A stretch of 64,000 bases of DNA. It comes from a bacterium (GTDB lineage Bacteria > Cyanobacteriota > Vampirovibrionia > Gastranaerophilales > Gastranaerophilaceae). Position 1 is the first letter of the stretch; every line of letters starts with the position of its first letter. The stretch spans positions 186,001 to 250,000 of the forward strand of contig JAFQLC010000018.1 of assembly GCA_017396695.1 (NCBI GenBank), read 5' to 3'. The translations under genes were made by a program, and so were the position numbers. Below the pieces are notes generated by a model. That model did no database searches, was not told the DNA's origin, and saw only the letters and a list, made by a program, of their open reading frames with translations. This document shows, piece by piece, positions 1 to 64,000 of this stretch.

Positions 1-317
1 AATCACCAGCACTTACAAGCTGCCCACAACGTCGTGGTGTTTGTACTAGGGTTTATACAACAACTCCTAAAAAACCAAACTCAGCTATGAGAAAAGTTGC
101 TCGTGTAAGATTAACAAATGGTTTTGAAGTAACTACTTATATTCCTGGTATTGGTCACAACCTTCAAGAGCACTCTGTTGTACTTATCAGAGGCGGAAGG
201 GTTAAGGACCTACCTGGTGTTAGATATCACATCATCCGTGGTACTTTAGATACTGCAGGTGTTGCAAACAGAAATCAAAGTCGTTCTAAATACGGCGCAA
301 AAAGAGCTAAAAAATAG
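1..317 (+). CDS. rpsL: 30S ribosomal protein S12, 5' end missing
   Basis: Small-subunit ribosomal protein of the decoding centre. The frame is open from the left edge of the window (first full codon at position 3), so the true start lies outside. The visible part begins [14 protein letters not shown] and continues through [18 protein letters not shown], the universally conserved S12 segment around the streptomycin-sensitive lysine (KKPNSA), then [17 protein letters not shown] and the C-terminal RSKYGAK tail. The lysines in KKPNSA and GRVKDLPG, the usual streptomycin-resistance positions, are wild type. It lies 61 nt upstream of rpsG, the standard str-operon order. About the first 20 residues are missing. 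Confidence 0.98.
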
Positions 318-331
318 TCTGATTTTGGTCG

Positions 332-344
332 GGAGCTTTGCTCC
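332..344 (+). other. Small hairpin between rpsL and rpsG
   Basis: GGAGC-TTT-GCTCC forms a perfect 5-bp stem with a 3-nt loop in the 61-nt spacer. It is not followed by a T run, so it is unlikely to be a terminator. It may be a processing or stability element, or chance. Confidence 0.3.
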
Positions 345-378
345 TTAGTACATTTAGTAAAAAGAAAGGTCAAAGAAA

Positions 379-849
379 ATGTCAAGACGTTCAAAACCGG
401 CGAAAAGAGTTCCACTTCCAGATCCAATTTACAACAGTGTGGACATCGCAAAATTTATCAATAGATTGATGACTAGAGGTAAAAAATCTATTGCACAAAA
501 TATTTTCTATTCAACAATGGAAAATATCAAAGAAAAAACAAACCAAGAACCAACAGAAGTTTTCAAAAAAGCGCTTACAAACGCTACTCCATTAATTGAA
601 GTTAAAGCTCGTCGTATTGGTGGTTCTACATACCAAGTTCCAATCGAAGTAAAACCTGAAAGAGGTTTAGCTTTAAGTTCTTGCTGGATTATTGAATTTG
701 CAAGAAAAAGAAGTGGCAAATCAATGGTTGATAAATTAACTGCTGAAATTATGGACGCAGCAAACGGCGTTGGTGCTTCTTGCAAAAAGAGAGAAGATAC
801 TCACAGAATGGCAGAAGCTAACAAAGCATTTGCTCACTACAGATACTAA
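379..849 (+). CDS. rpsG: 30S ribosomal protein S7
   Basis: Primary 16S rRNA-binding protein that nucleates assembly of the small-subunit head. The 156 residues match the usual bacterial length. It starts MSRRSKPAKRVPLPDP and carries the family core FINRLMTRGKKSIAQNIFY, the RRIGGSTYQVPIEV beta-hairpin and a C-terminal HRMAEANKAFAHYRY. A weak purine-rich ribosome site (AAAGAAAGG) lies upstream. It is co-transcribed with rpsL. The operon ends here at a strong hairpin terminator; fusA and tuf, which commonly follow, are absent. Confidence 0.99.
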   Translation: MSRRSKPAKRVPLPDPIYNSVDIAKFINRLMTRGKKSIAQNIFYSTMENIKEKTNQEPTEVFKKALTNATPLIEVKARRIGGSTYQVPIEVKPERGLALSSCWIIEFARKRSGKSMVDKLTAEIMDAANGVGASCKKREDTHRMAEANKAFAHYRY

Positions 850-865
850 TTAAAAATAATAATTT

Positions 866-898
866 AAAAGACCACTTTCAATTCGAGAGTGGTCTTTT
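866..898. terminator. Bidirectional terminator after rpsG
   Basis: AAAAGACCACT pairs with AGTGGTCTTTT around an 11-nt loop, followed by T-rich sequence on both strands. It serves rpsG on the plus strand and the zinc-ribbon gene on the minus strand, whose stop codon lies inside it. Confidence 0.85.
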
Positions 899-1063
899 TA
901 GTTTTGTTTTGCAGCATGGACAAACCCAATTATTTTGAGCAAAATATTCTTCTGTATTTTTTGCTTGGCATATAGGACAAAGTATGCATTTGTGCTCGAC
1001 AACATCTCCATTGTCAAAAATTTTATTCGCTAAATAATCTGCCAGTTTGCTAATGAGCCACAT
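878..1063 (-). CDS. Small double-CxxC zinc-ribbon protein
   Basis: A 61-residue protein of unknown function. The N-terminal third (MWLISKLADYLANKIFDNG) could be an amphipathic helix. The rest holds two paired-cysteine knuckles, CILCPIC and CPCC, about 20 residues apart, the layout of a zinc ribbon. GGAG seven bases before the ATG supports the start. It follows the M16 peptidase by 24 nt on the same strand and is probably co-transcribed with it. Its last codons form part of the shared terminator. A role as a nucleic-acid or protein adaptor is conceivable, but nothing in the sequence decides it. Confidence 0.75.
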   Translation of the reverse strand: MWLISKLADYLANKIFDNGDVVEHKCILCPICQAKNTEEYFAQNNWVCPCCKTKLKRPLSN

Positions 1064-1087
1064 TTTTGTCTCCGCAATTATCTATAT

Positions 1088-3694
1088 TTACTCCACAACC
1101 ACCATAATATAAGGTTTTGAGAAATATTTGTTTGCAACATTTATAACATCATTTTGTGTTACAGATTTCAAAATTTCCTCAAATTCTTTAGTGTAATTTA
1201 ATCCTCTTCCGTTTGCTTCGTCATTCACAAGTTTTGAGGCATTTGCAGAGTTTGTCTCAAGCGCCAAAACTCTTTGACCGATAATTTTTTCTTTTGCTTC
1301 GTTTAGCTCGTTTTGCGTTACAAAACTTGTTTTAAAATTCGCAAATTCTTTTAAGATTTCAGTTTTTGCTTTGCTTAAATTGCTTTTATCTGTTCCAATG
1401 TAAGCTATAAATGCGCCATCAAGGGTGTTTTGAATTCTTGCAGAGCCTGTTTGATAGGCAATTCCGTGGGTTTCTCGAATGTTTCTAAAAAGTCTTGAGC
1501 TCATGCCGTCGCCTAAAATCGAATTTATAACCTCAAGCGTTGCAATTTCTTTTTTGTTTTCAAGGCCGTCTGTTTTATATCCTAAAACAAGCCATGCGGT
1601 TTCTTTTTCTTCTTTTTTAATAGTTTTTTCTATGTTTTTAGCAGGCACATAATTTTGTTTTTTAAAATCTGTAATTTTTATTTTGTTTTCTTTTCCATTT
1701 TCAAAAATATCTGTGAAATTATCTATAATTTCTTTTTCGTCAACATTACCAACAACAGATATAACAAGGTTTTTGGCATCTAAACTTTTTTTGAAGTCAC
1801 CTTTAATTGTTTTTTTGTTAACATTTGGAATATCTTGCTTTAAAATTTCAGAATTATTTGCATAAATGCTTCCCTCAAATGCTAATTTTTTGAAGTTATC
1901 AAGTGCAAGCGATAATGAGTTATCTTCGAGGTTTTTAATTGCATCTAAGTTTGCTGATTTCACTTTTCTAATGTTTTCTGTTAAGAAATTTGCATTTTGT
2001 GTTATTTCTTTTAACATAAATAAGGCGTCAGAAAGCCTGTTTTTAGTTGCTTTCACTTTAATTTCCATATTATCGCTTGATTTTGTGAAATACATGGAAA
2101 TTCCTCTTTCGTCTAGGTATGTTGCAATTTCATCACTTGTATAATTTTTTGTTCCCTCACGAGCAATTTCGCTTGCAAGCATAAGCGATGCTGGTGTCGT
2201 GGATGTGTGACTTGCGCCTCTGCTCAAAACATTAATTGCAACAATTGCATTTGAATTATTTTTTTGAATTATAAGAACTGCGCCATTTGCAAGAAGATAT
2301 TTTTTTATGTTTCCAACTTCTTCAATTAACTTATATTCGCCTGTTTTTTTAACTTTTTTATCTGAAATTTCTTTTGTGTTTGTGTTTTTTGAAATAACTT
2401 TAGATAAATAATAATTATCTTCTTTTAAATATTTTTGAGCTGCTTTTATGACATCTTTTTTAGTTACTTTTTTGATATTTTCAACATATGTATCTAAATT
2501 ATCTAAATTGCCCCAATAAAGCATTGAGTAACCAATTTCGCCTGAAATATTTTCAATTGACTCACGAGAATAGTAAGTTTCTGTTTCAACAATGTTTTTT
2601 GCTTTTTCAATTTCAGCTTCTGTGATATTTCCAAGTTTTACATTATCTATAATCCCAAAAATTTCTTTTACGATTGTTGTTTCATATTCTGGTTTATAGT
2701 TTGTTGAAATTGTAAAAATTCCGTCTTGCAAATAAGAGCTTGAATTGCTTGAAATTGAGTTTGCAATTTGTTTATTTTCAACGAGCGCTTGGTTTAATTT
2801 TGAGCTTTTTCCGCTTCCTAAAACAATGCTTAAAACATCAAGCGCAAGCGCTTCTTTAGAGTTGTCAAATTTTGGAATTTTAAACGCTAAAATTGCGTAA
2901 TTACTTGCAATGTCTTTTTCTTCAATTATTTCAGTTTTTTTTGTGGGGAAATTAATTTTTGGATATTTTATTTTTTCTTTTTTGTAATCAGCATTCGCTG
3001 TTTTAAATGCCTCTTCTGTTTTTTGAATTGCATAATTTGGGTCAACGTTGCCTACAATTACGGTGTAAATTTTGTCTGGTGTATAGAATTTATTGAAATA
3101 ATCTAAAATTTCTTCTCTAGTGATTGTTTCAATTACTTTGCTTGTGCCTAAAACCTCACGTTTGTATGGGTGGTTTGAATCTGAATAAATTAATTCAAAC
3201 AAATTATTATATAAAATTCTACTTGGAATATCTGCGCTTCTTGCAATTTCAGCAAGCACAACACCTCTTTCTTTCTCTAGTTCTTTTCTTGGAATAAGTG
3301 GGTGGGTTAACATATCTGCATGTAAATTAAGCGCAAGTTCGAAATCTTTGGATGGAATTGTAATATAGTAGTGCGTATAATCTTTGCTTGTTGCAGCATT
3401 TGTTGTTGCCCCTTTTGCCTCAAGCAACTTTTCAAATTCGCCTGTCGGATGCTTTTGTGTGCCTTTGAAAAACAAGTGTTCAAGAAAATGCGAAACGCCT
3501 GTGTTTGAGTCATTTTCATTCACTGAGCCTGTTTTTATCCAAGTGTCAATTGTGACAATCGGGTTGCTTGTTACTTGTTTCACAATTACAGTTTGCCCCG
3601 AAGAAAGTTTTTTCATTACAGGTTTTTCGCCTGCAAATGCCCCTTGAAGTGAAAAAACAAGTGCGATTATAAAAATAAATATATTTTTTTTCAT
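1088..3694 (-). CDS. Two-domain M16 (pitrilysin-family) zinc peptidase
   Basis: Putative exported metallopeptidase of 868 residues containing two consecutive M16 units. The first unit has the inverted zinc motif HFLEH (residues 69-73 from the chosen start) and the downstream glutamate in ERGVVLAEI that supplies the third ligand. The second unit lacks HxxEH but keeps the GDGMSSRLF and R/Y substrate-side motif (RETHGIAYQ), as in classic two-domain M16 enzymes. Residues 1-21 form a signal peptide (hydrophobic core, ending GAFA), suggesting a periplasmic location. The ATG at 3694 is preferred to one six codons upstream because GGGG lies about 5 nt before it. Substrate unknown. Confidence 0.92.
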   Translation of the reverse strand: MKKNIFIFIIALVFSLQGAFAGEKPVMKKLSSGQTVIVKQVTSNPIVTIDTWIKTGSVNENDSNTGVSHFLEHLFFKGTQKHPTGEFEKLLEAKGATTNAATSKDYTHYYITIPSKDFELALNLHADMLTHPLIPRKELEKERGVVLAEIARSADIPSRILYNNLFELIYSDSNHPYKREVLGTSKVIETITREEILDYFNKFYTPDKIYTVIVGNVDPNYAIQKTEEAFKTANADYKKEKIKYPKINFPTKKTEIIEEKDIASNYAILAFKIPKFDNSKEALALDVLSIVLGSGKSSKLNQALVENKQIANSISSNSSSYLQDGIFTISTNYKPEYETTIVKEIFGIIDNVKLGNITEAEIEKAKNIVETETYYSRESIENISGEIGYSMLYWGNLDNLDTYVENIKKVTKKDVIKAAQKYLKEDNYYLSKVISKNTNTKEISDKKVKKTGEYKLIEEVGNIKKYLLANGAVLIIQKNNSNAIVAINVLSRGASHTSTTPASLMLASEIAREGTKNYTSDEIATYLDERGISMYFTKSSDNMEIKVKATKNRLSDALFMLKEITQNANFLTENIRKVKSANLDAIKNLEDNSLSLALDNFKKLAFEGSIYANNSEILKQDIPNVNKKTIKGDFKKSLDAKNLVISVVGNVDEKEIIDNFTDIFENGKENKIKITDFKKQNYVPAKNIEKTIKKEEKETAWLVLGYKTDGLENKKEIATLEVINSILGDGMSSRLFRNIRETHGIAYQTGSARIQNTLDGAFIAYIGTDKSNLSKAKTEILKEFANFKTSFVTQNELNEAKEKIIGQRVLALETNSANASKLVNDEANGRGLNYTKEFEEILKSVTQNDVINVANKYFSKPYIMVVVE

Positions 3695-3745
3695 TTTTCC
3701 CCAAATGCTCAAGTGATGTAGAATATCTTAATGATTTAAAATCAT

Positions 3746-3774
3746 TTTACTATATTTTTCCTTTGTAGTAAAAT
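3746..3774 (+). promoter_or_regulatory. dnaA promoter, leaderless geometry
   Basis: TTTACT (3746-3751), a 17-nt spacer and TAAAAT (3769-3774). Only 6 nt separate the -10 box from the dnaA ATG, so transcription would start at or next to the start codon. No Shine-Dalgarno precedes it. Confidence 0.55.
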
Positions 3775-3780
3775 GTCCAT

Positions 3781-5202
3781 ATGGTTCAAGGAATGGTCAA
3801 TAGGCGTAAACTTTCACCGCTTGAAGAGGAAAGTTGGAACAAGATTATGGGTATTTTGGAGACTAAAGTTTCTCCAACTACATTTAACCCATGGATGCTT
3901 TCGCTTTCTCCTTTGGATATTTTGGGCGAAGATGTTGAAGGAAATAAATTCCGTTTAACATCTGACCAAGCATTTGGTATTCAAGTGCTTCAAAAAAGAT
4001 ATTTGAGTGATATTTCAGATGCAATTTTTGAAGTTACAGGGAAAAGATATGCAATTGAGCTTTTGCAAGTTCAACCAAATGTTAAAAAAACAAAACCAAC
4101 AAAAGAAAAGCCTGATGGAAATGTTGTTCAAATGCGAAAACAAATTGAACAAATGAAGCAAATGCACTCTTTCTGCGGTTTGAATTTGAACTATACTTTT
4201 GAAAATTTTGTAGTTGGTGAAAATTCAAAGTTTGCATATAATGCAGCAGTGCAAATTTCAGAAGCTCCTGGGCAAAAATATAATCCTCTTTTCATAAATG
4301 GTTCAATCGGAATTGGCAAAACGCACATTATGCAAGCAATTGGGCATAATATCTTAAAGCATTTTCCTGAGATGAAAGTGAAATATGTCAAAGCTGAAAA
4401 CATTATGAATCAGCTTGTGGAAAGTCTTTCAAGCGTTAAAGACACAACATATATGATGAAAAAATTTAGGGATACGTACAGAAATGTTGATGTCCTTTTA
4501 ATCGACGACATTCAATTTGTTGAAGGAAAAAAGCGCACAGAAGAAGAAATTTTCAACATTTTTGATACATTGTTCCACGCAGGAAAACAAATAGTTTTTG
4601 CATCAGACCGCCCAATTCAAGAGTTTACAAAAACTTCGGATAGGCTGAAAAGCCGTTATGAATGGGGCTTAAATGTTCAAATTACTGTTCCAGATTATGA
4701 AACAAGAGTTGAAATATTAAAAAAATATGGCGCAAGAACAAATTATCTTCTAGAGGAAGATGTAATAAAATTCCTTGCTTCAACTTTTGATAATAACGTG
4801 CGAGAGCTTGAAGGAGCTTATAATAAATTGAGCGCTTATGCGAGCATTTGTGGTGAAAATATTGATGTTCAGAAAGCAAGAGAAATTTTAAAATGCGATA
4901 TGAACCTAAAAACTGTAACCGCAAAAGATATTATTGCAGTGTGTGCTAAATATTTTAAAGTTTCAATTAAAGATATTGAAGGTACGCAAAGAACAAAAAA
5001 CATTTCTCTTGCAAGGCAAGTGGCAATTTACCTTTCAAGGGAAATAACAGAAAATTCTTTTCCTGAGCTTGCGAAAGACTTTAAGAAAAATCATACAACA
5101 ATTCTTTATTGTTATGAAAAAATTGCTAAAGCTATGAAATCTGATAAAGAACTTTCGCTTTTAATTAATGATGTTAAAAATATTATTGCTAAGGAAAAAT
5201 AG
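3781..5202 (+). CDS. dnaA: Chromosomal replication initiator DnaA
   Basis: AAA+ initiator that binds DnaA boxes and opens the replication origin. The order is an N-terminal DnaB/DiaA-contact domain (about 1-95), a Lys/Gln-rich linker, the AAA+ domain with Walker A GSIGIGKTH (about 174-182) and Walker B LLIDDIQF (about 238), sensor and box VII RELEGAYNKL, then the DNA-binding domain (about 385-473). The signature helix reads KKNHTTILYCYEKI, where E. coli has RDHTT: the base-contacting Asp is Asn. The 473 residues are normal. A second ATG at 3793 has AGGA directly abutting it, too close for a ribosome site. dnaN, recF and gyrB do not flank the gene. Confidence 0.98.
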   Translation: MVQGMVNRRKLSPLEEESWNKIMGILETKVSPTTFNPWMLSLSPLDILGEDVEGNKFRLTSDQAFGIQVLQKRYLSDISDAIFEVTGKRYAIELLQVQPNVKKTKPTKEKPDGNVVQMRKQIEQMKQMHSFCGLNLNYTFENFVVGENSKFAYNAAVQISEAPGQKYNPLFINGSIGIGKTHIMQAIGHNILKHFPEMKVKYVKAENIMNQLVESLSSVKDTTYMMKKFRDTYRNVDVLLIDDIQFVEGKKRTEEEIFNIFDTLFHAGKQIVFASDRPIQEFTKTSDRLKSRYEWGLNVQITVPDYETRVEILKKYGARTNYLLEEDVIKFLASTFDNNVRELEGAYNKLSAYASICGENIDVQKAREILKCDMNLKTVTAKDIIAVCAKYFKVSIKDIEGTQRTKNISLARQVAIYLSREITENSFPELAKDFKKNHTTILYCYEKIAKAMKSDKELSLLINDVKNIIAKEK

Positions 5203-5204
5203 GG

Positions 5205-6074
5205 CTAAATCCAATTTGCACTGAATGCTTTTGCGCCAAATTCAATACATTGCGTGCACATTTTTGTGTCTGCTGTGCATTTGCGAGAAAAATCTGACAT
5301 ATCAGCTCCCATTCTTGCTCTAAAATCACCAGATAATATTGGACAAGCAAAAACTCCTTTGTTCGTGAAAATTCTAGATGTTGCGCAGTCTAGTTTTTCA
5401 GGGTCTGCTTTTGGTGGGTCGAATTTATATTCGCCAATTGTGTGTTCTTTTGAAAAATAAGGTGTAATCTTGAGATTTATATCTTCAAATTCTGCACCAA
5501 GTTTTTTGTAGATTTCGCTAAATCCTTCCAAAAGCACATCTTTGCTTTCTTTGTAATAGTCTGTCACTTGAACAATTGGGTTAAAACCATATTTTATAAG
5601 GCAAGAAAGTGCATTAACTGCTTTTCTGAAGCTTCCTCTGCCTCTTAGCATATCGTTTTTTGCTTCTTCAAAATGCTCAAAGCTAATTACATAAATGCTT
5701 TCATAGGAGCTTTCGTTATCAATTTTTTTTAAAAAACGAGCTTTTTTCTCGTTAATTGTTTGTCCGTTTGTGATAATACACACGGAAGAAATTTTCAAGC
5801 AGAGCCTTATTATTTGGTTAAAATCAGGATGAATTGTTGGTTCTCCGCCTGTTAGATATATCATTTTGACATTTAAGTCTTTAATTTGCTTCAGGGCAGT
5901 TTTGATTTTTTTAATTTCCAAAAAATCTTTTTCCATTGTGAAACTATTTTTTGGAATGTAGCAGTGCTTGCATTTCATATTGCAGGCTTTTTTTGAAAGT
6001 TCTATGAAAAAATTATCTAATCTTTCCATTTTAATTACAGGTGCTTGTATAAAATTTTTGATAATACTGTTCAT
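5205..6074 (-). CDS. Radical SAM protein with C-terminal cysteine cluster
   Basis: Radical SAM enzyme of 289 residues and unknown product. The cluster motif CNMKCKHC (about residues 31-38) is followed by YLTGGEPTIHPDF, the SAM-binding GGE strand typical of the superfamily. The C-terminal part holds further cysteines (LDCATSR, FACPIL, a lone Cys and CTQC) in a SPASM/twitch-like spacing, suggesting an auxiliary Fe-S cluster as in peptide-modifying members. AAGGAG eight bases before the ATG fixes the start. It converges on dnaA with a 2-nt gap. No precursor peptide or partner is visible next door, so the substrate cannot be named. Confidence 0.88.
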   Translation of the reverse strand: MNSIIKNFIQAPVIKMERLDNFFIELSKKACNMKCKHCYIPKNSFTMEKDFLEIKKIKTALKQIKDLNVKMIYLTGGEPTIHPDFNQIIRLCLKISSVCIITNGQTINEKKARFLKKIDNESSYESIYVISFEHFEEAKNDMLRGRGSFRKAVNALSCLIKYGFNPIVQVTDYYKESKDVLLEGFSEIYKKLGAEFEDINLKITPYFSKEHTIGEYKFDPPKADPEKLDCATSRIFTNKGVFACPILSGDFRARMGADMSDFSRKCTADTKMCTQCIEFGAKAFSANWI

Positions 6075-6238
6075 TTATTCCACTCCTTGACTTGTTTAAG
6101 TTTAGGATATTACTTGAACTAAAAAAATAAATTAGCCACTAAAGCTAGTTATGTGGGCGGTTTTTAGCTAGCCTTGTGGATATGAAGTTTATTTATATTG
6201 ATTTTTTGAATTTTATGGTATGATTTATTTTGTTGAAT

Positions 6239-6271
6239 TTGAAAATTTAATATTTGATTTGTCATAGTGGC
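6239..6271 (+). repeat. Direct repeat, upstream copy (decayed tRNA-Leu 5' end)
   Basis: TTGAAAATTTAATATTT followed by 5 nt and GTCATAGTGGC. The second copy at 6367-6400 has the same 17-mer, a 6-nt gap and GTCGTAGTGGC, the first 11 nt of tRNA-Leu. The copies are 128-129 nt apart. Confidence 0.7.
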
Positions 6272-6300
6272 ACGAAAATTGAGTGCTATAAGACAGTGGA

Positions 6301-6321
6301 GAAAGCAACAGTGTTGCTTTC
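6301..6321 (+). other. Perfect 10-bp inverted repeat
   Basis: GAAAGCAACA-G-TGTTGCTTTC would fold as a stem with a tight loop in RNA. It is not followed by T residues, so it is not a standard terminator. Confidence 0.55.
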
Positions 6322-6329
6322 GGAATAAA

Positions 6330-6360
6330 GAGGCACAAGATGCGCAACGCGCTCCGCCTC
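6330..6360 (+). other. Two-tier GC-rich hairpin
   Basis: GAGGC (6330-6334) pairs with GCCTC (6356-6360), enclosing GCGC-AAC-GCGC (6342-6352). It sits 29 nt before the tRNA and is unusually GC-rich for this sequence. Confidence 0.45.
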
Positions 6361-6366
6361 ATAAAA

Positions 6367-6400
6367 TTGAAAATTTAATATTTTTTCGTGTCGTAGTGGC
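6367..6400 (+). repeat. Direct repeat, downstream copy (tRNA-Leu leader and 5' end)
   Basis: Second copy of the repeat at 6239-6271. The first 17 nt are identical and 10 of the next 11 matched tRNA bases agree. Confidence 0.7.
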
Positions 6401-6473
6401 GGAATGGTAGACGCGCACGTTTGAGGGGCGTGTGGGGTGACCTGTGGGGGTTCAAGTCCCCCCTACGACACCA
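6390..6473 (+). tRNA. tRNA-Leu(GAG)
   Basis: The 84 nt include an encoded CCA. The acceptor stem is GTCGTAG/CTACGAC. The anticodon stem CACGT/GCGTG (last pair a T-G wobble) encloses loop TTGAGGG, giving anticodon GAG (6423-6425), which reads CUC and CUU. A 13-nt variable region marks a class II tRNA. The T arm is GGGGG-TTCAAGT-CCCCC. The D-arm sequence GGCGGAATGGTAGACGCG is characteristic of tRNA-Leu. Its 5' end and leader are partly duplicated upstream. Confidence 0.95.
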
Positions 6474-6528
6474 TATAAAATATCAAGGTTTTACCTTATT
6501 TATTACTGTTGTATTGAGGTTTTTGATT

Positions 6529-6723
6529 ATGCCATATGGTAGCAATCATCCAGAACAAATTCCATATTGGGTTACATTGGTGTTGGTTACATATATTTAC
6601 AACCGTTTGCTTGATTATAACTATAAAAAGAATTTAAAACTTTTGCGGTATATTACGGCTGTTTATCTTGTATTGGTTTTGATTATTACCATCATTTTTT
6701 TCCGTTTTTTGTTAAATGCTTAA
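6529..6723 (+). CDS. Small two-helix membrane protein
   Basis: A 64-residue protein of unknown function. Two hydrophobic helices (about 13-25 and 41-60) flank a short basic loop (NYKKNLKLL), giving a helical hairpin. GAGG nine bases before the ATG at 6529 supports this start. A longer reading of the frame would begin inside the tRNA and is rejected. It lies 55 nt after the tRNA and might share its transcript. Confidence 0.5.
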   Translation: MPYGSNHPEQIPYWVTLVLVTYIYNRLLDYNYKKNLKLLRYITAVYLVLVLIITIIFFRFLLNA

Positions 6724-6861
6724 TAATTATTATTGAGCTCACAAACTGCCCTCAATCCTTTTGATATCATCTTTAATTTATAATAATTGCACCATGTAAC
6801 TTCTTATATGCATATTGACACATGTTGTATCATGAGATTGTTAATACAATGGAGAATGACG

Positions 6862-7494
6862 ATGGAAAAGAAAAAGAACACATTTTGGTCTTGGCGTATA
6901 GAAACCATTGAAGATTGTGAAAAATTTATTAACGATGCCCATTGGTTTTTGATTATATTAGCTGGTTTTATGTGTGTTGGTAGTTTTTTTCTTAAGCAAT
7001 TTTGGGCGCTTTTGCCTGATGTTGCAACAATGCTTATTCTTGCTTTTTTGTTGAAAAAATATCAATCACGCACAGTCTCTGTTTTTATTTTTCTATATTC
7101 TTTAGGAATTACAATATCAACTTTTGGGAATAAATTAAATTTGGCTTATGCTCAAGGTTCAGGTGGCGGAAGAAATATTTTTCTTGCTTTGATATTTGTG
7201 TATGTTTCAGTTAATGCAATGAGGGCTACTTTTAAGTTATTTAAATTAAAAAATCTTGTGGTTTCTTGGAAAAACTTTTTTATAAAAACACTTATTTTTA
7301 TTCCACTTCTTATAGTTTTAGGTTTTATTGCGCTTGTGTGTTGCGCTATTTTTCAAAATAGTTTGCTATGCGGTTCAATTATATTTCTTGCAATGTTTTT
7401 GTCTGCATTTATTGCCTATGCTGGATTTTTCCCAATGTCAGATAAATTAAAAATTAAATCTCCAGCTCCAGTTTTTTCAGAAGAAAATGTGTAA
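6862..7494 (+). CDS. Multi-pass membrane protein, unknown function
   Basis: A 210-residue protein that I do not recognise. An N-terminal cytoplasmic stretch (MEKKKNTFWSWRIETIEDCE) is followed by about six hydrophobic segments and a short polar C-terminus. GGAG seven bases before the ATG at 6862 makes this start better than upstream in-frame ATGs at 6787 and 6856. A single SGGG motif follows the third or fourth segment. No catalytic motif is visible. The flanking genes give no clear functional hint. Confidence 0.7.
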   Translation: MEKKKNTFWSWRIETIEDCEKFINDAHWFLIILAGFMCVGSFFLKQFWALLPDVATMLILAFLLKKYQSRTVSVFIFLYSLGITISTFGNKLNLAYAQGSGGGRNIFLALIFVYVSVNAMRATFKLFKLKNLVVSWKNFFIKTLIFIPLLIVLGFIALVCCAIFQNSLLCGSIIFLAMFLSAFIAYAGFFPMSDKLKIKSPAPVFSEENV

Positions 7495-7634
7495 AATTTG
7501 TTTGTAATCCAGTTTAATAAAATCCAAAACGGAATTTATAGGAGCTATAATCCCTTATAATTTCAACTATTAGCATTATAAAAAAAACTTGAAGCTATGC
7601 TATAATCACACTATCGGCGAAATGTAGGATAGTG

Positions 7635-8330
7635 ATGAAAGAAATTTTTTTGTTTGATTCTGTAATTTTAATCAGGCTTTGTGCTGCCTTGTTATTCGGT
7701 TTTTTCCTTGGTTTTGAAAGGGAAATTACGGGCAAATTCGCAGGGCTTCGCACACACATTTTAGTTTGTGCTGGTGCCGCAATTTTCACCATATTGTCAA
7801 TTTATGGTTTCCAATATCACCTTGCAGATGGCACAGTTGGCACAAATGACCCAGCCAGAATTGCAGCGCAAGTAATCACAGGTATCGGTTTTATTGGTGC
7901 TGGTACTGTAATGCGCCATGGCACAAACATTTCAGGTATCACAACTGCTGCAACATTATGGGTGGCAGCTGCAGTTGGTATGGCATGTGGTTGCGGAATG
8001 ATTTTCCTTGGTTTTATCTCAACATTTTTAACCCTTATGGTGCTTGTTTCGATTAGGCACTTTGAAAAAAAATTCATTTTACACAGAATTGCAAACCCAA
8101 AACTTTTTGATATTTCTTTCACTTGCTTAATTGGCGATTTTGATTTTTTAAATAATTTAATTCAAGAAAATTTCAAATTTGTCGAAAAATTTAAGAAAAA
8201 ACTAAAAGCAGACGGACAATTACTCATAAAATTCACCGTTTCAAGTAAAAAACCATTATCAAGAATTAACGAGATATTTAAAAATATTCCAAATATTGAT
8301 TCCCTTGAAATTTCAGAAATACACGAATGA
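7635..8330 (+). CDS. MgtC/SapB family membrane protein
   Basis: Inner-membrane protein of the MgtC family, linked elsewhere to Mg2+ limitation, acid tolerance and intracellular survival. The hallmark N-terminal region is present: FGFFLGFEREITGKFAGLRTH, then further helices with GIGFIGAGTVMRHG and GITTAATLWVAAAVGMACG. The C-terminal 80 residues (about 150-231) form a soluble ACT-like domain. AGGA five bases before ATG 7635 favours it over GTG 7632. A TATAAT at 7601-7606 may be its -10 box. The stop overlaps the next gene's start in ATGA, so the two are probably translated together. Confidence 0.93.
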   Translation: MKEIFLFDSVILIRLCAALLFGFFLGFEREITGKFAGLRTHILVCAGAAIFTILSIYGFQYHLADGTVGTNDPARIAAQVITGIGFIGAGTVMRHGTNISGITTAATLWVAAAVGMACGCGMIFLGFISTFLTLMVLVSIRHFEKKFILHRIANPKLFDISFTCLIGDFDFLNNLIQENFKFVEKFKKKLKADGQLLIKFTVSSKKPLSRINEIFKNIPNIDSLEISEIHE

Positions 8331-9574
8331 TTTTTTCACTTAAAAATTTAATAAATTTATTGCGAACTATCGGAATTACTTTACTTTTGGTTGTGATAGG
8401 CGTGTTTTTTGCCGTGTGGCATGCAGCATATGAAGAATATAACATTGCAACAGGTAAAATAAGCAAAGAAATTAAAGTTTCTGAAGTTACAATTGACCAA
8501 CTTTTGCTTCAAGAAGCAGAGCACCCTGAAGACTACATTATCAATATAAAACTAGCAATTGCATATCAAGAAGAGAAAATGTTCTCTGAAGCAGAAAAAC
8601 AATATCAAAAAGCTTTATCTAAAGCACCAAAGAGTGAACTTGCGCTTTATCGCTATGCACTGTTCTGTGTTGAGATGAAAAAATTTGCAGAAGCAATTAA
8701 CTTAATTGAAAACATTTCTGATTCTCCTTCAAAAAGAGTTATAGGCAGAAAGCTTGCAATTTATCAAAAAATTTCTGAAAAATTAATTGAAATTGAAGAT
8801 TATCAAAACGCAGCAAAAATTTTCACTCTTGCTTATCGTTATGCAAGAGTTTTAGGCGGCGAACCTAAAGAAAAAGTTACAAAAGGTATGGAAGTTGCAT
8901 TTATCAAACTTGCTGATTTAAATATTCACATCAACAACTATGAAGATGCGAAGCTTAACCTTGAAGCGCTTTTGAAATACACAGATTCTACTCTTGCTGA
9001 ATATAAGCTTGGGTTGATATACAAAACAATTGATTTAGAAAAATCTGCAAAATTGTTAGAAAAAGTTTTCTTAAAAGATTATAAACTTGTTAATTTAGAG
9101 CTTTATTATGATATTTTAGAAGAGTTAAAAAATAAGCACAAAGCTAGTGGCAACAAAGCAAAAGAAACATATTACCAACACAAGCAAGATAAACTCATAA
9201 AATTTGTTAGCGATAATATGATATTTACAGATGATTTCGCGGTGGATAATGTGCATGTTATATGCAAAAAAGGTTTCAAACCAAAATGCGATTTGGCATT
9301 TAGCATAAAAAACACCACAAAAGGCTACACACATACTCTTTATTTAAAAATTGCACTTCTTTATCCAAACGGCAAAGAAGAAATAATTGATACTGCTGTT
9401 ATTTTCCCCGACAAGAAAGAAAAACAAGAAATATTCACAAGCCTTGCAATAAACCCTAAAAACGGAAACAAAGGTTTAGGAGAGGCAAATTATCTGCAAG
9501 TCACATATTCTGCAAGAAAAAATAAAAATTCAGAATGGGTGTTTGTAAGATCAATCAATGTAAAATATCAATAA
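8327..9574 (+). CDS. Membrane-anchored TPR-repeat protein
   Basis: A 415-residue protein with a short cytoplasmic start, one transmembrane helix (about residues 13-32) and a large extracytoplasmic part. Residues about 55-240 are helical repeats resembling TPRs (for example AIAYQEEKMFSEAEKQYQKA, then NYEDAKLNLEALLKY). The last 120 residues are beta-rich (FAVDNVHVICKKGFKPKC, then IALLYPNGKEEI) and I do not recognise that fold. The start overlaps the mgtC-like stop by 4 nt, suggesting coupled translation and perhaps a shared envelope-stress role. The function itself is unknown. Confidence 0.8.
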   Translation: MIFSLKNLINLLRTIGITLLLVVIGVFFAVWHAAYEEYNIATGKISKEIKVSEVTIDQLLLQEAEHPEDYIINIKLAIAYQEEKMFSEAEKQYQKALSKAPKSELALYRYALFCVEMKKFAEAINLIENISDSPSKRVIGRKLAIYQKISEKLIEIEDYQNAAKIFTLAYRYARVLGGEPKEKVTKGMEVAFIKLADLNIHINNYEDAKLNLEALLKYTDSTLAEYKLGLIYKTIDLEKSAKLLEKVFLKDYKLVNLELYYDILEELKNKHKASGNKAKETYYQHKQDKLIKFVSDNMIFTDDFAVDNVHVICKKGFKPKCDLAFSIKNTTKGYTHTLYLKIALLYPNGKEEIIDTAVIFPDKKEKQEIFTSLAINPKNGNKGLGEANYLQVTYSARKNKNSEWVFVRSINVKYQ

Positions 9575-9600
9575 AAAGCGCTCCAGTAAGGAGCGCTTTT
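9574..9600. terminator. Bidirectional terminator
   Basis: AAAAGCGCTCC-AGTAA-GGAGCGCTTTT, an 11-bp stem. It serves the TPR gene on plus and the Skp-like gene on minus. Confidence 0.9.
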
Positions 9601-9619
9601 AAAATTATTTTTGTAATTG

Positions 9620-10060
9620 TTATTTGCTTAAATTTAGTTTTTTGATAACTTTGTCTGTGATATCAACACCGCCATAGTAAATTGTTCTGTAGTCTGCAAC
9701 TGTGTCAATTTTATTTTCGATTGCAACTGCTTTGATTGCTTTTTCGATATCTTTATCGATAGCTTCTTCTTTTTGGAGTTTGAAATTAGCATATGCTTGT
9801 TGTTTTTTTGCGAATTCTTTTGCAGTTGCTTCTTCAAAAGCTCTTTGTTTGATTGGATTTTCAATTTTTTTGAATTCTTTTTCTTTGTCTAATAAATATC
9901 TTTGAAGTTCAACCGCTCTATCATCAATTTGAGAGATTGCAGTTTTTGCTTTTGAATAATTGTCAACGATTTCTTTATAGTCAACAGTTCCTACAACATT
10001 TGCGAGTGCTGGTTTTGCAAAAAATAATAAAAGCGCAAGAACAATAATTTTTCTTCCCAT
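9620..10060 (-). CDS. OmpH/Skp-like periplasmic chaperone
   Basis: A small exported protein of 146 residues. The signal peptide (MGRKIIVLALLLFFAKPALA) precedes VGTVDYKEIVDNY, resembling the Skp N-terminal strand, then a long charged coiled coil (about residues 40-120) and a C-terminal return VDITDKVIKKLN. This is the Skp layout: tentacles on a small beta body that holds unfolded outer-membrane proteins. GGAG upstream (AAAGGAGAAATTAAAATATG) gives a clear start. It supports an outer membrane in this organism. bamA and lpxD, frequent partners, are not adjacent. Confidence 0.85.
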   Translation of the reverse strand: MGRKIIVLALLLFFAKPALANVVGTVDYKEIVDNYSKAKTAISQIDDRAVELQRYLLDKEKEFKKIENPIKQRAFEEATAKEFAKKQQAYANFKLQKEEAIDKDIEKAIKAVAIENKIDTVADYRTIYYGGVDITDKVIKKLNLSK

Positions 10061-10132
10061 ATTTTAATTTCTCCTTTGATTATGTTAGAATTGTAGCATA
10101 ATTTATTTTTTGTGGCAAAAAGAGGGGTAGTA

Positions 10133-11059
10133 GTGGGAATTATCGGCGAAAATATACATATAATATCTAAATCAGTAAAAGAAGCACTTATTGCTCGTGA
10201 TGAAGAGTTTATTTTAAATCTTGCACAGAAACAAATTGATTCTGGAATTAAAATTATTGATTTAAATATAGGACCTGCCAAAGGTGCTATTGCAGGCTCA
10301 ATGGCTTGGCTTGTAGAGTTGCTTTCAAGTAAATTTGATGTTAATTTTTCGCTTGATACAACAAATTCACTCGAGCTTGAAAGTGGTTTCAAAATATTGA
10401 AAAATCCTGAAAATTGTTTTTTAAATTCAGCTTCAGCAGAACCTGAAAGACTTGAAAAAACTGTGGAAATTGCCGCTAAATATGGTTCTAATTTGGTGGC
10501 GCTAACTCTAAATAATGCTCTTGGCATTCCAAAAACATCCGAAGAGCGTCTTGAACTTGCTTTTGAAATGGTGTCTTGTGCAAATGAAGCAGGAATTGAA
10601 AACGGAAAAATTTATATTGACCCGCTTGTGCTTCCTGTATCTGTTGACCAAACTCAAGCAGGCGTTGCACTTGAATCAATTAGAATGTTTAAAGAAAGTT
10701 TTGACCCTGAAGTGAAAACTGTAATTGGGCTCTCGAATATCTCAAATGGTTCATATAAAGAGCTAAGACCTGTTTTGAATAGAGCATTTTTAGCACTTGC
10801 TCTTGGCGCTGGGCTCGATTATGTAATTGCAGACGGTATGGACACAGAGCTTATAAATGTTTACAGAGCGCTTCGTGGTGAAGATATCAAAATAAATAAA
10901 ATTTATAAAGATTTGTTTGATATGAGCCAAAATTTTGGTGAAATTGACGATTTAGCTTATGATAAAGAAGATAAAGAAGCTCATGCGCTATACTCTGCCG
11001 CAAGAGTTCTTTTGAATAAGGAAATTTATACGCATAGTTTTATTAAGGGGGAAAATTAA
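10133..11059 (+). CDS. Pterin-binding methyltransferase-like protein (MeTr/AcsE type)
   Basis: A TIM-barrel protein of 308 residues in the pterin-binding superfamily, which includes dihydropteroate synthase, the MetH folate domain and the acetogen methyl-THF:corrinoid methyltransferase. The match is closest in style to the last: IIGENIHIISK at the start, IIDLNIGPAKG, NFSLDTTNS, LNSASAEPERLE, a long insert and IDPLVLPVSVDQ, ending GAGLDYVIADGMD. DHPS-type sulfonamide-site motifs are not obvious. GTG 10133 is chosen because AGAGGGG lies five bases upstream; an earlier GTG at 10112 has none. The next gene's ATG overlaps its stop. No corrinoid protein is adjacent, so the methyl acceptor is unknown. 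Confidence 0.78.
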   Translation: MGIIGENIHIISKSVKEALIARDEEFILNLAQKQIDSGIKIIDLNIGPAKGAIAGSMAWLVELLSSKFDVNFSLDTTNSLELESGFKILKNPENCFLNSASAEPERLEKTVEIAAKYGSNLVALTLNNALGIPKTSEERLELAFEMVSCANEAGIENGKIYIDPLVLPVSVDQTQAGVALESIRMFKESFDPEVKTVIGLSNISNGSYKELRPVLNRAFLALALGAGLDYVIADGMDTELINVYRALRGEDIKINKIYKDLFDMSQNFGEIDDLAYDKEDKEAHALYSAARVLLNKEIYTHSFIKGEN

Positions 11060-12384
11060 TGAGAAAATACTCGCAACGTGACCCAAAGGAATATAACATT
11101 TTTCGTGCACTATTTCAAAGGTTTGTAACTCGCTTTGGTTATGCAAACTTATATAGATTTACTTGCGGGTATAAGGTTTATGGCAGAGAAAATTTGCCTG
11201 AAAAAGATGAATTTTATATTGTTGCATCTAACCATGTGAGTGCTGTTGACCCGTTTTTGATGTGCGATGCTATTGAAAAACCGCTTGCATTTATGGCAAA
11301 AAAAGAGCTTTTCGATGGTTTTTGGAAAAGAGTTTTCATGGATTTTATGGGTGCATTTGAAGTCGATAGAGGCAAAATTCAAGTTTCGACAATGAAAACA
11401 GCACTTGGAATAAAAGACGCAAAATGTAAGTTACCTTGGAAACTTGCACTTTTCCCACAAGGCACACGAGAACGTGAAGGCTCAATGGAAAATGTGAACA
11501 AAGGTTTTGCGGTTTTTGCAAAAAAATTAAAATGTTCAATTGTTCCAGTTGGAATTATTGGTGCTAATTATGAAGATAGACACACTCGTGGTGCAAATAT
11601 GTCTTTTGTTATAGGAAAACCTATTCCATATAATGAAAATGTTGATGAAATGATTGAAATTTGGAAAAAAGAAGTTACTCGTCTTTCAAGCAAGGAAGAG
11701 TTTGATAAAAAATATAAACCAAATTATGCAAGAAGGACTGCAAAAGAATATAATTGGCGAACAAAATTATGGCAACTTTGGGCATATATGGTTGTATTTT
11801 GGGTTTGCACAGTTCCATTTTACAAGTTTGTAATTAAAGGAAGAGAAAACGTTAAAACAAAAGAAAAATTAACCCTTGCGCCAAACCATGTTTCTTATCT
11901 TGACCCACTTCTTATTGCAAAAGCAACACATCGTTTTGCAGGGTATATGGCAAAAAAAGAGCTTTTTGAAGGCAAAGGGTTTGGTGGTGCGTGGCTTAGA
12001 AAAAATATTTTAAGACTTGGCGCATTTGCAGTCGACAGGGAAAAACCTGAAACAGCAACAATTAAAACTGCTCTTGAAGTCTATAAAGCTGGTTGGGATT
12101 TATGCATTTTCCCACAAGGTGGTATAAGAAAAAATAAAAGAATTGAAGCTATAAACAAAGGTTTTATAGCATTAGCTAGAAAAGGCAAAGCAGACATTGT
12201 GCCAATTTCGATTTCTGGGCTTGAAACATATAATTGGAACATCTTCAAAAGAAGAAGAGTTGAAGTTAATATTGGCGAGCCTATCTCAAGAGATTTACCA
12301 GATGATGAAATAATTAGAATCTGGAGAGAACGAGTTGCCGATATGGCAGGCTATGAGTTGGCACCCGAGCGAAGCGAAGCTTAG
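11059..12384 (+). CDS. Tandem-domain 1-acylglycerol-3-phosphate acyltransferase (PlsC-like)
   Basis: Two PlsC/LPLAT acyltransferase domains in one 441-residue chain. Domain 1 (about 35-230) has NHVSAVD (catalytic HX4D) and FPQGTRERE; domain 2 (about 255-430) has NHVSYLD and FPQGGIRKN. Both keep the catalytic His and Asp, so both may be active. Single-domain PlsC is the rule. An internal hydrophobic segment (WQLWAYMVVFWVCTVPF) separates the domains. The last residues, ELAPERSEA, are encoded by a GC-rich element unlike the rest of the gene, so the natural end may have been altered. The start overlaps the preceding stop. Confidence 0.9.
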   Translation: MRKYSQRDPKEYNIFRALFQRFVTRFGYANLYRFTCGYKVYGRENLPEKDEFYIVASNHVSAVDPFLMCDAIEKPLAFMAKKELFDGFWKRVFMDFMGAFEVDRGKIQVSTMKTALGIKDAKCKLPWKLALFPQGTREREGSMENVNKGFAVFAKKLKCSIVPVGIIGANYEDRHTRGANMSFVIGKPIPYNENVDEMIEIWKKEVTRLSSKEEFDKKYKPNYARRTAKEYNWRTKLWQLWAYMVVFWVCTVPFYKFVIKGRENVKTKEKLTLAPNHVSYLDPLLIAKATHRFAGYMAKKELFEGKGFGGAWLRKNILRLGAFAVDREKPETATIKTALEVYKAGWDLCIFPQGGIRKNKRIEAINKGFIALARKGKADIVPISISGLETYNWNIFKRRRVEVNIGEPISRDLPDDEIIRIWRERVADMAGYELAPERSEA

Positions 12385-12640
12385 TGCGATGCACTTGCTA
12401 AGCAACGCGAGGGCAATGGTGTGTGACGTGCAAAGACGGCTGCGAGGAGCAGGCGGCGAGCACGAAACCGTACCCCACCCGAAGGGTAAGGAGCGGACGG
12501 CAGTCCAGCGAACACCCTGAGGGCAAAGGTGTGCGTGCATATGCACGGCAAACAAGGAGTTTGGCAGGCTTATGCAAAATCGTTCCTCATCCGAACTCTC
12601 GTTTGCTTCTTGTCCTTCGGGTGGACTTTAAAAATTCCTA
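12361..12640. repeat. GC-rich intergenic element overlapping the acyltransferase end
   Basis: About 280 nt that is clearly G+C-rich against AT-rich surroundings. It opens GAGCGAAGCGAAGC, has a two-tier hairpin (GCTTA, GTGC-GAT-GCAC, TAAGC; 12379-12403), a 12-nt palindrome GTGCATATGCAC, and a 17-nt direct repeat (GAGGGCAATGGTGTGTG 12409-12425; 12519-12535 with 2 differences). No credible gene is seen on either strand. It resembles the GC-rich repeat at 23221-23396 in style, not in exact sequence. Confidence 0.6.
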
Positions 12641-12684
12641 AAACATTGCTATAATTAAAAAGCAGTTATTAGGATTTGATTAGT

Positions 12685-13188
12685 ATGAAAAAAGTAGCTT
12701 TTTCGCTCTCGGAATTATTACTTGCAGTTGGCATTGTGGCGGTTATTTCAACTCTTATGATTACAACCGTTATACCAAAAGGAGACGAAAAAAAATATTC
12801 AACGCTTGCAAATAAAGCATATTTAACATTGGAAGAAGCTTACGATGTGCAAATTATGAATGATGGTGGGCTAGATGCATCAAATTATGGCGCAGAGGAG
12901 GTTTTATTCCGTATGGTTCAAGGTGAAACTCCTGCGTTGCCTACTTATGCAAGAAATGGAAATGTTGCACAACTTCCAAATGGAATGATAATTAATAACA
13001 CTGGCGCTAATCTTTTTGTTGATATAGACGGCATTGAAGGAAAAACTCGCTCAACTCTTAACAGCCCTCCCCGCAGATGTGGCGAATCTGATATTTTATT
13101 GTTTGTTATTGATGGTTCTGATATTTCTCCTGATTATGACTGCGGATTCGCAAGAGAATACTTTGAATATAATGACCGTATAAATTAA
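12685..13188 (+). CDS. Type IV pilin-like protein 1
   Basis: A 167-residue prepilin-like protein. The N-terminus MKKVAFSLSELLLAVGIVAVIS has the processing and methylation motif (cleavage expected before Phe, Glu at +5) and the hydrophobic helix. The globular part has PNGMIINN and FVDIDGIEGKT, matching the DG and VDxDG motifs of the other five pilin-like proteins here. It has one Cys pair (RRCGES, YDCGF). ATG 12685 follows TTAGGA by 10 nt. A TATAAT at 12650-12655, just beyond the GC-rich island, may be its -10 box. The assembly machinery is not in this window, so pilus versus pseudopilus cannot be decided. Confidence 0.82.
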   Translation: MKKVAFSLSELLLAVGIVAVISTLMITTVIPKGDEKKYSTLANKAYLTLEEAYDVQIMNDGGLDASNYGAEEVLFRMVQGETPALPTYARNGNVAQLPNGMIINNTGANLFVDIDGIEGKTRSTLNSPPRRCGESDILLFVIDGSDISPDYDCGFAREYFEYNDRIN

Positions 13189-13539
13189 GTTCTTAATATT
13201 TTTTAATATTGTGTTACGAAATAATTTTTTGTGGCATAAGACAACCAGATACTATAAAGAAAATAATTTTTTATATATTAAAATTAAATACATTTGAAAA
13301 CGCAATTTTTCCAAACGCAATTATAGATGTTTTGGTGAATTGAGTTTCAAATAATTGTTCGCGCTTAATTTGGACGAGGCGTTAATCTTGCTATTGGCGG
13401 TTTTGCGGTACTTTAGACAAATTTTGCGAGAATAAATTTTTTATATACAAAATCATTTAAATATAGTATAATAAATGCAAGTTCTAAGGCTATAATGAAC
13501 TTGTGGGTATTAGATTATAGAATGAAAGGTATTTACGAA
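13189..13539. other. Intergenic region between two pilin genes
   Basis: A 351-nt AT-rich spacer. I see two nearby copies of AAACGCAATT (13298-13307, 13313-13322), a possible promoter at 13444-13472 and no gene. The length is unusual for this compact sequence. Confidence 0.5.
13444..13472 (+). promoter_or_regulatory. Possible promoter for pilin-like protein 2
   Basis: TATACA, a 17-nt spacer and TATAAT (13467-13472), about 67 nt before the ATG, giving a leader of about 60 nt. Confidence 0.45.
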
Positions 13540-14169
13540 ATGAAAAAAGGTGCATTTACTCTTGCTGAAGTCCTTTTAACTTTGGCTATTATCGGTGTAG
13601 TTGCTGCTATGACAGTTCCTTCTTTGATGACATCAACAGAAGATAAAAAACTCGGTGCAGGCGCTAAAAAAGCATATAACACACTTCAAAACGCTGTTAC
13701 ATTAAAACAAGCTCAAACAGATTTAACTCCTGCCGATGCGACAGATGGTCTTATGAAATTTTTAACAGGTGATGGTGCAATTGGCGATAACGTTCAAGTA
13801 TTAAAAGTTACTGAAGGAAAAGGTACCAACTTAGTACAAACACCAGACGGTTTAGTATTTGTTTCCGGTAATGGTGCTTGCGGTACTGGCGAAATTGATA
13901 GTACAGCATTTTGCACAGTTGTTGTTGACGTAAATGGTGTTGAAGGCCCTAACTATTCAGGTGCAAAAGCTGGTACAACTCCTGCAGGTGCAACAATTAA
14001 GGCATTAGGTTTGACTGGTACTCATGTAAGTGATACTTACGCTAGAACAAACAGAGACATTGTTGTGTTTGAAGTAAACAATATGAACGTTTACCCAAGA
14101 CCACAACACCAAGGCACAATGCGCTATATTAAAGGTAGCAAAGCTGCTGCTGGTGCTGGTGGTGCGTAA
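13540..14169 (+). CDS. Type IV pilin-like protein 2
   Basis: A 209-residue prepilin-like protein. MKKGAFTLAEVLLTLAIIG carries the cleavage motif with Ala rather than the classical Gly before Phe, and Glu at +5. The globular part includes TPDGLVFVSGNGACG, VVDVNGVEGPNYSG and a Gly/Ala-rich C-terminus (AAAGAGGA). It is the only paralogue here with this alanine/glycine tail and has few charged residues, fitting a major subunit, though this is a guess. AAAGG nine bases upstream supports ATG 13540. A strong terminator follows directly. Confidence 0.85.
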   Translation: MKKGAFTLAEVLLTLAIIGVVAAMTVPSLMTSTEDKKLGAGAKKAYNTLQNAVTLKQAQTDLTPADATDGLMKFLTGDGAIGDNVQVLKVTEGKGTNLVQTPDGLVFVSGNGACGTGEIDSTAFCTVVVDVNGVEGPNYSGAKAGTTPAGATIKALGLTGTHVSDTYARTNRDIVVFEVNNMNVYPRPQHQGTMRYIKGSKAAAGAGGA

Positions 14170-14189
14170 TAATTACCTAGCATAATTTT

Positions 14190-14219
14190 AAAACCCGTGC
14201 CCTTAAAAGCACGGGTTTT
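14190..14219 (+). terminator. Terminator after pilin-like protein 2
   Basis: AAAACCCGTGC-CCTTAAAA-GCACGGGTTTT: an 11-bp stem followed by T residues. Confidence 0.92.
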
Positions 14220-14251
14220 TGTTTGCTTGTTTTTTGTCACCCAGAACTCGC

Positions 14252-14572
14252 TTATCCTCCATTCCCCTTCATAAACTCCTTCCAATTCTCATCTAAATTT
14301 TTTATGTAATTATGTGCATCGAGGACATCATCAATTGTGATTGGTTTTGTATTTTTCTTCCTTACCTCCTGATATGACCTCTCGAGTTCTTCTTCTGTTA
14401 GTCCAAGATATGCTATTCCAAAAGATTTTCCGCAATCCTCACATTTAACTCTTATTACATGTAAACCGTCATCAAAGCGCATAATTCTAATTGAATTTTC
14501 ATCAAAATCACAAGAACATTGGCTGCACTTCATACCCGCTAAAAGCTTGCTAAATATAGTTTTTGTTTCCAT
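14252..14572 (-). CDS. Zinc-ribbon protein, unknown function
   Basis: A 106-residue soluble protein. The pairs CSQC (with a further Cys two residues on) and CEDC, 25-30 residues apart, indicate a zinc ribbon; a following helix EEELERSYQEVRKK and ITIDDVLDAHNYIKNLDENW complete the chain. It resembles small conserved proteins in which a C-terminal VLDAxxF/Y segment follows a zinc ribbon, but I cannot name a function. AAGGAG five bases before ATG 14572 fixes the start. It stands alone. Confidence 0.75.
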   Translation of the reverse strand: METKTIFSKLLAGMKCSQCSCDFDENSIRIMRFDDGLHVIRVKCEDCGKSFGIAYLGLTEEELERSYQEVRKKNTKPITIDDVLDAHNYIKNLDENWKEFMKGNGG

Positions 14573-14677
14573 CTCAACTCCTTTATGTTAATTTTTGTAA
14601 AACTTCGCTTTAAAATCATAAAGTTTTAGTCTCGCCTATCCGTCTTATAAAATATACAAAACGAAATGAGGTGCGAT

Positions 14678-14833
14678 ATGATTGAAGTTTTAAGTTTATT
14701 ATTGTTTGCAGGTTTAGTTGCAACATTTTTAGTTCTTTTACCTGCTGCGTTTGAAAAATTATCTTCTCCAGATTTTTGTACTAGATATTTTTCACATTTA
14801 TCATCAAAAACATTACATTCTTATGGAAAATAA
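14678..14833 (+). CDS. Small 51-residue membrane protein
   Basis: A short frame starting MIEVLSLLLFAGLVATFLVL: one hydrophobic helix (about residues 3-22), then a polar tail with one Cys. GAGG lies six bases before the ATG. A hairpin terminator begins 34 nt after the stop. The combination of ribosome site, membrane helix and terminator supports a real gene, but its small size leaves doubt. Confidence 0.55.
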   Translation: MIEVLSLLLFAGLVATFLVLLPAAFEKLSSPDFCTRYFSHLSSKTLHSYGK

Positions 14834-14867
14834 TCCTTCTTCCTTTCTTCATACTACAAATTAAGAC

Positions 14868-14896
14868 AAATAGAGGAGCATTTTGTTCCTCTATTT
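14868..14896. terminator. Hairpin terminator
   Basis: AAATAGAGGA pairs with TCCTCTATTT around a 9-nt loop. T-rich sequence follows on both strands. It ends where the next promoter begins. Confidence 0.7.
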
Positions 14897-14922
14897 GATT
14901 AAAAATTATACTTTTGTATAAT
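14895..14922 (+). promoter_or_regulatory. Promoter of outer-membrane protein gene, leaderless geometry
   Basis: TTGATT (14895-14900), 16 nt, TATAAT (14917-14922). The ATG begins 7 nt after the -10 box and there is no usable Shine-Dalgarno. Confidence 0.65.
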
Positions 14923-14929
14923 TTAGAGT

Positions 14930-15622
14930 ATGAAGCATATTTTGGTTTTACTATTATCAACATTTTTATTTTGCCCTGTCTTTGCAAGCGATTTGTCGTT
15001 TCAAGATAAAACAGACGGGCAATTTTTTAATACTTTAAAAGGAGATGCCACTTACACTGAAATTGTGCTGCCGCAATATGAAATAATTTCATCTGATGAA
15101 GATAAAATTATTGAATATATGGATATAATCAATTTAGAAGATTCTCGTGCGCCAAAATTTAATTCTGAAATTAAATCTCCAATAACATCATTTGGTGAAA
15201 AATATTCAAATCCTAATGAAGCAAGAGTGAAGCAAGGAGATTTTGTTTTTGCTTCTTCAATTATTCAAAATAAAAATGATTATTTCCAAGACAGGCTAAA
15301 ACAAAGAACTGAGGTTAAATATCAAAAAGAATATTTTGAATTTTCAAGTGGTTATGAAACAAGCTATGCTTCAATTGATGCCTCAAAAAGAGGGCAGTCA
15401 GTGTTTATCGAACCAAAACTCAAGTTTGGCAAAAGATTTTCATTAAAATTGAATAATTCTGTAAATCCTGTTACCCAAAGATTCACTCAAGAGCTTGGGG
15501 TGAACTATACACCAAAACATATAAAAAATTCCAATTTTGGCATTTCGAATGAAACAATTTTTGGTGATAATTCAATAATTAAACAAAGAATGAATTTTAC
15601 AAGCAACTTTTTTCTTTGGTAA
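14930..15622 (+). CDS. Putative exported outer-membrane beta-barrel-like protein
   Basis: A 230-residue protein of unknown family. The signal peptide (MKHILVLLLSTFLFCPVFA) is followed by about 80 polar residues and then alternating amphipathic strands (RTEVKYQKEYFEFSSGYETS, SVFIEPKLKFGKRFSLKLNN, FTQELGVNYTP, RMNFTSNFFLW). It ends in aromatic FFLW, as expected of a barrel C-terminal strand recognised by the BAM machinery. The number of strands visible is small, so it may be a half barrel or oligomer. Skp, encoded 5 kb upstream, would be the natural chaperone. Confidence 0.65.
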   Translation: MKHILVLLLSTFLFCPVFASDLSFQDKTDGQFFNTLKGDATYTEIVLPQYEIISSDEDKIIEYMDIINLEDSRAPKFNSEIKSPITSFGEKYSNPNEARVKQGDFVFASSIIQNKNDYFQDRLKQRTEVKYQKEYFEFSSGYETSYASIDASKRGQSVFIEPKLKFGKRFSLKLNNSVNPVTQRFTQELGVNYTPKHIKNSNFGISNETIFGDNSIIKQRMNFTSNFFLW

Positions 15623-15781
15623 ATGTTAAATTGCCTTAAATTTGCACCCCTCAAAAACCATGGAAACATGCACTACGTCTCATGTTACGAATTGTTAACT
15701 AAAAAGTATATAAAAAAGCAATATTTTTTGAATAATAAACTTTATTAATTCAAGAGAGATTTTTTGCAAGGAGAGCAAACT

Positions 15782-17350
15782 ATGGTATATGGAGTACAAG
15801 ACCCAAATGCAATGTATAACAAATATGGCATAAATGGTTTTTATAACCAATACGGGCTATATAATAACAACCAATCACCAAGCATTTTTGGAAATGGTTA
15901 CAATCAAGGAAATGGTGATGATGGTAAAATTTCTTTTGGCGAAAAAGTTGGTAGCTTCTTCAAAGGTATCGGCAAGTCAATTGTAAATGGCGTTAAATCA
16001 ATTTTCACACCTAAAGGATTATTGAAAACAGCGCTTACTGTTGGTGCTTGTATGATTCCAGGTATCGGACCTGTGATTGGTATGGGGCTTGCAGTAGCTG
16101 GCGTTGCAAAAGGTGCTTCAACTGTTCTTAAAGGTGCAGCTCAAGCTTCAGCTGCAACAACAGATGCGGAAGCAAAAGCAGCTTGGGAAAACATTGGTGG
16201 CGGCGCATTCACAACAGCAGCTTCAGTAGCCGGTGTTAAAGGTGCAGCAAAAGCTATTGGCAATATGAATAAAGCAGCAGCAGCTTCTGGTGGTGTTGAT
16301 GTTTCAAAAGCAACTGGCCTTGCAAAAGCAAAAGGTACATTGCAAAATGCTAAAACGACATTTGACAAATCAAGCCTTGGTAAAAGCGTAACAAAAGTTA
16401 CAACTGCATACAAAAATGGCGATAAATTAACAGGCAAACTTAAAGATGCAGGCACAGCTGCAAAAGAAGAACTCAAAACTGGTTATACATCAGTAAAAGA
16501 TAAATACACTGCAAGCAAAACAGCAACAAAAGCAGCTAAAGATGCAGCAGATGATATCAAAAATGTGGATTCTAAAACTGCAGCTAAAAAAGACTTTGTA
16601 GATGAATATCAATATGACACTGCAACAGGCAAATATACTTCTAAAAAAGGCGGCGAAGCATTAGAAGTAGATGCATACAAAGCAAAAGTTAAAGAATACG
16701 ATGCAAGTATCGCAGATGCAAAACATTCAACGGCTTCATCAGTTAAAAAAGCAAGCAAAAACACACAAAATGCTAAAAACGCACAAAATGAATTCAGCAA
16801 TAAATATGACACTTCAAAAGAAATCACGCAAGATGGTGTTGTTGGTTTCAAGTCAAAAGATGGCGAAATGTTCATAAGTAAAGAAAATTACACAAAACAA
16901 TCGCAAACACTTGCTAAAAATGTAAAAAATGCAGAAAAAGCTTACGACGCATCAAAAACAGGTTATGAACAAGCTAGAAAAGCAACGCAAACAAGAGAAC
17001 AAGCACTAAAAGTAAAAGAAACTGAAATCTCAAGCGCTAAAAAATTAACAGACGCTCAAGCGAGAAAAGAAGCAACCCAAGCAGCTAATGATAAGTTCAA
17101 TAAAACAATTGAAAGCGAAGTTGCAAAAGTTAAAAACCAAGCAGCAAAAGATGCACTCAGAGGCGAAACCTCAATGACAAAAAATATCTTCGGTGGTTTC
17201 AAAAGAGGAACAGTTGCAAACAATTGGGATACGAAAGGCGCAAGCTCTATGGCTCTTGCAAATCACCTAGAAGAAGCAAACAGTGAATACGAAATGTATA
17301 ATCAATATCTTCAAAGCGTAGCAAATTCAAACACAGGCTATAGTGCATAA
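15782..17350 (+). CDS. 522-residue Ala/Lys-rich coiled-coil protein with a hydrophobic segment
   Basis: I do not recognise this protein. Order: an Asn/Tyr/Gly-rich N-terminus (YGINGFYNQYGLYNNNQ), a Lys/Phe stretch (GSFFKGIGKSIVNGVKSIF), one hydrophobic glycine-rich segment (about residues 82-108, GACMIPGIGPVIGMGLAVAG), then about 380 residues rich in Ala, Lys, Asp and Thr, mostly helical and coiled-coil (repeated KxAKxxxDxA). No signal peptide or enzyme motif. AAGGAGA seven bases before ATG 15782 sets the start. The composition suggests a long fibrous or membrane-associated protein; a surface or structural role is a guess. Confidence 0.7.
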   Translation: MVYGVQDPNAMYNKYGINGFYNQYGLYNNNQSPSIFGNGYNQGNGDDGKISFGEKVGSFFKGIGKSIVNGVKSIFTPKGLLKTALTVGACMIPGIGPVIGMGLAVAGVAKGASTVLKGAAQASAATTDAEAKAAWENIGGGAFTTAASVAGVKGAAKAIGNMNKAAAASGGVDVSKATGLAKAKGTLQNAKTTFDKSSLGKSVTKVTTAYKNGDKLTGKLKDAGTAAKEELKTGYTSVKDKYTASKTATKAAKDAADDIKNVDSKTAAKKDFVDEYQYDTATGKYTSKKGGEALEVDAYKAKVKEYDASIADAKHSTASSVKKASKNTQNAKNAQNEFSNKYDTSKEITQDGVVGFKSKDGEMFISKENYTKQSQTLAKNVKNAEKAYDASKTGYEQARKATQTREQALKVKETEISSAKKLTDAQARKEATQAANDKFNKTIESEVAKVKNQAAKDALRGETSMTKNIFGGFKRGTVANNWDTKGASSMALANHLEEANSEYEMYNQYLQSVANSNTGYSA

Positions 17351-17373
17351 TAAATAAACTATCATATCGTGTC

Positions 17374-17395
17374 AATGGGTGAGTAATCACCCATT
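17374..17395 (+). terminator. Terminator after the Ala/Lys-rich protein
   Basis: AATGGGTGA-GTAA-TCACCCATT then TTGTTTTG: a 9-bp stem with a T-rich tail. Confidence 0.88.
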
Positions 17396-17419
17396 TTGTT
17401 TTGTTTGCGCTTTTTTGAA

Positions 17420-18355
17420 TTAAGAATACAAGTGGCACATAACATTATTTTTAAATTCAGGGTGCTCTGTGGTGCATTTTTCCATGCAAAAATCACATCT
17501 TGGGTGGTAAGCGCAACCAGAAATTATTTCTGTGATTGGGCTTGGTTGCCCTTTTATATTTTTTAATTTTTCATTGATATTTTTAGGCAATGTTTGGATT
17601 AGAGCTTTTGTGTATGGATGTTGAGGGTTTTTAAACAGTCTTTGAGCGCTATTTCTCTCAACAATTTCGCCTAAATACATAATTGTTGCAGTGTCAACAT
17701 ATTGCCAAACAAGAGCTAGATTGTGCGTAATTAAAATAATGGTCTTGCCTGAATTTTTAATTTGCACTAAAATTTCCATAATTTGTGCCTGAATAGTAAC
17801 ATCAAGCGCTGTTGTAGGCTCATCCGCAATAATTAATTCGGCGCCAGTTAGAAGTGCCATTGCAATAATTATTCTTTGACGCATACCACCAGATAGTTCA
17901 TGTGGATATGATTTAAGCCTTTCTTCAGCATTTTGGATGCCTACTTCTTTAAGTTTTTCTATAATGATTTGGCGAGCTTCATCTGGGTCTTTTTTCTTGT
18001 CTAAATTAACAATTTCCAAAAGCTGGTTTTCAATTGTGTATAAAGGGTTTAAGCTTGTCATAGGGTCTTGCGGGATATAGGCAATTTTTCGCCCTCTTAT
18101 TTTCATTAAATCTGTGGCACTATCAAGAAGATTTTGCCCTTCAAAGAAAATTTTCCCTGTATTAATATTTGCGTTATTTGGCAAAATTCCAAGAACAGAT
18201 GACATTAGCATTGTTTTCCCACACCCTGATTCACCTACAATGCCGTGCATTTTACCTTTCTCAAAGGCTAAATTTAAATTTTTTATGCAATTAAATTTTT
18301 TGTCGTCAATCAAAAAAGATAAATTTAAATTCTCTATTTCTAAAATGTTTTGCAT
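17420..18355 (-). CDS. dppD: Oligopeptide/dipeptide ABC transporter ATPase (DppD/OppD)
   Basis: Cytoplasmic ATPase for peptide uptake, 311 residues. It has Walker A GESGCGKTM (about residues 41-49), signature LSGGMRQR, Walker B LIIADEPTTALD and the switch histidine in LITHN. The C-terminal extension contains HPRCDFCMEKC, the oligopeptide-ATPase cysteine motif that holds an Fe-S cluster in some relatives. The partner permeases lie 14 kb away at 31965-33955; no second ATPase (DppF) or binding protein is in view. It has a well-placed promoter just 8 nt before the ATG. Confidence 0.93.
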   Translation of the reverse strand: MQNILEIENLNLSFLIDDKKFNCIKNLNLAFEKGKMHGIVGESGCGKTMLMSSVLGILPNNANINTGKIFFEGQNLLDSATDLMKIRGRKIAYIPQDPMTSLNPLYTIENQLLEIVNLDKKKDPDEARQIIIEKLKEVGIQNAEERLKSYPHELSGGMRQRIIIAMALLTGAELIIADEPTTALDVTIQAQIMEILVQIKNSGKTIILITHNLALVWQYVDTATIMYLGEIVERNSAQRLFKNPQHPYTKALIQTLPKNINEKLKNIKGQPSPITEIISGCAYHPRCDFCMEKCTTEHPEFKNNVMCHLYS

Positions 18356-18363
18356 AATGAAAG

Positions 18364-18392
18364 ATTATATCAATATATTTTCCTTATTTCAA
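18364..18392 (-). promoter_or_regulatory. dppD promoter, near-leaderless
   Basis: Reading on minus: TTGAAA (18387-18392), 17 nt, TATAAT (18364-18369). The ATG follows 8 nt after the -10 box. The lepA promoter lies on the other strand 70 nt away. Confidence 0.75.
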
Positions 18393-18435
18393 TCAGACCA
18401 TATGCCAATTTTGCCATATATTAAAATAAAATTTT

Positions 18436-18446
18436 TATAATATAAT
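18436..18446 (+). promoter_or_regulatory. lepA -10 region, leaderless geometry
   Basis: Two overlapping TATAAT boxes (18436-18441 and 18441-18446). The second ends 6 nt before the ATG. A possible -35 TTGCCA (18411-18416) lies 19 nt from the first. No Shine-Dalgarno. Confidence 0.55.
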
Positions 18447-18452
18447 ATTTTT

Positions 18453-20255
18453 ATGAAAAAAATTGAGTCAGTTAGAAATTTTAGCATCATAGCGCATATT
18501 GACCACGGGAAATCTACCCTTGCAGATAGGCTTTTAGAGGCAACGGGCACAATATCTGAACGTGACATGCAAAACCAACTTATGGATACTATGGATATTG
18601 AACGTGAACGTGGTATCACAATCAAATTAAACACTGCAAGAATGCACTATAGTGCCAAAGACGGCAAGGAATATATGCTAAATCTAATTGACACCCCAGG
18701 ACACGTGGATTTTTCTTATGAAGTTTCAAGGTCGCTTGCAGCGTGTGAAGGGACATTGCTCATAGTTGATGCAACTCAAGGTGTTGAAGCACAGACCCTT
18801 GCAAATGTTTATCTTGCAATGGAGCAAAACCTAGAAATTATACCCGTAATTAATAAAATAGACTTGCCTTCAGCTGATGTTGAGCGAGTTAAGGGCGAAA
18901 TTGAAGAAATTTTAGGGATTGACGGTTCTTTGGCAATTCCTGTGAGTGCTAAAGAAGGAATAGGAATTCCAGAAGTTTTAGAAGCTATCGTAAAACATGT
19001 TCCGCCTCCAGATGATACATCAGATAAACCGCTTCGTGCGCTTGTGTTTGATAGTGCTTATGACCAATACTTAGGCACAGTTTGCTATTTCAAAGTTATG
19101 GATGGCGAAATGAATCTTGGTGATAAAATTCGCTTTATGGCATCTGGCAGAGAGTTTGAAGTTGTTGAGCTTGGGTATTTAACACCAAACAGAAATCCTG
19201 TTAAAACATTAAAAACGGGGGAAGTTGGTTATTTTGCAGGCTCTATAAAAGAAATTACAAGGTTTGTAGGTGATACCATTACAAATGCTGAAAATCCTGC
19301 GCCAGAACCGCTTGAAGGATATAAAGAAGCAAAACCAATGGTGTTTTCAGGGCTTTACCCTGTGGATAATGACCAGTATCATGATTTAAAGGAAGCGCTT
19401 GAAAAATTAAAATTAAACGACAGTTCAATCACTTTTGAGCCTGAAACATCTTCTGCGCTTGGTTTTGGTTTCCGTTGTGGTTTCCTTGGCATGTTGCATA
19501 TGGAAATTGCTCAAGAACGTCTGGAACGTGAATATGACTTATCTCTTATCACAACAGCGCCAAGTGTTATTTACAAGGTTTATAAAACAGATGGCACGAT
19601 GATTGAAATTGATAACCCTTCAAACCTCCCTGCGCCACAATATAGAGATTACATTGAAGAACCTTATGTAAAAGTAAATATATTCACTCCAAAAGATTAT
19701 GTTGGCTCTTTGATGGAATTATGCCAAACAAAACGTGGCGATTTTATCAATATGCACTATATTGATAAAATTCGAGTAAATCTTGAATATGAAATTCCAT
19801 TGAGTGAAGTAATTACTGATTTTTATGACCAGTTGAAATCTCGCTCTAAAGGTTATGCCAGTCTTGATTATGAATTTGCTTCATACAAGCGCTCAGACCT
19901 TGTTAAAATGGATATTATGCTCTCTGGTGAAGTGGTCGATGCGCTCTCTGTTATTTGCCACAAAGATAGTGCGTATGGAATTGGGCAAAAACTCGCTGCA
20001 AAATTAAAAGAAATTATTCCTCGTCAAATGTTTGAAGTTGCGATTCAAGCGGCAGTTGGGGGCAGAGTTATTGCAAGAACAAACATTAAAGCACTTCGCA
20101 AAAACGTGCTTGATAAGTGCTATGGCGGTGATATTTCAAGAAAACGCAAACTGCTTGAAAAGCAAAAACGTGGTAAAAAGAGAATGAAATCTGTGGGAAG
20201 AGTTGAAATTCCACAAGAAGCATTCATGGCGGTTTTGAGCATTAACGAAGATTAA
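18453..20255 (+). CDS. lepA: Elongation factor 4 (LepA)
   Basis: Ribosome-associated translational GTPase that can back-translocate stalled ribosomes. The 600 residues are typical. Motifs: G1 AHIDHGKST (about residues 15-23), G2 ERGITIK, G3 DTPGH, G4 NKID; then domain II, EF-G-like III and V, and the LepA-specific C-terminal domain with [18 protein letters not shown] and the basic tail [20 protein letters not shown]'s domain IV is absent, as expected. The start has no ribosome-binding site. Confidence 0.99.
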
Positions 20256-20285
20256 TCTAATTTGCGTTTTAAATAATTCAAAATT

Positions 20286-20317
20286 CCCCATTTGGCTTGC
20301 CCAAGTGGAGTTTTTTC
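20286..20317 (+). terminator. lepA terminator
   Basis: CCCCATTTGG-CTTGC-CCAAGTGGAG followed by six T. Ten positions pair with one mismatch and one G-T wobble. Confidence 0.8.
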
Positions 20318-20367
20318 ATTTTATTTCTTCTAGTATCATAAAATCACAAAGAAGAAAGGGATAAAAA

Positions 20368-21084
20368 ATGATTAGAATTTTGTTTGCCGCAGTGGCGATG
20401 ATTTTTATTGGTGCAGGTGAAGTTTTGGCGGATTGCCACCTGAATGATTGTGCAAAACCAAAATGTGTGACCCAAAATGAATGTGTGAAACCTCAAAATG
20501 ATTGTGCAAAACCAAAGTGCGCACCACAAAATAATTGTGCAAAATCGCCTTGTGATACAGCAAAATGTGAACAAAAAGCGCCTTGCAATATGCCAAAAAC
20601 TGATTGTAATCCTTGCAAAAATCGAGACGATGGGAAAATTTGTGATGAATTAGAAAAAGAAAATACGTGTTTTTTCGATAATCAATATGTAAAACTAAAA
20701 AAAGCTCTTTGCCTTGATTCAAGTCAAATAAGAAGAATTGATTGTTATTACGGTGATTTTAAAGATAAAATGCTTGATTTGAAACATGAGATGAATATTG
20801 AGCAAAAACAACTTTGCGCAATGATAGAAAGATGTGCATCAAGCGATGCAATTAGAGATAAAAAACGAGCAATTAAAGAGATTAAAAAGTGCATGAAAAC
20901 AGAATATAAAGCATTTAAAGATAATGTAAATTCAGAGCTTACATCTGAGCAAAGAAGAGAATTTAGAAAATTTAATAGAGCAGAAACAAGAAAAATGAGA
21001 AAACTTGCTAAAAATTGCTCAGTGTTTAGATTTCCATGTGCTGGCGAAGAATGCTTCTGGGCACCATGTAAAAAGTGTGATTAA
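20368..21084 (+). CDS. Exported cysteine-rich protein with CpxP/Spy-like C-terminal part
   Basis: A 238-residue secreted protein. The signal peptide (about residues 1-21, ending VLA) is followed by a Cys-rich region (about 22-90) with repeats such as NDCAKPKC, QNECVKPQ and NNCAKSPCD. About 24 cysteines occur in all. The rest is helical and charged, with SSQIRRID and LTSEQRREFRKF resembling LTxxQ motifs of periplasmic Spy/CpxP chaperones. The end returns to Cys (FPCAGEECFWAPCKKCD). AAAGGGA upstream sets the start. Disulphide- or metal-rich surface protein is possible; a metal role is inference only. Confidence 0.7.
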   Translation: MIRILFAAVAMIFIGAGEVLADCHLNDCAKPKCVTQNECVKPQNDCAKPKCAPQNNCAKSPCDTAKCEQKAPCNMPKTDCNPCKNRDDGKICDELEKENTCFFDNQYVKLKKALCLDSSQIRRIDCYYGDFKDKMLDLKHEMNIEQKQLCAMIERCASSDAIRDKKRAIKEIKKCMKTEYKAFKDNVNSELTSEQRREFRKFNRAETRKMRKLAKNCSVFRFPCAGEECFWAPCKKCD

Positions 21085-21122
21085 TCCCCATTAAAATAGC
21101 CTCTAGCTAAAACATTAAGCGA

Positions 21123-21158
21123 AATTTGCAGGTGAAACTAAAGTTTCATCTGCAAATT
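21123..21158. other. 16-bp intergenic stem-loop
   Basis: AATTTGCAGGTGAAAC-TAAA-GTTTCATCTGCAAATT, a nearly perfect 16-bp stem with one G-T wobble. A T run follows only 16 nt later, so it could be a terminator for the Cys-rich gene or a processing signal. Confidence 0.6.
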
Positions 21159-21257
21159 GAGCATTTAAAAAATTTTTTAATTACTTGTTACAACTATTCA
21201 AAAAAAGGGCAAAATATAATATAATATGAAACTAAATAAACACAATTAGGATTAGTT

Positions 21258-21863
21258 ATGAAAAAAGCATTCACGCTTGCCGAAGTCCTTGCCGCTCTTG
21301 CAATTGTAGGTGTTATTGCATCGGTCACGGTCCCAACTCTTCAAGCAGGCTATCAGGATAGAAAATATAAATCTTTGGTAAAAAAAGCACATTTAACTTT
21401 GCAACAAGCATACGATGCTACAATTCTTGAAGATAAGATAAGGAAAGCTCGTGCTGGTTTAGGTTTTATTTATTGGCTCGCTGTTGACAGTTACGTAATT
21501 GATGGCATTACATACGATAAAGAAGAACCGTCTTTAAGAATTATGGACGAAGATAATGGCGGGAATTTGGGTTCAATTAAAACAACGGACGGCATGATTA
21601 TTCAAGACTCTAAAACTTTAAATCCTAATAGGTGCAATTCGTGTTCTACAAGCACGGCTTGTGCGATTTATGTTGATGTTGATGGCGCAAGTGGTCCAAC
21701 GGCAAGTGATGTCACCGATGATTTGCAAGATTTAGATAACGACAGAGCAGCAGATATTATGGTATTCCAGTGTAGGGATAATATGATTATGCCACCTCCG
21801 CTTGGCGAGAACACGCCTGCTGCAATTAGAACAAGAGTTCATCTGGGCATAGAAGAAGATTAA
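21258..21863 (+). CDS. Type IV pilin-like protein 3
   Basis: A 201-residue prepilin-like protein beginning MKKAFTLAEVLAALAIVG. Motifs shared with the family: TTDGMIIQDS, IYVDVDGASGPTAS and VFQCRDNMIMPPP. Cysteines: RCNSCSTSTAC and FQCRDN. It heads three consecutive pilin genes at 21258-23150. TTAGGA seven to nine bases before the ATG is like the sites of proteins 1 and 4. TATAAT boxes at 21215-21225 are the likely -10. The start is firm because of the cleavage motif. Confidence 0.85.
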   Translation: MKKAFTLAEVLAALAIVGVIASVTVPTLQAGYQDRKYKSLVKKAHLTLQQAYDATILEDKIRKARAGLGFIYWLAVDSYVIDGITYDKEEPSLRIMDEDNGGNLGSIKTTDGMIIQDSKTLNPNRCNSCSTSTACAIYVDVDGASGPTASDVTDDLQDLDNDRAADIMVFQCRDNMIMPPPLGENTPAAIRTRVHLGIEED

Positions 21864-21879
21864 CTTTAGGATATTATTT

Positions 21880-22527
21880 ATGGAAATTAAGATAAAAAAA
21901 ATATACAAAAAAGCATTCACGCTTGCAGAGATTCTTGTAACACTTTCAATTTTAGGTGTTGTTTTTGCTGCTCTTGCCCCAACTGTTAATACATTTAACA
22001 ACGAAAGGGCAGATAAAACATATAAAGCGAAAACAGGTAAAGCATATTCTGTTCTTTCTGAGTCACTTCGTGCAAAATTTGTGACAACGCAAAGAAGAAT
22101 GGTTGGAAATGAAGATGCTAGAAATTTAGTAAACTACATTACGGATAGATCTTCTGGTAGTGTAAAAACAGTTAGAGTTAGTGGCAATGCTTTTAAAACT
22201 CAAGACGGCATGGTGTTTTTAGTTCGTGGGGATAATTGTCACCAGAATGCTTGTTTTGTTATTGTTGATATGGACGGGCAACAAAAAGGTTCAGCAAGAA
22301 ACATTGCGACAATGGAAGCTAATTACAATAATTACGTGAATGCTAGTGTGGATAGGGCAAAAGAAAACTACAGTGACATTGCAGTCTTTATGGTAAAAGA
22401 CGGGCAAGTTTATCCATACACAGACTATACGGCAGATAATATGCAAATGGAAAAAAACACAGATACAGACTTGCAAACTAAAGAGATTAATCTCCAATTT
22501 AGTGAGTTAAATCTTAGTCCAGATTAA
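21880..22527 (+). CDS. Type IV pilin-like protein 4
   Basis: A 215-residue prepilin-like protein with a longer basic leader: MEIKIKKIYKKAFTLAEILVTLSILG. It shares TQDGMVFLVRGDNC and IVDMDGQQKG with the others, and has a unique acidic-polar C-terminus (QMEKNTDTDLQTK). It starts 16 nt after the preceding gene's stop, so the two are co-transcribed. AGGA eight bases upstream supports the start. A new promoter at 22530-22558 follows immediately. Confidence 0.83.
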   Translation: MEIKIKKIYKKAFTLAEILVTLSILGVVFAALAPTVNTFNNERADKTYKAKTGKAYSVLSESLRAKFVTTQRRMVGNEDARNLVNYITDRSSGSVKTVRVSGNAFKTQDGMVFLVRGDNCHQNACFVIVDMDGQQKGSARNIATMEANYNNYVNASVDRAKENYSDIAVFMVKDGQVYPYTDYTADNMQMEKNTDTDLQTKEINLQFSELNLSPD

Positions 22528-22529
22528 TC

Positions 22530-22558
22530 TTGAAATGAACTGAAAAATAAATTATACT
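22530..22558 (+). promoter_or_regulatory. Promoter of pilin-like protein 5
   Basis: TTGAAA (22530-22535), 17 nt, TATACT (22553-22558), giving a leader of about 40 nt with an AAAAGGA ribosome site. Confidence 0.75.
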
Positions 22559-22604
22559 TTAAAAATAAATACGGTGATTAGTTAGGAAAAAAGGAAAATA
22601 AACT

Positions 22605-23150
22605 ATGAAAAAAGCGTTTACTTTAGCGGAAGTTTTATTGGTTCTTGCAATAATAGGTGTTATTGCAGCACTCACTGTTCCAAACCTTGTGACATCAAAT
22701 ATGGACAAAAAATATGTAGCGCTTGCAAAAAAAGCTCAAACGACACTTCAACAAGCAATTGATACCAAAATGGGCGATGCAGCTCTTGGAACAAATAAAA
22801 TGGGCATGGGGCTTTTAGCATGGCTTGCGACAGCTCAAGGCAATGTTCCTGCAGTTTTGAGAGTTTCAAATAGCAGCGGTACTAGATATTTAACAACAGA
22901 TGGTATTTTGTATAATGATCTTTCTAATAGAGAATGCGACAATGCCAATGTTTGCTATATCAGAGTTGACCTAGATGGCGCAGCTGGTATCACAAATAGT
23001 GTTGTTGGCGGAAACATTGCTGGCGACACTACAACTGCTCGTGACGTAATTGAGCTTGAATGCAGAAAGAATTTTATTGCGCCATCAGACAGAAACAACC
23101 AACCAGCACAAAGAGCTAGAGAATATCTTGGCTTTGAAGAAAACGATTAA
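22605..23150 (+). CDS. Type IV pilin-like protein 5
   Basis: A 181-residue prepilin-like protein beginning MKKAFTLAEVLLVLAIIG. Motifs: TTDGILYNDL, IRVDLDGAAGITNS and ELECRKNFIAPSD near the end. Its N-terminal 40 residues are nearly identical to those of protein 6, 37 kb away (LVLAIIGVIAALTVP versus LVLAIIGVIAAVTIP), and both have REYLGFE/RKYLNL-like ends, so these two look like recent paralogues. It has its own promoter and terminator, so it can be expressed apart from proteins 3 and 4. Confidence 0.86.
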   Translation: MKKAFTLAEVLLVLAIIGVIAALTVPNLVTSNMDKKYVALAKKAQTTLQQAIDTKMGDAALGTNKMGMGLLAWLATAQGNVPAVLRVSNSSGTRYLTTDGILYNDLSNRECDNANVCYIRVDLDGAAGITNSVVGGNIAGDTTTARDVIELECRKNFIAPSDRNNQPAQRAREYLGFEEND

Positions 23151-23168
23151 TCAAAATTTCGAAATAAT

Positions 23169-23198
23169 AAAAAGCGCTTCTTTAAGGGGCGCTTTTTT
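23169..23198 (+). terminator. Terminator after pilin-like protein 5
   Basis: AAAAAGCGCTTC-TTTAA-GGGGCGC then six T. The 7-bp GC core includes two T-G wobbles, extended by A-T pairs. Confidence 0.85.
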
Positions 23199-23220
23199 GT
23201 TCGCTCCACCTTTGGTTTTG

Positions 23221-23281
23221 CATACAGGCTCACACGTTTCGCCTTGGCTCATCGGTTCGCTTTGCAGCTCTGGCTATCGCA
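23221..23281. repeat. GC-rich repeat, copy 1
   Basis: A 61-nt unit starting CATACAGGCT and ending TGGCTATCGCA. It is 58 of 61 positions identical to copy 2 (plus a one-base indel). Confidence 0.9.
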
Positions 23282-23334
23282 CGTTCAACAGTTGCACAAA
23301 CTTCTTGCTCAGCGCAAGTCGTTTGTTCGCTTCG

Positions 23335-23396
23335 CATACAGGCTCCACACGTTTCGCCTTAGCTCAACGGTTCGCTTTGCAACTCTGGCTATCGCA
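23335..23396. repeat. GC-rich repeat, copy 2
   Basis: A 62-nt unit matching copy 1, starting 114 nt later. The 53-nt spacer contains TTGTTCGCTTCG, similar to the flank TTGTTCGCTCC before copy 1, so the repeating unit probably extends beyond the matched core. No gene is seen in 23199-23441. Confidence 0.9.
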
Positions 23397-23441
23397 TTGT
23401 CAATTTTTGTTAAATAATTTTTGTGCTTGTTTAAAAATTTG

Positions 23442-23447
23442 TATAAT
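23442..23447 (+). promoter_or_regulatory. -10 box, leaderless geometry
   Basis: TATAAT ends 6 nt before ATG 23454. No Shine-Dalgarno is present and no convincing -35 is seen. Confidence 0.5.
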
Positions 23448-23453
23448 AATTTT

Positions 23454-23792
23454 ATGGATAAAAAGAGTGAAAAAATTGTTGTTTTAAACGAGAAAAAGAA
23501 AGTAAGAAGCGCCAAGTCTGTGGCTGAAAACCCTTTGTATGAAGGTTTTGAATACACAAAATTAACTCGTGATGTGAATGGTTTTTCACTTAATTTTGAA
23601 CATTTAAAAAATTATGGCGAAAAAAATAGGTACGCAATAAGTGTTTTGAGAAAAATTAAAAATAAAACATATATTTACAACTATTTTGTAAAAAACGAAG
23701 AATTGTCAAAATTTTTCAAATGCTATTTTGATGGTAAAATAGAAGGTGAAATCATTGAAGTAGAAAAATTAGACCCAGAAAACTTGGCATAA
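23454..23792 (+). CDS. Conserved-looking small hypothetical protein
   Basis: A 112-residue protein of unknown function. It starts MDKKSEKIVVLNEKKK, then a globular beta-rich portion (GFSLNFEHLKNYGEKNRYAISVLRKIKN, then YIYNYFVKNEELSKFFKCYFDG) and an acidic end (EVEKLDPENLA). No motif or signal peptide. It is immediately upstream of the radical SAM gene (4-nt gap), suggesting co-transcription and possibly a shared pathway. Confidence 0.65.
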   Translation: MDKKSEKIVVLNEKKKVRSAKSVAENPLYEGFEYTKLTRDVNGFSLNFEHLKNYGEKNRYAISVLRKIKNKTYIYNYFVKNEELSKFFKCYFDGKIEGEIIEVEKLDPENLA

Positions 23793-23796
23793 ACCA

Positions 23797-25512
23797 TTGA
23801 ATAAGCAAACTTTTTTTGAAAAATATGATTACATTTTAAAAAATTGCACAAAACCATCAAGATACATTGGTGGTGAATTTTTAAGTGCGAATAAGGATTT
23901 TGCCTCTGCTGAAGTCACTATGGCGCTCGCTTTCCCTGATAAATATGAAATTGGGATAAGCAATTTCGGTCATAAAATTTTGTATAAAATTATAAATGAC
24001 AGGGCGAATTTTATGGCGGATAGAATTTATGCGCCAGAAATTGATTATTTAGAAAACTTTGAAAAATCGGGGTTGCCATTTTGCACACTTGAGGCAAAAG
24101 TTCCGCTTGTTGAGTTTGATTTTGTTGGGTTCGCACTTCAATATGAATTATCATACACAACGCTCCTTAAAATGCTTGAGCTTGCAGGAATTCCTTTGCT
24201 ATCTGCTGATAGAGAAGAAAATCATCCTATAATTTTATCGGGTGGCCCATGTGCATATAATCCGCTTCCAATTTCAGATTTTATTGATGCATTTTTAATT
24301 GGCGATGGCGAAGATTCAACTTTAGAGATTATGGATTTATATAAAGAAATGAAATCTCAAGGGGCAACAAGGGCGGAAATTATTAAAGCAATTTCAGATA
24401 TTGAAGGTGTTTATGTGCCAGCGCACCACAGAGAAGTAACAAAAAGAATAGCAAGGCTTGAGTATCATACTGCGCCAACAAAATCTCCAATTCCACATTT
24501 TGAATCGGTGCATGATAGGGCAACAGTTGAAATTAGGAGAGGTTGCTCAAGACTATGCAGATTTTGCCAAAGTGCACACACAAATCTTCCAATTAGAGAA
24601 AGAAAAAAAGAAGATGTGATTTCTCTTGTAAAAGATTATGTTAAAAACACAGGATATTCTGAATATTCTCTGCTTTCTTTGTCGTCTAATGACCATACGC
24701 AAATTGAAGATATTATTTTTGAGCTAAATGATTATTTTAAAAATACAGATGTTAGTGTTTCGCTTCCAAGTCAAAGGGCAGATAAATTCTCTTTACGCCT
24801 TGCAAACCTTATGCAAGAGGTTAGAAAATCTGCGGTTACAATCGCTCCTGAAGCTGGAACACAAAGGCTCCGAGATATAATTAAAAAGAATTTGACAACA
24901 GAGCAAATTTTAAATGCGACAGTGGCATCTGTTGAGGCTGGTTGGAAGAAAATCAAATATTATCTTATGATTGGACTTCCATATGAAACATACGATGATA
25001 TTGCAGGAATTGCTGGGCTTTTTGCTGATGTTCGCAGGACCTGCATGGAGCGCGGACTAAAAGTTCCTCAAATTACTTGTTCTATTTCAATTTTTGTTCC
25101 AAAACCTTTCACACCTTTTGCTTATGCACCTCAAAATTCGCTTGAGCAAATTGCTGAGAAAATCAAATTTTTGAAAGAAAAATGTGCTTCTATGCGGAAT
25201 GTGAAACTTAATTTTCATCATTCTAAATTAAGTCAAGTTGAGGCATTTTTAACTCGTGGAGATAAAAGACTAAACAATTTTATTTATGATTTGTATAAAT
25301 CTGGCTCATATCTTGATTCTTGGGATGAAAATTTTGATTATGAAAAATATGTGGAAATTGCACGGAATAATAATCTTGATATAGAACTTGAAGCAACAAA
25401 GGAATTTTCGCCAGAAAACGAACTCCCTTGGGAATTTATTAATTTAAATTATGATAAAAATTACTTCAAAAATGAATATCAAAAAGCTAAAGATTTAGCA
25501 GACGCTACATAA
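23797..25512 (+). CDS. B12-binding-domain radical SAM protein (TIGR03960-like)
   Basis: A 571-residue radical SAM protein of a conserved family of unknown function. The N-terminal part (RYIGGEFLSANKDF, ALAFPDKYEIGISNFGHKIL) resembles the B12-binding-like half, with GGPCAYNP and GDGEDS. The cluster motif CSRLCRFCQ (about residues 254-262) lies in the SAM barrel, followed by SLPSQRADK and ITIAPEAGTQRLR. It begins with TTG, the only start close to the family's usual N-terminus, with no ribosome site and a 4-nt gap from the previous stop, so coupled translation is likely. The TIGR03936-type domain often fused or adjacent is absent here. Confidence 0.85.
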   Translation: MNKQTFFEKYDYILKNCTKPSRYIGGEFLSANKDFASAEVTMALAFPDKYEIGISNFGHKILYKIINDRANFMADRIYAPEIDYLENFEKSGLPFCTLEAKVPLVEFDFVGFALQYELSYTTLLKMLELAGIPLLSADREENHPIILSGGPCAYNPLPISDFIDAFLIGDGEDSTLEIMDLYKEMKSQGATRAEIIKAISDIEGVYVPAHHREVTKRIARLEYHTAPTKSPIPHFESVHDRATVEIRRGCSRLCRFCQSAHTNLPIRERKKEDVISLVKDYVKNTGYSEYSLLSLSSNDHTQIEDIIFELNDYFKNTDVSVSLPSQRADKFSLRLANLMQEVRKSAVTIAPEAGTQRLRDIIKKNLTTEQILNATVASVEAGWKKIKYYLMIGLPYETYDDIAGIAGLFADVRRTCMERGLKVPQITCSISIFVPKPFTPFAYAPQNSLEQIAEKIKFLKEKCASMRNVKLNFHHSKLSQVEAFLTRGDKRLNNFIYDLYKSGSYLDSWDENFDYEKYVEIARNNNLDIELEATKEFSPENELPWEFINLNYDKNYFKNEYQKAKDLADAT

Positions 25513-25527
25513 GAAAAATATTTATGG

Positions 25528-25533
25528 TAAGAT
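25528..25533 (+). promoter_or_regulatory. Extended -10 box, leaderless geometry
   Basis: TGG-TAAGAT (TG-extended -10) ends 7 nt before ATG 25541, inside the 28-nt gap after the radical SAM gene. Confidence 0.5.
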
Positions 25534-25540
25534 TTTAATT

Positions 25541-26464
25541 ATGGAACAAATAGAAAAAGAAATTGAAATTGTAATCGATGTTGAAACAACTGGGCTTGAT
25601 TACACAAAAGAAAGAATTATTGAATTTGCTGGTGTAAAGCTTGAGAATGGGGTTATTGTTGATAAATTTGAAACACTCATTAACCCGCATCAACACATCA
25701 GAAAATCATCTCAAGCGGTTCATGGAATATCCGAAGAAATGCTTGAAGGTGCACCTGAAGAAGAAGAAATTTATCCTAAAATCTTTGAATTTATTGGCGA
25801 CCACACCCTTGTTGCTCACAATGCAATTTTTGATTTTAGCTTTTTAAATAGAGCCTCTAAAAGACTTTATCAAAAACCATTAACAAATAAATATGTTGAT
25901 ACTCAGTTTATGTTCAAAGAAGTTTATCCACATATTGAAAGTTGTGGTTTGGGTTCTTTAATTGAGTGCTATGGTGTTGAATGTGAAGCTCGTCACAGGG
26001 CTATGGGCGATGCATATTGCCTCGCAAAAGCTTATCCAATGCTTAGAAACCAATATTTCCAAAAATATGATTGGCAACTTTCGCAAATTCATAATGTTGA
26101 TTATTTGTTTGAAAGATACCTAAGAATTCAACAAGCAATTTCTGTTATGCAAGGCGAAATTCAAGACTTAAGGTCAATTTTCAAAATCTATTTTGAAAGA
26201 GGCGGAGAAGACGTGGTTCTTCCAACAGGCGAAACTCTTGCTTACCATTCTAAAAAAACATTTTCTTATGACTTTAATCAAATCAAAGATGTTTTAGAAG
26301 AAGCAGGCGTTCTCCCAAAAGCTGTTAGATTGAATAATGCTTTCATTGACAGGCTTGTTGCGGGTAATGCGCTTGATGAAGAAACAAAAGATAAAATAAA
26401 ATCTGCAAGAATTGAAATTTCTGAAAGTAAATCTTTCCAAGTAACAAAAGCAGACAAAAAATAA
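25541..26464 (+). CDS. DnaQ-like DEDDh 3'-5' exonuclease
   Basis: A 307-residue protein with an N-terminal DnaQ/PolC-type exonuclease domain (about residues 10-175). Catalytic positions: Exo I VIDVETTGLD (Asp and Glu), Exo II HNAIFDFSFL (Asp) and Exo III HRAMGDAYCLA (His and Asp). The remaining 130 residues (QLSQIHNVDYLFERYLRIQQ and onward) are helical and match no domain I know. The usual DnaQ is about 230-250 residues, so this is longer. Whether it is the replicative proofreader cannot be said from here. The start lacks a ribosome site. Confidence 0.88.
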   Translation: MEQIEKEIEIVIDVETTGLDYTKERIIEFAGVKLENGVIVDKFETLINPHQHIRKSSQAVHGISEEMLEGAPEEEEIYPKIFEFIGDHTLVAHNAIFDFSFLNRASKRLYQKPLTNKYVDTQFMFKEVYPHIESCGLGSLIECYGVECEARHRAMGDAYCLAKAYPMLRNQYFQKYDWQLSQIHNVDYLFERYLRIQQAISVMQGEIQDLRSIFKIYFERGGEDVVLPTGETLAYHSKKTFSYDFNQIKDVLEEAGVLPKAVRLNNAFIDRLVAGNALDEETKDKIKSARIEISESKSFQVTKADKK

Positions 26465-26470
26465 GTTATT

Positions 26471-26499
26471 AAAAAAGGAGGTTTTAAACCTCCTTTTTT
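26471..26499. terminator. Bidirectional terminator
   Basis: AAAAAAGGAGGTTTA pairs with TAAACCTCCTTTTTT, nearly perfect; it serves the exonuclease on plus and flgE on minus. Confidence 0.93.
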
Positions 26500-26508
26500 A
26501 AGTTATGT

Positions 26509-27906
26509 CTAACCTCTTCCTAGGTAAACTAATGTTTGAAGAATGCTATTTGCTGTGTCGAATACTCTTGAGTTTGCCTCAATTCCTCTTTGAGCAAGAA
26601 GCATTGTTGAGAACTGACGGCTCATATCTACGTTTGAGCTTTCTAAGCCCCCTGTTGCAACTGAACCAATACCGTGGTTGCCTGCTGCCGCATAGCTTAT
26701 ATCCCCTGAGTTAGGACCAGATGCGTACATATTTGAACCAACTGCTACAAGACCTTGATTGTTTGTAACGTTTGCAAATTGCATTTGCATGTTGCCAGGG
26801 ATAAGGGCATTTGGGTCAGCTTTTACGTCATCATCTATAATTTCAACGCCGTTTGTCATCGTATATTTGAATTTATAGCTATCATCGTCTTCGTCTTTAT
26901 AAACTGTGATTTTGTCACCATTTGAATATGTTGCTTCGATGATACCTGTTTCACTCACTGACCAAGATTCAAGGGTAATAGCTCTGTCAACTGCTGATAC
27001 AGGGTCAATTGTTACATTGTAGTCTAGAATTTTTGTTGAATAATATGCATTTGTGGTTGCAGTTGCAGGAACTTTGCTCGCCCATGAAATATCTGTTGTT
27101 TGAACGAAGTTTGATGTTCCTGATTTAAATGACATTGTTTGAACTAAATCAGCTCCTGTGTCTGGGTTTTTATTGATTTGGAATTGCAAAACACCATCTT
27201 TTATAACGCAACTTACTGGCATATTTTGGTTGGTTAGTTGCGTATTGAAATCAGCAACCATTTTTTGGACAGTAGTTTCAGTTGGGTTGCCAATAGTAAG
27301 TGTTGCACTTCCTGTTGTACCATCAGGTTTAATTATGTTGATTGTGAAATCACCAGCAATGATTTGAGCATTGTTTGTTTCATCTAATGTTTTTGTTTGG
27401 AAAGTTGCTGTAGGTTGCGCTACTGGCGCAAGTTCCAAAGATTGTGGGATTTTAACAGGAGTTGTTGATGCACTATAAGACAAAACTTGTTCAGTACCAA
27501 GAACATTGTAACCGCTTGATGTTACAAGGTAACCATTTGAGTCAAGTGTGAAGTTACCATCACGAGTGTAACGAAGAGCGCCGTTTGCATCACGAACAGT
27601 GAAGAAACCATCACCTTCGATTGCCATATCTGATGTTTTACCAGTTGTGTTGATTGATGAAGTATCAAAGTTTTTAGTGATTGAAGAACTTAAAGTACCA
27701 ACACCTACTTGCTTACTGTTAGTACCACCTGCTGTGTAAGTTGGAGCGGTACCACTTGTGTATGTTTTATACCATACATCTTGAAAGTTAATCGCTGATT
27801 CTTTGAACGCTGTTGTGTTCAAGTTTGCGATGTTGTCTGAAACAACGGTAATTGTTTCTTGACCTGCGTTAATCCCAGTCATTGCGGTGTACATTGCTTG
27901 TGACAT
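26509..27906 (-). CDS. flgE: Flagellar hook protein FlgE
   Basis: Hook subunit of the flagellum, 465 residues. The N-terminal rod-family motif (AMYTAMTGINAGQETITVVS, then DNIANLNTTAFKES) and the C-terminal motif (GGLESSNVDMSRQF, then RGIEANSRVFDTANSILQTL) flank a variable middle. The A-E helical ends are characteristic of FlgE/FlgF/FlgG; the length and the link to flgD point to FlgE. AAGGAGAT seven bases before the ATG is strong. It is last in the fliJ-fliK-flgD-flgE series. Confidence 0.94.
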   Translation of the reverse strand: MSQAMYTAMTGINAGQETITVVSDNIANLNTTAFKESAINFQDVWYKTYTSGTAPTYTAGGTNSKQVGVGTLSSSITKNFDTSSINTTGKTSDMAIEGDGFFTVRDANGALRYTRDGNFTLDSNGYLVTSSGYNVLGTEQVLSYSASTTPVKIPQSLELAPVAQPTATFQTKTLDETNNAQIIAGDFTINIIKPDGTTGSATLTIGNPTETTVQKMVADFNTQLTNQNMPVSCVIKDGVLQFQINKNPDTGADLVQTMSFKSGTSNFVQTTDISWASKVPATATTNAYYSTKILDYNVTIDPVSAVDRAITLESWSVSETGIIEATYSNGDKITVYKDEDDDSYKFKYTMTNGVEIIDDDVKADPNALIPGNMQMQFANVTNNQGLVAVGSNMYASGPNSGDISYAAAGNHGIGSVATGGLESSNVDMSRQFSTMLLAQRGIEANSRVFDTANSILQTLVYLGRG

Positions 27907-27956
27907 CTATATCTCCTTGTTATTTGTTTGTTTTTTTATTGTCTTATTTATGGCAA

Positions 27957-28517
27957 TTAGCCAGAGTATTTTTCATTTGAGAGAAAACCTTTAACTGCTT
28001 CAGAAAGCCCTGAGAAGTTAATATTTAAATCTCCTAAAGTTTTTTCAATTGATTGAATTGATTTTGTATTTTGTTCAACTTGTGCTGAATTATTATTTGA
28101 TGGTGCAACATTTTGCACAAGGTCTAGTGGATAATCTTTTCCAGCGATTGTGATTGTTGGTTCGTCTGTTGAAAAGTTTGCAGATTCAACAACGCCTGTG
28201 ATTGTTTTGTTTTTGTTGTCAGGGTCTGTAATTGTGACTTCTTTTCCAACAAGAGAAAGTGTTTGTTGGATTGCATTGTTGCTTGCAATTTCACTATCAA
28301 TGTCCATAATTTTTTCTAATTGAGTAAACATTGCTTGTTGTGAAAGAAATTCAGTGTTGCTTACAGGGTCCAATGGATCTTGATATTGAAGTTGTTCAAG
28401 CATCAATTTCAAGAACATATCAGATGTTACTTCTGAATTATTTGTTTTTGCATCTGCTTTTGCCATTTCTGCTTTCGCAGTGGCATTTTGCATACTAACG
28501 AGTTCTGATGAAGCCAT
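27957..28517 (-). CDS. flgD: Flagellar hook cap protein FlgD
   Basis: Hook assembly scaffold, 186 residues. The FlgD signature MFLKLMLEQLQYQDPLDPVSNTEF is at about residues 34-57. The C-terminal part is shortened against the longer FlgD of enterics but contains EVTITDPDNKNKTITGVVES. It overlaps the end of fliK by 23 nt in another frame. GGTAGG precedes the ATG. The polar tail (PSNNNSAQVEQNTK) is atypical. Confidence 0.94.
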   Translation of the reverse strand: MASSELVSMQNATAKAEMAKADAKTNNSEVTSDMFLKLMLEQLQYQDPLDPVSNTEFLSQQAMFTQLEKIMDIDSEIASNNAIQQTLSLVGKEVTITDPDNKNKTITGVVESANFSTDEPTITIAGKDYPLDLVQNVAPSNNNSAQVEQNTKSIQSIEKTLGDLNINFSGLSEAVKGFLSNEKYSG

Positions 28518-30177
28518 TATTACCTACCTTTATACCTTCATAACTTTCATAGTTTTCAACCAAACTTTCTTGATAGTAACTTCTTTGATGATGGTGTTCA
28601 GAATTTTCTGAAGAATTTTGGTTGTTTGAGTTTTTATTTTGTTGATTTGAATTATTTTCTTTTGCGTTTTCTTCTTTTCGGTTATTTTCTTTGAAATCTT
28701 GCGCAAGGTCTGAATTATTATTTGCGCCTTCAGGTGTTTTAATTACAATATTGTCAACTTGCACACCTGCTTGTGCTAGTTTTGACCTTAGTCCTTCAAT
28801 ATCTTGCTCAAGAAGTTTTTTAACATCTTCATTTTGAGCTAAAATTGTTGCAGAAACGCCGTTTTTATCTTGACTCATTTCAATTACAACTCTTCCCAAA
28901 TCATTTGGGCGAAGAGTTAAAGTAATTTTTGCGTTTCCATTTGTTTTTAATTGGTCAAATTTTGCAGTAATTTGGTCTAAAATATCTTGTTTTTGGACTT
29001 CGCTAAATTTTGCGCTAGCGCTTGTTGTTGCTTGTTTGAAGTCTTGAACTTTATTTTGTGTGCCCTGATTTGATAAATTCAAACTTTGGTTTTCATTATG
29101 TCCTGCGTTATTTGATGCTTGAGCATTATTTTGGAGTGCTTGAATGTTTCCTGCTTCAGTTTTTGCACCGAATGTTTTTTCAAGGGACATTTTAAACATT
29201 TGTTCACTTGCGTTGCTTGTAAGTTTTGAGCTTGCATCTGTGCTTGCTTTTGTGCCAAGCATAATTTCATCAACATTTAAATTTAAATCTTTTAAGATTT
29301 TTTCTTCAACAATGCCTTCGATATTTGGTTCATTTGATGACATAATTTCATCAAGTGACATACCAGTTTCATTTTGAATATTTTCGCTATCAACAAAAAT
29401 TTTGCCTTTTAAAGCTTTCGTTTCTTCAGATGCTACATCTAATTCATCAACTTCAGCTAAATCAATTTCATTTGCTCCTTTTGTTTGAGCTGTTTTATCG
29501 GTTGCTTTGGTGTTGATTGTTGTGATATCTTCTGCGGTTTCTGTTGTTGATTCATCTGTTTTATCAACTTCAGCTAAATCAATTTCAATTTTTTGAAGGT
29601 TATCAAGCGCTTTTGTTTCTTGGGTTGCGTTTGTTTTATTTTCAGTTTTTAGCGTTGTATTTTCGTTTGTTGTTTCTTTTGTGTCTTCAGTTGTTGTTTT
29701 TTCAACTGTGTCGATGTTTGAAATATCTATCGTTTCAATTATAGCTGTTTCTTTTGAAATATTTACCGCTTCTTCAAGTTGTGCAGTCACTTTTTCAAGT
29801 TCTTCATTATTTGTATTTTCAACATTTTTTTCATCTTTTGAAGCAGTATTTTCTGTTTTATTTTCGCCCTCAACTTTATCTTGTTTATTTAATTTTTTGT
29901 CTTCATTTTGTGTGTTTTGAATTTTTGAATTGTCATTTATATTATTTTCATTCTTAATTTTTTTTGTTGAAACTGTTGTTTGGTTTGTTTTATTTTTTGT
30001 ACTAGAGGAAGCAAAATCTGCGAGTTCTTTTTGTTTTTTTGTTGCATTTGCAAAAATCTCGCTAAAATCCACACCTTGAGTGGTTGTTGTTGTCATAGAC
30101 ATTTTTTGCGAAAGCATTGCTTTTAGGCTTTCTTCAACACTCCCTGCTATACCATTTGATTGTAATAATTCTTGCAT
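28495..30177 (-). CDS. fliK: Flagellar hook-length control protein FliK
   Basis: Secreted ruler that switches export from hook to filament, 560 residues. The first 350 residues are low-complexity, rich in Thr, Glu, Asn and Lys, as expected of FliK rulers, with two copies of EIDLAEVD (the DNA 24-mer is repeated at 29449 and 29568). The C-terminal Flg_hook domain is clear: NAKITLTLRPNDLGRVVIEM, then LLEQDIEGLRSKLAQAGV. An Asn-rich tail with HHHQ follows. GGGGA upstream of the ATG. A low-similarity N-terminal half is usual in FliK. Confidence 0.93.
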   Translation of the reverse strand: MQELLQSNGIAGSVEESLKAMLSQKMSMTTTTTQGVDFSEIFANATKKQKELADFASSSTKNKTNQTTVSTKKIKNENNINDNSKIQNTQNEDKKLNKQDKVEGENKTENTASKDEKNVENTNNEELEKVTAQLEEAVNISKETAIIETIDISNIDTVEKTTTEDTKETTNENTTLKTENKTNATQETKALDNLQKIEIDLAEVDKTDESTTETAEDITTINTKATDKTAQTKGANEIDLAEVDELDVASEETKALKGKIFVDSENIQNETGMSLDEIMSSNEPNIEGIVEEKILKDLNLNVDEIMLGTKASTDASSKLTSNASEQMFKMSLEKTFGAKTEAGNIQALQNNAQASNNAGHNENQSLNLSNQGTQNKVQDFKQATTSASAKFSEVQKQDILDQITAKFDQLKTNGNAKITLTLRPNDLGRVVIEMSQDKNGVSATILAQNEDVKKLLEQDIEGLRSKLAQAGVQVDNIVIKTPEGANNNSDLAQDFKENNRKEENAKENNSNQQNKNSNNQNSSENSEHHHQRSYYQESLVENYESYEGIKVGNNGFIRTR

Positions 30178-30187
30178 TTTTTCCCCG

Positions 30188-30634
30188 TTAGTTTTTGTTT
30201 TTGTAGCGACTAATTGCTATATCGTCAATCTCTTTCATCTCTAGTTTTTCGAAGTGTTTCAGATGTTCTGTTTCTTGTTTTTCTTTTAAATTTTCAAGAG
30301 TTTTGAGTTCCTGATAGACAATTGTCATTACTTTTTTTTGTTCTTCAATTTTGATTTGTGTTTTTTTAATTAAACCTAGCTGAGTTTGGATGTCTGAATT
30401 AATTCGCTCAAGAAACATTCTGCAATTGCATATTTCGTTAATTGCCATTGTTTCTCCGTTTTGGAGTACATCTATTCTTTCAATCAATTTCCTTTTTTTG
30501 TACTCCATTTCATTTAGAATATCAATTTGCGAATTTAGAATGTTCTGTAACTCTGCAAGTTTTAATCTTTCGTCCTCAAGTTTTTTCTCCCTAATTTCAA
30601 GAATTGGTTGCATTCTGAACTTAAATTTTTTCAT
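30188..30634 (-). CDS. fliJ: Flagellar export chaperone FliJ
   Basis: A 148-residue coiled-coil protein of the flagellar export apparatus. It opens with the FliJ signature KKFKFRMQPILEIREKKLED and stays helical and charged almost throughout. Position immediately before fliK (10-nt gap) agrees with standard fliI-fliJ-fliK order; fliI and fliH are not in view because the cluster begins here and the next gene upstream is divergent. Confidence 0.9.
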   Translation of the reverse strand: MKKFKFRMQPILEIREKKLEDERLKLAELQNILNSQIDILNEMEYKKRKLIERIDVLQNGETMAINEICNCRMFLERINSDIQTQLGLIKKTQIKIEEQKKVMTIVYQELKTLENLKEKQETEHLKHFEKLEMKEIDDIAISRYKNKN

Positions 30635-30804
30635 TAAAAAACTTGATTACCTTATTAAATCCCCATAGTCATACTTCAGGATAGAACATGAAGGCAATTG
30701 TTTCATCATCTGCATGGTGTATTCATTAAGAAATATTAATTTTTGGGCAATATTTTTTTTGGTTTTGTTTTCATATTTTTGGTTAGTGAAAAATTGGTTA
30801 ATTT

Positions 30805-31698
30805 GTGCAAAAAATTGGTTTTAAAAATTTTCAGAATTTTTCTGTGAAAAATAATCAAGCAAATCAAAACCTAGAACAGAAAAATAAAGAAAAAATACGC
30901 AAAATGTGCATAACAATTTCTTCTTATGCGCCTGCTGTGCCAGTGTTTTTTGCGCATAATTTTTCCACTAATTCATTTTTTAAGAAAATGTTTAATACTG
31001 CAAAAAGCTTGAGTGAAGACGAGATTAAGATTTTAAACAATAATGCAGATAAAATCCTTAAAAGAGAAAAACTTGAAAAATTAATTGATATAAAAAACAT
31101 TACATCGAAAACTAATCTTTCTAAATTTTTACAAACACCACTAACCATTCAAGATTTGCAGCAGGTTCAACAAGGTTCAAATGCTTTTTTCCACGGAGAT
31201 GGTTCGATTTATATAAATCGAGAAGTTGCTCCAAATTTGCTATTTCATGAAATTGGGCATGCGCACAATAATAAATTTTCTTCGTTTTTCAAAAAAATAT
31301 TTCCCCTTTACCTGCCTTCACAAAAAATTCCTTTCGTGCTTGCGTTTGCGAGTTTGCTTTTGAATGAAGAAAAACCAAAAGAAGGCGAAGAATTAACTAA
31401 ATTCCAGAAAGCAAAAAATGTGTTTAGAAAAACACTTCCGTTCCTTGCTGCAGCATCATCTTTGCCTATGCTTATGGAAGAAGGCATGGCGACACATAAA
31501 GCAAACATATGGGCACGAGAGCTTCTTGAACCTAACCTTGCAAAAAAATTGGCAAAAAGTTACAAATTTGGCTTTTTGACCTATCTTGCAATTCCAATTT
31601 CTGCTTTTTTGATAAGCTTTTTGGGTATGAAATATAAAGATTTTTTATCGAGCGGGAAAAGCAATAAAATGGCGGACACCAAAAACACATCTCAATAA
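30805..31698 (+). CDS. Putative membrane gluzincin-type metallopeptidase
   Basis: A 297-residue protein that I do not assign to a known family. The zinc motif HEIGH (residues 148-152) sits in LLFHEIGHAHNN, and a Glu in MLMEEGMATHKA (225/226) lies about 75 residues later, the distance and context of the third ligand in gluzincins. Hydrophobic segments lie at about 35-52, 165-190, 207-224 and 255-280, so the active site would be near the membrane. It begins with GTG 30805, the first start after an in-frame stop, without a clear ribosome site. It is divergent from fliJ. Substrate unknown; the Pro/Lys-rich C-terminus is disordered. Confidence 0.62.
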   Translation: MQKIGFKNFQNFSVKNNQANQNLEQKNKEKIRKMCITISSYAPAVPVFFAHNFSTNSFFKKMFNTAKSLSEDEIKILNNNADKILKREKLEKLIDIKNITSKTNLSKFLQTPLTIQDLQQVQQGSNAFFHGDGSIYINREVAPNLLFHEIGHAHNNKFSSFFKKIFPLYLPSQKIPFVLAFASLLLNEEKPKEGEELTKFQKAKNVFRKTLPFLAAASSLPMLMEEGMATHKANIWARELLEPNLAKKLAKSYKFGFLTYLAIPISAFLISFLGMKYKDFLSSGKSNKMADTKNTSQ

Positions 31699-31745
31699 TA
31701 TTTGAGAACATTGAATGCTTAAATGATTGCAGTTGAGGAGGGGAA

Positions 31746-31856
31746 TTAAAGTATGCAGTAAAGAGATAACACTGCAAGACCTGATGTTACGATGCAAGCA
31801 AGTGTAAGCGGATGAACATTGTTTAAAATTTCAATAAACGTAAACTTTCTTTCCAT
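31746..31856 (-). CDS. Possible 36-residue single-helix membrane protein
   Basis: MERKFTFIEILNNVHPL, then a hydrophobic helix LACIVTSGLAVLSLYCIL. The region is otherwise empty, and the charge and helix pattern is typical of small inner-membrane proteins. No good ribosome site is visible, so support is weak. Confidence 0.3.
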   Translation of the reverse strand: MERKFTFIEILNNVHPLTLACIVTSGLAVLSLYCIL

Positions 31857-31951
31857 AGCTTTTATTATCTTACGTTTTTGATTTTTTTTATCCTTTAGAA
31901 AGATGAAAAAACATAAACTTATAAGCTAATGCCCATTTTTGAATTTTAAGA

Positions 31952-31957
31952 TAAAAT
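31952..31957 (+). promoter_or_regulatory. dppB -10 box, leaderless geometry
   Basis: TAAAAT ends 7 nt before ATG 31965. No Shine-Dalgarno and no clear -35. Confidence 0.45.
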
Positions 31958-31964
31958 AAAGTTT

Positions 31965-32930
31965 ATGCAGATTTTGAAATATATATTTAAAAGAATTTTG
32001 CAAACGATACCAATATTATTTATTGTTTCGTTGATTAGTTTCTTTTTGATAAGAATGTCTCCTGTTGACCCTTTGGCGGAGCTAAAGCTAAATCCTGCAA
32101 TATCTCCAGCTACAATTGAGCATGAAACAAAGCGCCTTGGGCTTGATAAACCAATTTATGTCCAATATATTTACTGGGCAAAAAATTTTGTGAAAGGGGA
32201 TATGGGAACAACTACATCTGGCGAGCTTGTTTCCACTAAACTTAAAGAGAGGGCGGGAAACACTTTGCTTCTTTCATTTTGTGTGATTGTTGCAACTTGG
32301 CTTGTTGGGATTCCTTTAGGAGTTGTTGCTGCCTTGAATTTTAAAAAAACGGCAGATAGGCTCATTTTATTTTTCGCAACGATAGGTATGGCGATACCTT
32401 CTTTTTTTCTTGCGGTTTTGTGCCTAATTTTTGCACAAAAAACAGGAGCATTTCCAATAGGCAACCTTACAAGTAGTAATTTTTATTCGCTTTCATTTTT
32501 CGGAAAATTTATAGATATTGCGCATCATCTTGTGCTTCCTGTTTTTGTTTTAACTGTAATTTCAGCAGGTTCTCTGATAAGGCAAATGAGGGCAAATTTG
32601 CTTGATACTTTAGATAGTGATTATGTAAAATTTGCTCGTGCAAAGGGGCTCCCAGAGCATGTGGTTATTGTAAAACATGCGCTAAAAAATGCAATTAACC
32701 CAATGATAACACTTCTTGGTTTTGAATTTGCAGGGTTGCTCTCGGGTGCTGCACTAACCGAATATATTTTTCAATACCCAGGGCTTGGAAGGCTTATTTT
32801 AGAAGCTGTTATGAAATCTGATATAAATCTTGTTATGGCAAGCCTTATGATAGGCTCTTTTATGCTTGTTCTTGGCAATTTGATTGCAGATATTTTACTT
32901 AAAGTTACCGACCCGAGGATAAAGAGCTAA
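31965..32930 (+). CDS. dppB: Peptide ABC transporter permease (DppB/OppB type)
   Basis: Inner-membrane permease for di- or oligopeptides, 321 residues, six predicted helices. N-terminal YIFKRILQTIPILFIVSLISF, the ‘PVDPLAELKLNP’-like loop, GLDKPIYVQYIYW, and the permease EAA-type motif RAKGLPEHVVIVKHALKNA are all diagnostic. Gly-rich GFEFAGLLSGAALTEYIFQYPGLG is the last conserved block. Its stop overlaps dppC's start by one base. The matching ATPase may be dppD at 17420-18355. Confidence 0.93.
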   Translation: MQILKYIFKRILQTIPILFIVSLISFFLIRMSPVDPLAELKLNPAISPATIEHETKRLGLDKPIYVQYIYWAKNFVKGDMGTTTSGELVSTKLKERAGNTLLLSFCVIVATWLVGIPLGVVAALNFKKTADRLILFFATIGMAIPSFFLAVLCLIFAQKTGAFPIGNLTSSNFYSLSFFGKFIDIAHHLVLPVFVLTVISAGSLIRQMRANLLDTLDSDYVKFARAKGLPEHVVIVKHALKNAINPMITLLGFEFAGLLSGAALTEYIFQYPGLGRLILEAVMKSDINLVMASLMIGSFMLVLGNLIADILLKVTDPRIKS

Positions 32931-33955
32931 TGAAGGAACTTTTAAAAAGAATTTATAGGGATAAAATTACATTATGCGCGACAATTGTCCTCGTTGCTCT
33001 TTATATTGCGATTTTATTTGCGGATTTTTTGGCTATTTATCCTGAGAATTTTTCAGATAGAAAATTGTCTTATGCACCACCATCAAACATTTATGTAATT
33101 GATATGGAAGGAAAATTGTCAAAACCATATACATACAATTATGTGAAAAGTTTTGATTCTAAAACATTAAATATCACATTTAAAGAAGATAAATCTCAAA
33201 AACATTATATAAATTTCTTCAAAGATGGGAAATTAATAAGCACAGATTCTGATGGTAGATTATTTTTGCTCGGCACAGATATAAATGGGAGAGATAACTA
33301 TTCAAGACTTCTTTATGGCGGGCAAATAAGTCTCACAATTGGTTTCCTTGCCCTATTCGTATCTTTTCCTTTGGGGCTTATGTATGGAGGGATTTCGGGG
33401 TATTTTGGCGGTAAAACAGATTTAGTTATGATGAGAGTTGCGGAGGCTATTATGAGTATTCCAAGCTTTTATCTTCTTATTATTCTTGCTTCCATTCTTC
33501 CTTCTTCAATGACTTCTGCTCAAAGGTTTGCGCTTATTGTTGTGATTTTAGCGTTTATTGGCTGGGCTGGGTTTGCTCGTGTTGTGCGCGGTATGGTGTT
33601 ATCTATTAAAAATGAAGATTATGTAAAATCTGCAAAAATTCTTGGCGCAAGCGATTTTAGAATAATTTGGAAACATATTTTACCTCAAACTTCAAGTTAT
33701 GTGATTGTTGCAATAACTTTATCTGTTCCAAGTTATATTCTTGCTGAATCTGGTTTAAGTTTTTTGGGGCTTGGCATTCAACAACCTGACGCAAGCTGGG
33801 GAAATATGCTAAAAGAAGCGCAAGAATTTACAAACATAATTTCTCGCCCTTGGCTTTTAGCGCCTGGTGGTTTGATATTTATTGCAGTTTTAAGTTTTAA
33901 TTTGTTGGGGGATACTATAAGAGATTACCTTGACCCTAAAGGAAAATTAAGTTAG
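32930..33955 (+). CDS. dppC: Peptide ABC transporter permease (DppC/OppC type)
   Basis: Second permease subunit, 341 residues. It has the hallmark LGTDINGRDNYSRLLYG, the EAA motif KSAKILGASDFRIIWKHILP and AESGLSFLGLGIQQPDASWG. A 75-residue extracytoplasmic insertion between the first helix and the LGTD motif (YAPPSNIYVIDMEGKLSKPY and onward) is longer than in typical DppC; related permeases with such insertions exist, so I do not call it a defect. A strong terminator follows. Confidence 0.92.
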   Translation: MKELLKRIYRDKITLCATIVLVALYIAILFADFLAIYPENFSDRKLSYAPPSNIYVIDMEGKLSKPYTYNYVKSFDSKTLNITFKEDKSQKHYINFFKDGKLISTDSDGRLFLLGTDINGRDNYSRLLYGGQISLTIGFLALFVSFPLGLMYGGISGYFGGKTDLVMMRVAEAIMSIPSFYLLIILASILPSSMTSAQRFALIVVILAFIGWAGFARVVRGMVLSIKNEDYVKSAKILGASDFRIIWKHILPQTSSYVIVAITLSVPSYILAESGLSFLGLGIQQPDASWGNMLKEAQEFTNIISRPWLLAPGGLIFIAVLSFNLLGDTIRDYLDPKGKLS

Positions 33956-33960
33956 ATATT

Positions 33961-33989
33961 AAAAAACCTGCCCAAAAGGCAGGTTTTTT
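33961..33989. terminator. Bidirectional terminator
   Basis: AAAAAACCTGCC-CAAAA-GGCAGGTTTTTT, a 12-bp stem between dppC and pfp. Confidence 0.93.
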
Positions 33990-34007
33990 AATTATTTGCT
34001 TTATTTG

Positions 34008-35690
34008 TTATTTTGCAACTGCAGCAGCTTTTTGTTCAAGCGCTAAAGTTTGAGTTGTGATGTCACAAACTTCTGATGGTCCAAAGTATTGGATTGCGCC
34101 TGGGAATACATAATTGTCTTCGTAAGCCCATTTTTCTCTTCTTGCTTCAAGTGCTTTAAATACAGGGCCATCAAGCTCAACAAGTGCTTTTTGAATAACT
34201 GGTTTGAATTTGCCGTGACGTTTTTCCATATTCATCATCATAGTAAGTGGAACACCGCCAGCAATCCAGTTTTTAGTAGGTTCTGTAAGATTTTTGATGC
34301 TTGATAAGTAACCAGTAACTCCTGCAGCAATAAGCGCAAATGCGTTATAGCCTAATGAGTAGCAATAGTCAGCATCAAAGTTTGAAGGCATTGCGCAACG
34401 TCCTTCATAACCAAAGAAGTGAGCTTGGTCTGAGAATTTGCCTGTGTATTTACCTTCTTTTTTGAGTTCGTCTAGTCTTTCTCTAATCATAGCGATTAAA
34501 AGTTTTTCAGTTTCAATTTTTGAAACTTGGACGTTGCCGTGTGGGTCTCTATCCATTAATAATTGGTCTTTGATAAGAACAGGAAGTGAGTGGAACACGC
34601 TTGCGTTTACCATTTCCATTTTAGATTCGATAATGTCATATTTTTCAGCTTGAGTTTTCGCATTCATATAATTTGCATCATCTTCAACAACTGCAAGAAT
34701 ATCATTCAAGCTTGCAATCATTGTTTTCATTTCGGGAATGAATTCAATCAAACCTTCAGGAATGAGCGCCACACCAAAGTTTTTGCCGTCATTACCACGT
34801 TTTGCAATAATTTCTGTCATATAGTTAACAATTGCGTCAAGTGACAATGCTTTTTGTTCAACTTCTTCTGAAATTAAAGTGATATTTGGTTGAGTTTGAA
34901 GTGCAACTTCAAGGCCAACGTGAGATGCGCTTCTTCCCATTAATTTGATGAAGTGCCAATATTTTTTAGCTGAATTTGCGTCTCTCATAATGTTTCCGAT
35001 AAGCTCGGCATAAGTTTTTGTTGCTGTATCAAAACCGAATGAAATTTCAATTTGGTCATTTTTAAGGTCGCCATCGATTGTTTTAGGACAACCAATAACT
35101 TGGATACCTGTGCCTTTTTCTGCCATCCATTGAGCAAGCATACATGCGTTTGTGTTTGAATCATCACCGCCAATGATAACAATTGCAGAAATATTTAAGT
35201 TTTGGCAAGTATTCAAAGTTGCTTTGAATTGTTCTTCTGTTTCAAGCTTTGTTCTGCCTGAACCAATAATATCGAAACCACCTGTGTTTCTATATTTATC
35301 AATGTAGCTATCTGTAAATTTGATATAATCGCCATCAACAATACCTTGTGGCCCGCCTAAGAAACCATATAATTCGTTTTCTGGATTAGCGGTTTTAAGA
35401 GCATCATATAAACCAGCGATAACATTGTGACCACCTGGGGCTTGTCCGCCTGATAAAATAACGCCAACATTTTTCTTTTCTAATTCTATTTTTTCACCAG
35501 TTGAGCCGAATTGAACAATTGGTTGAGCAAAAATTCTTGGAAATAATTCTTGGATTTGTTCAACATCTTTAACTGCGCTTGTTTTTTCAAGATAATTTAC
35601 AGAAAGATTTTTAATTCCTTTTGAAAGTTCTCCAGCTAGTTTTGGATTGTATTTTAATCTTTCTTGATGTAGAGGTGAAACTTCTCTCAT
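34008..35690 (-). CDS. pfp: Pyrophosphate--fructose 6-phosphate 1-phosphotransferase (PPi-PFK)
   Basis: Reversible, pyrophosphate-using phosphofructokinase of the long (plant-like) class, 560 residues. The phosphate-binding loop is GVILSGGQAPGGHNVI; the phosphoryl-donor motif is IVIIGGDDSNTNA, with GGDD in place of the ATP-type GGDGS; the catalytic loop is CPKTIDGDLKN, where ATP enzymes read PKTIDND. A fructose-6-P site (KLMGRSASHVGLEVALQ) follows. AAGGAG precedes the ATG. Last of a four-gene minus-strand operon. It implies PPi-linked glycolysis or gluconeogenesis. Confidence 0.93.
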   Translation of the reverse strand: MREVSPLHQERLKYNPKLAGELSKGIKNLSVNYLEKTSAVKDVEQIQELFPRIFAQPIVQFGSTGEKIELEKKNVGVILSGGQAPGGHNVIAGLYDALKTANPENELYGFLGGPQGIVDGDYIKFTDSYIDKYRNTGGFDIIGSGRTKLETEEQFKATLNTCQNLNISAIVIIGGDDSNTNACMLAQWMAEKGTGIQVIGCPKTIDGDLKNDQIEISFGFDTATKTYAELIGNIMRDANSAKKYWHFIKLMGRSASHVGLEVALQTQPNITLISEEVEQKALSLDAIVNYMTEIIAKRGNDGKNFGVALIPEGLIEFIPEMKTMIASLNDILAVVEDDANYMNAKTQAEKYDIIESKMEMVNASVFHSLPVLIKDQLLMDRDPHGNVQVSKIETEKLLIAMIRERLDELKKEGKYTGKFSDQAHFFGYEGRCAMPSNFDADYCYSLGYNAFALIAAGVTGYLSSIKNLTEPTKNWIAGGVPLTMMMNMEKRHGKFKPVIQKALVELDGPVFKALEARREKWAYEDNYVFPGAIQYFGPSEVCDITTQTLALEQKAAAVAK

Positions 35691-35700
35691 TTTAACTCCT

Positions 35701-36162
35701 TTAACTTAATAATGAATGTATTGATAATGCTATAACTATTCCGAATAATGCGCCACAGAACACTTCGAATGGGGTGTGCCCCAAAAGTTCTTTAAGTGTT
35801 TCGTATGGCTTTACATCATTTGAATGTTCAAAAATATCTTTAACAAGCCTGTTGAGGGTTGCTGCAGTTTTACCAGCTGCGCGTCTTAAACCTGCTGCAT
35901 CGTACATGATTACAATTGAAAAGCCTAGTGCAATTGCAAATGCAGTAGAGCTGAAGCCGTCAATAAGCCCGACTGATGTTGAAAGAGCAATAACGCCTGC
36001 AGAGTGTGAACTTGGCATTCCGCCTGTTGTTGTAAGTAATTTAAAATTTAATTTTCTGTGTACAACAAGGTGTACAAAAACTTTAACAACTTGCGCAAGA
36101 AATGCCGCTAAAACCCCTGAAAATATTGCTTCATAGCCTGTGTTTAAAATGTTTGTTGTCAC
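35701..36162 (-). CDS. Divergent PAP2-family (DUF212) membrane protein
   Basis: A 153-residue membrane protein of the DUF212/YuiD family, distantly related to PAP2 phosphatases. The motif GGMPSSHSAGVIAL and the following YDAAGLRRAAGK are diagnostic, as is LKELLGHTPFEVFCGALFG. Its start is GTG, overlapping the ispA stop by four bases (GTGA), so translation is coupled. Position after a prenyl synthase suggests a role with isoprenoid phosphates, an inference only. Confidence 0.9.
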   Translation of the reverse strand: MTTNILNTGYEAIFSGVLAAFLAQVVKVFVHLVVHRKLNFKLLTTTGGMPSSHSAGVIALSTSVGLIDGFSSTAFAIALGFSIVIMYDAAGLRRAAGKTAATLNRLVKDIFEHSNDVKPYETLKELLGHTPFEVFCGALFGIVIALSIHSLLS

Positions 36163-37031
36163 TTTTTAATTTCCATTTTTTCTAAAATACTTTTATAAAC
36201 TTCGGATTTTATACCCATAAAATCCATTATATCATAACATTCTTTTAAGAGATTGAGCAACTTTTCTTTTGCTACATCTAATCCCCAAAAAGTTACATAT
36301 GTTGATTTGTTTGCTTTTGCATCTTTGCCTATGGTTTTTCCTAGTTCTTCTTCATTTGAGATGACATCTAAAATATCGTCTCTAATTTGAAAAGCAAGCC
36401 CAAAAGCCTTTGCGAATTTTTTGATGTCGTTGATTTCTTGATTGTTCGCACCACCAAGTTTTGCACCACATACTATTGCAAGCTCAAACAAAGCACTTGT
36501 TTTGTATTTGTGTATGAAGTCTAATTCTTCCTCTGTAATTTTTTTGCCTTCGGCATTCATATCAGCAATTTGCCCACCAACAATTCCAAATGCACCAGCG
36601 ACAGTTAAATATTCGTTCAAAACTTCACATAATATATTTTTATCTATATTTTCAGGTGTTTTTTCTAAAATTGTTTGTGCGCCGAATGAAATCAAAGCGT
36701 CTCCCGCAAGAATTGCTGTTGCCTCGCCAAACACTTTGTGGTTTGCAGGTTTTCCTCGTCTTAAATCATCGTTATCCATTGAAGGTAGGTCATCATGAAT
36801 TAAGCTTTGGGAATGTAGCATTTCAATTCCAAGCGCAAGCCCTAGTGCATTTTTATATGAACCTGAGAAAATTTTACATGTTTCAAGAGCAAAAATTGCA
36901 CGAAGTTTTTTTGAAGGCAGAAGGGTTGTGTATGCCATTGCTTCTTTTATTTCTTGATGTATAAAAAATCTGCTGTCACAAAAACAGTCTTCGAGTTCTT
37001 TTTCAATAATTCCAATGTATTTGCTAAGCAT
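36159..37031 (-). CDS. ispA: Polyprenyl synthetase (farnesyl/geranylgeranyl diphosphate synthase)
   Basis: Short-chain trans-prenyl synthase of 290 residues. The first Asp-rich motif is HDDLPSMDNDDLRRG (DDxxxxD, with the 2-residue insertion of bacterial IspA type) and the second is IRDDILD. KKLRAIFAL and HKVFGEATAILAGDAL are also family blocks. The ATG overlaps the upstream stop by 8 nt. Chain length (C15 versus C20) cannot be told with confidence; the small residues before the first motif (MLHSQSLIHDD) permit either. Confidence 0.92.
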   Translation of the reverse strand: MLSKYIGIIEKELEDCFCDSRFFIHQEIKEAMAYTTLLPSKKLRAIFALETCKIFSGSYKNALGLALGIEMLHSQSLIHDDLPSMDNDDLRRGKPANHKVFGEATAILAGDALISFGAQTILEKTPENIDKNILCEVLNEYLTVAGAFGIVGGQIADMNAEGKKITEEELDFIHKYKTSALFELAIVCGAKLGGANNQEINDIKKFAKAFGLAFQIRDDILDVISNEEELGKTIGKDAKANKSTYVTFWGLDVAKEKLLNLLKECYDIMDFMGIKSEVYKSILEKMEIKK

Positions 37032-38733
37032 TTTTTATATTTTTCCTAAATTCCCCAAGAAAAATTGTCATTAATTTTGTCATTTTTTCAAAATCTAATT
37101 CAAGAATATTTAACGTTGTTTTTTTGACTTTTTTCTTTTTGCCATTGTCGATTTCAATGTTTATTGCAATATTCATATTTTCGCTTTTGGCAATTGTTAT
37201 TTTGTGTTCGTAATCGTCAAGAGCTGCCATAAACGAGCATTTTTCTTCCGAAATTGCAATGTCTGCGACACTTTTTTTGATGTTTGCAAGAATTATGTCT
37301 CTGTATTTTACAAATTGCGGAACGATTATAATTTCGATTTTCTTTTTAAAAGTTTGCTCATATAGACCGTCGTTATTTTTTTGTTTTGCGACAGTTTTAA
37401 GCTTTTTAAGTTTTGATGTTCTTTTTTGGTTTAATTGTTCAGGGGTTAAAATTTCCTCAATTGGTTTATCGTAAATTACTTCCTGAACAGTTTTTTCTTG
37501 TTTTTTTGCTTTATTTTCTTGAACCATTTCTTCAAGAACTATGTTTTCAGGCGCTTTTTGTGCCTCTTCACTTTTAGCTTCCTTTTTTAGTTTTTTCTTG
37601 AGAGGTTTTTCTTCTGCTTGTTTTTTAATTTTTTCTTTTTGAGGCTTTTCTTCGGTTTTTATTTCTGGTTTTTTTTCTGTTTCGAGTGTTTTTTCCTCAG
37701 GCTTTGTTTGCGTTTGTTCCTCTGTTTTTGGGGTTTTTTCTTCAACCTTTTCTTTTGCTTTTATTTTTTCTGCTTTTTCTTCTGCCTCAAGTTTTTCTGC
37801 TTCTTCAAGTTCAGATTTTAGTGCTTTGATTTTTCTTTTATATTTTAATTTTTGCAATTTGTTTTCAGGCAAAATATCCTCAAATTCATCTTCTACTTTA
37901 ACTTCTAAAGTTTTTGCAGAAAGCGATATCAAAATATTTTCTTTTAGTGAATTTAAATTTTTATTTAGAGCAGATTTAATTTCATCAAAATTACTTGAAC
38001 CAACTTCAACGATTACACCTTTTAGTCCGCCATTTAATCTGAATGTCGAACTTAATCTTTCGAAGAGTTTTTTCCCGCCTTTTGTTGTTGTATCAGGCAT
38101 AAAAATGTAGAAATTATCATCGTTTGGCACAACGATATCAATATTTCTTACTACTTTTCTTAATTCTTGAGTAAAATGAGCAGTTTTTTTGTTTGGCGAA
38201 ATAAGCATAAGTGAAGATTTTACATCATATGCAATAGAGTAATTTATTTCACTTTGTAGGAATTTTTCGCCATATTCTTCACAGATGAAACTTGAATCAT
38301 CTAAAATTCCAACGTGTCTCAAGAAGTTATCGAAGTTTTTGTCTTTGTTGTTTTTAATGCCTCTTTTAATTGCCCAAATAACACGGATTAAGAGTTCATA
38401 TTCTGCCGTGTCTTCAAATAAAATTTCATCTGCACCAGCATCATACGCTTCTGTAAAAAAATCTCTGTTTTTTGTGCTTCCAAGAACTATAACTGGAATT
38501 TGATTTATAAATTTTTCTCTTTTGATGTTTCTAATTAACTTAAAAGTTGCTTGTTCGTCTTCGTGCGGAAAAATTACAACATTTGGAACAGTTGTTTTTA
38601 AAAATTCAATACAGTTAACTTTGCTTGTGCTAAGCACTTTATCATGACCACGAAGCAAGGAAAATTTACTTTTAATATTTTCAAAAGTCTCCTCGTTATC
38701 AGATACTATGACGATTGTGTTACTGTATGCCAT
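37024..38733 (-). CDS. Receiver-domain protein with degenerate GGDEF-like domain
   Basis: A 569-residue regulator-like protein. Residues about 1-125 look like a response-regulator receiver (TIVIVSDNEETFE, VVIFPHEDE, PVIVLGSTKNRDFFTEAYDAGADEIL), though the phospho-acceptor region reads PNVVIFPHEDE without an obvious Asp at the usual place. Residues about 160-280 resemble a GGDEF fold, with DIVVPNDDNFYIFMPDTT where GGDEF would stand, so diguanylate cyclase activity is unlikely. A long Lys/Glu coiled region (about 300-440) and an unknown C-terminal domain follow. ATG 38733 is preferred; an upstream TTG has no site. It heads the ispA-DUF212-pfp operon. Confidence 0.7.
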   Translation of the reverse strand: MAYSNTIVIVSDNEETFENIKSKFSLLRGHDKVLSTSKVNCIEFLKTTVPNVVIFPHEDEQATFKLIRNIKREKFINQIPVIVLGSTKNRDFFTEAYDAGADEILFEDTAEYELLIRVIWAIKRGIKNNKDKNFDNFLRHVGILDDSSFICEEYGEKFLQSEINYSIAYDVKSSLMLISPNKKTAHFTQELRKVVRNIDIVVPNDDNFYIFMPDTTTKGGKKLFERLSSTFRLNGGLKGVIVEVGSSNFDEIKSALNKNLNSLKENILISLSAKTLEVKVEDEFEDILPENKLQKLKYKRKIKALKSELEEAEKLEAEEKAEKIKAKEKVEEKTPKTEEQTQTKPEEKTLETEKKPEIKTEEKPQKEKIKKQAEEKPLKKKLKKEAKSEEAQKAPENIVLEEMVQENKAKKQEKTVQEVIYDKPIEEILTPEQLNQKRTSKLKKLKTVAKQKNNDGLYEQTFKKKIEIIIVPQFVKYRDIILANIKKSVADIAISEEKCSFMAALDDYEHKITIAKSENMNIAINIEIDNGKKKKVKKTTLNILELDFEKMTKLMTIFLGEFRKNIKNA

Positions 38734-38792
38734 TAAACCCGCTTTTTCTAATTTATTTATATCAAATATTATATCACAATTAAATATATTGA

Positions 38793-38821
38793 ATGACAAA
38801 TAAAAACTCGTTTGGTAGAAT
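38793..38821 (+). promoter_or_regulatory. Promoter with leaderless geometry
   Basis: ATGACA (38793-38798), 17 nt, TG-extended TAGAAT (38816-38821). ATG 38828 lies 6 nt after the -10 box. No Shine-Dalgarno. Confidence 0.7.
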
Positions 38822-38827
38822 AGTTTT

Positions 38828-39916
38828 ATGGATAAGAAGAATTATTTAAATTTATTTGTTTTAGTGTGCTTCGGTTTAATATTAAGAGCACTTGGAAGCT
38901 ACACAGGAAATGGTGTTTCGGGTTCTATAGATTTTGCAAGTGGAATTAGTGCAAATTCTTTTTTTGGTGCAAGGTCATCTTTTATTTTTCCTTGGTGTGC
39001 TGAAAATTTGCATTTCAATTTGGGTAATTTTTTTGGTGCCGATATTTTTAGTTTAATCTTTGGTGTTGCATCAATTATTGTCCTTTATTTTATTGGTTAT
39101 ATTTCTTCAAAAGAAAATTCAAATATGGGATTATTTGCAGGAACAATTTGTGCTGCAAGTGGTATATTGATTGCATTTGGGCATAGTTTGAATTTTGTGA
39201 ATTTGTTGTTTTTTATATCAAGTTTAGTAGTTTTTCTTTCGCTTAAAGTTTTAAAAAATAAAAAATTTGGAAATCTAACTGCAATCTCACTTTTAAGTTT
39301 GTTGCTTGTGCTTTTGCATCCTGTGAGTATATTTTTTGTGATTTTCAATTTTATTGCGATTTTTGCATTTTCTAACCAAAAAGTAAAAATAGATAAAGCA
39401 TTCACAAACTTTCTTTTCCCATTGGTGCTTGCAATTCCAATTTGCTTGTTTATGATTTTTGGTTTTTTAGATGTCAAGGCAAATCCTTTTTCAATTAATA
39501 TAAATGACATTTTAGTTAGTTATTCTGCGCTTTTTTCAATTAACCCAGTGGGGCTTAAAATTGCAAGTGTCAACCAAAATATTATAAATAATATAGTCTT
39601 TTGGGTGTTTGTTTTTACTCCAAGCATAATTTCGGCTTATTTTATATTTAGAACTTGCGCACATCAAAAACACAATGTTTACTTTGCACTGAGCACATCA
39701 TGCGCAACATTTTTTACTGTTTATTTAATTTTAAATGTCTTAAAAATTAATTTTGTGGCATGCCATATTATTGAAATTTATCCACTTTTAATATTTCTTT
39801 TTGCTAAAGGCATTATTTTGCACAAAGAAAAAGCCACAAGGAGTGTGCTTTTTGGGCTCTTTGTTTTCTTAAATGTGCTTGGGTGCTTGTTTTTAGCCTT
39901 GCCTGTATTAAAATAA
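38828..39916 (+). CDS. Multi-pass membrane protein, possibly GT-C-like
   Basis: A 362-residue protein with about 10 hydrophobic helices. The layout (long first luminal loop after helix 1, SGISANSFFGARSSFIFPW, then many short-looped helices) recalls the membrane half of GT-C glycosyltransferases such as PMT/ArnT relatives. The acidic DD/DE catalytic pair expected in the first loop is not clear (only GSIDFASG), and no soluble C-terminal domain follows, so the assignment is tentative. No operon partner; it is divergent from the receiver gene. Confidence 0.6.
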   Translation: MDKKNYLNLFVLVCFGLILRALGSYTGNGVSGSIDFASGISANSFFGARSSFIFPWCAENLHFNLGNFFGADIFSLIFGVASIIVLYFIGYISSKENSNMGLFAGTICAASGILIAFGHSLNFVNLLFFISSLVVFLSLKVLKNKKFGNLTAISLLSLLLVLLHPVSIFFVIFNFIAIFAFSNQKVKIDKAFTNFLFPLVLAIPICLFMIFGFLDVKANPFSININDILVSYSALFSINPVGLKIASVNQNIINNIVFWVFVFTPSIISAYFIFRTCAHQKHNVYFALSTSCATFFTVYLILNVLKINFVACHIIEIYPLLIFLFAKGIILHKEKATRSVLFGLFVFLNVLGCLFLALPVLK

Positions 39917-39995
39917 AAAACGTTCCAAAAAAATAATAAAAAAAGGCAATTTTTTCTGTGTTTTTGTTTTTATTAACATGGGAAGAAAAAGATAT

Positions 39996-41060
39996 ATGTT
40001 AAATGTTGGGAAAATAACTACGAATATTGGGAGAGGCGCAAAAGCGGTTGCGAATAAAGTTGCAACAGGTGCTCGAAACACATTGACTGCAGCTGGAAAA
40101 GCTAGCGCTCCAAATCTTACTGGAGATGTTTATCAAGATGCCCTAAATAGTTCAATGGGCAAATTTGGTAAATTGCTTTCTAAATTAAAAGACGGCGAAT
40201 ATATGAATATTTTGGTAACCGCATTTGGTACTGCAGTTGTTGCTCCAATTTTCATTGCGTTTAACCCATTGAGCAAAAAAGATAAAGAAACAAAAATGTA
40301 TTCAGCTCTTAGGCAGCCAATTTCTGCTGTTATTGCAGTTGCAGCACAAATGAGCGTTGTAAAAGCTTTAAATAATGCTCTTGATAAATATGCTTCAACA
40401 GGCGGTGTTAAAGGAATGGATTTGAGAGATAAGCAAAAAGAATCTTATCTTAAAAAATTAATAAAAATGGAAAATCCTGACATCACAAAAGAAGAATTGA
40501 AAGAAGCTATCAAAAAAAGACAAACTGCAACATTTGAAGAAGCAATTAAAAAAGCTACTGAAAGCTTTAAAGATACGCCAGTAGATGAGATTTTAACTAA
40601 AGAAAATTCAATTTCTGTAAAAGACTACACAGAAAAAATCAAAGAACTTAAAGCTCAAAATGGTGGCAAATTGTCTAAAGATTTAAAAGGCAAGGTAGAA
40701 GATTTGATTTTTGCCGATACTAAAAAAGCAATTCAAGAAAAAGCACAAGCTCTTGTTGATAAAGGAAAATGCGCTAATTTAGATGATGCCGTTAGACAAG
40801 AAACAATTAAGAAATTTGTTAACGCAAAAATTGCAAAAGCAGGAGATGTTCTAAGTTCAAATAAAAAATATTTAGGCATTGTGTTGAGTCTTCTAACACT
40901 CCCTGTAACTTGCGGTATATTAAACTGGGCATATCCAAGAATTGTTGAAAAATTCTTCCCAGATCTTGCAAATTCTAAAAAGCAATCTGAAGCAAAAAAA
41001 GCTGAGGCTCAAGCGCAACCTCAACCTTCGGTACAAAAAACAGAAGAGGAGGATGACTAA
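39996..41060 (+). CDS. Membrane protein A of an unrecognised two-gene module
   Basis: A 354-residue protein of no family I know. An amphipathic, Ala/Lys-rich N-terminus (ITTNIGRGAKAVANKVATG) is followed by a hydrophobic segment NILVTAFGTAVVAPIFIAF, the conserved-looking NPLSKKDKETKMYSALRQP, a second helix, then about 160 mainly helical charged residues with KAIQEKAQALVDKGK, and a final helix LGIVLSLLTLPVTCGILNW. The tail is Gln/Glu/Ala-rich. An ATG at 39978 would add six residues; 39996 is chosen on a purine-rich stretch upstream, with little certainty. The stop overlaps gene B by one base, so both are made together. Confidence 0.6.
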   Translation: MLNVGKITTNIGRGAKAVANKVATGARNTLTAAGKASAPNLTGDVYQDALNSSMGKFGKLLSKLKDGEYMNILVTAFGTAVVAPIFIAFNPLSKKDKETKMYSALRQPISAVIAVAAQMSVVKALNNALDKYASTGGVKGMDLRDKQKESYLKKLIKMENPDITKEELKEAIKKRQTATFEEAIKKATESFKDTPVDEILTKENSISVKDYTEKIKELKAQNGGKLSKDLKGKVEDLIFADTKKAIQEKAQALVDKGKCANLDDAVRQETIKKFVNAKIAKAGDVLSSNKKYLGIVLSLLTLPVTCGILNWAYPRIVEKFFPDLANSKKQSEAKKAEAQAQPQPSVQKTEEEDD

Positions 41061-41752
41061 TGAGTTTAGGTGTTAAAGCTGTAAATTGGCTCTCAAATTC
41101 AGGGTTGATGAAAAAATTAAATAAACCATCTGTTGCAGGCGCAGCTTCTGCTATTGCTCTTGCTTCAACCACTTCAAAAGATATTGTTTCAACATATTAT
41201 TATGTAACTCAATCTATGAATAATAAAAAAATTCCTGAAGAAAAAAGATCTTTTGTTGCGGCACTTGACCTTGGAAATGGAATTATGAATGTTATTACAG
41301 CGTTTGCAATTGGTCTTCCAATGAAAGGCTGGATGGAAAAATTATTTGACAAAAAAATTGCAAATAAATGCTTTAATGCTGATAAATTAAGAGCAAGTGC
41401 AAAAGAGTTTGTTGAAAAAGCTGGGAAAACTTTTGATGAGAAGAAATTTATGGAAGCACTTGGCGCAAGAAAAGGCCTTGCAAGAACAGGGCTTTGCGTT
41501 TTAGGTACTCTAGTTGGTTCTCAAGTTATCGGGAAAAGAATAATTACTCCGCTTTTTGCAACTCCTATGGCAGATACTTTTGAAAAAATATTCAAAAAAG
41601 ATAAAGGCGATAAAAAGCCTGAAAGAGAATTAACAAGCGAAGAAAAAGTTGCAATTGTGAACTCTGAAATGCCAAATAACACAGATGCCAATATCAACCA
41701 AAATTTAGCAGGTGATAAACTTCCTGAAAACTTTAAAAAGTTTGAAGTATAG
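41060..41752 (+). CDS. Membrane protein B of the two-gene module
   Basis: A 230-residue protein, unrecognised. Three hydrophobic segments (PSVAGAASAIALASTT; LGNGIMNVITAFAIGLPMK; LCVLGTLVGSQVIGKR) followed by ITPLFATPMADTFEKIFKK and a charged tail. The pattern resembles gene A: a helix ending in a Pro-rich turn and then an acidic/Lys-rich disordered C-terminus, so the two could be distant paralogues. ATG overlaps the stop of gene A. Its end overlaps coaE on the other strand by 20 nt. Function unknown. Confidence 0.62.
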   Translation: MSLGVKAVNWLSNSGLMKKLNKPSVAGAASAIALASTTSKDIVSTYYYVTQSMNNKKIPEEKRSFVAALDLGNGIMNVITAFAIGLPMKGWMEKLFDKKIANKCFNADKLRASAKEFVEKAGKTFDEKKFMEALGARKGLARTGLCVLGTLVGSQVIGKRIITPLFATPMADTFEKIFKKDKGDKKPERELTSEEKVAIVNSEMPNNTDANINQNLAGDKLPENFKKFEV

Positions 41753-42287
41753 TCTTAACTTGGTTTTCTAATTCTTCAATTGTTGAATTATTTTCAATTA
41801 TATAATCTGATTTTTCGATTTTATCATTTTCGGGTGCTTGAGCTAAAATTTTCTTTTTGGCAAAATTTTTGTCGCAATTATCTCGTTTCATTACTCTTTC
41901 AAGACGAATGTTCTCATCTGCTGTAACAAAAATGATTTTATCGAATAAATTCTCAAAACCTGCTTCAAAAAGAAGCGGAACGGAAACAAAAACCGCTTTT
42001 TCGCTTGAATTATTTAATATAAATTTTTCAATTTCGTTTTTAACATATGGGTGGATAATGCGCTCTAATTCTAATTTTTTTTCTTTGTCATTGAATACAA
42101 TTTGCGCTATTTCTTTTTTCTCTAATGTTCCAAATGTATTTTTAAGTTGACTAAGAATTTCTTTATTTTTATACAAATCTGCAACAATTTTATCTGCGCA
42201 GAGGGTTTTGAAACCTTGAGATTTTATAACATCTTCAACCGCAGATTTTCCAGAGGCAATATTTCCCGTGATTGCAACTTTTATCAT
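41733..42287 (-). CDS. coaE: Dephospho-CoA kinase
   Basis: Last step of coenzyme A synthesis: ATP-dependent 3'-phosphorylation of dephospho-CoA. P-loop GNIASGKS is at about residues 8-15; CADKIVADL is the CoA-site block; the lid region ERVMKRDNCDK is present. The 184 residues are a little short for the family (about 200). The gene is convergent with the membrane module, with a 20-nt overlap of the two 3' ends. Its promoter is interlaced with recJ's. The start is leaderless by geometry. Confidence 0.94.
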   Translation of the reverse strand: MIKVAITGNIASGKSAVEDVIKSQGFKTLCADKIVADLYKNKEILSQLKNTFGTLEKKEIAQIVFNDKEKKLELERIIHPYVKNEIEKFILNNSSEKAVFVSVPLLFEAGFENLFDKIIFVTADENIRLERVMKRDNCDKNFAKKKILAQAPENDKIEKSDYIIENNSTIEELENQVKTILQTF

Positions 42288-42293
42288 AACTTT

Positions 42294-42322
42294 ATTTTAG
42301 TTTATTAGTCTGTTATAATCAA
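42294..42322 (-). promoter_or_regulatory. coaE promoter overlapping the recJ -10
   Basis: On minus: TTGATT (42317-42322), 17 nt, TAAAAT (42294-42299), ATG 6 nt on. On plus, the recJ TATAAT occupies 42314-42319, overlapping the coaE -35. Confidence 0.65.
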
Positions 42323-42338
42323 GCCAAGGGGAGTTATT

Positions 42339-44621
42339 TTGAAAAGCAATTGGAAAATCAAAGAAAGCAACAAAAAATTTAATGTTGTTGAAAATATTTT
42401 ATATTCAAGAGGAATAAAAGAAGAAGATTTTTCCGATTTTTTAACTTCTGAAAACTCTGAAATCAAAGGTTCAAAGTATTTTTTAGATATGGAGCGAGCA
42501 GTTGAGCGAATAAAAACTGCAATCGAGAATAAAGAAAAAATATTAATTTGGGGTGATTTTGACTGTGACGGCATAACATCAAGCGTCATTATGTCAAAAT
42601 GTCTTGATGCTTTGGGCGCCAATTATTTGCATTTTATTCCACATAGAGTAAAAAATGGGCACGGACTTGACCTTGGCATTCTTATTCCATATATTACTCG
42701 TGAAAAAATCAAACTCTTGATAACCCTTGATTGCGGTGTGTCTGATTCTAAAATCATTCAAACTTTAAAAAGTATGAAAATTGATACAATTATTACGGAC
42801 CACCACACGCAAAATGAAAAAGTTGAAGTTGCATATGCTGTGCTTGATGCAAATGCTAAAGATAGCCTGCGCCAAGATTTATCCGTTAAAGACATTGAAG
42901 AAATTTCAATGCTATCAGGTGCTGGAGTTGCATATTTGCTCGCGCTTTCGCTTTTAGAGGGCGAGAAACAAGAAAAATTAGAAAAAGAGCTTCTTGTGCT
43001 TGCAACAATTGGGACAATAGGGGATATTGTGCCACTTTTGGGGTTAAACAGAAGAATTGTCAAAGCTGGGCTTCAAGAGATTAATAGTGGCCATTATCCG
43101 ATGATTGAAAAAACATTTGCACTTGCGCACGTTGAAGGGCAAATAACATCTGAGATGATAGCTTTCACGCTTGTTCCAAGAATTAACGCTTCAGGGAGAC
43201 TCTCTGATGCAGGAGAAGCCTATGAGGCACTCTACACAAACAATGAATTTCAGATGATAGAAAATATTGAGAAGTTGAATAATTTGAATGTAATTAGGCA
43301 AGCATTATCAGATGAGATTTATGCTGAGTGTTGCGCTAAAATTCAAAATCAAAATGCGCCTTTGATATTTTTAGAAGATAAATCATGGCATATTGGAATA
43401 ATTGGGCTTGTTGCATCTCGACTTGTGGAAAAATTCCAAAAACCAGCGTTTGTTGCAACTTATGATGAAAATAATATTGGAAGATGTTCAATTCGGGGGC
43501 TTGAGCCGTATAATATTTCAAATATTCTCGAAGAGAACAAAGAGTTATTTTTAGGTGCTGGTGGGCATAAATTTGCGGGTGGTTTTTCATTTGACCCTGT
43601 AAATTATAGTTTTTCGCAAATTGCAGAGAAATTAAATTCAGAAGTTAATGAGGCAAATAAAAATTATAAACCAGAAGTGCTTATTGACCTTGAGCTTAAG
43701 GCATCTGAAATTAATCTTGAATTAACAGAAAAATTATCTCTTCTTGAACCATATGGAGAAGCTTTTGAAACACCTTGTTTTTTGCTTAAGGGTGCAACCT
43801 TGAATAGTTTTAAGCAAATTGGAAAAGACGAAAAACACCTAAGGTTAACATTTGAAAAAGACGGATATTTTATTCCTTGCGTTTGGTGGAATAAGCCTAA
43901 TTTTAAAGGCTTAGAAGGAGAGGCTGGGGACATAATTTTTGCTTTAAAGGAAAATGAATTTAACGGCGAAAAAAATATTCAAGCAGAAATAATTGATATT
44001 GATATGCCAAGTTTAAGTATCTCGGGTGCTCTCAAAACTTTTGATTATAGAGAAAAAGAAAATATTTATGACACGCTTAACGCCTTTTTTGCAAAAAATT
44101 CAGATATCAAAATTTATGCTAAAAAATTCTCTACAATTAAAAAAATGGAAAATTTTGAAAATTTAAAAAATGCAATTTTATCTGATGGTGAAAAAGCGGA
44201 TAAAATAATGTTTTTTGATTATCCTGTTGAGCATAATTTAATTAGCTTGATTGTCGAAAATGCTGGAGCGCATGTTGTTTATTTCATGAAGGAAGAATTT
44301 TTAGACAACATTAAAGAATATATTTTTGATATTTCAAAAATGTTGAAATTTGCATTTCGAAAAAAAGAAGGTGTAGTTGAAGTGTCTAAAATGGCGCAAA
44401 CTCTTGGTGTTACAGAGGATTTTGCACAATTTGCAATTGACATTTTGCAAGAAAAAGGCATTTTTGAAATTGTAGAAAATAAAGTTTTGAGTACAATTCA
44501 AGATATTTTTGAACTTTCGGAAGATGACATGGGAGAAAATATTCTCGAAGAATTTGAACTTATAAAACGTTCTAAAAAGTTTGTAAACTCTGCGCCAATT
44601 GAAATTTTGCTTGAAGGTTGA
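42339..44621 (+). CDS. recJ: Single-stranded-DNA-specific exonuclease RecJ
   Basis: 5'-3' ssDNA exonuclease of the DHH family used in repair and recombination, 760 residues. Motifs: GDFDCDGITSS (motif I), LDCGVSD (II), DHHTQNE (III, DHH) and SGAGVAYLLAL (IV), then the DHHA1 block GAGGHKFAGGFSF and an OB-fold. The last 190 residues (after about 570) are longer than in E. coli RecJ (577) and look like the extended C-terminal region found in many relatives. It starts with TTG, five bases after AAGGGGAG. The unusual TTG may lower its yield. Confidence 0.95.
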   Translation: MKSNWKIKESNKKFNVVENILYSRGIKEEDFSDFLTSENSEIKGSKYFLDMERAVERIKTAIENKEKILIWGDFDCDGITSSVIMSKCLDALGANYLHFIPHRVKNGHGLDLGILIPYITREKIKLLITLDCGVSDSKIIQTLKSMKIDTIITDHHTQNEKVEVAYAVLDANAKDSLRQDLSVKDIEEISMLSGAGVAYLLALSLLEGEKQEKLEKELLVLATIGTIGDIVPLLGLNRRIVKAGLQEINSGHYPMIEKTFALAHVEGQITSEMIAFTLVPRINASGRLSDAGEAYEALYTNNEFQMIENIEKLNNLNVIRQALSDEIYAECCAKIQNQNAPLIFLEDKSWHIGIIGLVASRLVEKFQKPAFVATYDENNIGRCSIRGLEPYNISNILEENKELFLGAGGHKFAGGFSFDPVNYSFSQIAEKLNSEVNEANKNYKPEVLIDLELKASEINLELTEKLSLLEPYGEAFETPCFLLKGATLNSFKQIGKDEKHLRLTFEKDGYFIPCVWWNKPNFKGLEGEAGDIIFALKENEFNGEKNIQAEIIDIDMPSLSISGALKTFDYREKENIYDTLNAFFAKNSDIKIYAKKFSTIKKMENFENLKNAILSDGEKADKIMFFDYPVEHNLISLIVENAGAHVVYFMKEEFLDNIKEYIFDISKMLKFAFRKKEGVVEVSKMAQTLGVTEDFAQFAIDILQEKGIFEIVENKVLSTIQDIFELSEDDMGENILEEFELIKRSKKFVNSAPIEILLEG

Positions 44622-44622
44622 T

Positions 44623-45096
44623 TTATAGCTTTATAAGCGCAGTTGCTTTTGTGTTCCCTCTTTCCCAAAAGATTACGTAGCTATCATTTTCTTTATCATA
44701 TCTAATTTCTGCGCTTTGGTGCACAAATTCTGCGCTGTCTTCTCCTAAGTGGTCTTTTTTGTGCCACTTTTGCCAGCTTTTATCTTTTTTTAAAGTTTTC
44801 TTTTCTTTTTTTATTGTTTCAAGTTTTAAAATTGGAGCTTTAGCTCTGATTATTCCGTTCGAGTGGATAATTAAAAAATCAAATTCATCAGAGAGTTTAG
44901 TTTTGTAGAAACCTTTTTTGAGCCCAAATCCAGAATCTGAAATTATATCTTGCGGGATAATAAGAGTTGGATTGTTGTCGTCTTTAAGCTCGCTATATGG
45001 CGCTTTTTCCTCTTCTAATTCACCACTTCTATACCTCTTAAAAGGTGTCATTTCTTCTTCTGTATAATATGCAATTAAATTACAATCAGCGAGCAT
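44623..45096 (-). CDS. Hypothetical protein downstream of lgt
   Basis: A 157-residue soluble protein of unknown function. It starts MLADCNLIAYYTEEEMTPFKRYRSG, has a charged central Lys-rich part (ETIKKEKKTLKKDKSWQKWHKK) and a beta-rich end (SYVIFWERGNTKATALIKL). No signal, membrane helix or catalytic motif. Its ATG lies within the last codons of lgt (11-nt overlap), so the two are coupled. It converges on recJ with a 1-nt gap. Confidence 0.6.
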   Translation of the reverse strand: MLADCNLIAYYTEEEMTPFKRYRSGELEEEKAPYSELKDDNNPTLIIPQDIISDSGFGLKKGFYKTKLSDEFDFLIIHSNGIIRAKAPILKLETIKKEKKTLKKDKSWQKWHKKDHLGEDSAEFVHQSAEIRYDKENDSYVIFWERGNTKATALIKL

Positions 45097-45868
45097 TTTT
45101 TCTTACCACTAAAATTCCTATAATTCCAATTATAAACATAATGATAGATGCGATTTGTGCAACGGGAAATATTCCGATATTTAAAATGCTATCAACCCTT
45201 ATGCCCTCAACCATAAATCTTGTAATTGCGTATAAAACAAAATAAGAGAAGAAAACAATGCCTGTTTTGAGTTCTTTTTTTGTTAAATATAAAAGTAGTA
45301 CAAAAATTATAAGATTTAAAATTGATTCGTATAAAAATGTTGGGTGGAAAAACTCGCTTGTAATGTATCTTTCGGGTCTTAAAGATTCTGGAATATACAA
45401 ACCCCAAGGAAGATTTGTTGGCATACCAAATGCTTCAGAATTAAAAAAGTTCCCCCATCTTCCAATCATTTGTCCAATAGGCAAACCCAAAATTCCAATA
45501 TCTGCACAAAGCAAAATATTTTGTTTTTTTATTTTGCAATAAATAATGCCTGCAATAATCCCGCATATTATTGCGCCGTGGATGCTTAAACCCCCGTGCC
45601 AAATGGCAAAAATTTCTTTTGGGTGATTTGTGTAAAAAGGTAAATTTAAAAGAACATAATATAGTCTTGCGCCTAAAATTCCTGAAATTGCAACAATGGG
45701 GAACAAATCAAGAAAAAAATTAGGGTTAATTTTATCTTTGTATATTTTCTTCGAAATAAAATAAACTGCGCACACTGCAAAAGTAAGCGCAAGCGCCATT
45801 GTAATTCCATAAAATTTTATATTAATCCCAAAAACATCAAATGAATTTATTGAAGGCGGATATATCAT
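45086..45868 (-). CDS. lgt: Prolipoprotein diacylglyceryl transferase
   Basis: Membrane enzyme that transfers diacylglycerol from phosphatidylglycerol to the lipobox cysteine, the first step of lipoprotein maturation. 260 residues and seven helices. Signature blocks: HGGLSIHGAI (contains His of HGGL), GRWGNFFNSEAFG (the Lgt signature) and FMVEGIRVDS. Next upstream (6-nt gap) is a lipoprotein that would be its substrate; a coincidence is possible but the grouping is suggestive. Confidence 0.97.
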   Translation of the reverse strand: MIYPPSINSFDVFGINIKFYGITMALALTFAVCAVYFISKKIYKDKINPNFFLDLFPIVAISGILGARLYYVLLNLPFYTNHPKEIFAIWHGGLSIHGAIICGIIAGIIYCKIKKQNILLCADIGILGLPIGQMIGRWGNFFNSEAFGMPTNLPWGLYIPESLRPERYITSEFFHPTFLYESILNLIIFVLLLYLTKKELKTGIVFFSYFVLYAITRFMVEGIRVDSILNIGIFPVAQIASIIMFIIGIIGILVVRKNAR

Positions 45869-45874
45869 AAATTA

Positions 45875-46462
45875 TTATTTCGCTTTAGTGTTTTTTGTTG
45901 AAGTTTGTTTATCTGTTGTTTCGTATTTTATAACTTCATTCATCAAATCCATCATTTTTTCTTCAACTGCAGCTTTATCGTTTGCTTCAGGATTTTTTTC
46001 GATGTATTGATTATAAGATTCAATTGCTAAATTTAAATTTTCTGCAAGTTTTTGCTTGTCTTCAGCGGATAATTTTTTATTTTCGTTTTTATCTTCGTCT
46101 GAATCGTCATCGCCTTCCATAATAGAGGTTGCAATTCCTTCTGCTGCAACGCCTGTAATATAATATACATCAGCATTTTCAGGTTTTAATTCTTTTGCAA
46201 CTTTAATTTGGGCGAGTGCTTTTTCAAATTCTTTTGCTTGAACATATGCAACCGCAAGATTATATCTTGTTTCAAAAATGCCACCGTCTATATCAACATT
46301 TGATTCAAGCCTTGAAATTGCTTTTTCAACTTCGCCTTTGTTTAAGTATTCTTGTGCTTTATTATTGAGTTCTTGAACCGCAAAGCTGTTGAAATTATTA
46401 AGGCAAGCGGTGCACATAATGCTCATAAATAGAGCGGTTAAAATCATTAAAACTTTTTTCAT
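45875..46462 (-). CDS. TPR lipoprotein
   Basis: A 195-residue predicted lipoprotein. The signal peptide MKKVLMILTALFMSIMCTAC ends at a lipobox cysteine (CTA|C). TPR-like helices occupy about residues 30-130 (EYLNKGEVEKAISRLES, AYVQAKEFEKALAQI, LKPENADVYYITGVA), then an acidic insertion (EGDDDSDEDKNENKK) and a Lys/Glu/Asn-rich tail. The usual role of TPR lipoproteins is scaffolding of envelope complexes. It lies between lgt and the AsmA-like gene on the same strand. Confidence 0.85.
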   Translation of the reverse strand: MKKVLMILTALFMSIMCTACLNNFNSFAVQELNNKAQEYLNKGEVEKAISRLESNVDIDGGIFETRYNLAVAYVQAKEFEKALAQIKVAKELKPENADVYYITGVAAEGIATSIMEGDDDSDEDKNENKKLSAEDKQKLAENLNLAIESYNQYIEKNPEANDKAAVEEKMMDLMNEVIKYETTDKQTSTKNTKAK

Positions 46463-46532
46463 CTCATTACCCCGTCTAAGATAACTTTTGCATTTTACTA
46501 TCTTTCGTATAAAAAGACAAGTTTGTTATGGA

Positions 46533-49500
46533 TTAATTTAACCAGTTAAATGCTTTGATGTAATTATTTTTGTTGATATCTCCAAGAATTTTTGCACTGA
46601 AAATTCTAAAATCATCGCCCGAAATTTCGATTAACGGAATTTTATTGATGCTTTTTATGATTTCGTTTTTGTCTGTTTCGAACTTTTTGTTTCCGCTTGC
46701 AAAATTTATAACACTATTAAGTGAAGCATTGCCAACAGGACCGAGCAAGGTGGATATTTTTTTGCTTAATCTTCCAAGAAGTTCAATGTTTGCAAAATTT
46801 TCTAAAATATTATAGCTTCCAGCAAGATATAAGCTCATGTTTTCGCCTTGTGTGAAAATTTCAAGCTTTTCGACTGTTCCTTCTTGTATATGCAAATTGC
46901 CATTAATTGCTTGGAATTCACCTGTTTTGTATGGTATTAAAACATCTATAACATTATTCAAAGTAAGCCCAAAAACCCCGCTTTTATATAAGTTTCCAGC
47001 TCTAATTAAATATTCTAAAGAACCAAGTTTTGGCATTTTGCCATTTTTTATTTCAAACCACACATCGCTTTTAAGTGTTTTAATTCCAGCTGCAGTGTTT
47101 AGCTTGCTTGCGCTTAGCGTTACTTCGCCGTCTAATTTTCCATATATTTGTCCAGACACTCCGAGAAAACTTTTTGTAAGGTCATCTGCCTCGCAAGAAT
47201 TAATTTTTGCTTTTAGCGCAACGGAGTTTGTGTTGAAATTGTATTCGCCTTCAGATTTTACTTCGCCACCCGCAATATCGAAAATCGCATCCCTATATTT
47301 AAGAGGTGAGTTTTCAGCAAGATTAAACTTTGCTTGCATGTTTTTGGCGTTTATATTGTATAGTATGACATTTTCCGCCATAAATTCGCCTTCTTTAATT
47401 ATCAAATCTTTTGGGTTTAGCCCTAATTGCTCATTTGAGATTAAATATTCATGCGGATTTATTGTGTTAAATGTTGAAAATTCTTTTATAATTTTCCCAA
47501 TATCTATTGTTTGACTTTCAATATCCATTTTATTTATCACAAGAGGGAGTTTTGTTTTATTTTCTGCAATTGTGTTAATAAGAACATCTGAGTTATAAGC
47601 TTGCCCCATAAATGTTGAAATTACAATATCGTTTTGGAAATTAAATTTTGCATTGTTTATTTTTGCGTTATAGAGAGGAATGTTTATTTTATCAAGTGTT
47701 GCGTCTCCTGTAATTTTTAGGTTGTCACCATTTCCACTTAACACAATATCGGACGTGAATTGACCCTGCTTTAGAATGGATTTTTTAAATAAAATATTAA
47801 AAATTCTTGTGCTTGTTGGGTTTAGGGTTTTAATTCTTAGGTTGTCTAAAGTTATATTTTTGTTTTTTGATAAAATATTTCCTGAAATTCTAAGCATAGG
47901 AAGTGCTGTTGGGCGATTATTTTGAGAAACAATATATTTTAGATATTCAATTTTATGAATATTTGCACTATTTCCTTTGAAATTTATAACTGTTTTTAAT
48001 TCTCTTTTGTTGACCTCATCTCCTAAGTTTGCGCCCATATAGTAAATATCATTATTTGGGTTAAGAGTAGAGGTTGTGTATAACATATAATCGTCTGAGT
48101 AACCTTTTAAAATTCCCTGCCCCAAAACTTCACCTTTGATTTTAATTGGATAAACAAGGTTTTTGTTTATGTATTTATCGACATTACTTTCATTTAAACT
48201 AATTGCAAAGCGAGAGTCCAGGTAAGGACGGCTTTTTAGGTTTGTGATAATAGCGTTGAAATAAATCGGAATTTCGCCATAGTTAATATTTAACGCATCA
48301 AGAGTTAGCTTATCTTTTTTAAGTTTAATTTTTCCTGAATTAACAAGAATTTTGACTTGTTTTATTTTATCTAAACAAGAAATGTTTGATAGTTCGATAT
48401 CGCCATCAAAATCAGAATTATTAAAGTCTATATTAGCAGATATCGCCCCATCGAAATCTTCAAAGTTAGAAAGGATTTTCAATTTATTTTGTGGGAAAAA
48501 TTTGTTCAATTCTTCTTTTATTGAATTGAGCACAAAGTTATTCAGCTTTAAATTGCCTTTGAAATTTGGTTTTGTAAATTTTGATTTTTCCGAGTTTAGT
48601 TCGATATTAAAAAGATTTTCTATTGTTGAATTTAAAAGAATATCTGCGTTTTTAAATGCAAGGTTTAGATTTTCTGTTTTTATTTTGTTGTTTTTAATTA
48701 AAATTTGACCACTTTTTTGTTTAATATCTTGGTCGGCTGAATTTATAAATACAGTTTTGCCAGATAAACCAAGCTCTGATAATTTTATATTTGCGAAATC
48801 GATATCAAATTTATGCTTGAATTGGATATTTGTGCTTGTTTTAAATTTAATTTGGTTTAGCGCTTCAAACTTTTTAATTATAGTTTCGTTAACATTCTCT
48901 TTTATAATTTCATAAATATCGTTGTTTGTTACATCTTGAGCCAAAATATCCATAAAAATATTTGCTTCTATATCAGCGTTGCCGTTGATTTTAACAGGTG
49001 CTGATTTTAATTTTGCACTGATTCCATTGAATGAAATTTTATCTTTTTTAAATAAAATCGTGCCAGAGCCTGAATGAAGCCCAGTGTTTGTGTTTTTAAA
49101 TTTAACTTTTGCATTTTTGAATTTGAACCAGCCTTCAAGAATCCCTTTTGTTCTTGTCCCTTTGACAAATAAATCAATTGAGCCAAAACCTTCAACATCA
49201 AGAAGTGGAACAGGGCCAAGAGGGAAAACCACAACATCTTGCACAGGAAGAAGAATTGTTTCTGCTAGCCCTAAATTTACGTTTTTTGAAGATGTAATCT
49301 TAAATTCTCCAGCTTGAGCACCGTATAATTCTGCAATTCCTTTTATATCAACCCATTCTCCACTTCCTGCAAGTGCGTGCACGAAAATATCTGCCCTATC
49401 TTTTTTAAATTCAACCGTGCCATATGATGGTGGAAGTTTAAGCTTATTTTTTAGGACGATAATATTTGCAATATCAATAATACCTTCAATATTTGGCGTT

Positions 49501-50549
49501 ATGGGATTTCCAGAAATACTAATTTCGCCATTTAAAGTAGCATCTGCACCATATTTTTTAAGTTTTCTTATTGCATCAAGTTGTTTTTCAACAAAATTTG
49601 GCGCAAGCCAAGTAATTTCGTCAAGCGAGGTGTTTTTAAGCCTGCAATTTAGATTTAATTCAGGGTTTTTTGATAAATAATTTTTAATTTCACCGTTTAA
49701 TAAAACATCAATTTTTTCAGATTTTATAGATGTGCTTGAAATATTTAAGCTATCTTTTTCAAAGCTTAAATTTGGCATAATTTTAATTATTTTGCTTTGT
49801 TTAATATTGTAGTTTTCATCAGTTATTTTCAAATTTGAAACTATAATTTCGCCTGTTAAATTTTCTTTATTGGAATAAATATCAATGTTTGCCTTGCCTT
49901 TAATATCTTTTGGCGCAAGATTTGATAACGCAAGGTAAGGCGAGAGAATTTCTAAATTAACATTCGGTGCTTTAAGTTTAATTATGTAATCTTTAAGACT
50001 CGTGTTTTTTAGTGTGTTTTTGCCTTTTAGATAAAATTCAAATGGCGCAACATTTCCACCTGTTCTAATATTTGCCTGAATATTTGTTTCGATATTTTTT
50101 CTATTTGAATTAAATGTGAAATTTTTTCCAGAAAACTCTGTTTTGTTGAGAAAAGCAACATTGTAATTTTTGATGTTAATATTTAATTTTTTCTTTAAAT
50201 TAATATATTTTTCAAATTCAAGATTTTCTTTTGGAAGTTTTCTTATTATTAAATTTAATGTTTCAATATTTATTTCTTTTAAATTTTTAGAGGCGAAACC
50301 TTTGATGTGTGCTAAATTTTCTTTGTTTTGATTATTGATTTTTAGGCTATCAAATGAAATTTCGTATGACAAATTAAATTTTGGTTTAATTGAAAAATTT
50401 TCTAAAACTATTTCAAGATTAGTCTTTTTTTCAATGTATGAAACAATTTTTTGAACATTTAAAAACTTTGGAATATTTAAGAAAATAAGATAGCCCAAAA
50501 ACACGATTGCAAGGGTACTTATAAGAAAAACTTTCATCCAAGATTTCAT
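46533..50549 (-). CDS. Large AsmA/YhdP-type envelope protein
   Basis: A 1338-residue protein with an N-terminal membrane anchor (MKSWMKVFLISTLAIVFLGY; residues 5-25) and a long repetitive beta-rich part with many short amphipathic strands rich in Asn, Lys, Ile and Leu, the taxonomically wide AsmA/TamB/YhdP bridge type that moves phospholipids or assembles outer-membrane parts. The final 200 residues contain PKLGSLEYLIRAGNLYKSGV and NVIDVLIPYKTGEF, then LSKKISTLLGPVGNASLNS, resembling the conserved end of that family. The start ATG 50549 has a leaderless promoter. A longer form using an upstream start at 50567 is less likely. Confidence 0.82.
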   Translation of the reverse strand: MKSWMKVFLISTLAIVFLGYLIFLNIPKFLNVQKIVSYIEKKTNLEIVLENFSIKPKFNLSYEISFDSLKINNQNKENLAHIKGFASKNLKEINIETLNLIIRKLPKENLEFEKYINLKKKLNINIKNYNVAFLNKTEFSGKNFTFNSNRKNIETNIQANIRTGGNVAPFEFYLKGKNTLKNTSLKDYIIKLKAPNVNLEILSPYLALSNLAPKDIKGKANIDIYSNKENLTGEIIVSNLKITDENYNIKQSKIIKIMPNLSFEKDSLNISSTSIKSEKIDVLLNGEIKNYLSKNPELNLNCRLKNTSLDEITWLAPNFVEKQLDAIRKLKKYGADATLNGEISISGNPITPNIEGIIDIANIIVLKNKLKLPPSYGTVEFKKDRADIFVHALAGSGEWVDIKGIAELYGAQAGEFKITSSKNVNLGLAETILLPVQDVVVFPLGPVPLLDVEGFGSIDLFVKGTRTKGILEGWFKFKNAKVKFKNTNTGLHSGSGTILFKKDKISFNGISAKLKSAPVKINGNADIEANIFMDILAQDVTNNDIYEIIKENVNETIIKKFEALNQIKFKTSTNIQFKHKFDIDFANIKLSELGLSGKTVFINSADQDIKQKSGQILIKNNKIKTENLNLAFKNADILLNSTIENLFNIELNSEKSKFTKPNFKGNLKLNNFVLNSIKEELNKFFPQNKLKILSNFEDFDGAISANIDFNNSDFDGDIELSNISCLDKIKQVKILVNSGKIKLKKDKLTLDALNINYGEIPIYFNAIITNLKSRPYLDSRFAISLNESNVDKYINKNLVYPIKIKGEVLGQGILKGYSDDYMLYTTSTLNPNNDIYYMGANLGDEVNKRELKTVINFKGNSANIHKIEYLKYIVSQNNRPTALPMLRISGNILSKNKNITLDNLRIKTLNPTSTRIFNILFKKSILKQGQFTSDIVLSGNGDNLKITGDATLDKINIPLYNAKINNAKFNFQNDIVISTFMGQAYNSDVLINTIAENKTKLPLVINKMDIESQTIDIGKIIKEFSTFNTINPHEYLISNEQLGLNPKDLIIKEGEFMAENVILYNINAKNMQAKFNLAENSPLKYRDAIFDIAGGEVKSEGEYNFNTNSVALKAKINSCEADDLTKSFLGVSGQIYGKLDGEVTLSASKLNTAAGIKTLKSDVWFEIKNGKMPKLGSLEYLIRAGNLYKSGVFGLTLNNVIDVLIPYKTGEFQAINGNLHIQEGTVEKLEIFTQGENMSLYLAGSYNILENFANIELLGRLSKKISTLLGPVGNASLNSVINFASGNKKFETDKNEIIKSINKIPLIEISGDDFRIFSAKILGDINKNNYIKAFNWLN

Positions 50550-50555
50550 AGGATA

Positions 50556-50583
50556 ATTATAAAACAACTGGCAAAAATTACAA
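50556..50583 (-). promoter_or_regulatory. Promoter of the AsmA-like gene, leaderless geometry
   Basis: On minus: TTGTAA (50578-50583), 16 nt, TATAAT (50556-50561), and the ATG 6 nt on. It is divergent from the 50646 gene, whose ATTACA-17-TATAAT (50590-50618) lies back to back. Confidence 0.7.
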
Positions 50584-50589
50584 TTTTTT

Positions 50590-50618
50590 ATTACAAAATC
50601 TTGAAAGTATTGTATAAT
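50590..50618 (+). promoter_or_regulatory. Promoter of the bifunctional-nuclease gene
   Basis: ATTACA, 17 nt, TATAAT (50613-50618); about 20 nt of leader with an AAAGGA ribosome site. Confidence 0.55.
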
Positions 50619-50645
50619 GCTTTTATTAGTAAAGGAATGATAAAA

Positions 50646-51155
50646 ATGATTGAAATGAATGTAATGGGCATAGCGCTAGACACAAGAACAGGAACGCCAA
50701 TTGTTGTGCTCAATGATTTGGATAATAGAAAAGCGCTTCCAATTTGGATTGGTTCAGCTGAAGCGAGCTCTATTATTAGGAAAATTGAAAATATTCCAAG
50801 CACTCGCCCTATGACACACGATTTGTTTGTTGATTTTGTTGACCAAATGAATGGCGAGCTTAAATATGTTGAAATTACAGATGTGAACGAGCAAACATAT
50901 TTTGCAACAATTGTGATTGAAAATATGAATGGTGAAGAAGTTTATGTTGATTCAAGACCATCTGATGCAATTTCAATTGCGCTTCGAGCAAAAGCTCCAA
51001 TATATGTTTCAACAGAGGTTATGGCAAGAGGTTCAATTTCAATAAATTCTGAAAAAGATAAACAAGAGGAAGAAGAATTTAAAAACTTTATTCAAGAAGT
51101 CAAACCTTCTGATTTTGAAAAATTAATCAATAAAAACTTTGAAAGTGATACATAA
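50646..51155 (+). CDS. Bifunctional nuclease family protein (DUF151/BFN)
   Basis: A 169-residue protein of the BFN/DUF151 family, small nucleases reported to act on DNA and RNA. Blocks: GIALDTRTGTPIVVLND, LPIWIGSAEASSI, PMTHDLFVDFV and DSRPSDAISIALRAKAPIYV are the family signature. An acidic tail follows (KDKQEEEEFKNFIQ). ATG 50646 is placed 9 nt after AAAGGA; the neighbouring ATG 50637 is too close to it. Three nt separate it from the next gene. Confidence 0.9.
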   Translation: MIEMNVMGIALDTRTGTPIVVLNDLDNRKALPIWIGSAEASSIIRKIENIPSTRPMTHDLFVDFVDQMNGELKYVEITDVNEQTYFATIVIENMNGEEVYVDSRPSDAISIALRAKAPIYVSTEVMARGSISINSEKDKQEEEEFKNFIQEVKPSDFEKLINKNFESDT

Positions 51156-51158
51156 AAA

Positions 51159-52412
51159 ATGGCAGTAAAAATTAGAATTAAAGAAGACCCAATAGAAATA
51201 ATTAAAAAATCTGAAGAAGAGGTTAAATCTCGCTTTGAAGAGATAGATGCAATTAAAGAATATAACCAAGAAAAAGTTCTTCAAGCTTTTATGGACAATA
51301 AAATTGGTGAAGAACATTTCTATACAGTAACAGGCTACGGGCACGATGATATGGGTCGTGAAGCTTTAGATAAAGTTTTTGCTCAAGCATTCAAAGCTGA
51401 AAAAGCAATTGTTCGTCCGCATTTTGTATCTGGAACGCATACAATTGCTTGCGTTTTGTTTGGGCTTCTTCGAATGGGCGATACTTTGATGTCTGCAACA
51501 GGTACACCTTATGACACACTAGAAGAACTTATTGGTCATAAAGCAAAAACGCCAGAAAGCCTTTGGGGGCACGGGGTTGATTACCTTGAAATTCCTTTGA
51601 TTGGGGACAAGCTTGTTGACTATGGCGAAATTATCAGAAAAATGAATGACAACATCAAAGTTGTTGAAATTCAAAGGTCAAGGGGCTACAACCTTCGTCC
51701 GTCTATTTCAATTGACGAAATAGGAAGAATAGTGGACGTTGTAAAAAAACAAAATCCTCGTGCGATATGTTTTGTTGATAACTGTTACGGCGAATTTGTT
51801 GAAGATAGAGAACCGCTTGAAGTTGGCGCAGATATTATTTGCGGTAGTTTGATTAAAAATGCAGGTGGTGGGATAGTGGAAGCCGGTGGTTATATTGCAG
51901 GTCGTGCTGATTTAGTTGACCTGTGCTCTGCTCGCCTTACAGCTCCTGGGATATATGGAGATGGTGGCGCTATGTTTAACCAAACACGCACTATGCTTCA
52001 AGGTTTCTTTATGGCGCCATCAGTTGTGGCGGAAGCTCATAAAGGCGCAATTCTTGCTGCGAAAACTTTTGAGAATATAAATATTAAAACTTACCCTCGC
52101 TCAAAAGAAAAAAGAACGGATTTAATTCAAGCGATAAAACTTGAAGACCCTGAAATGCAAAAAGCATTTTGCAGAGCACTTCAAAAATATTCGCCAGTTG
52201 ATTCCCATTTAACCCCAATTCCAGACGATGTTCCAGGGTATGAAAATAAACTCATTATGGCGGGCGGTAGCTTTATTGAGGGCTCTACCATGGAGCTTTC
52301 TGCAGATGGGCCAATTCGTGAGCCTTATGCGGTTTATATGCAAGGCGGTTTGAATTATGCGCACGTCAAAATCGCACTTCGAGGCGTTTTGGAAGAGTTG
52401 AAGAGTTTGTAG
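51159..52412 (+). CDS. Methionine gamma-lyase family PLP protein (YnbB/Alum_res type)
   Basis: PLP-dependent fold type I enzyme, 417 residues, of the family annotated as aluminium-resistance protein or methionine gamma-lyase-like. Diagnostic segments: HFYTVTGYGHDDMGREALD, RPHFVSGTHTIA, GTPYDTLEE and CGSLIKNAGGGIVEAGGY, with the Lys in SLIKNAGGG as the likely PLP lysine, and TAPGIYGDGGAMFNQTRTM. The name does not prove methionine cleavage. It follows the BFN gene by 3 nt and converges on eno (7-nt gap). Confidence 0.9.
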   Translation: MAVKIRIKEDPIEIIKKSEEEVKSRFEEIDAIKEYNQEKVLQAFMDNKIGEEHFYTVTGYGHDDMGREALDKVFAQAFKAEKAIVRPHFVSGTHTIACVLFGLLRMGDTLMSATGTPYDTLEELIGHKAKTPESLWGHGVDYLEIPLIGDKLVDYGEIIRKMNDNIKVVEIQRSRGYNLRPSISIDEIGRIVDVVKKQNPRAICFVDNCYGEFVEDREPLEVGADIICGSLIKNAGGGIVEAGGYIAGRADLVDLCSARLTAPGIYGDGGAMFNQTRTMLQGFFMAPSVVAEAHKGAILAAKTFENINIKTYPRSKEKRTDLIQAIKLEDPEMQKAFCRALQKYSPVDSHLTPIPDDVPGYENKLIMAGGSFIEGSTMELSADGPIREPYAVYMQGGLNYAHVKIALRGVLEELKSL

Positions 52413-52419
52413 CGCGAAA

Positions 52420-53736
<1,317 letters not shown>

Positions 53737-53742
53737 TTAAAA

Positions 53743-54075
53743 TTAATCTTCGTCAACGTCAATGTCAAAGTCTTCCGAGGAATTTACCGCTTTCTTTTGT
53801 TCTTTTTCTAACGCTTTTTCTCTTGCTTTTCTTAGGCGAATATTTGCAGAGTTCATAATGGCTAAAGAATTTAAGGAAGCACGCAACTCATGTGACCTGT
53901 CACGGTATCCTTCTTTTTTTTCTTGCTCATTTTCATTTTGCTCGTATAAAAAGTATTCCGTGCCTTGGTCTTGTTTATCATCGCTAGTTTTAGCTGCTGT
54001 TCCTGATATATCGCCAGATTTAAAATTGAAGCTGCCGCCTATACCTAAAACACCGGCTGATCTGTTATCAACCAT
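53743..54075 (-). CDS. Small acidic hypothetical protein upstream of eno
   Basis: A 110-residue protein, unknown. The first half is Gly/Ser/Asp-rich and probably disordered (GVLGIGGSFNFKSGDISG), the second half helical with charged residues (EKKEGYRDRSHELRASLNS, then RLRKAREKALEKEQKK), ending DFDIDVDED. GAGG three bases before the ATG and a TATAAT (complement 54110-54115) support expression. It shares the operon with eno. Confidence 0.6.
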   Translation of the reverse strand: MVDNRSAGVLGIGGSFNFKSGDISGTAAKTSDDKQDQGTEYFLYEQNENEQEKKEGYRDRSHELRASLNSLAIMNSANIRLRKAREKALEKEQKKAVNSSEDFDIDVDED

Positions 54076-54209
54076 TTTACCTCGTCATTTACCTTCACAA
54101 AACGAATTAATTATATCATTTTGTTTTTTGAAATGGAATAGTTGTATGTATAAAACATGGAAAAATATTTTTTTGCTATTTTGTTTTGTTTTCATGTAAT
54201 AATCTTAGA

Positions 54210-55646
54210 ATGATAAATTTAAAAAAACTGTTTTTTAGAAGAAAGAAAAAATCAGATATTAAAACCCCGATATTGGATGCTTTGTATGCATACAAGAAAA
54301 ATCCTATGACTGGTTTTCATATTCCAGGCCACAACAGGGGTGCTGCAGTTTTGCCTAAATTTATTGACTTGGTGGGCAAAGACGTTTTTGCACTTGATAC
54401 AACAGATGAATTTGATAATTTAGGAACACTTCACCCTGCAACAGGCGCTATAAAAAGAGCGCAAAAGTTAGCTCAAGAGGCTTTTAATTCTCAAAGAACT
54501 TTCTTTTTGACAGGCGGTTCAACAATTGGAAACTTGGCAATAGCGCTCGGTGCAACAAAACCTAATAGTCAAATTTTAATAGGGAGAAATTGCCACAGGT
54601 CTGTTCTTTGCGGAATGGTAATTACAGGCGCTGAACCTAATTGGTTAATTCCAAAAAAACTTGATGATTGGGCGATTTTTGGTTCAGTTAGTGCATCAGC
54701 TGTTGAGAAAAAATTAAAAGAAAATAAAAATATTGCTCTCGTTTGGATTACAAACCCAACATATGAAGGGGTAATTTCAGATATTAAAGCAATATCAAAA
54801 GTTTGTAAAAAATATAATGTGCCTTTAGTTGTTGATGAAGCGCACGGCTCGCTTTGGAATTTTAGCGATAGGCTTCCTCAAACTGCGCTTGAGCTTGGTG
54901 CAGATGCAGTTGTTAATTCTTTGCATAAAACAGGCGGTTCAATGGTGCAAAGTTCAATGCTTCACATTGCGCACAATTCTTTGCTCGACCCAGATGAGGT
55001 TGAAAGAGCTTTGATGATGATACATTCAACAAGCCCTTCAATGTTGTTTCTTGCAAGTTTGGATTCTGCTCGTGCTTATTTAAATTCAAAAAAAGGTTTA
55101 GAATTAATTGATAATGCGATAGATAACGCTCTATATTTTAGAGATAAAGCAAAAAATATAAAAAATGTCTCGGTCTTATCAAGAAAAGACCAGCTAAATT
55201 TTGACCCAACGAAAATATTTATTAAAGTTAAAGGGTTATCTGGAATTGAGCTTGAGAAAATTTTAGAAGATGAATTTAGAGTTGAAGTTGAATCCGCATC
55301 AGACGAGGGTATTCTTATTCTTTCTAATATTGGTGGAAGAAAAAGCGAATTTGATTATCTTTTAGATTGTTTCAAAAAAATTGCTTCAAGGGAATATACT
55401 AAAACGACCGAAAATGTTGTGAAATATACCCCTCTTGTTGACCCTGAAATTATTATGACACCAAGAATTGCATATTTCTGCGAAAAAGAAGTGGTTAAAA
55501 AAGAAGAGGCAATCGGGCGCATTTGTTCTGAAATTATTGCACTTTGCCCACCTGGAATTTCAGTTCTTCTTCCAGGGGAATTAATTCGAGAAGAACACTT
55601 GCCATATCTTACAAATTTTGAAAAAATCGAAGTTGTGAAAAACTAG
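54210..55646 (+). CDS. Orn/Lys/Arg decarboxylase family protein
   Basis: PLP-dependent decarboxylase of 478 residues, of the short (biosynthetic, Gram-positive SpeA-like) class. Key blocks: HIPGHNRGAA, DTTDEFDNLG, LTGGSTIGNLA, VVDEAHGS (Asp that contacts the pyridine nitrogen) and NSLHKTGGSMVQSSML with the PLP lysine in HKTGGS. The substrate is arginine in the best-known relatives; lysine is possible. With speE at 61682-62521 it could feed polyamine synthesis; agmatine-processing genes are not in view. Start ATG 54210 is chosen by the MINLKKLF opening; no ribosome site is visible. Confidence 0.88.
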   Translation: MINLKKLFFRRKKKSDIKTPILDALYAYKKNPMTGFHIPGHNRGAAVLPKFIDLVGKDVFALDTTDEFDNLGTLHPATGAIKRAQKLAQEAFNSQRTFFLTGGSTIGNLAIALGATKPNSQILIGRNCHRSVLCGMVITGAEPNWLIPKKLDDWAIFGSVSASAVEKKLKENKNIALVWITNPTYEGVISDIKAISKVCKKYNVPLVVDEAHGSLWNFSDRLPQTALELGADAVVNSLHKTGGSMVQSSMLHIAHNSLLDPDEVERALMMIHSTSPSMLFLASLDSARAYLNSKKGLELIDNAIDNALYFRDKAKNIKNVSVLSRKDQLNFDPTKIFIKVKGLSGIELEKILEDEFRVEVESASDEGILILSNIGGRKSEFDYLLDCFKKIASREYTKTTENVVKYTPLVDPEIIMTPRIAYFCEKEVVKKEEAIGRICSEIIALCPPGISVLLPGELIREEHLPYLTNFEKIEVVKN

Positions 55647-55653
55647 GATTAAT

Positions 55654-56598
55654 ATGAAAAATAATTTAGAAAATATAATCGAAATGTACAAAGAAAAAGA
55701 AGAAACCCTTTCTCCTTATGCAATGAAATTTGTAAATTCTAAAGGTAGAGAAAATTTTGAGACAGAGTGTGTTTATAGAACTCCTTTTATGCGAGATAGG
55801 GATAGAATTTTGCACTCTAAAGCATTTAGAAGGTTGAAAAGAAAAACTCAAGTTTTCTTTAACCCAACAAATGATCACCTTATGACTCGCCTCACGCACA
55901 CTCTTGAAGTTTCTCAGATTTCAAGAACAATAGCTAGAATTTTGAACCTAAATGAAGATTTAACTGAAGCAATAGCGCTCGGGCACGACCTTGGGCACAC
56001 TCCTTTTGGGCATTCTGGAGAAGACGCACTAAATCAAGTTGCAACGGGTGGTTTTTCGCACAATGTTCATAGTGTTCGAGTTGTAAAACACATTGAAAAA
56101 TTGAATTTATGTTATGAAACGCTAGATGGTATTTTAAACCACACAGGGCCAAATAAACCTTGCACTCTCGAGGGGCAAATAGTTAAAATTTCAGATAGAA
56201 TTGCATATTTGAACCATGATATTGAAGATGCTATAAGAAAAAAAGTTATTAAAATTACAGATATTCCTCGTGAATTTTTAGAATATTTTGGTGTTAGAAA
56301 AAATCAAAGAATAACTCGTGTTGTTCAAGATATTTATTTGCATAGCGCTAATCAGCCCGAAATATCAATGAGCGAAGAGTGTGCTGAATATTTAAACAGA
56401 CTTCGTGCTTGGATGTTTGAAAATGTTTATTTTAACGAAAGAGCAAAGAAAAAAGAGCAAAACGTAAAAGACATCGTTATAGATTTGTTTAATTATTACA
56501 AAGAAAAAGATTGCGAACAGCTTGCAATAGACTATGTTGCAGGGATGAGCGACCAATTCGCGCTTAAAACATATAAAGAAATTAAGTGTAAACTGTAA
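55654..56598 (+). CDS. dgt: Deoxyguanosinetriphosphate triphosphohydrolase-like protein
   Basis: HD-domain dNTP triphosphohydrolase, 314 residues. It has RDRDRILHSKAFRRLKRKTQV, RLTHTLEVSQIS (first His), GHDLGHTPFGHSGE (HD metal pair and follow-up His) and ISDRIAYLNHDIEDAI. Length is typical of the short dGTPase-like class, which removes triphosphate from dNTPs. AGGA five bases before the ATG. Gap of 7 nt from the decarboxylase; then dnaG on the same strand, so it may belong to a replication-linked transcript. Confidence 0.93.
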   Translation: MKNNLENIIEMYKEKEETLSPYAMKFVNSKGRENFETECVYRTPFMRDRDRILHSKAFRRLKRKTQVFFNPTNDHLMTRLTHTLEVSQISRTIARILNLNEDLTEAIALGHDLGHTPFGHSGEDALNQVATGGFSHNVHSVRVVKHIEKLNLCYETLDGILNHTGPNKPCTLEGQIVKISDRIAYLNHDIEDAIRKKVIKITDIPREFLEYFGVRKNQRITRVVQDIYLHSANQPEISMSEECAEYLNRLRAWMFENVYFNERAKKKEQNVKDIVIDLFNYYKEKDCEQLAIDYVAGMSDQFALKTYKEIKCKL

Positions 56599-56706
56599 AC
56601 TTTTTTAAATTTTTTCTCATTTTAGGGTTTAAAAAAGTTTTTAAGGGTGTTAAAAAGTAACAAGAAGAGAAGAAGTTAAGAATTTAAAAGCACGTTTTAA
56701 GAATTA

Positions 56707-58578
56707 ATGGCAGAAATTTCATATCAAAGCGCAGTTGAACAAATTAAAAATTCACTTGATATAGTTGAAACTATATCAAAATACGTTGTGCTTAAAAAAT
56801 CAGGTCATAATTACATGGGGCTTTGCCCGTTCCACAATGAGAAAACACCTTCTTTTGTGGTGACACCTTCAAAACAAATATTCAAATGTTTCGGTTGTGG
56901 CGCAGGCGGAGATGTCTTAACTTTTTTGATGAAATATAACAACCAAAATTTTTCTGAAGTTGTGCAAGAGCAGGCGAATATTTTGGGAATTGAACTTCCA
57001 AGAGGCTTAAGTGCTGATAAAATTGAGCAAAGCAAAAAAGAAAAAGATGTTCTTTTGTCTGCGGTAAATGCTGCAATGAAGTTTTATCATAATAACCTTT
57101 TGAACAACAAAGGTGCGCTTGAATACCTTGAAAAAAGAGGTGTTGGGGAAGTTGCTATAACTAAATTTAGACTTGGTCTTGCTCCAAATTCTAATGACGC
57201 CTTGGCTTGTGAATTAAAAAAAGAATTTACAAAAGAGGAACTTTTAGATGCAGGGCTCGTCTCCGAAAAAGAAGGGAGGATTTATGATAGATTTAAAAAT
57301 AGAATTATTATTCCGATTTTTGACACTTATGATTCGCCCGTTGCGTTTGGCGCCCGTGCGATTATGGAAGGACAAAATCCAAAATATTTAAACTCTCCAG
57401 ATAGCAAAATTTACAACAAAAGCTCAATTTTATACGGGCTAAATTCTGCAAAAGATGCAATTAAAGAATCAGATTCTGTAATTATTATGGAAGGTTATTT
57501 TGACGTGATTTCCGCTCAAGTGAATGGCGTTAAAAACACTGTTGCATCTTGCGGGACAGCGCTTACTCCGCAACACATTAAACTTTTAAGCAGATATACA
57601 CAATCAAGAAGAATATATCTTGCTTTTGATTCCGATTCTGCTGGAAGAAAAGCGGTCAAAAACGGTGGCGAAGTTATAAAACAAATTTTTGCAAACCTAG
57701 GTAACATCAAGCAATATGATTCAAATTATGCAGATGCTTCGGCAAATGTTTGCGAAATTCGTGTCGTGCCTCAAATTGGTGGCAAAGACCCAGATGAAAT
57801 AATAAGAGAATTTGGCGCAGAAGGTTATATAGAGCAAGTTAAAAATTCGCCTCTATACCTTGATTACACGCTTGAGCAAGTGTTTGGGCAAATGACTTCT
57901 GATATGACTCCACAGGAAAAAGGGTCAATTGTACACCAAATAGCTGAAATTTTAGTAGAAATTAAAAATCCTGTTATTCTTGCCGAGTATATTAAAAACA
58001 GTGCCTTTAGAATAAAGGTCGATGAACATATATTAAGAAAACAGATAAAATTGTTACAATCCGAAACATTTGCAAAATCAGATAACGAAGTAAATCGAAA
58101 AGTGGCGAAAGTTGTTGATAATAGCGCAACTTCAAGACATAAGAGAATGGAAGAAAATCTTGTGAAACTTGGTCTTGTTGCATCAACGCCAGAAAAAAAG
58201 GTGTATTTTCAACAATTAATTTCAGGCTACAAAGCCTTAGACAGCTTGAATTTCGACCTTCTTCGTGCCATTGACAAATTACTTTGCGAGGTAAATAATA
58301 ATAGTGAATTAGCAAAAAAAATTATTTTGGAGTTTTGTAACGACACAGATATTCAAAAACAGGTTGTTAATTTTATATATTCCTCAAATGAGTATGAGAA
58401 ATTGACATATCAAGAATATACACAAGCTATGTGCGAAACTTTCGAGCGACTTAACAACATAGAGAAAGAAATAGAAAAAGAGAAAATTCGCAATAAGTTT
58501 ATGTCCCAAGATTTATCCGAAAAGGATAAAATAGAAATTTCGAAAGAAATTTACGAGAAATACACCCTACAAAATTAA
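56707..58578 (+). CDS. dnaG: DNA primase DnaG
   Basis: Synthesises the RNA primers of replication, 623 residues. The N-terminal zinc-binding domain has C40, H43, C61 and C64 (CPFH...CFGC); the TOPRIM core shows [10 protein letters not shown] and [11 protein letters not shown] with the catalytic acidic residues; the C-terminal part that binds DnaB is less conserved. It begins without a ribosome site, 109 nt after dgt. rpoD follows 16 nt later, the classical dnaG-rpoD pair. Confidence 0.98.
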
Positions 58579-58594
58579 GAATGGAGCTATTTTA

Positions 58595-59668
58595 ATGAGC
58601 AGAAGAAAAAATGCCGAAGATTCTATGGTTTCAGTAATGGACAAAAATCAAACCCCCGAAGAAGACAATTTTTATGAAAGCACAGGTTTGGAAACTGATA
58701 ACATTTCAAACATTATTAGAAACCAAGGTATAATGAGCATGGAAGGCACACTTTCAGGCGCATATTTTGATTCAAGATCAGAAGAAGATGATGAAAATGG
58801 TTCTGATATAACCATGCCAAAAGGCATTTCAGTTGATGACCCTGTTAGAATGTATTTGCGTGAAATTGGAAGAATTAAACTTCTATCTGCTGATGAAGAA
58901 ATTGATTTGGCGCGCAAAATTGTTGCTGGTGGAAAACTTGGTGCAATTGCAAAAAGAAAACTTGTTCAAGCAAACTTACGTCTTGTTGTTTCAATTGCGA
59001 AAAAATATGTGGGAAGAGGCATGTTGTTCCTTGACCTTATTCAAGAAGGCAATTTGGGCTTAATTCGTGCTGCTGAAAAATTTGACCACGAAAGAGGCTA
59101 TAAATTCTCAACTTATGCAACTTGGTGGATTAGACAAGCTATTACAAGAGCAATAGCTGACCAAGCAAGAACAATCAGAATTCCAGTTCATATGGTTGAA
59201 ACAATTAACAAACTTAAAAAAGTTACAAGAAAACTTGCGCAAGAACTTGCTCGCAAACCGACCGAAGAAGAACTTTCAGCCGAAATGGGAATTTCAATCA
59301 ACAAACTTCGTGAAATTGTTAAAGTTGCACAAGAGCCATTGAGCCTTGAAACTCCTGTTGGTAAAGAAGAAGATTCTCGTCTTGGTGATTTTATTGAAGA
59401 TAAAGATGCTGATGCTCCAGTGAAAACTGTTGCACATGAACTTTTAAGAGAAGATTTAGCTGAAGTTTTATCTTCACTTTCTCCTCGTGAAAGAGATGTT
59501 TTAAGACTTCGTTTCGGTATGGACGATGGCAGACAAAGAACACTTGAGGAAGTTGGTCAATTATTTGGCGTTACTCGTGAAAGAATTCGTCAAATTGAAG
59601 CAAAAGCGCTTCGTAAACTTCGTCATCCAAATCGTTCTAAAAAATTAAAAGAATATATCGAAGTTTAA
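58595..59668 (+). CDS. rpoD: RNA polymerase primary sigma factor (sigma-70 family)
   Basis: Principal sigma factor, 357 residues. The first 85 residues are acidic and variable (a short region 1.1). Then region 1.2 ([19 protein letters not shown]), region 2 ([50 protein letters not shown]), region 3 and region 4 ([37 protein letters not shown]). The region 2.4 and 4.2 residues that read TATAAT and TTGACA are typical, consistent with the promoters seen here. GGAG sits before the ATG. Confidence 0.98.
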
Positions 59669-59693
59669 AATAATCAAGCAAATCATATACTAA

Positions 59694-59719
59694 AAAAAGC
59701 CCTGTTCGCAGGGCTTTTT
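59694..59719. terminator. Bidirectional terminator after rpoD
   Basis: AAAAAGCCCTG-TTCG-CAGGGCTTTTT: an 11-bp stem with a TTCG loop. Confidence 0.95.
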
Positions 59720-59745
59720 AATTCAATAATATTTGCTATTTTGCT

Positions 59746-60336
59746 TTATAGGTTAAGATATTTTCTAGCACGATCTCTGCGTTTTGAAATAGAGTAACCA
59801 CCACTAACGCCTGTGTATCCAGGTTCAACATTGCCATTTGCCTGTATTGTGACAAATATGACATCATACGCTTTTCCGTTATCTGTTCGTTGTAATGCTG
59901 ATAAATCTGTAACAGTTGTTCTTGTCGGAGGATCTGCACCATTTAAATCTATATATACACAAGGCATAATGCCAAGTTTATCCCCGCGCCCTGTGAATGT
60001 TGCATCTTGATATAGAATCATGCCGTCTGCTGTTTGTATTACGTTTGAATCATTGCTTATTTTAGCGGCTTTAAGTGTGTTAGTCCCGTTATCTTCTCCG
60101 TCAGCAAGCCAAGCGAATATTCGATTGTTATATTCTGCAGGGCCAATTGGAACCATTGCAATCTTTAAATCGATTGCATTTTGTATTGTTGATTGTGCCT
60201 TTTTTGCTAGCGCTGCGAATTTCTTTTCGCTTGATTGTTGCATGATTGCAGGGATTGTAACTGCTGCAATTACACCTATTATTGCAAGCACCAAAAGAAC
60301 TTCTGCAAGCGTGAATGCTTGTTTTTTATTTTTCAT
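59746..60336 (-). CDS. Type IV pilin-like protein 6
   Basis: A 196-residue prepilin-like protein. MKNKKQAFTLAEVLLVLAIIG has the cleavage motif and Glu at +5. TADGMILYQD, VYIDLNGADPPTRT and a C-terminal VFVTIQANGNVEPG belong to the shared family pattern. Its N-terminal region is closest to protein 5 although it lies 37 kb away on the opposite strand. TTAGGTG six or seven bases before ATG 60336 is the ribosome site. A TATATT farther upstream (complement, about 60371) may be the -10 box. Confidence 0.85.
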   Translation of the reverse strand: MKNKKQAFTLAEVLLVLAIIGVIAAVTIPAIMQQSSEKKFAALAKKAQSTIQNAIDLKIAMVPIGPAEYNNRIFAWLADGEDNGTNTLKAAKISNDSNVIQTADGMILYQDATFTGRGDKLGIMPCVYIDLNGADPPTRTTVTDLSALQRTDNGKAYDVIFVTIQANGNVEPGYTGVSGGYSISKRRDRARKYLNL

Positions 60337-60396
60337 AAAAATCACCTAATTAATATCCTGATTTTAATATACCACATTTTCTGTGGCGTGTAACCA

Positions 60397-61689
60397 TTAT
60401 TTTAAAAGCGAATTGAATTTTTCTAAAAACTCAGGAAATGAGGTTTTGTGCCATTCAAAGCCATCAATGTTTATTGAATTCTCTGCAATAAGCCCAGCAA
60501 TAAACCAAGTCATAGCAAGTCTATGGTCGCAATATGCGTTAAGTGTTGCGTTGCCTTTAAGCGGTGTTTTTCCTTGAATTATAAGCCCGTCTTCTTTTTC
60601 TTCGATTTTTGCACCGAGTTTTGTAAGTTCATCGTGTACGGTTTTTAATCTATCTGATTCTTTGTTTCTTAAATCGCCCGCATCTTTAATAATGGACACT
60701 CCTTCTGCTTGTGTCATAAGAAGAGCAAGTGTTGGAATTTCATCAATAAGTCTTGGAATAATGTTCCCTGAAACAGTTGTTGCTTTGAGGTTTTCCGTAT
60801 ATTTTATTTTAAGACTCGCAACTTCTTCGCCAGAAATTAATTTTTTATCCAAAATTTCAATATTTGCGCCCATATCAAAAAGCACATCCAAAATGCCAGA
60901 GCGGGTTTCATTAACACCAACGTTTTTGATAATAATTTCAGAATTTGGAATAACAAGCGCCATAATTATAAAAAACGCTGCAGACGAAATATCCCCTGCA
61001 ATGTACAAATTGCGAGCTGTAAGCTCCATTTTATCAAATTTTATCTGAACTTTATCTTCAAGTTTTTCAGTTTTAATTTCCCCGCCAAAATATTCAAGCA
61101 TTCTCTCTGTATGGTCTCGAGATAATGTTGGTTCTGTGTATTCTAAAGGCAAGTTTTGGGCAATACTTGCAAGCATCAAGCAAGATTTAATTTGTGCTGA
61201 AGCTAATTTGCTTTCATATTTTATAGGGCTTAATTTTCCGCCTGTAATTTTAAGTGGGGCATGTCCTTCTGTGGTTTCGATGTGTGCTCCCATTTCGCTA
61301 AGGGGCACAGTTACTCTTTTCATTGGTCTTTTTGTAAGACTTTCATCTCCGCATAGTGTCGATGTAAAATTTTGAGCAGATAAAATGCCAGACATAAGGC
61401 GCATTGTGGTTCCTGAATTTCCACAGTCTAAAACATTTTTAGGCGCACTGTAGCATGAGGTGAAATCAGCATGCAAGGTGTTGCCAGCTTGCTCTATTTT
61501 AGCGCCAAGCTCAACCAAAATTTTAAGAGTTGAGGCGCAATCTTCAGCGGAGGAAAAATTCTCAATTTTCATTTTTCCTTTTGTAAGTGAGCCAATGATT
61601 AACGACCTGTGCGAAATTGATTTGTCGGCTGGGATTTCAATTTCGCCGATTAAACCGCTATTTAATTTTTTGGTTTCAAAATTAGCCAT
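60397..61689 (-). CDS. aroA: 3-phosphoshikimate 1-carboxyvinyltransferase (EPSP synthase)
   Basis: Shikimate-pathway enzyme, 430 residues, adding enolpyruvyl to shikimate 3-phosphate. It has the PEP/S3P segments IPADKSISHRSLIIGSL, LDCGNSGTTMRLMSGIL and RDAGDLRNKESDR-like KDAGDLRNKESDRL, with AYCDHRLAMTW near the C-terminus. The GNSGTTMRL motif is of the type seen in many Gram-positive and cyanobacterial enzymes. The ATG (61689) overlaps the speE stop in TAATGGCTAA, so translation is coupled, without its own ribosome site. It is separated by 60 nt from the pilin-like gene. Confidence 0.97.
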   Translation of the reverse strand: MANFETKKLNSGLIGEIEIPADKSISHRSLIIGSLTKGKMKIENFSSAEDCASTLKILVELGAKIEQAGNTLHADFTSCYSAPKNVLDCGNSGTTMRLMSGILSAQNFTSTLCGDESLTKRPMKRVTVPLSEMGAHIETTEGHAPLKITGGKLSPIKYESKLASAQIKSCLMLASIAQNLPLEYTEPTLSRDHTERMLEYFGGEIKTEKLEDKVQIKFDKMELTARNLYIAGDISSAAFFIIMALVIPNSEIIIKNVGVNETRSGILDVLFDMGANIEILDKKLISGEEVASLKIKYTENLKATTVSGNIIPRLIDEIPTLALLMTQAEGVSIIKDAGDLRNKESDRLKTVHDELTKLGAKIEEKEDGLIIQGKTPLKGNATLNAYCDHRLAMTWFIAGLIAENSINIDGFEWHKTSFPEFLEKFNSLLK

Positions 61690-62521
61690 TAGCAAGTTCT
61701 TTCACAAAGTTTGGAACAGCAAAAACTGCTGAGTGTAATTCTTTGTTGTAAATTTTACAAGTTTTTGCAATTTCTTCAGCACGAGCTGTATCTACGCAAG
61801 AATTGTTGAATGGTGGTTCAACATCATCTGAGCAAAAACCCCAAGACCAATATCCGCCAGGGTATGTTGGCATTGGACCAGTGTATGGCGCAACATATTT
61901 AAACACTTTGCGAAGAAGTGCATAAGTTTTTCTCATGTTTTCAGATTGAGCAAAAGGCCCTTCTGTTTGAGGAACAACAATGCCACCTTTTTTCATAGCT
62001 CGTTTTAAGTTGCCATAAAATTCAGTGTTGAATAAGCCTTCTCCTGGACCAATTGGGTCAGTTGAATCAATGAGCGCTATATCATATAAATTTTCTTTCC
62101 CTTTGATAAAATCAATTGCATCTTGAACAAGCACTGAAACTTTAGGGTTATCTAATTCACCCGCAACTGTTGGAAAGAATTTTTTGCTTGCGTCAATTAC
62201 CATACCGTCAATTTCAACCATATCAATATGTTTTACGCATTTATGTTTTAGGAGTTCACGAACTGTGCCACCATCGCCACCGCCAACAATTAAAATGTTT
62301 TCAGGATTTTTGTGAGTGAGCATTGGAATATGAGTTATCATTTCATGGTAGAAAAATTCATCTCTTTCAGTTACCATCATCAAGCCATCAAGTGTTAAAA
62401 CATTCCCGAATGCTCTTGAATGGAAAACATCAACTGTTTGAAATTCAGATTTACCAGAGAATAAATCTTTATCTTTTTCAATTGCTATGCCAAATCCTTC
62501 AGGTGTAATTTCGTGGTACAT
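61682..62521 (-). CDS. speE: Spermidine synthase
   Basis: Aminopropyltransferase making spermidine from putrescine, 279 residues. It opens MYHEITPEGFGIAIEKDKDL, has the dcSAM-binding motif ILIVGGGDGGTVRELLKH, the acidic DMVEIDGMVID and the catalytic segment DIALIDSTDPIGPGEGLFN with the Asp pair. AAGGAGAAAAAATG gives a strong start. It is co-transcribed with aroA, which has no functional link that I know of. Supplies polyamine synthesis with the decarboxylase at 54210. Confidence 0.97.
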   Translation of the reverse strand: MYHEITPEGFGIAIEKDKDLFSGKSEFQTVDVFHSRAFGNVLTLDGLMMVTERDEFFYHEMITHIPMLTHKNPENILIVGGGDGGTVRELLKHKCVKHIDMVEIDGMVIDASKKFFPTVAGELDNPKVSVLVQDAIDFIKGKENLYDIALIDSTDPIGPGEGLFNTEFYGNLKRAMKKGGIVVPQTEGPFAQSENMRKTYALLRKVFKYVAPYTGPMPTYPGGYWSWGFCSDDVEPPFNNSCVDTARAEEIAKTCKIYNKELHSAVFAVPNFVKELANG

Positions 62522-62593
62522 TTTTTCTCCTTGTTTAAAATCTTTAAATATATTATACTGGAAAAAATTATTTTGGTCGGGTTTTATATAAAT

Positions 62594-62863
62594 ATGACAA
62601 ACATTATTTCAAAATCTTTTGAATTATTTGTGGCGCAACCATTGAGCTTGCTCAGAAATGCCATTGTTCAGATTGTTGGCATTCAAAGTGGTAATCCTCA
62701 AAATAAATCTGTGAATGTTTCTATGTTGGGTCAAAATAAAATCCAAATGACCGTTGTAAATTCAGATAAAATGTGCAATTTGCTTATGACGGTTGCATAT
62801 AAAAAAAGGTTATTGGCGGAGAAAAAATTAAATGAAAATCAAGCAAGCAAAGTTCATAATTAG
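62594..62863 (+). CDS. Small hypothetical protein upstream of engB
   Basis: An 89-residue protein of unknown function. It starts MTNIISKSFELFVAQPLSLL, has a hydrophobic run (LRNAIVQIVGIQSGN) and a basic end (KKRLLAEKKLNENQASK). No recognised domain. A start earlier in the frame (62513) would overlap speE's leader and is not favoured. Its 3' end overlaps engB by 32 nt in another frame. Confidence 0.5.
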   Translation: MTNIISKSFELFVAQPLSLLRNAIVQIVGIQSGNPQNKSVNVSMLGQNKIQMTVVNSDKMCNLLMTVAYKKRLLAEKKLNENQASKVHN

Positions 62864-63401
62864 TTCTCCTAATCTCGCCTTGTGTCCAGAATTAAATCTT
62901 CCAGAGTTTGCACTACTTGGGCGCTCTAATGTTGGGAAATCAAGTTTTATAAATGCACTAACTCGAAACGGAAAACTTGCCAAAACCTCGAATAAACCAG
63001 GGAAAACAAGGCTTATCAACCTTTTTCAAATAAATGAAGATTTTGTGATTGCAGACCTTCCCGGTTATGGTTACGCAAAAGTTTCACAAAGCACGCAAGC
63101 TGAATGGCAAAAAAATTTAGAGCAATATTTGCTAAAACGTGAGGCACTTAAATCTACAATTCAATTTATTGATGCTCGTCATGAAATTCAAAAAAATGAT
63201 TTTCAAATGAATGATTGGTTGAAAGTGAATTCTGTTCCTGTTTTTGCGATTATGACAAAATGCGATTATATTTCAAGAAATGAAGTTTTTACAAAAACTA
63301 AAAAAATCGAAAAATATTTCGGTTGTAAGTGTTTACCATTTTCTGTTAAAAATTCAATGTATAATGATGAAATTTTGAAGCATATTGAATCTTTATTCTG
63401 A
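62832..63401 (+). CDS. engB: Ribosome-assembly GTPase EngB/YsxC
   Basis: Essential TRAFAC GTPase needed for 50S maturation, 189 residues. G1 GRSNVGKSS (about residues 30-38), G2 TSNKPGKTR, G3 DLPGYGYAKV, G4 TKCD and G5 PFSVKNSM are all visible, with the family's N-terminal FIISSPNLALCPELNLPEFAL. GGAG about ten bases before the ATG. It converges on the TrmH-type gene with a 9-nt overlap. Confidence 0.96.
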   Translation: MKIKQAKFIISSPNLALCPELNLPEFALLGRSNVGKSSFINALTRNGKLAKTSNKPGKTRLINLFQINEDFVIADLPGYGYAKVSQSTQAEWQKNLEQYLLKREALKSTIQFIDARHEIQKNDFQMNDWLKVNSVPVFAIMTKCDYISRNEVFTKTKKIEKYFGCKCLPFSVKNSMYNDEILKHIESLF

Positions 63402-64000
63402 TTTTGAAATTTCGAAGAAGAATATTGAAGCGCAAACCGCAAGGTTTAGAGATTCAACCGTTTTTTTAATTGGAAGAGTTATGTTTTTATCTGAATAGGT
63501 AAGAATTTCTTTGCTTACGCCATCTGCCTCAGAGCCAAAAACGATTATAAAATTATCTTTTGTGTCGTCTAAAGATAATTGTTCGCCACCTGATACTACA
63601 GTTGTTAAGAATTTGTGTGTTTTTTTGAATTGCGCAAGGTCGGCATTTTCAAGGATTGGCATTTTAAAAATATTACCTGCTGAGGCTCTTATAACTTTTG
63701 ATGAATACGGGTCAGTAGAATTTCCTTGTAAAATGATGCCTTCTATTCCAAAAGCCTCAGCTGAGCGCAAAATTGTGCCTAGGTTGCCTGTGTCTTTTAT
63801 GTTTTCAAAAAGTGCTATTTTTTTAAATTTCAAGAAATCCGATGTTTTTGCTTTCGGTCTTTGAATAGTTGCAATAACAGGCGCTGGGCTTTTTGTTGTG
63901 CTTAATTTTTCTAAGATTTTTTGATTTACTCTATATTTGTTTTGAGCATCATAATTAAATTTTTCGTCTTCAAAAAATAGGTCAATAATTTTATAACCCG
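63393..64000 (-). CDS. TrmH/SpoU-family RNA 2'-O-ribose methyltransferase, N-terminus off the edge
   Basis: Partial gene: the frame stays open to the right edge, so the true start lies outside the window. The visible 202 residues include part of the N-terminal RNA-binding domain (GYKIIDLFFEDEKFN, RVNQKILEKL) and the complete knotted SPOUT domain: motif 1 NLGTILRSAEAFG, motif 2 VFGSEADGVSKE and motif 3 LPIKKTVESLNLAVCASIFFFE. It methylates rRNA or tRNA; which one is unknown. Its in-frame TTG at 63833 is internal and should not be taken as the start. Confidence 0.93.
   Translation of the reverse strand, partial: GYKIIDLFFEDEKFNYDAQNKYRVNQKILEKLSTTKSPAPVIATIQRPKAKTSDFLKFKKIALFENIKDTGNLGTILRSAEAFGIEGIILQGNSTDPYSSKVIRASAGNIFKMPILENADLAQFKKTHKFLTTVVSGGEQLSLDDTKDNFIIVFGSEADGVSKEILTYSDKNITLPIKKTVESLNLAVCASIFFFEISKSE

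Follow-up and report, generated by a model that had tools for sequence, protein, structure and literature searches.

The window, a stretch of 64,000 nucleotides from a genome of the Gastranaerophilaceae, contains two genes that lie end to end on the forward strand: A (39996..41060), coding for an A-type subunit of 354 amino acids from its likely start, and B (41060..41752), coding for a B-type subunit of 230 amino acids that is homologous to A. Both open reading frames are present and share one base, as reported in the first-pass annotation: the TAA stop codon of A occupies 41058-41060 and the ATG of B 41060-41062, so that base 41060 (41060..41060) belongs to both. Among 65 pairs, the same -1 overlap is found in 27 and a -4 overlap in 15, the remaining distances ranging between -77 and +19. 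The mechanical open reading frame of A starts at 39978 and has 360 residues, a numbering that is kept for the residues of the A features described below; the start at 39996, chosen in the first pass, is preferred because A of a same-genus relative, G001, begins at the equivalent ATG (MNVRKIT vs MLNVGKIT) after a purine-rich ribosome-binding site. A Shine-Dalgarno-like site for B, GAGGAGG (41046..41052), is contained in the final codons of A (EEEDD), 7 nt 5′ of the B ATG, and a similar AAGGAGGG occurs at the equivalent place in the end of A of G001. The gene overlaps across pairs, together with the presence of the B ribosome-binding site within A, support a coupled translation of A and B, in agreement with the coupled production first proposed. 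Comparison with G001 (Nei-Gojobori; dS 0.75-0.87) gave dN/dS values of about 0.24 for A and about 0.19 for B, indicating that both genes are under purifying selection with respect to this relative; this finding, together with the recurrence of the pair across the order, suggests that the pair is more than a chance arrangement.

Protein A contains three moderately hydrophobic segments (column-averaged Kyte-Doolittle 1.46/1.29/1.56), and its AlphaFold2 model, built from a 47-row alignment (pLDDT 83, pTM 0.70), shows three helices and a helical insert, all coded on the forward strand. Helix 1 (residues 73-94, 40194..40259) is hydrophobic and is followed by a conserved loop that extends into the start of helix 2, NPLSKKDKETKMYSALRQP (residues 96-114, 40263..40319); helix 2 comprises residues 103-140 (40284..40397). 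The middle helical region (about residues 155-261, 40440..40760) varies in length and is nearly missing in the shortest relatives, while helix 3 (residues 268-326, 40779..40955), as defined by hydropathy, model and alignment, has a hydrophobic mid-part and conserved N316 and P320. An AP-I-like segment between the first two helices had been singled out as distinctive; NPLSKKDKETKMYSALRQP does lie there, and it no other part of the family is as well conserved, P90 being invariant and I93, K100, P114 and A117 conserved in at least 90% of sequences.

Protein B has a similar organization, with three moderately hydrophobic segments (1.02/1.36/1.56) and a model of comparable quality from a 47-row alignment (pLDDT 85, pTM 0.69). 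Its helix 1 (residues 25-54, 41132..41221, + strand as for all B features) bears a conserved K40-D41 within the hydrophobic stretch; the conserved loop NKKIPEEKR (residues 55-63, 41222..41248) leads into helix 2 (residues 60-104, 41237..41371), with conserved D70 and G74, and helix 3 (residues 127-181, 41438..41602) contains a conserved K159, an ATP(L/M)A motif and, in the 47-row alignment, invariant R160 and P164; the helices were delimited by model, hydropathy and alignment, and the loop by alignment. K40-D41 is present only together with D70 (47/47), as expected for a putative ion-pair network, although kinship among the sequences also contributes to this co-occurrence. In the predicted helix register, residue 70 of helix 2 is opposite to about residue 161 of helix 3, and residue 40 of helix 1 to about residue 74 of helix 2; the conserved charges K40, D41, D70, K159 and R160 would thus lie at about the same depth in the hydrophobic zone. 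The hydrophobic segments and the charged, disordered C-terminus that had been described for both proteins are borne out, the C-termini being charged and of lower confidence in the models.

No entry of Pfam, NCBIfam, PADLOC or PHROGs matched either protein meaningfully, chance-level matches such as Asterix (E 0.07) and methylmalonyl-CoA epimerase (0.0024) both falling far below the curated cut-offs; sequence searches of the PDB were equally devoid of meaningful matches for A or B, those of A being confined to its coiled middle region. Fold searches of the PDB yielded best E-values of 0.41 for B and 0.87 for A, and 0.38 for B among viral models, none of which is significant. No Pfam match to EamA- or GtrA-type domains, which are typical of ArnE/ArnF and of GtrA translocases, was obtained in any family member. 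The lack of a recognised motif noted in the first pass therefore holds after profile and fold checks, in which no strong match of A or B to a known transporter or secretion family was found; the family is real and uncatalogued in the libraries searched. Two other signals were discarded: an Rz-like spanin match of the fused protein L096 (3.6e-4), which is taken as compositional, as it spans residues 182-296, mostly a charged linker, and an open frame of 24,078 residues in G040, which is a masked run of N and not a protein. A role in anti-phage defence has no support, as no PADLOC model matched, window proteins included.

A point missed by the first-pass annotation is the homology between A and B. 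An iterated profile had merged the two types and, since such a profile may drift, the comparison was repeated with controls and with profiles that were built separately and without iteration. When two A subgroup profiles were compared with two B subgroup profiles by hhalign, the E-values, each referring to a single pairwise comparison, were 3.2e-5, 2.3e-4, 4.6e-4 and 2e-3, with all four alignments in register over the helix 1-helix 2 loop and helix 2; the best control values were 0.023 in 5 reversed comparisons and 0.042 in 64 comparisons with unrelated neighbour families. Joins within each type were clear (7.5e-12 for the A subgroups, 1.3e-20 for the B subgroups). In the AlphaFold2 models, compared without superposition, the three helices agree in order and relative length. 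Both the homology, as judged from the profiles, and a common predicted three-helix fold appear well supported.

Pairing of A with B is obligate. With types assigned by profile and loci fetched from A matches and B matches alike, an A-type gene was found directly 5′ of the B-type gene on the same strand in 65/65 scorable cases, i.e., B genes of the sampled genomes with a visible upstream neighbour; the others are fused, and the two were never separate in the relatives examined. Eight fused A-B genes are found among the relatives and represent four or more lineages (L096; L139/L140; L141-L143; L155/L176). Within one genus, a single locus, with shared flanking clusters, carries the fusion in three species (L141-L143) and separate genes in two (L171-L172). 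The recurrence as paralogues, which had been suggested as a check, was found in related genomes and also in the window's own genome, which contains three pairs (that of the window, G000:C9 and G000:C28) and one fusion of 335 aa (G000:C24). The G000:C28 pair (L225:969-1511, 1489-2082) belongs to a divergent subgroup; LptA/LptC-like genes, recognized by eye, adjoin it and an SLH-domain-like gene lies downstream. Many members of the family have a disordered N-terminal tail closed by an FxG motif (VSFKG, FTGN, QSFKGN), which recurs at fusion junctions; examples are L096, L140, L155, L176, G000:C24 (L226:1498-2505) and others. Similar tails are present on unrelated proteins of the lineage (g7_376, g7_539, g7_662), and the motif is enriched at the fetched loci, but not significantly when 761 kb of one genome are considered.

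The family is multi-copy and order-wide, a feature that was also missed in the first pass, and, within the phylum, it is confined to the order. The first B profile matched in 174/192 sampled Gastranaerophilales genomes, and a profile of other B subgroups in 188/192, most of these genomes having 3-5 matches and the maximum being 11; some of the matches may be A-type, as A and B are homologous. A profile matches are confined to the order, and among the matches listed in 244 genomes across the phylum, neither those of B (102 genomes) nor those of A (90 genomes) fell outside Gastranaerophilales; when contigs were scanned with the single B sequence, the relatives obtained all came from this group or from bins lacking an order name. 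Queries of the phage, plasmid and viral collections with the single B protein gave no relatives of B, and a phage or plasmid origin is not supported. The window also includes, by eye, flagellar hook and hook-length genes (26509-30634); FliG is present in the window's genome and in 73/192 sampled genomes of the order, hence motility is patchy. Strong B members (E below 1e-30) were counted by hand in 106/119 genomes without FliG and in 33/73 with it, and on this distribution across the 192 genomes a flagellar role of the pair was rejected. Elsewhere in the window, 30805-31698 (+) codes for a protein with hydrophobic segments and a HEIGHAH motif like that of zinc proteases, without a Pfam match, and 15764-17350 (+) for a 528-aa Ala/Lys-rich protein that has a hydrophobic, glycine-rich stretch close to the N-terminus and no Pfam or NCBIfam matches.

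As to the genomic context, the gene upstream of the pair is on the same strand in 45/72 cases and the downstream one in 31/73; close co-directional neighbours come from a wide variety of families, and no constant partner gene, including transport genes, was found across the loci examined, so that the pair usually stands alone as a unit. Directly 5′ of A in the window is a gene (38828..39916, + strand) for a membrane protein related to PMT_2/GT39, which shares 24-28% identity with full-length relatives. The order PMT_2-like glycosyltransferase, A, B is found in 10 loci, with gaps of 2-83 bp before A (59-83 bp in nine of them), and it is kept even though both outer flanks differ between the window's genus and the other eight loci; near most of these eight there is a GT2 gene (cluster c3), which is directly 5′ of A in L149-L151. 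The upstream gene may be a partner in that subgroup only. In the window's genus its product is devoid of the acidic NDEY loop that is conserved in relatives; its dN/dS with respect to G001 is about 0.09, and it is possibly a pseudoenzyme kept by selection.

The fusions also bear on the orientation of the two halves. In five of them (L096, L140, L141, L143 and L176), chosen for having six resolved hydrophobic peaks and a cleanly delimited linker, the linker contains no further hydrophobic segment (maximum 19-residue mean 0.63); L139, whose automatic count was displaced by an extra N-terminal peak, was left out, as were L142 and L155, with only five peaks. Since such a linker has no hydrophobic helix, the C-terminus of A and the N-terminus of B must be on one side and, if every segment spans the membrane, the two halves of the fusion must run antiparallel. 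Direct fusion into an antiparallel protein is known to depend on each half having an odd number of spans (PMC3962082). The lysine and arginine bias has the same sign in the two proteins (mean +3.1 in A, +2.6 in B), whereas paired Fluc subunits, which are heteromeric antiparallel twins, carry an opposite K+R bias (PMC3755343); as read from the sequences, the distribution of these residues does not support an opposite orientation of A and B. All hydrophilic parts of both proteins are lysine-rich, with little side bias, and because of this and of a hydropathy that is modest for spans, insertion may instead be peripheral or re-entrant.

The best explanation as a whole, a tentative one that falls a little short of probable, is an obligate heteromeric membrane complex in which A and B form the two homologous halves. 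A heteromeric complex as such, which would correspond to the common complex first envisaged, is well supported by the repeated A-B fusions and by the overlap. We infer for A and B membrane insertion, complex formation, orientation and transport, and the following arrangement may be proposed. Translational coupling would provide the two subunits in a fixed ratio; in each, a short, conserved, lysine-rich loop would join helix 1 to a long helix 2, and a variable part would lead from there to a long helix 3. The conserved loop would lie at the same end of the bundle as the Pro-containing terminus of helix 3. The leading mechanism, possible on its own but to be held with considerable reserve, is a transporter- or channel-like antiparallel dimer, whose pseudo-symmetric halves would pass or flip a small charged or amphipathic substrate. 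A broader proposal, which we regard as doubtful, is that these are order-defining heteromeric complexes with a new fold of two homologous three-helix subunits, and that pairs, paralogues and fusions represent duplication-divergence-fusion intermediates of a new class of channels or transporters; the reading of the fusions as antiparallel intermediates holds if all six helices span the membrane.

The closest rival to the transporter- or channel-like mechanism, in our view somewhat unlikely, is a membrane-bound scaffold, in which a largely cytoplasmic heteromeric helical assembly, anchored by hydrophobic hairpins, would shape or organize the membrane, while different partners would bind to the variable middle parts and the disordered tails. 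The uniformly lysine-rich hydrophilic parts and the moderate hydropathy are consistent with it, as are helices 2 and 3, which with 38-59 residues exceed the bilayer, and the presence of several paralogous pairs per genome, which would suit pair-specific partners. Several BAR-type bundles occur among the sub-threshold fold matches; however, none of these matches is significant (best E 0.41 and 0.87), and a scaffold would not require conserved charges within hydrophobic helices.

For the glycosyltransferase-associated subgroup, A-B might be a translocase that flips a polyprenyl-phosphate sugar to the GT-C enzyme encoded upstream, in the manner of ArnE/ArnF and ArnT. The gene order conserved in 10 loci amid differing outer flanks and the nearby GT2 genes argue for this, but most pairs have no such glycosyltransferase and their neighbours are heterogeneous, the upstream protein in the window's genome lacks the NDEY loop, and the family has no match to the EamA type, to which the four-helix ArnE and ArnF belong; we consider it improbable. 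The adjacency of homologous helical proteins, together with low-ranking fold matches of A to MakA, AhlB and SmhB, would also be compatible with a two-component pore-forming or toxin-like pair of the long-helical-bundle type. This is very improbable indeed, given fold E-values of 0.87 or worse and TM scores of about 0.16 or less for ClyA-like pore formers, the presence of three distinct hydrophobic helices instead of a single hairpin, the lack of a secretion signal on inspection by eye, and a chromosomal, order-wide and multi-copy occurrence that, with B as query, does not extend to phages or plasmids.

The preferred explanation, a heteromeric membrane complex of homologous halves, concerns a family that almost all genomes sampled from this order, a common one of non-photosynthetic Cyanobacteria in the gut, possess and that is absent from the family libraries searched. 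The occurrence of four loci in one small genome, together with the purifying selection on the pair tested, suggests a basic envelope function peculiar to the Gastranaerophilales lineage. If the antiparallel reading is true, the paired, paralogous and fused forms within one group would allow a test of how inverted-repeat membrane proteins arise by duplication and fusion.

The proposed working mode would resemble those of Fluc channels, SMR pairs and ArnE/ArnF, to which A and B are unrelated. In their operon arnE-arnF come after arnT and, similarly, in one subgroup the A-B pair comes after a PMT_2/GT-C gene; A and B show no homology to ArnE/ArnF, most pairs are without a glycosyltransferase, and the upstream enzyme of the window looks degenerate. 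SMR proteins are not known to have long extramembrane helix extensions and tails, which A and B have instead, and no sequence or fold match links A or B to Fluc, SMR or DUF606. Fluc (CrcB) proteins of the tandem type are small membrane proteins encoded by two homologous genes that lie side by side, both needed as a heteromer, with fused versions elsewhere (PMC3755343); A and B share with them the adjacent homologous membrane-protein genes and the fused forms, but Fluc has four helices, opposite bias and an extra linker helix in its fusions, whereas A and B have three segments per half, a same-sign bias and no linker helix. DUF606 and SMR pairs form series of duplicated gene pairs and fusions (PMC3962082), and A and B resemble them in occurring as duplicated pairs and fusions with an odd number of segments per half.
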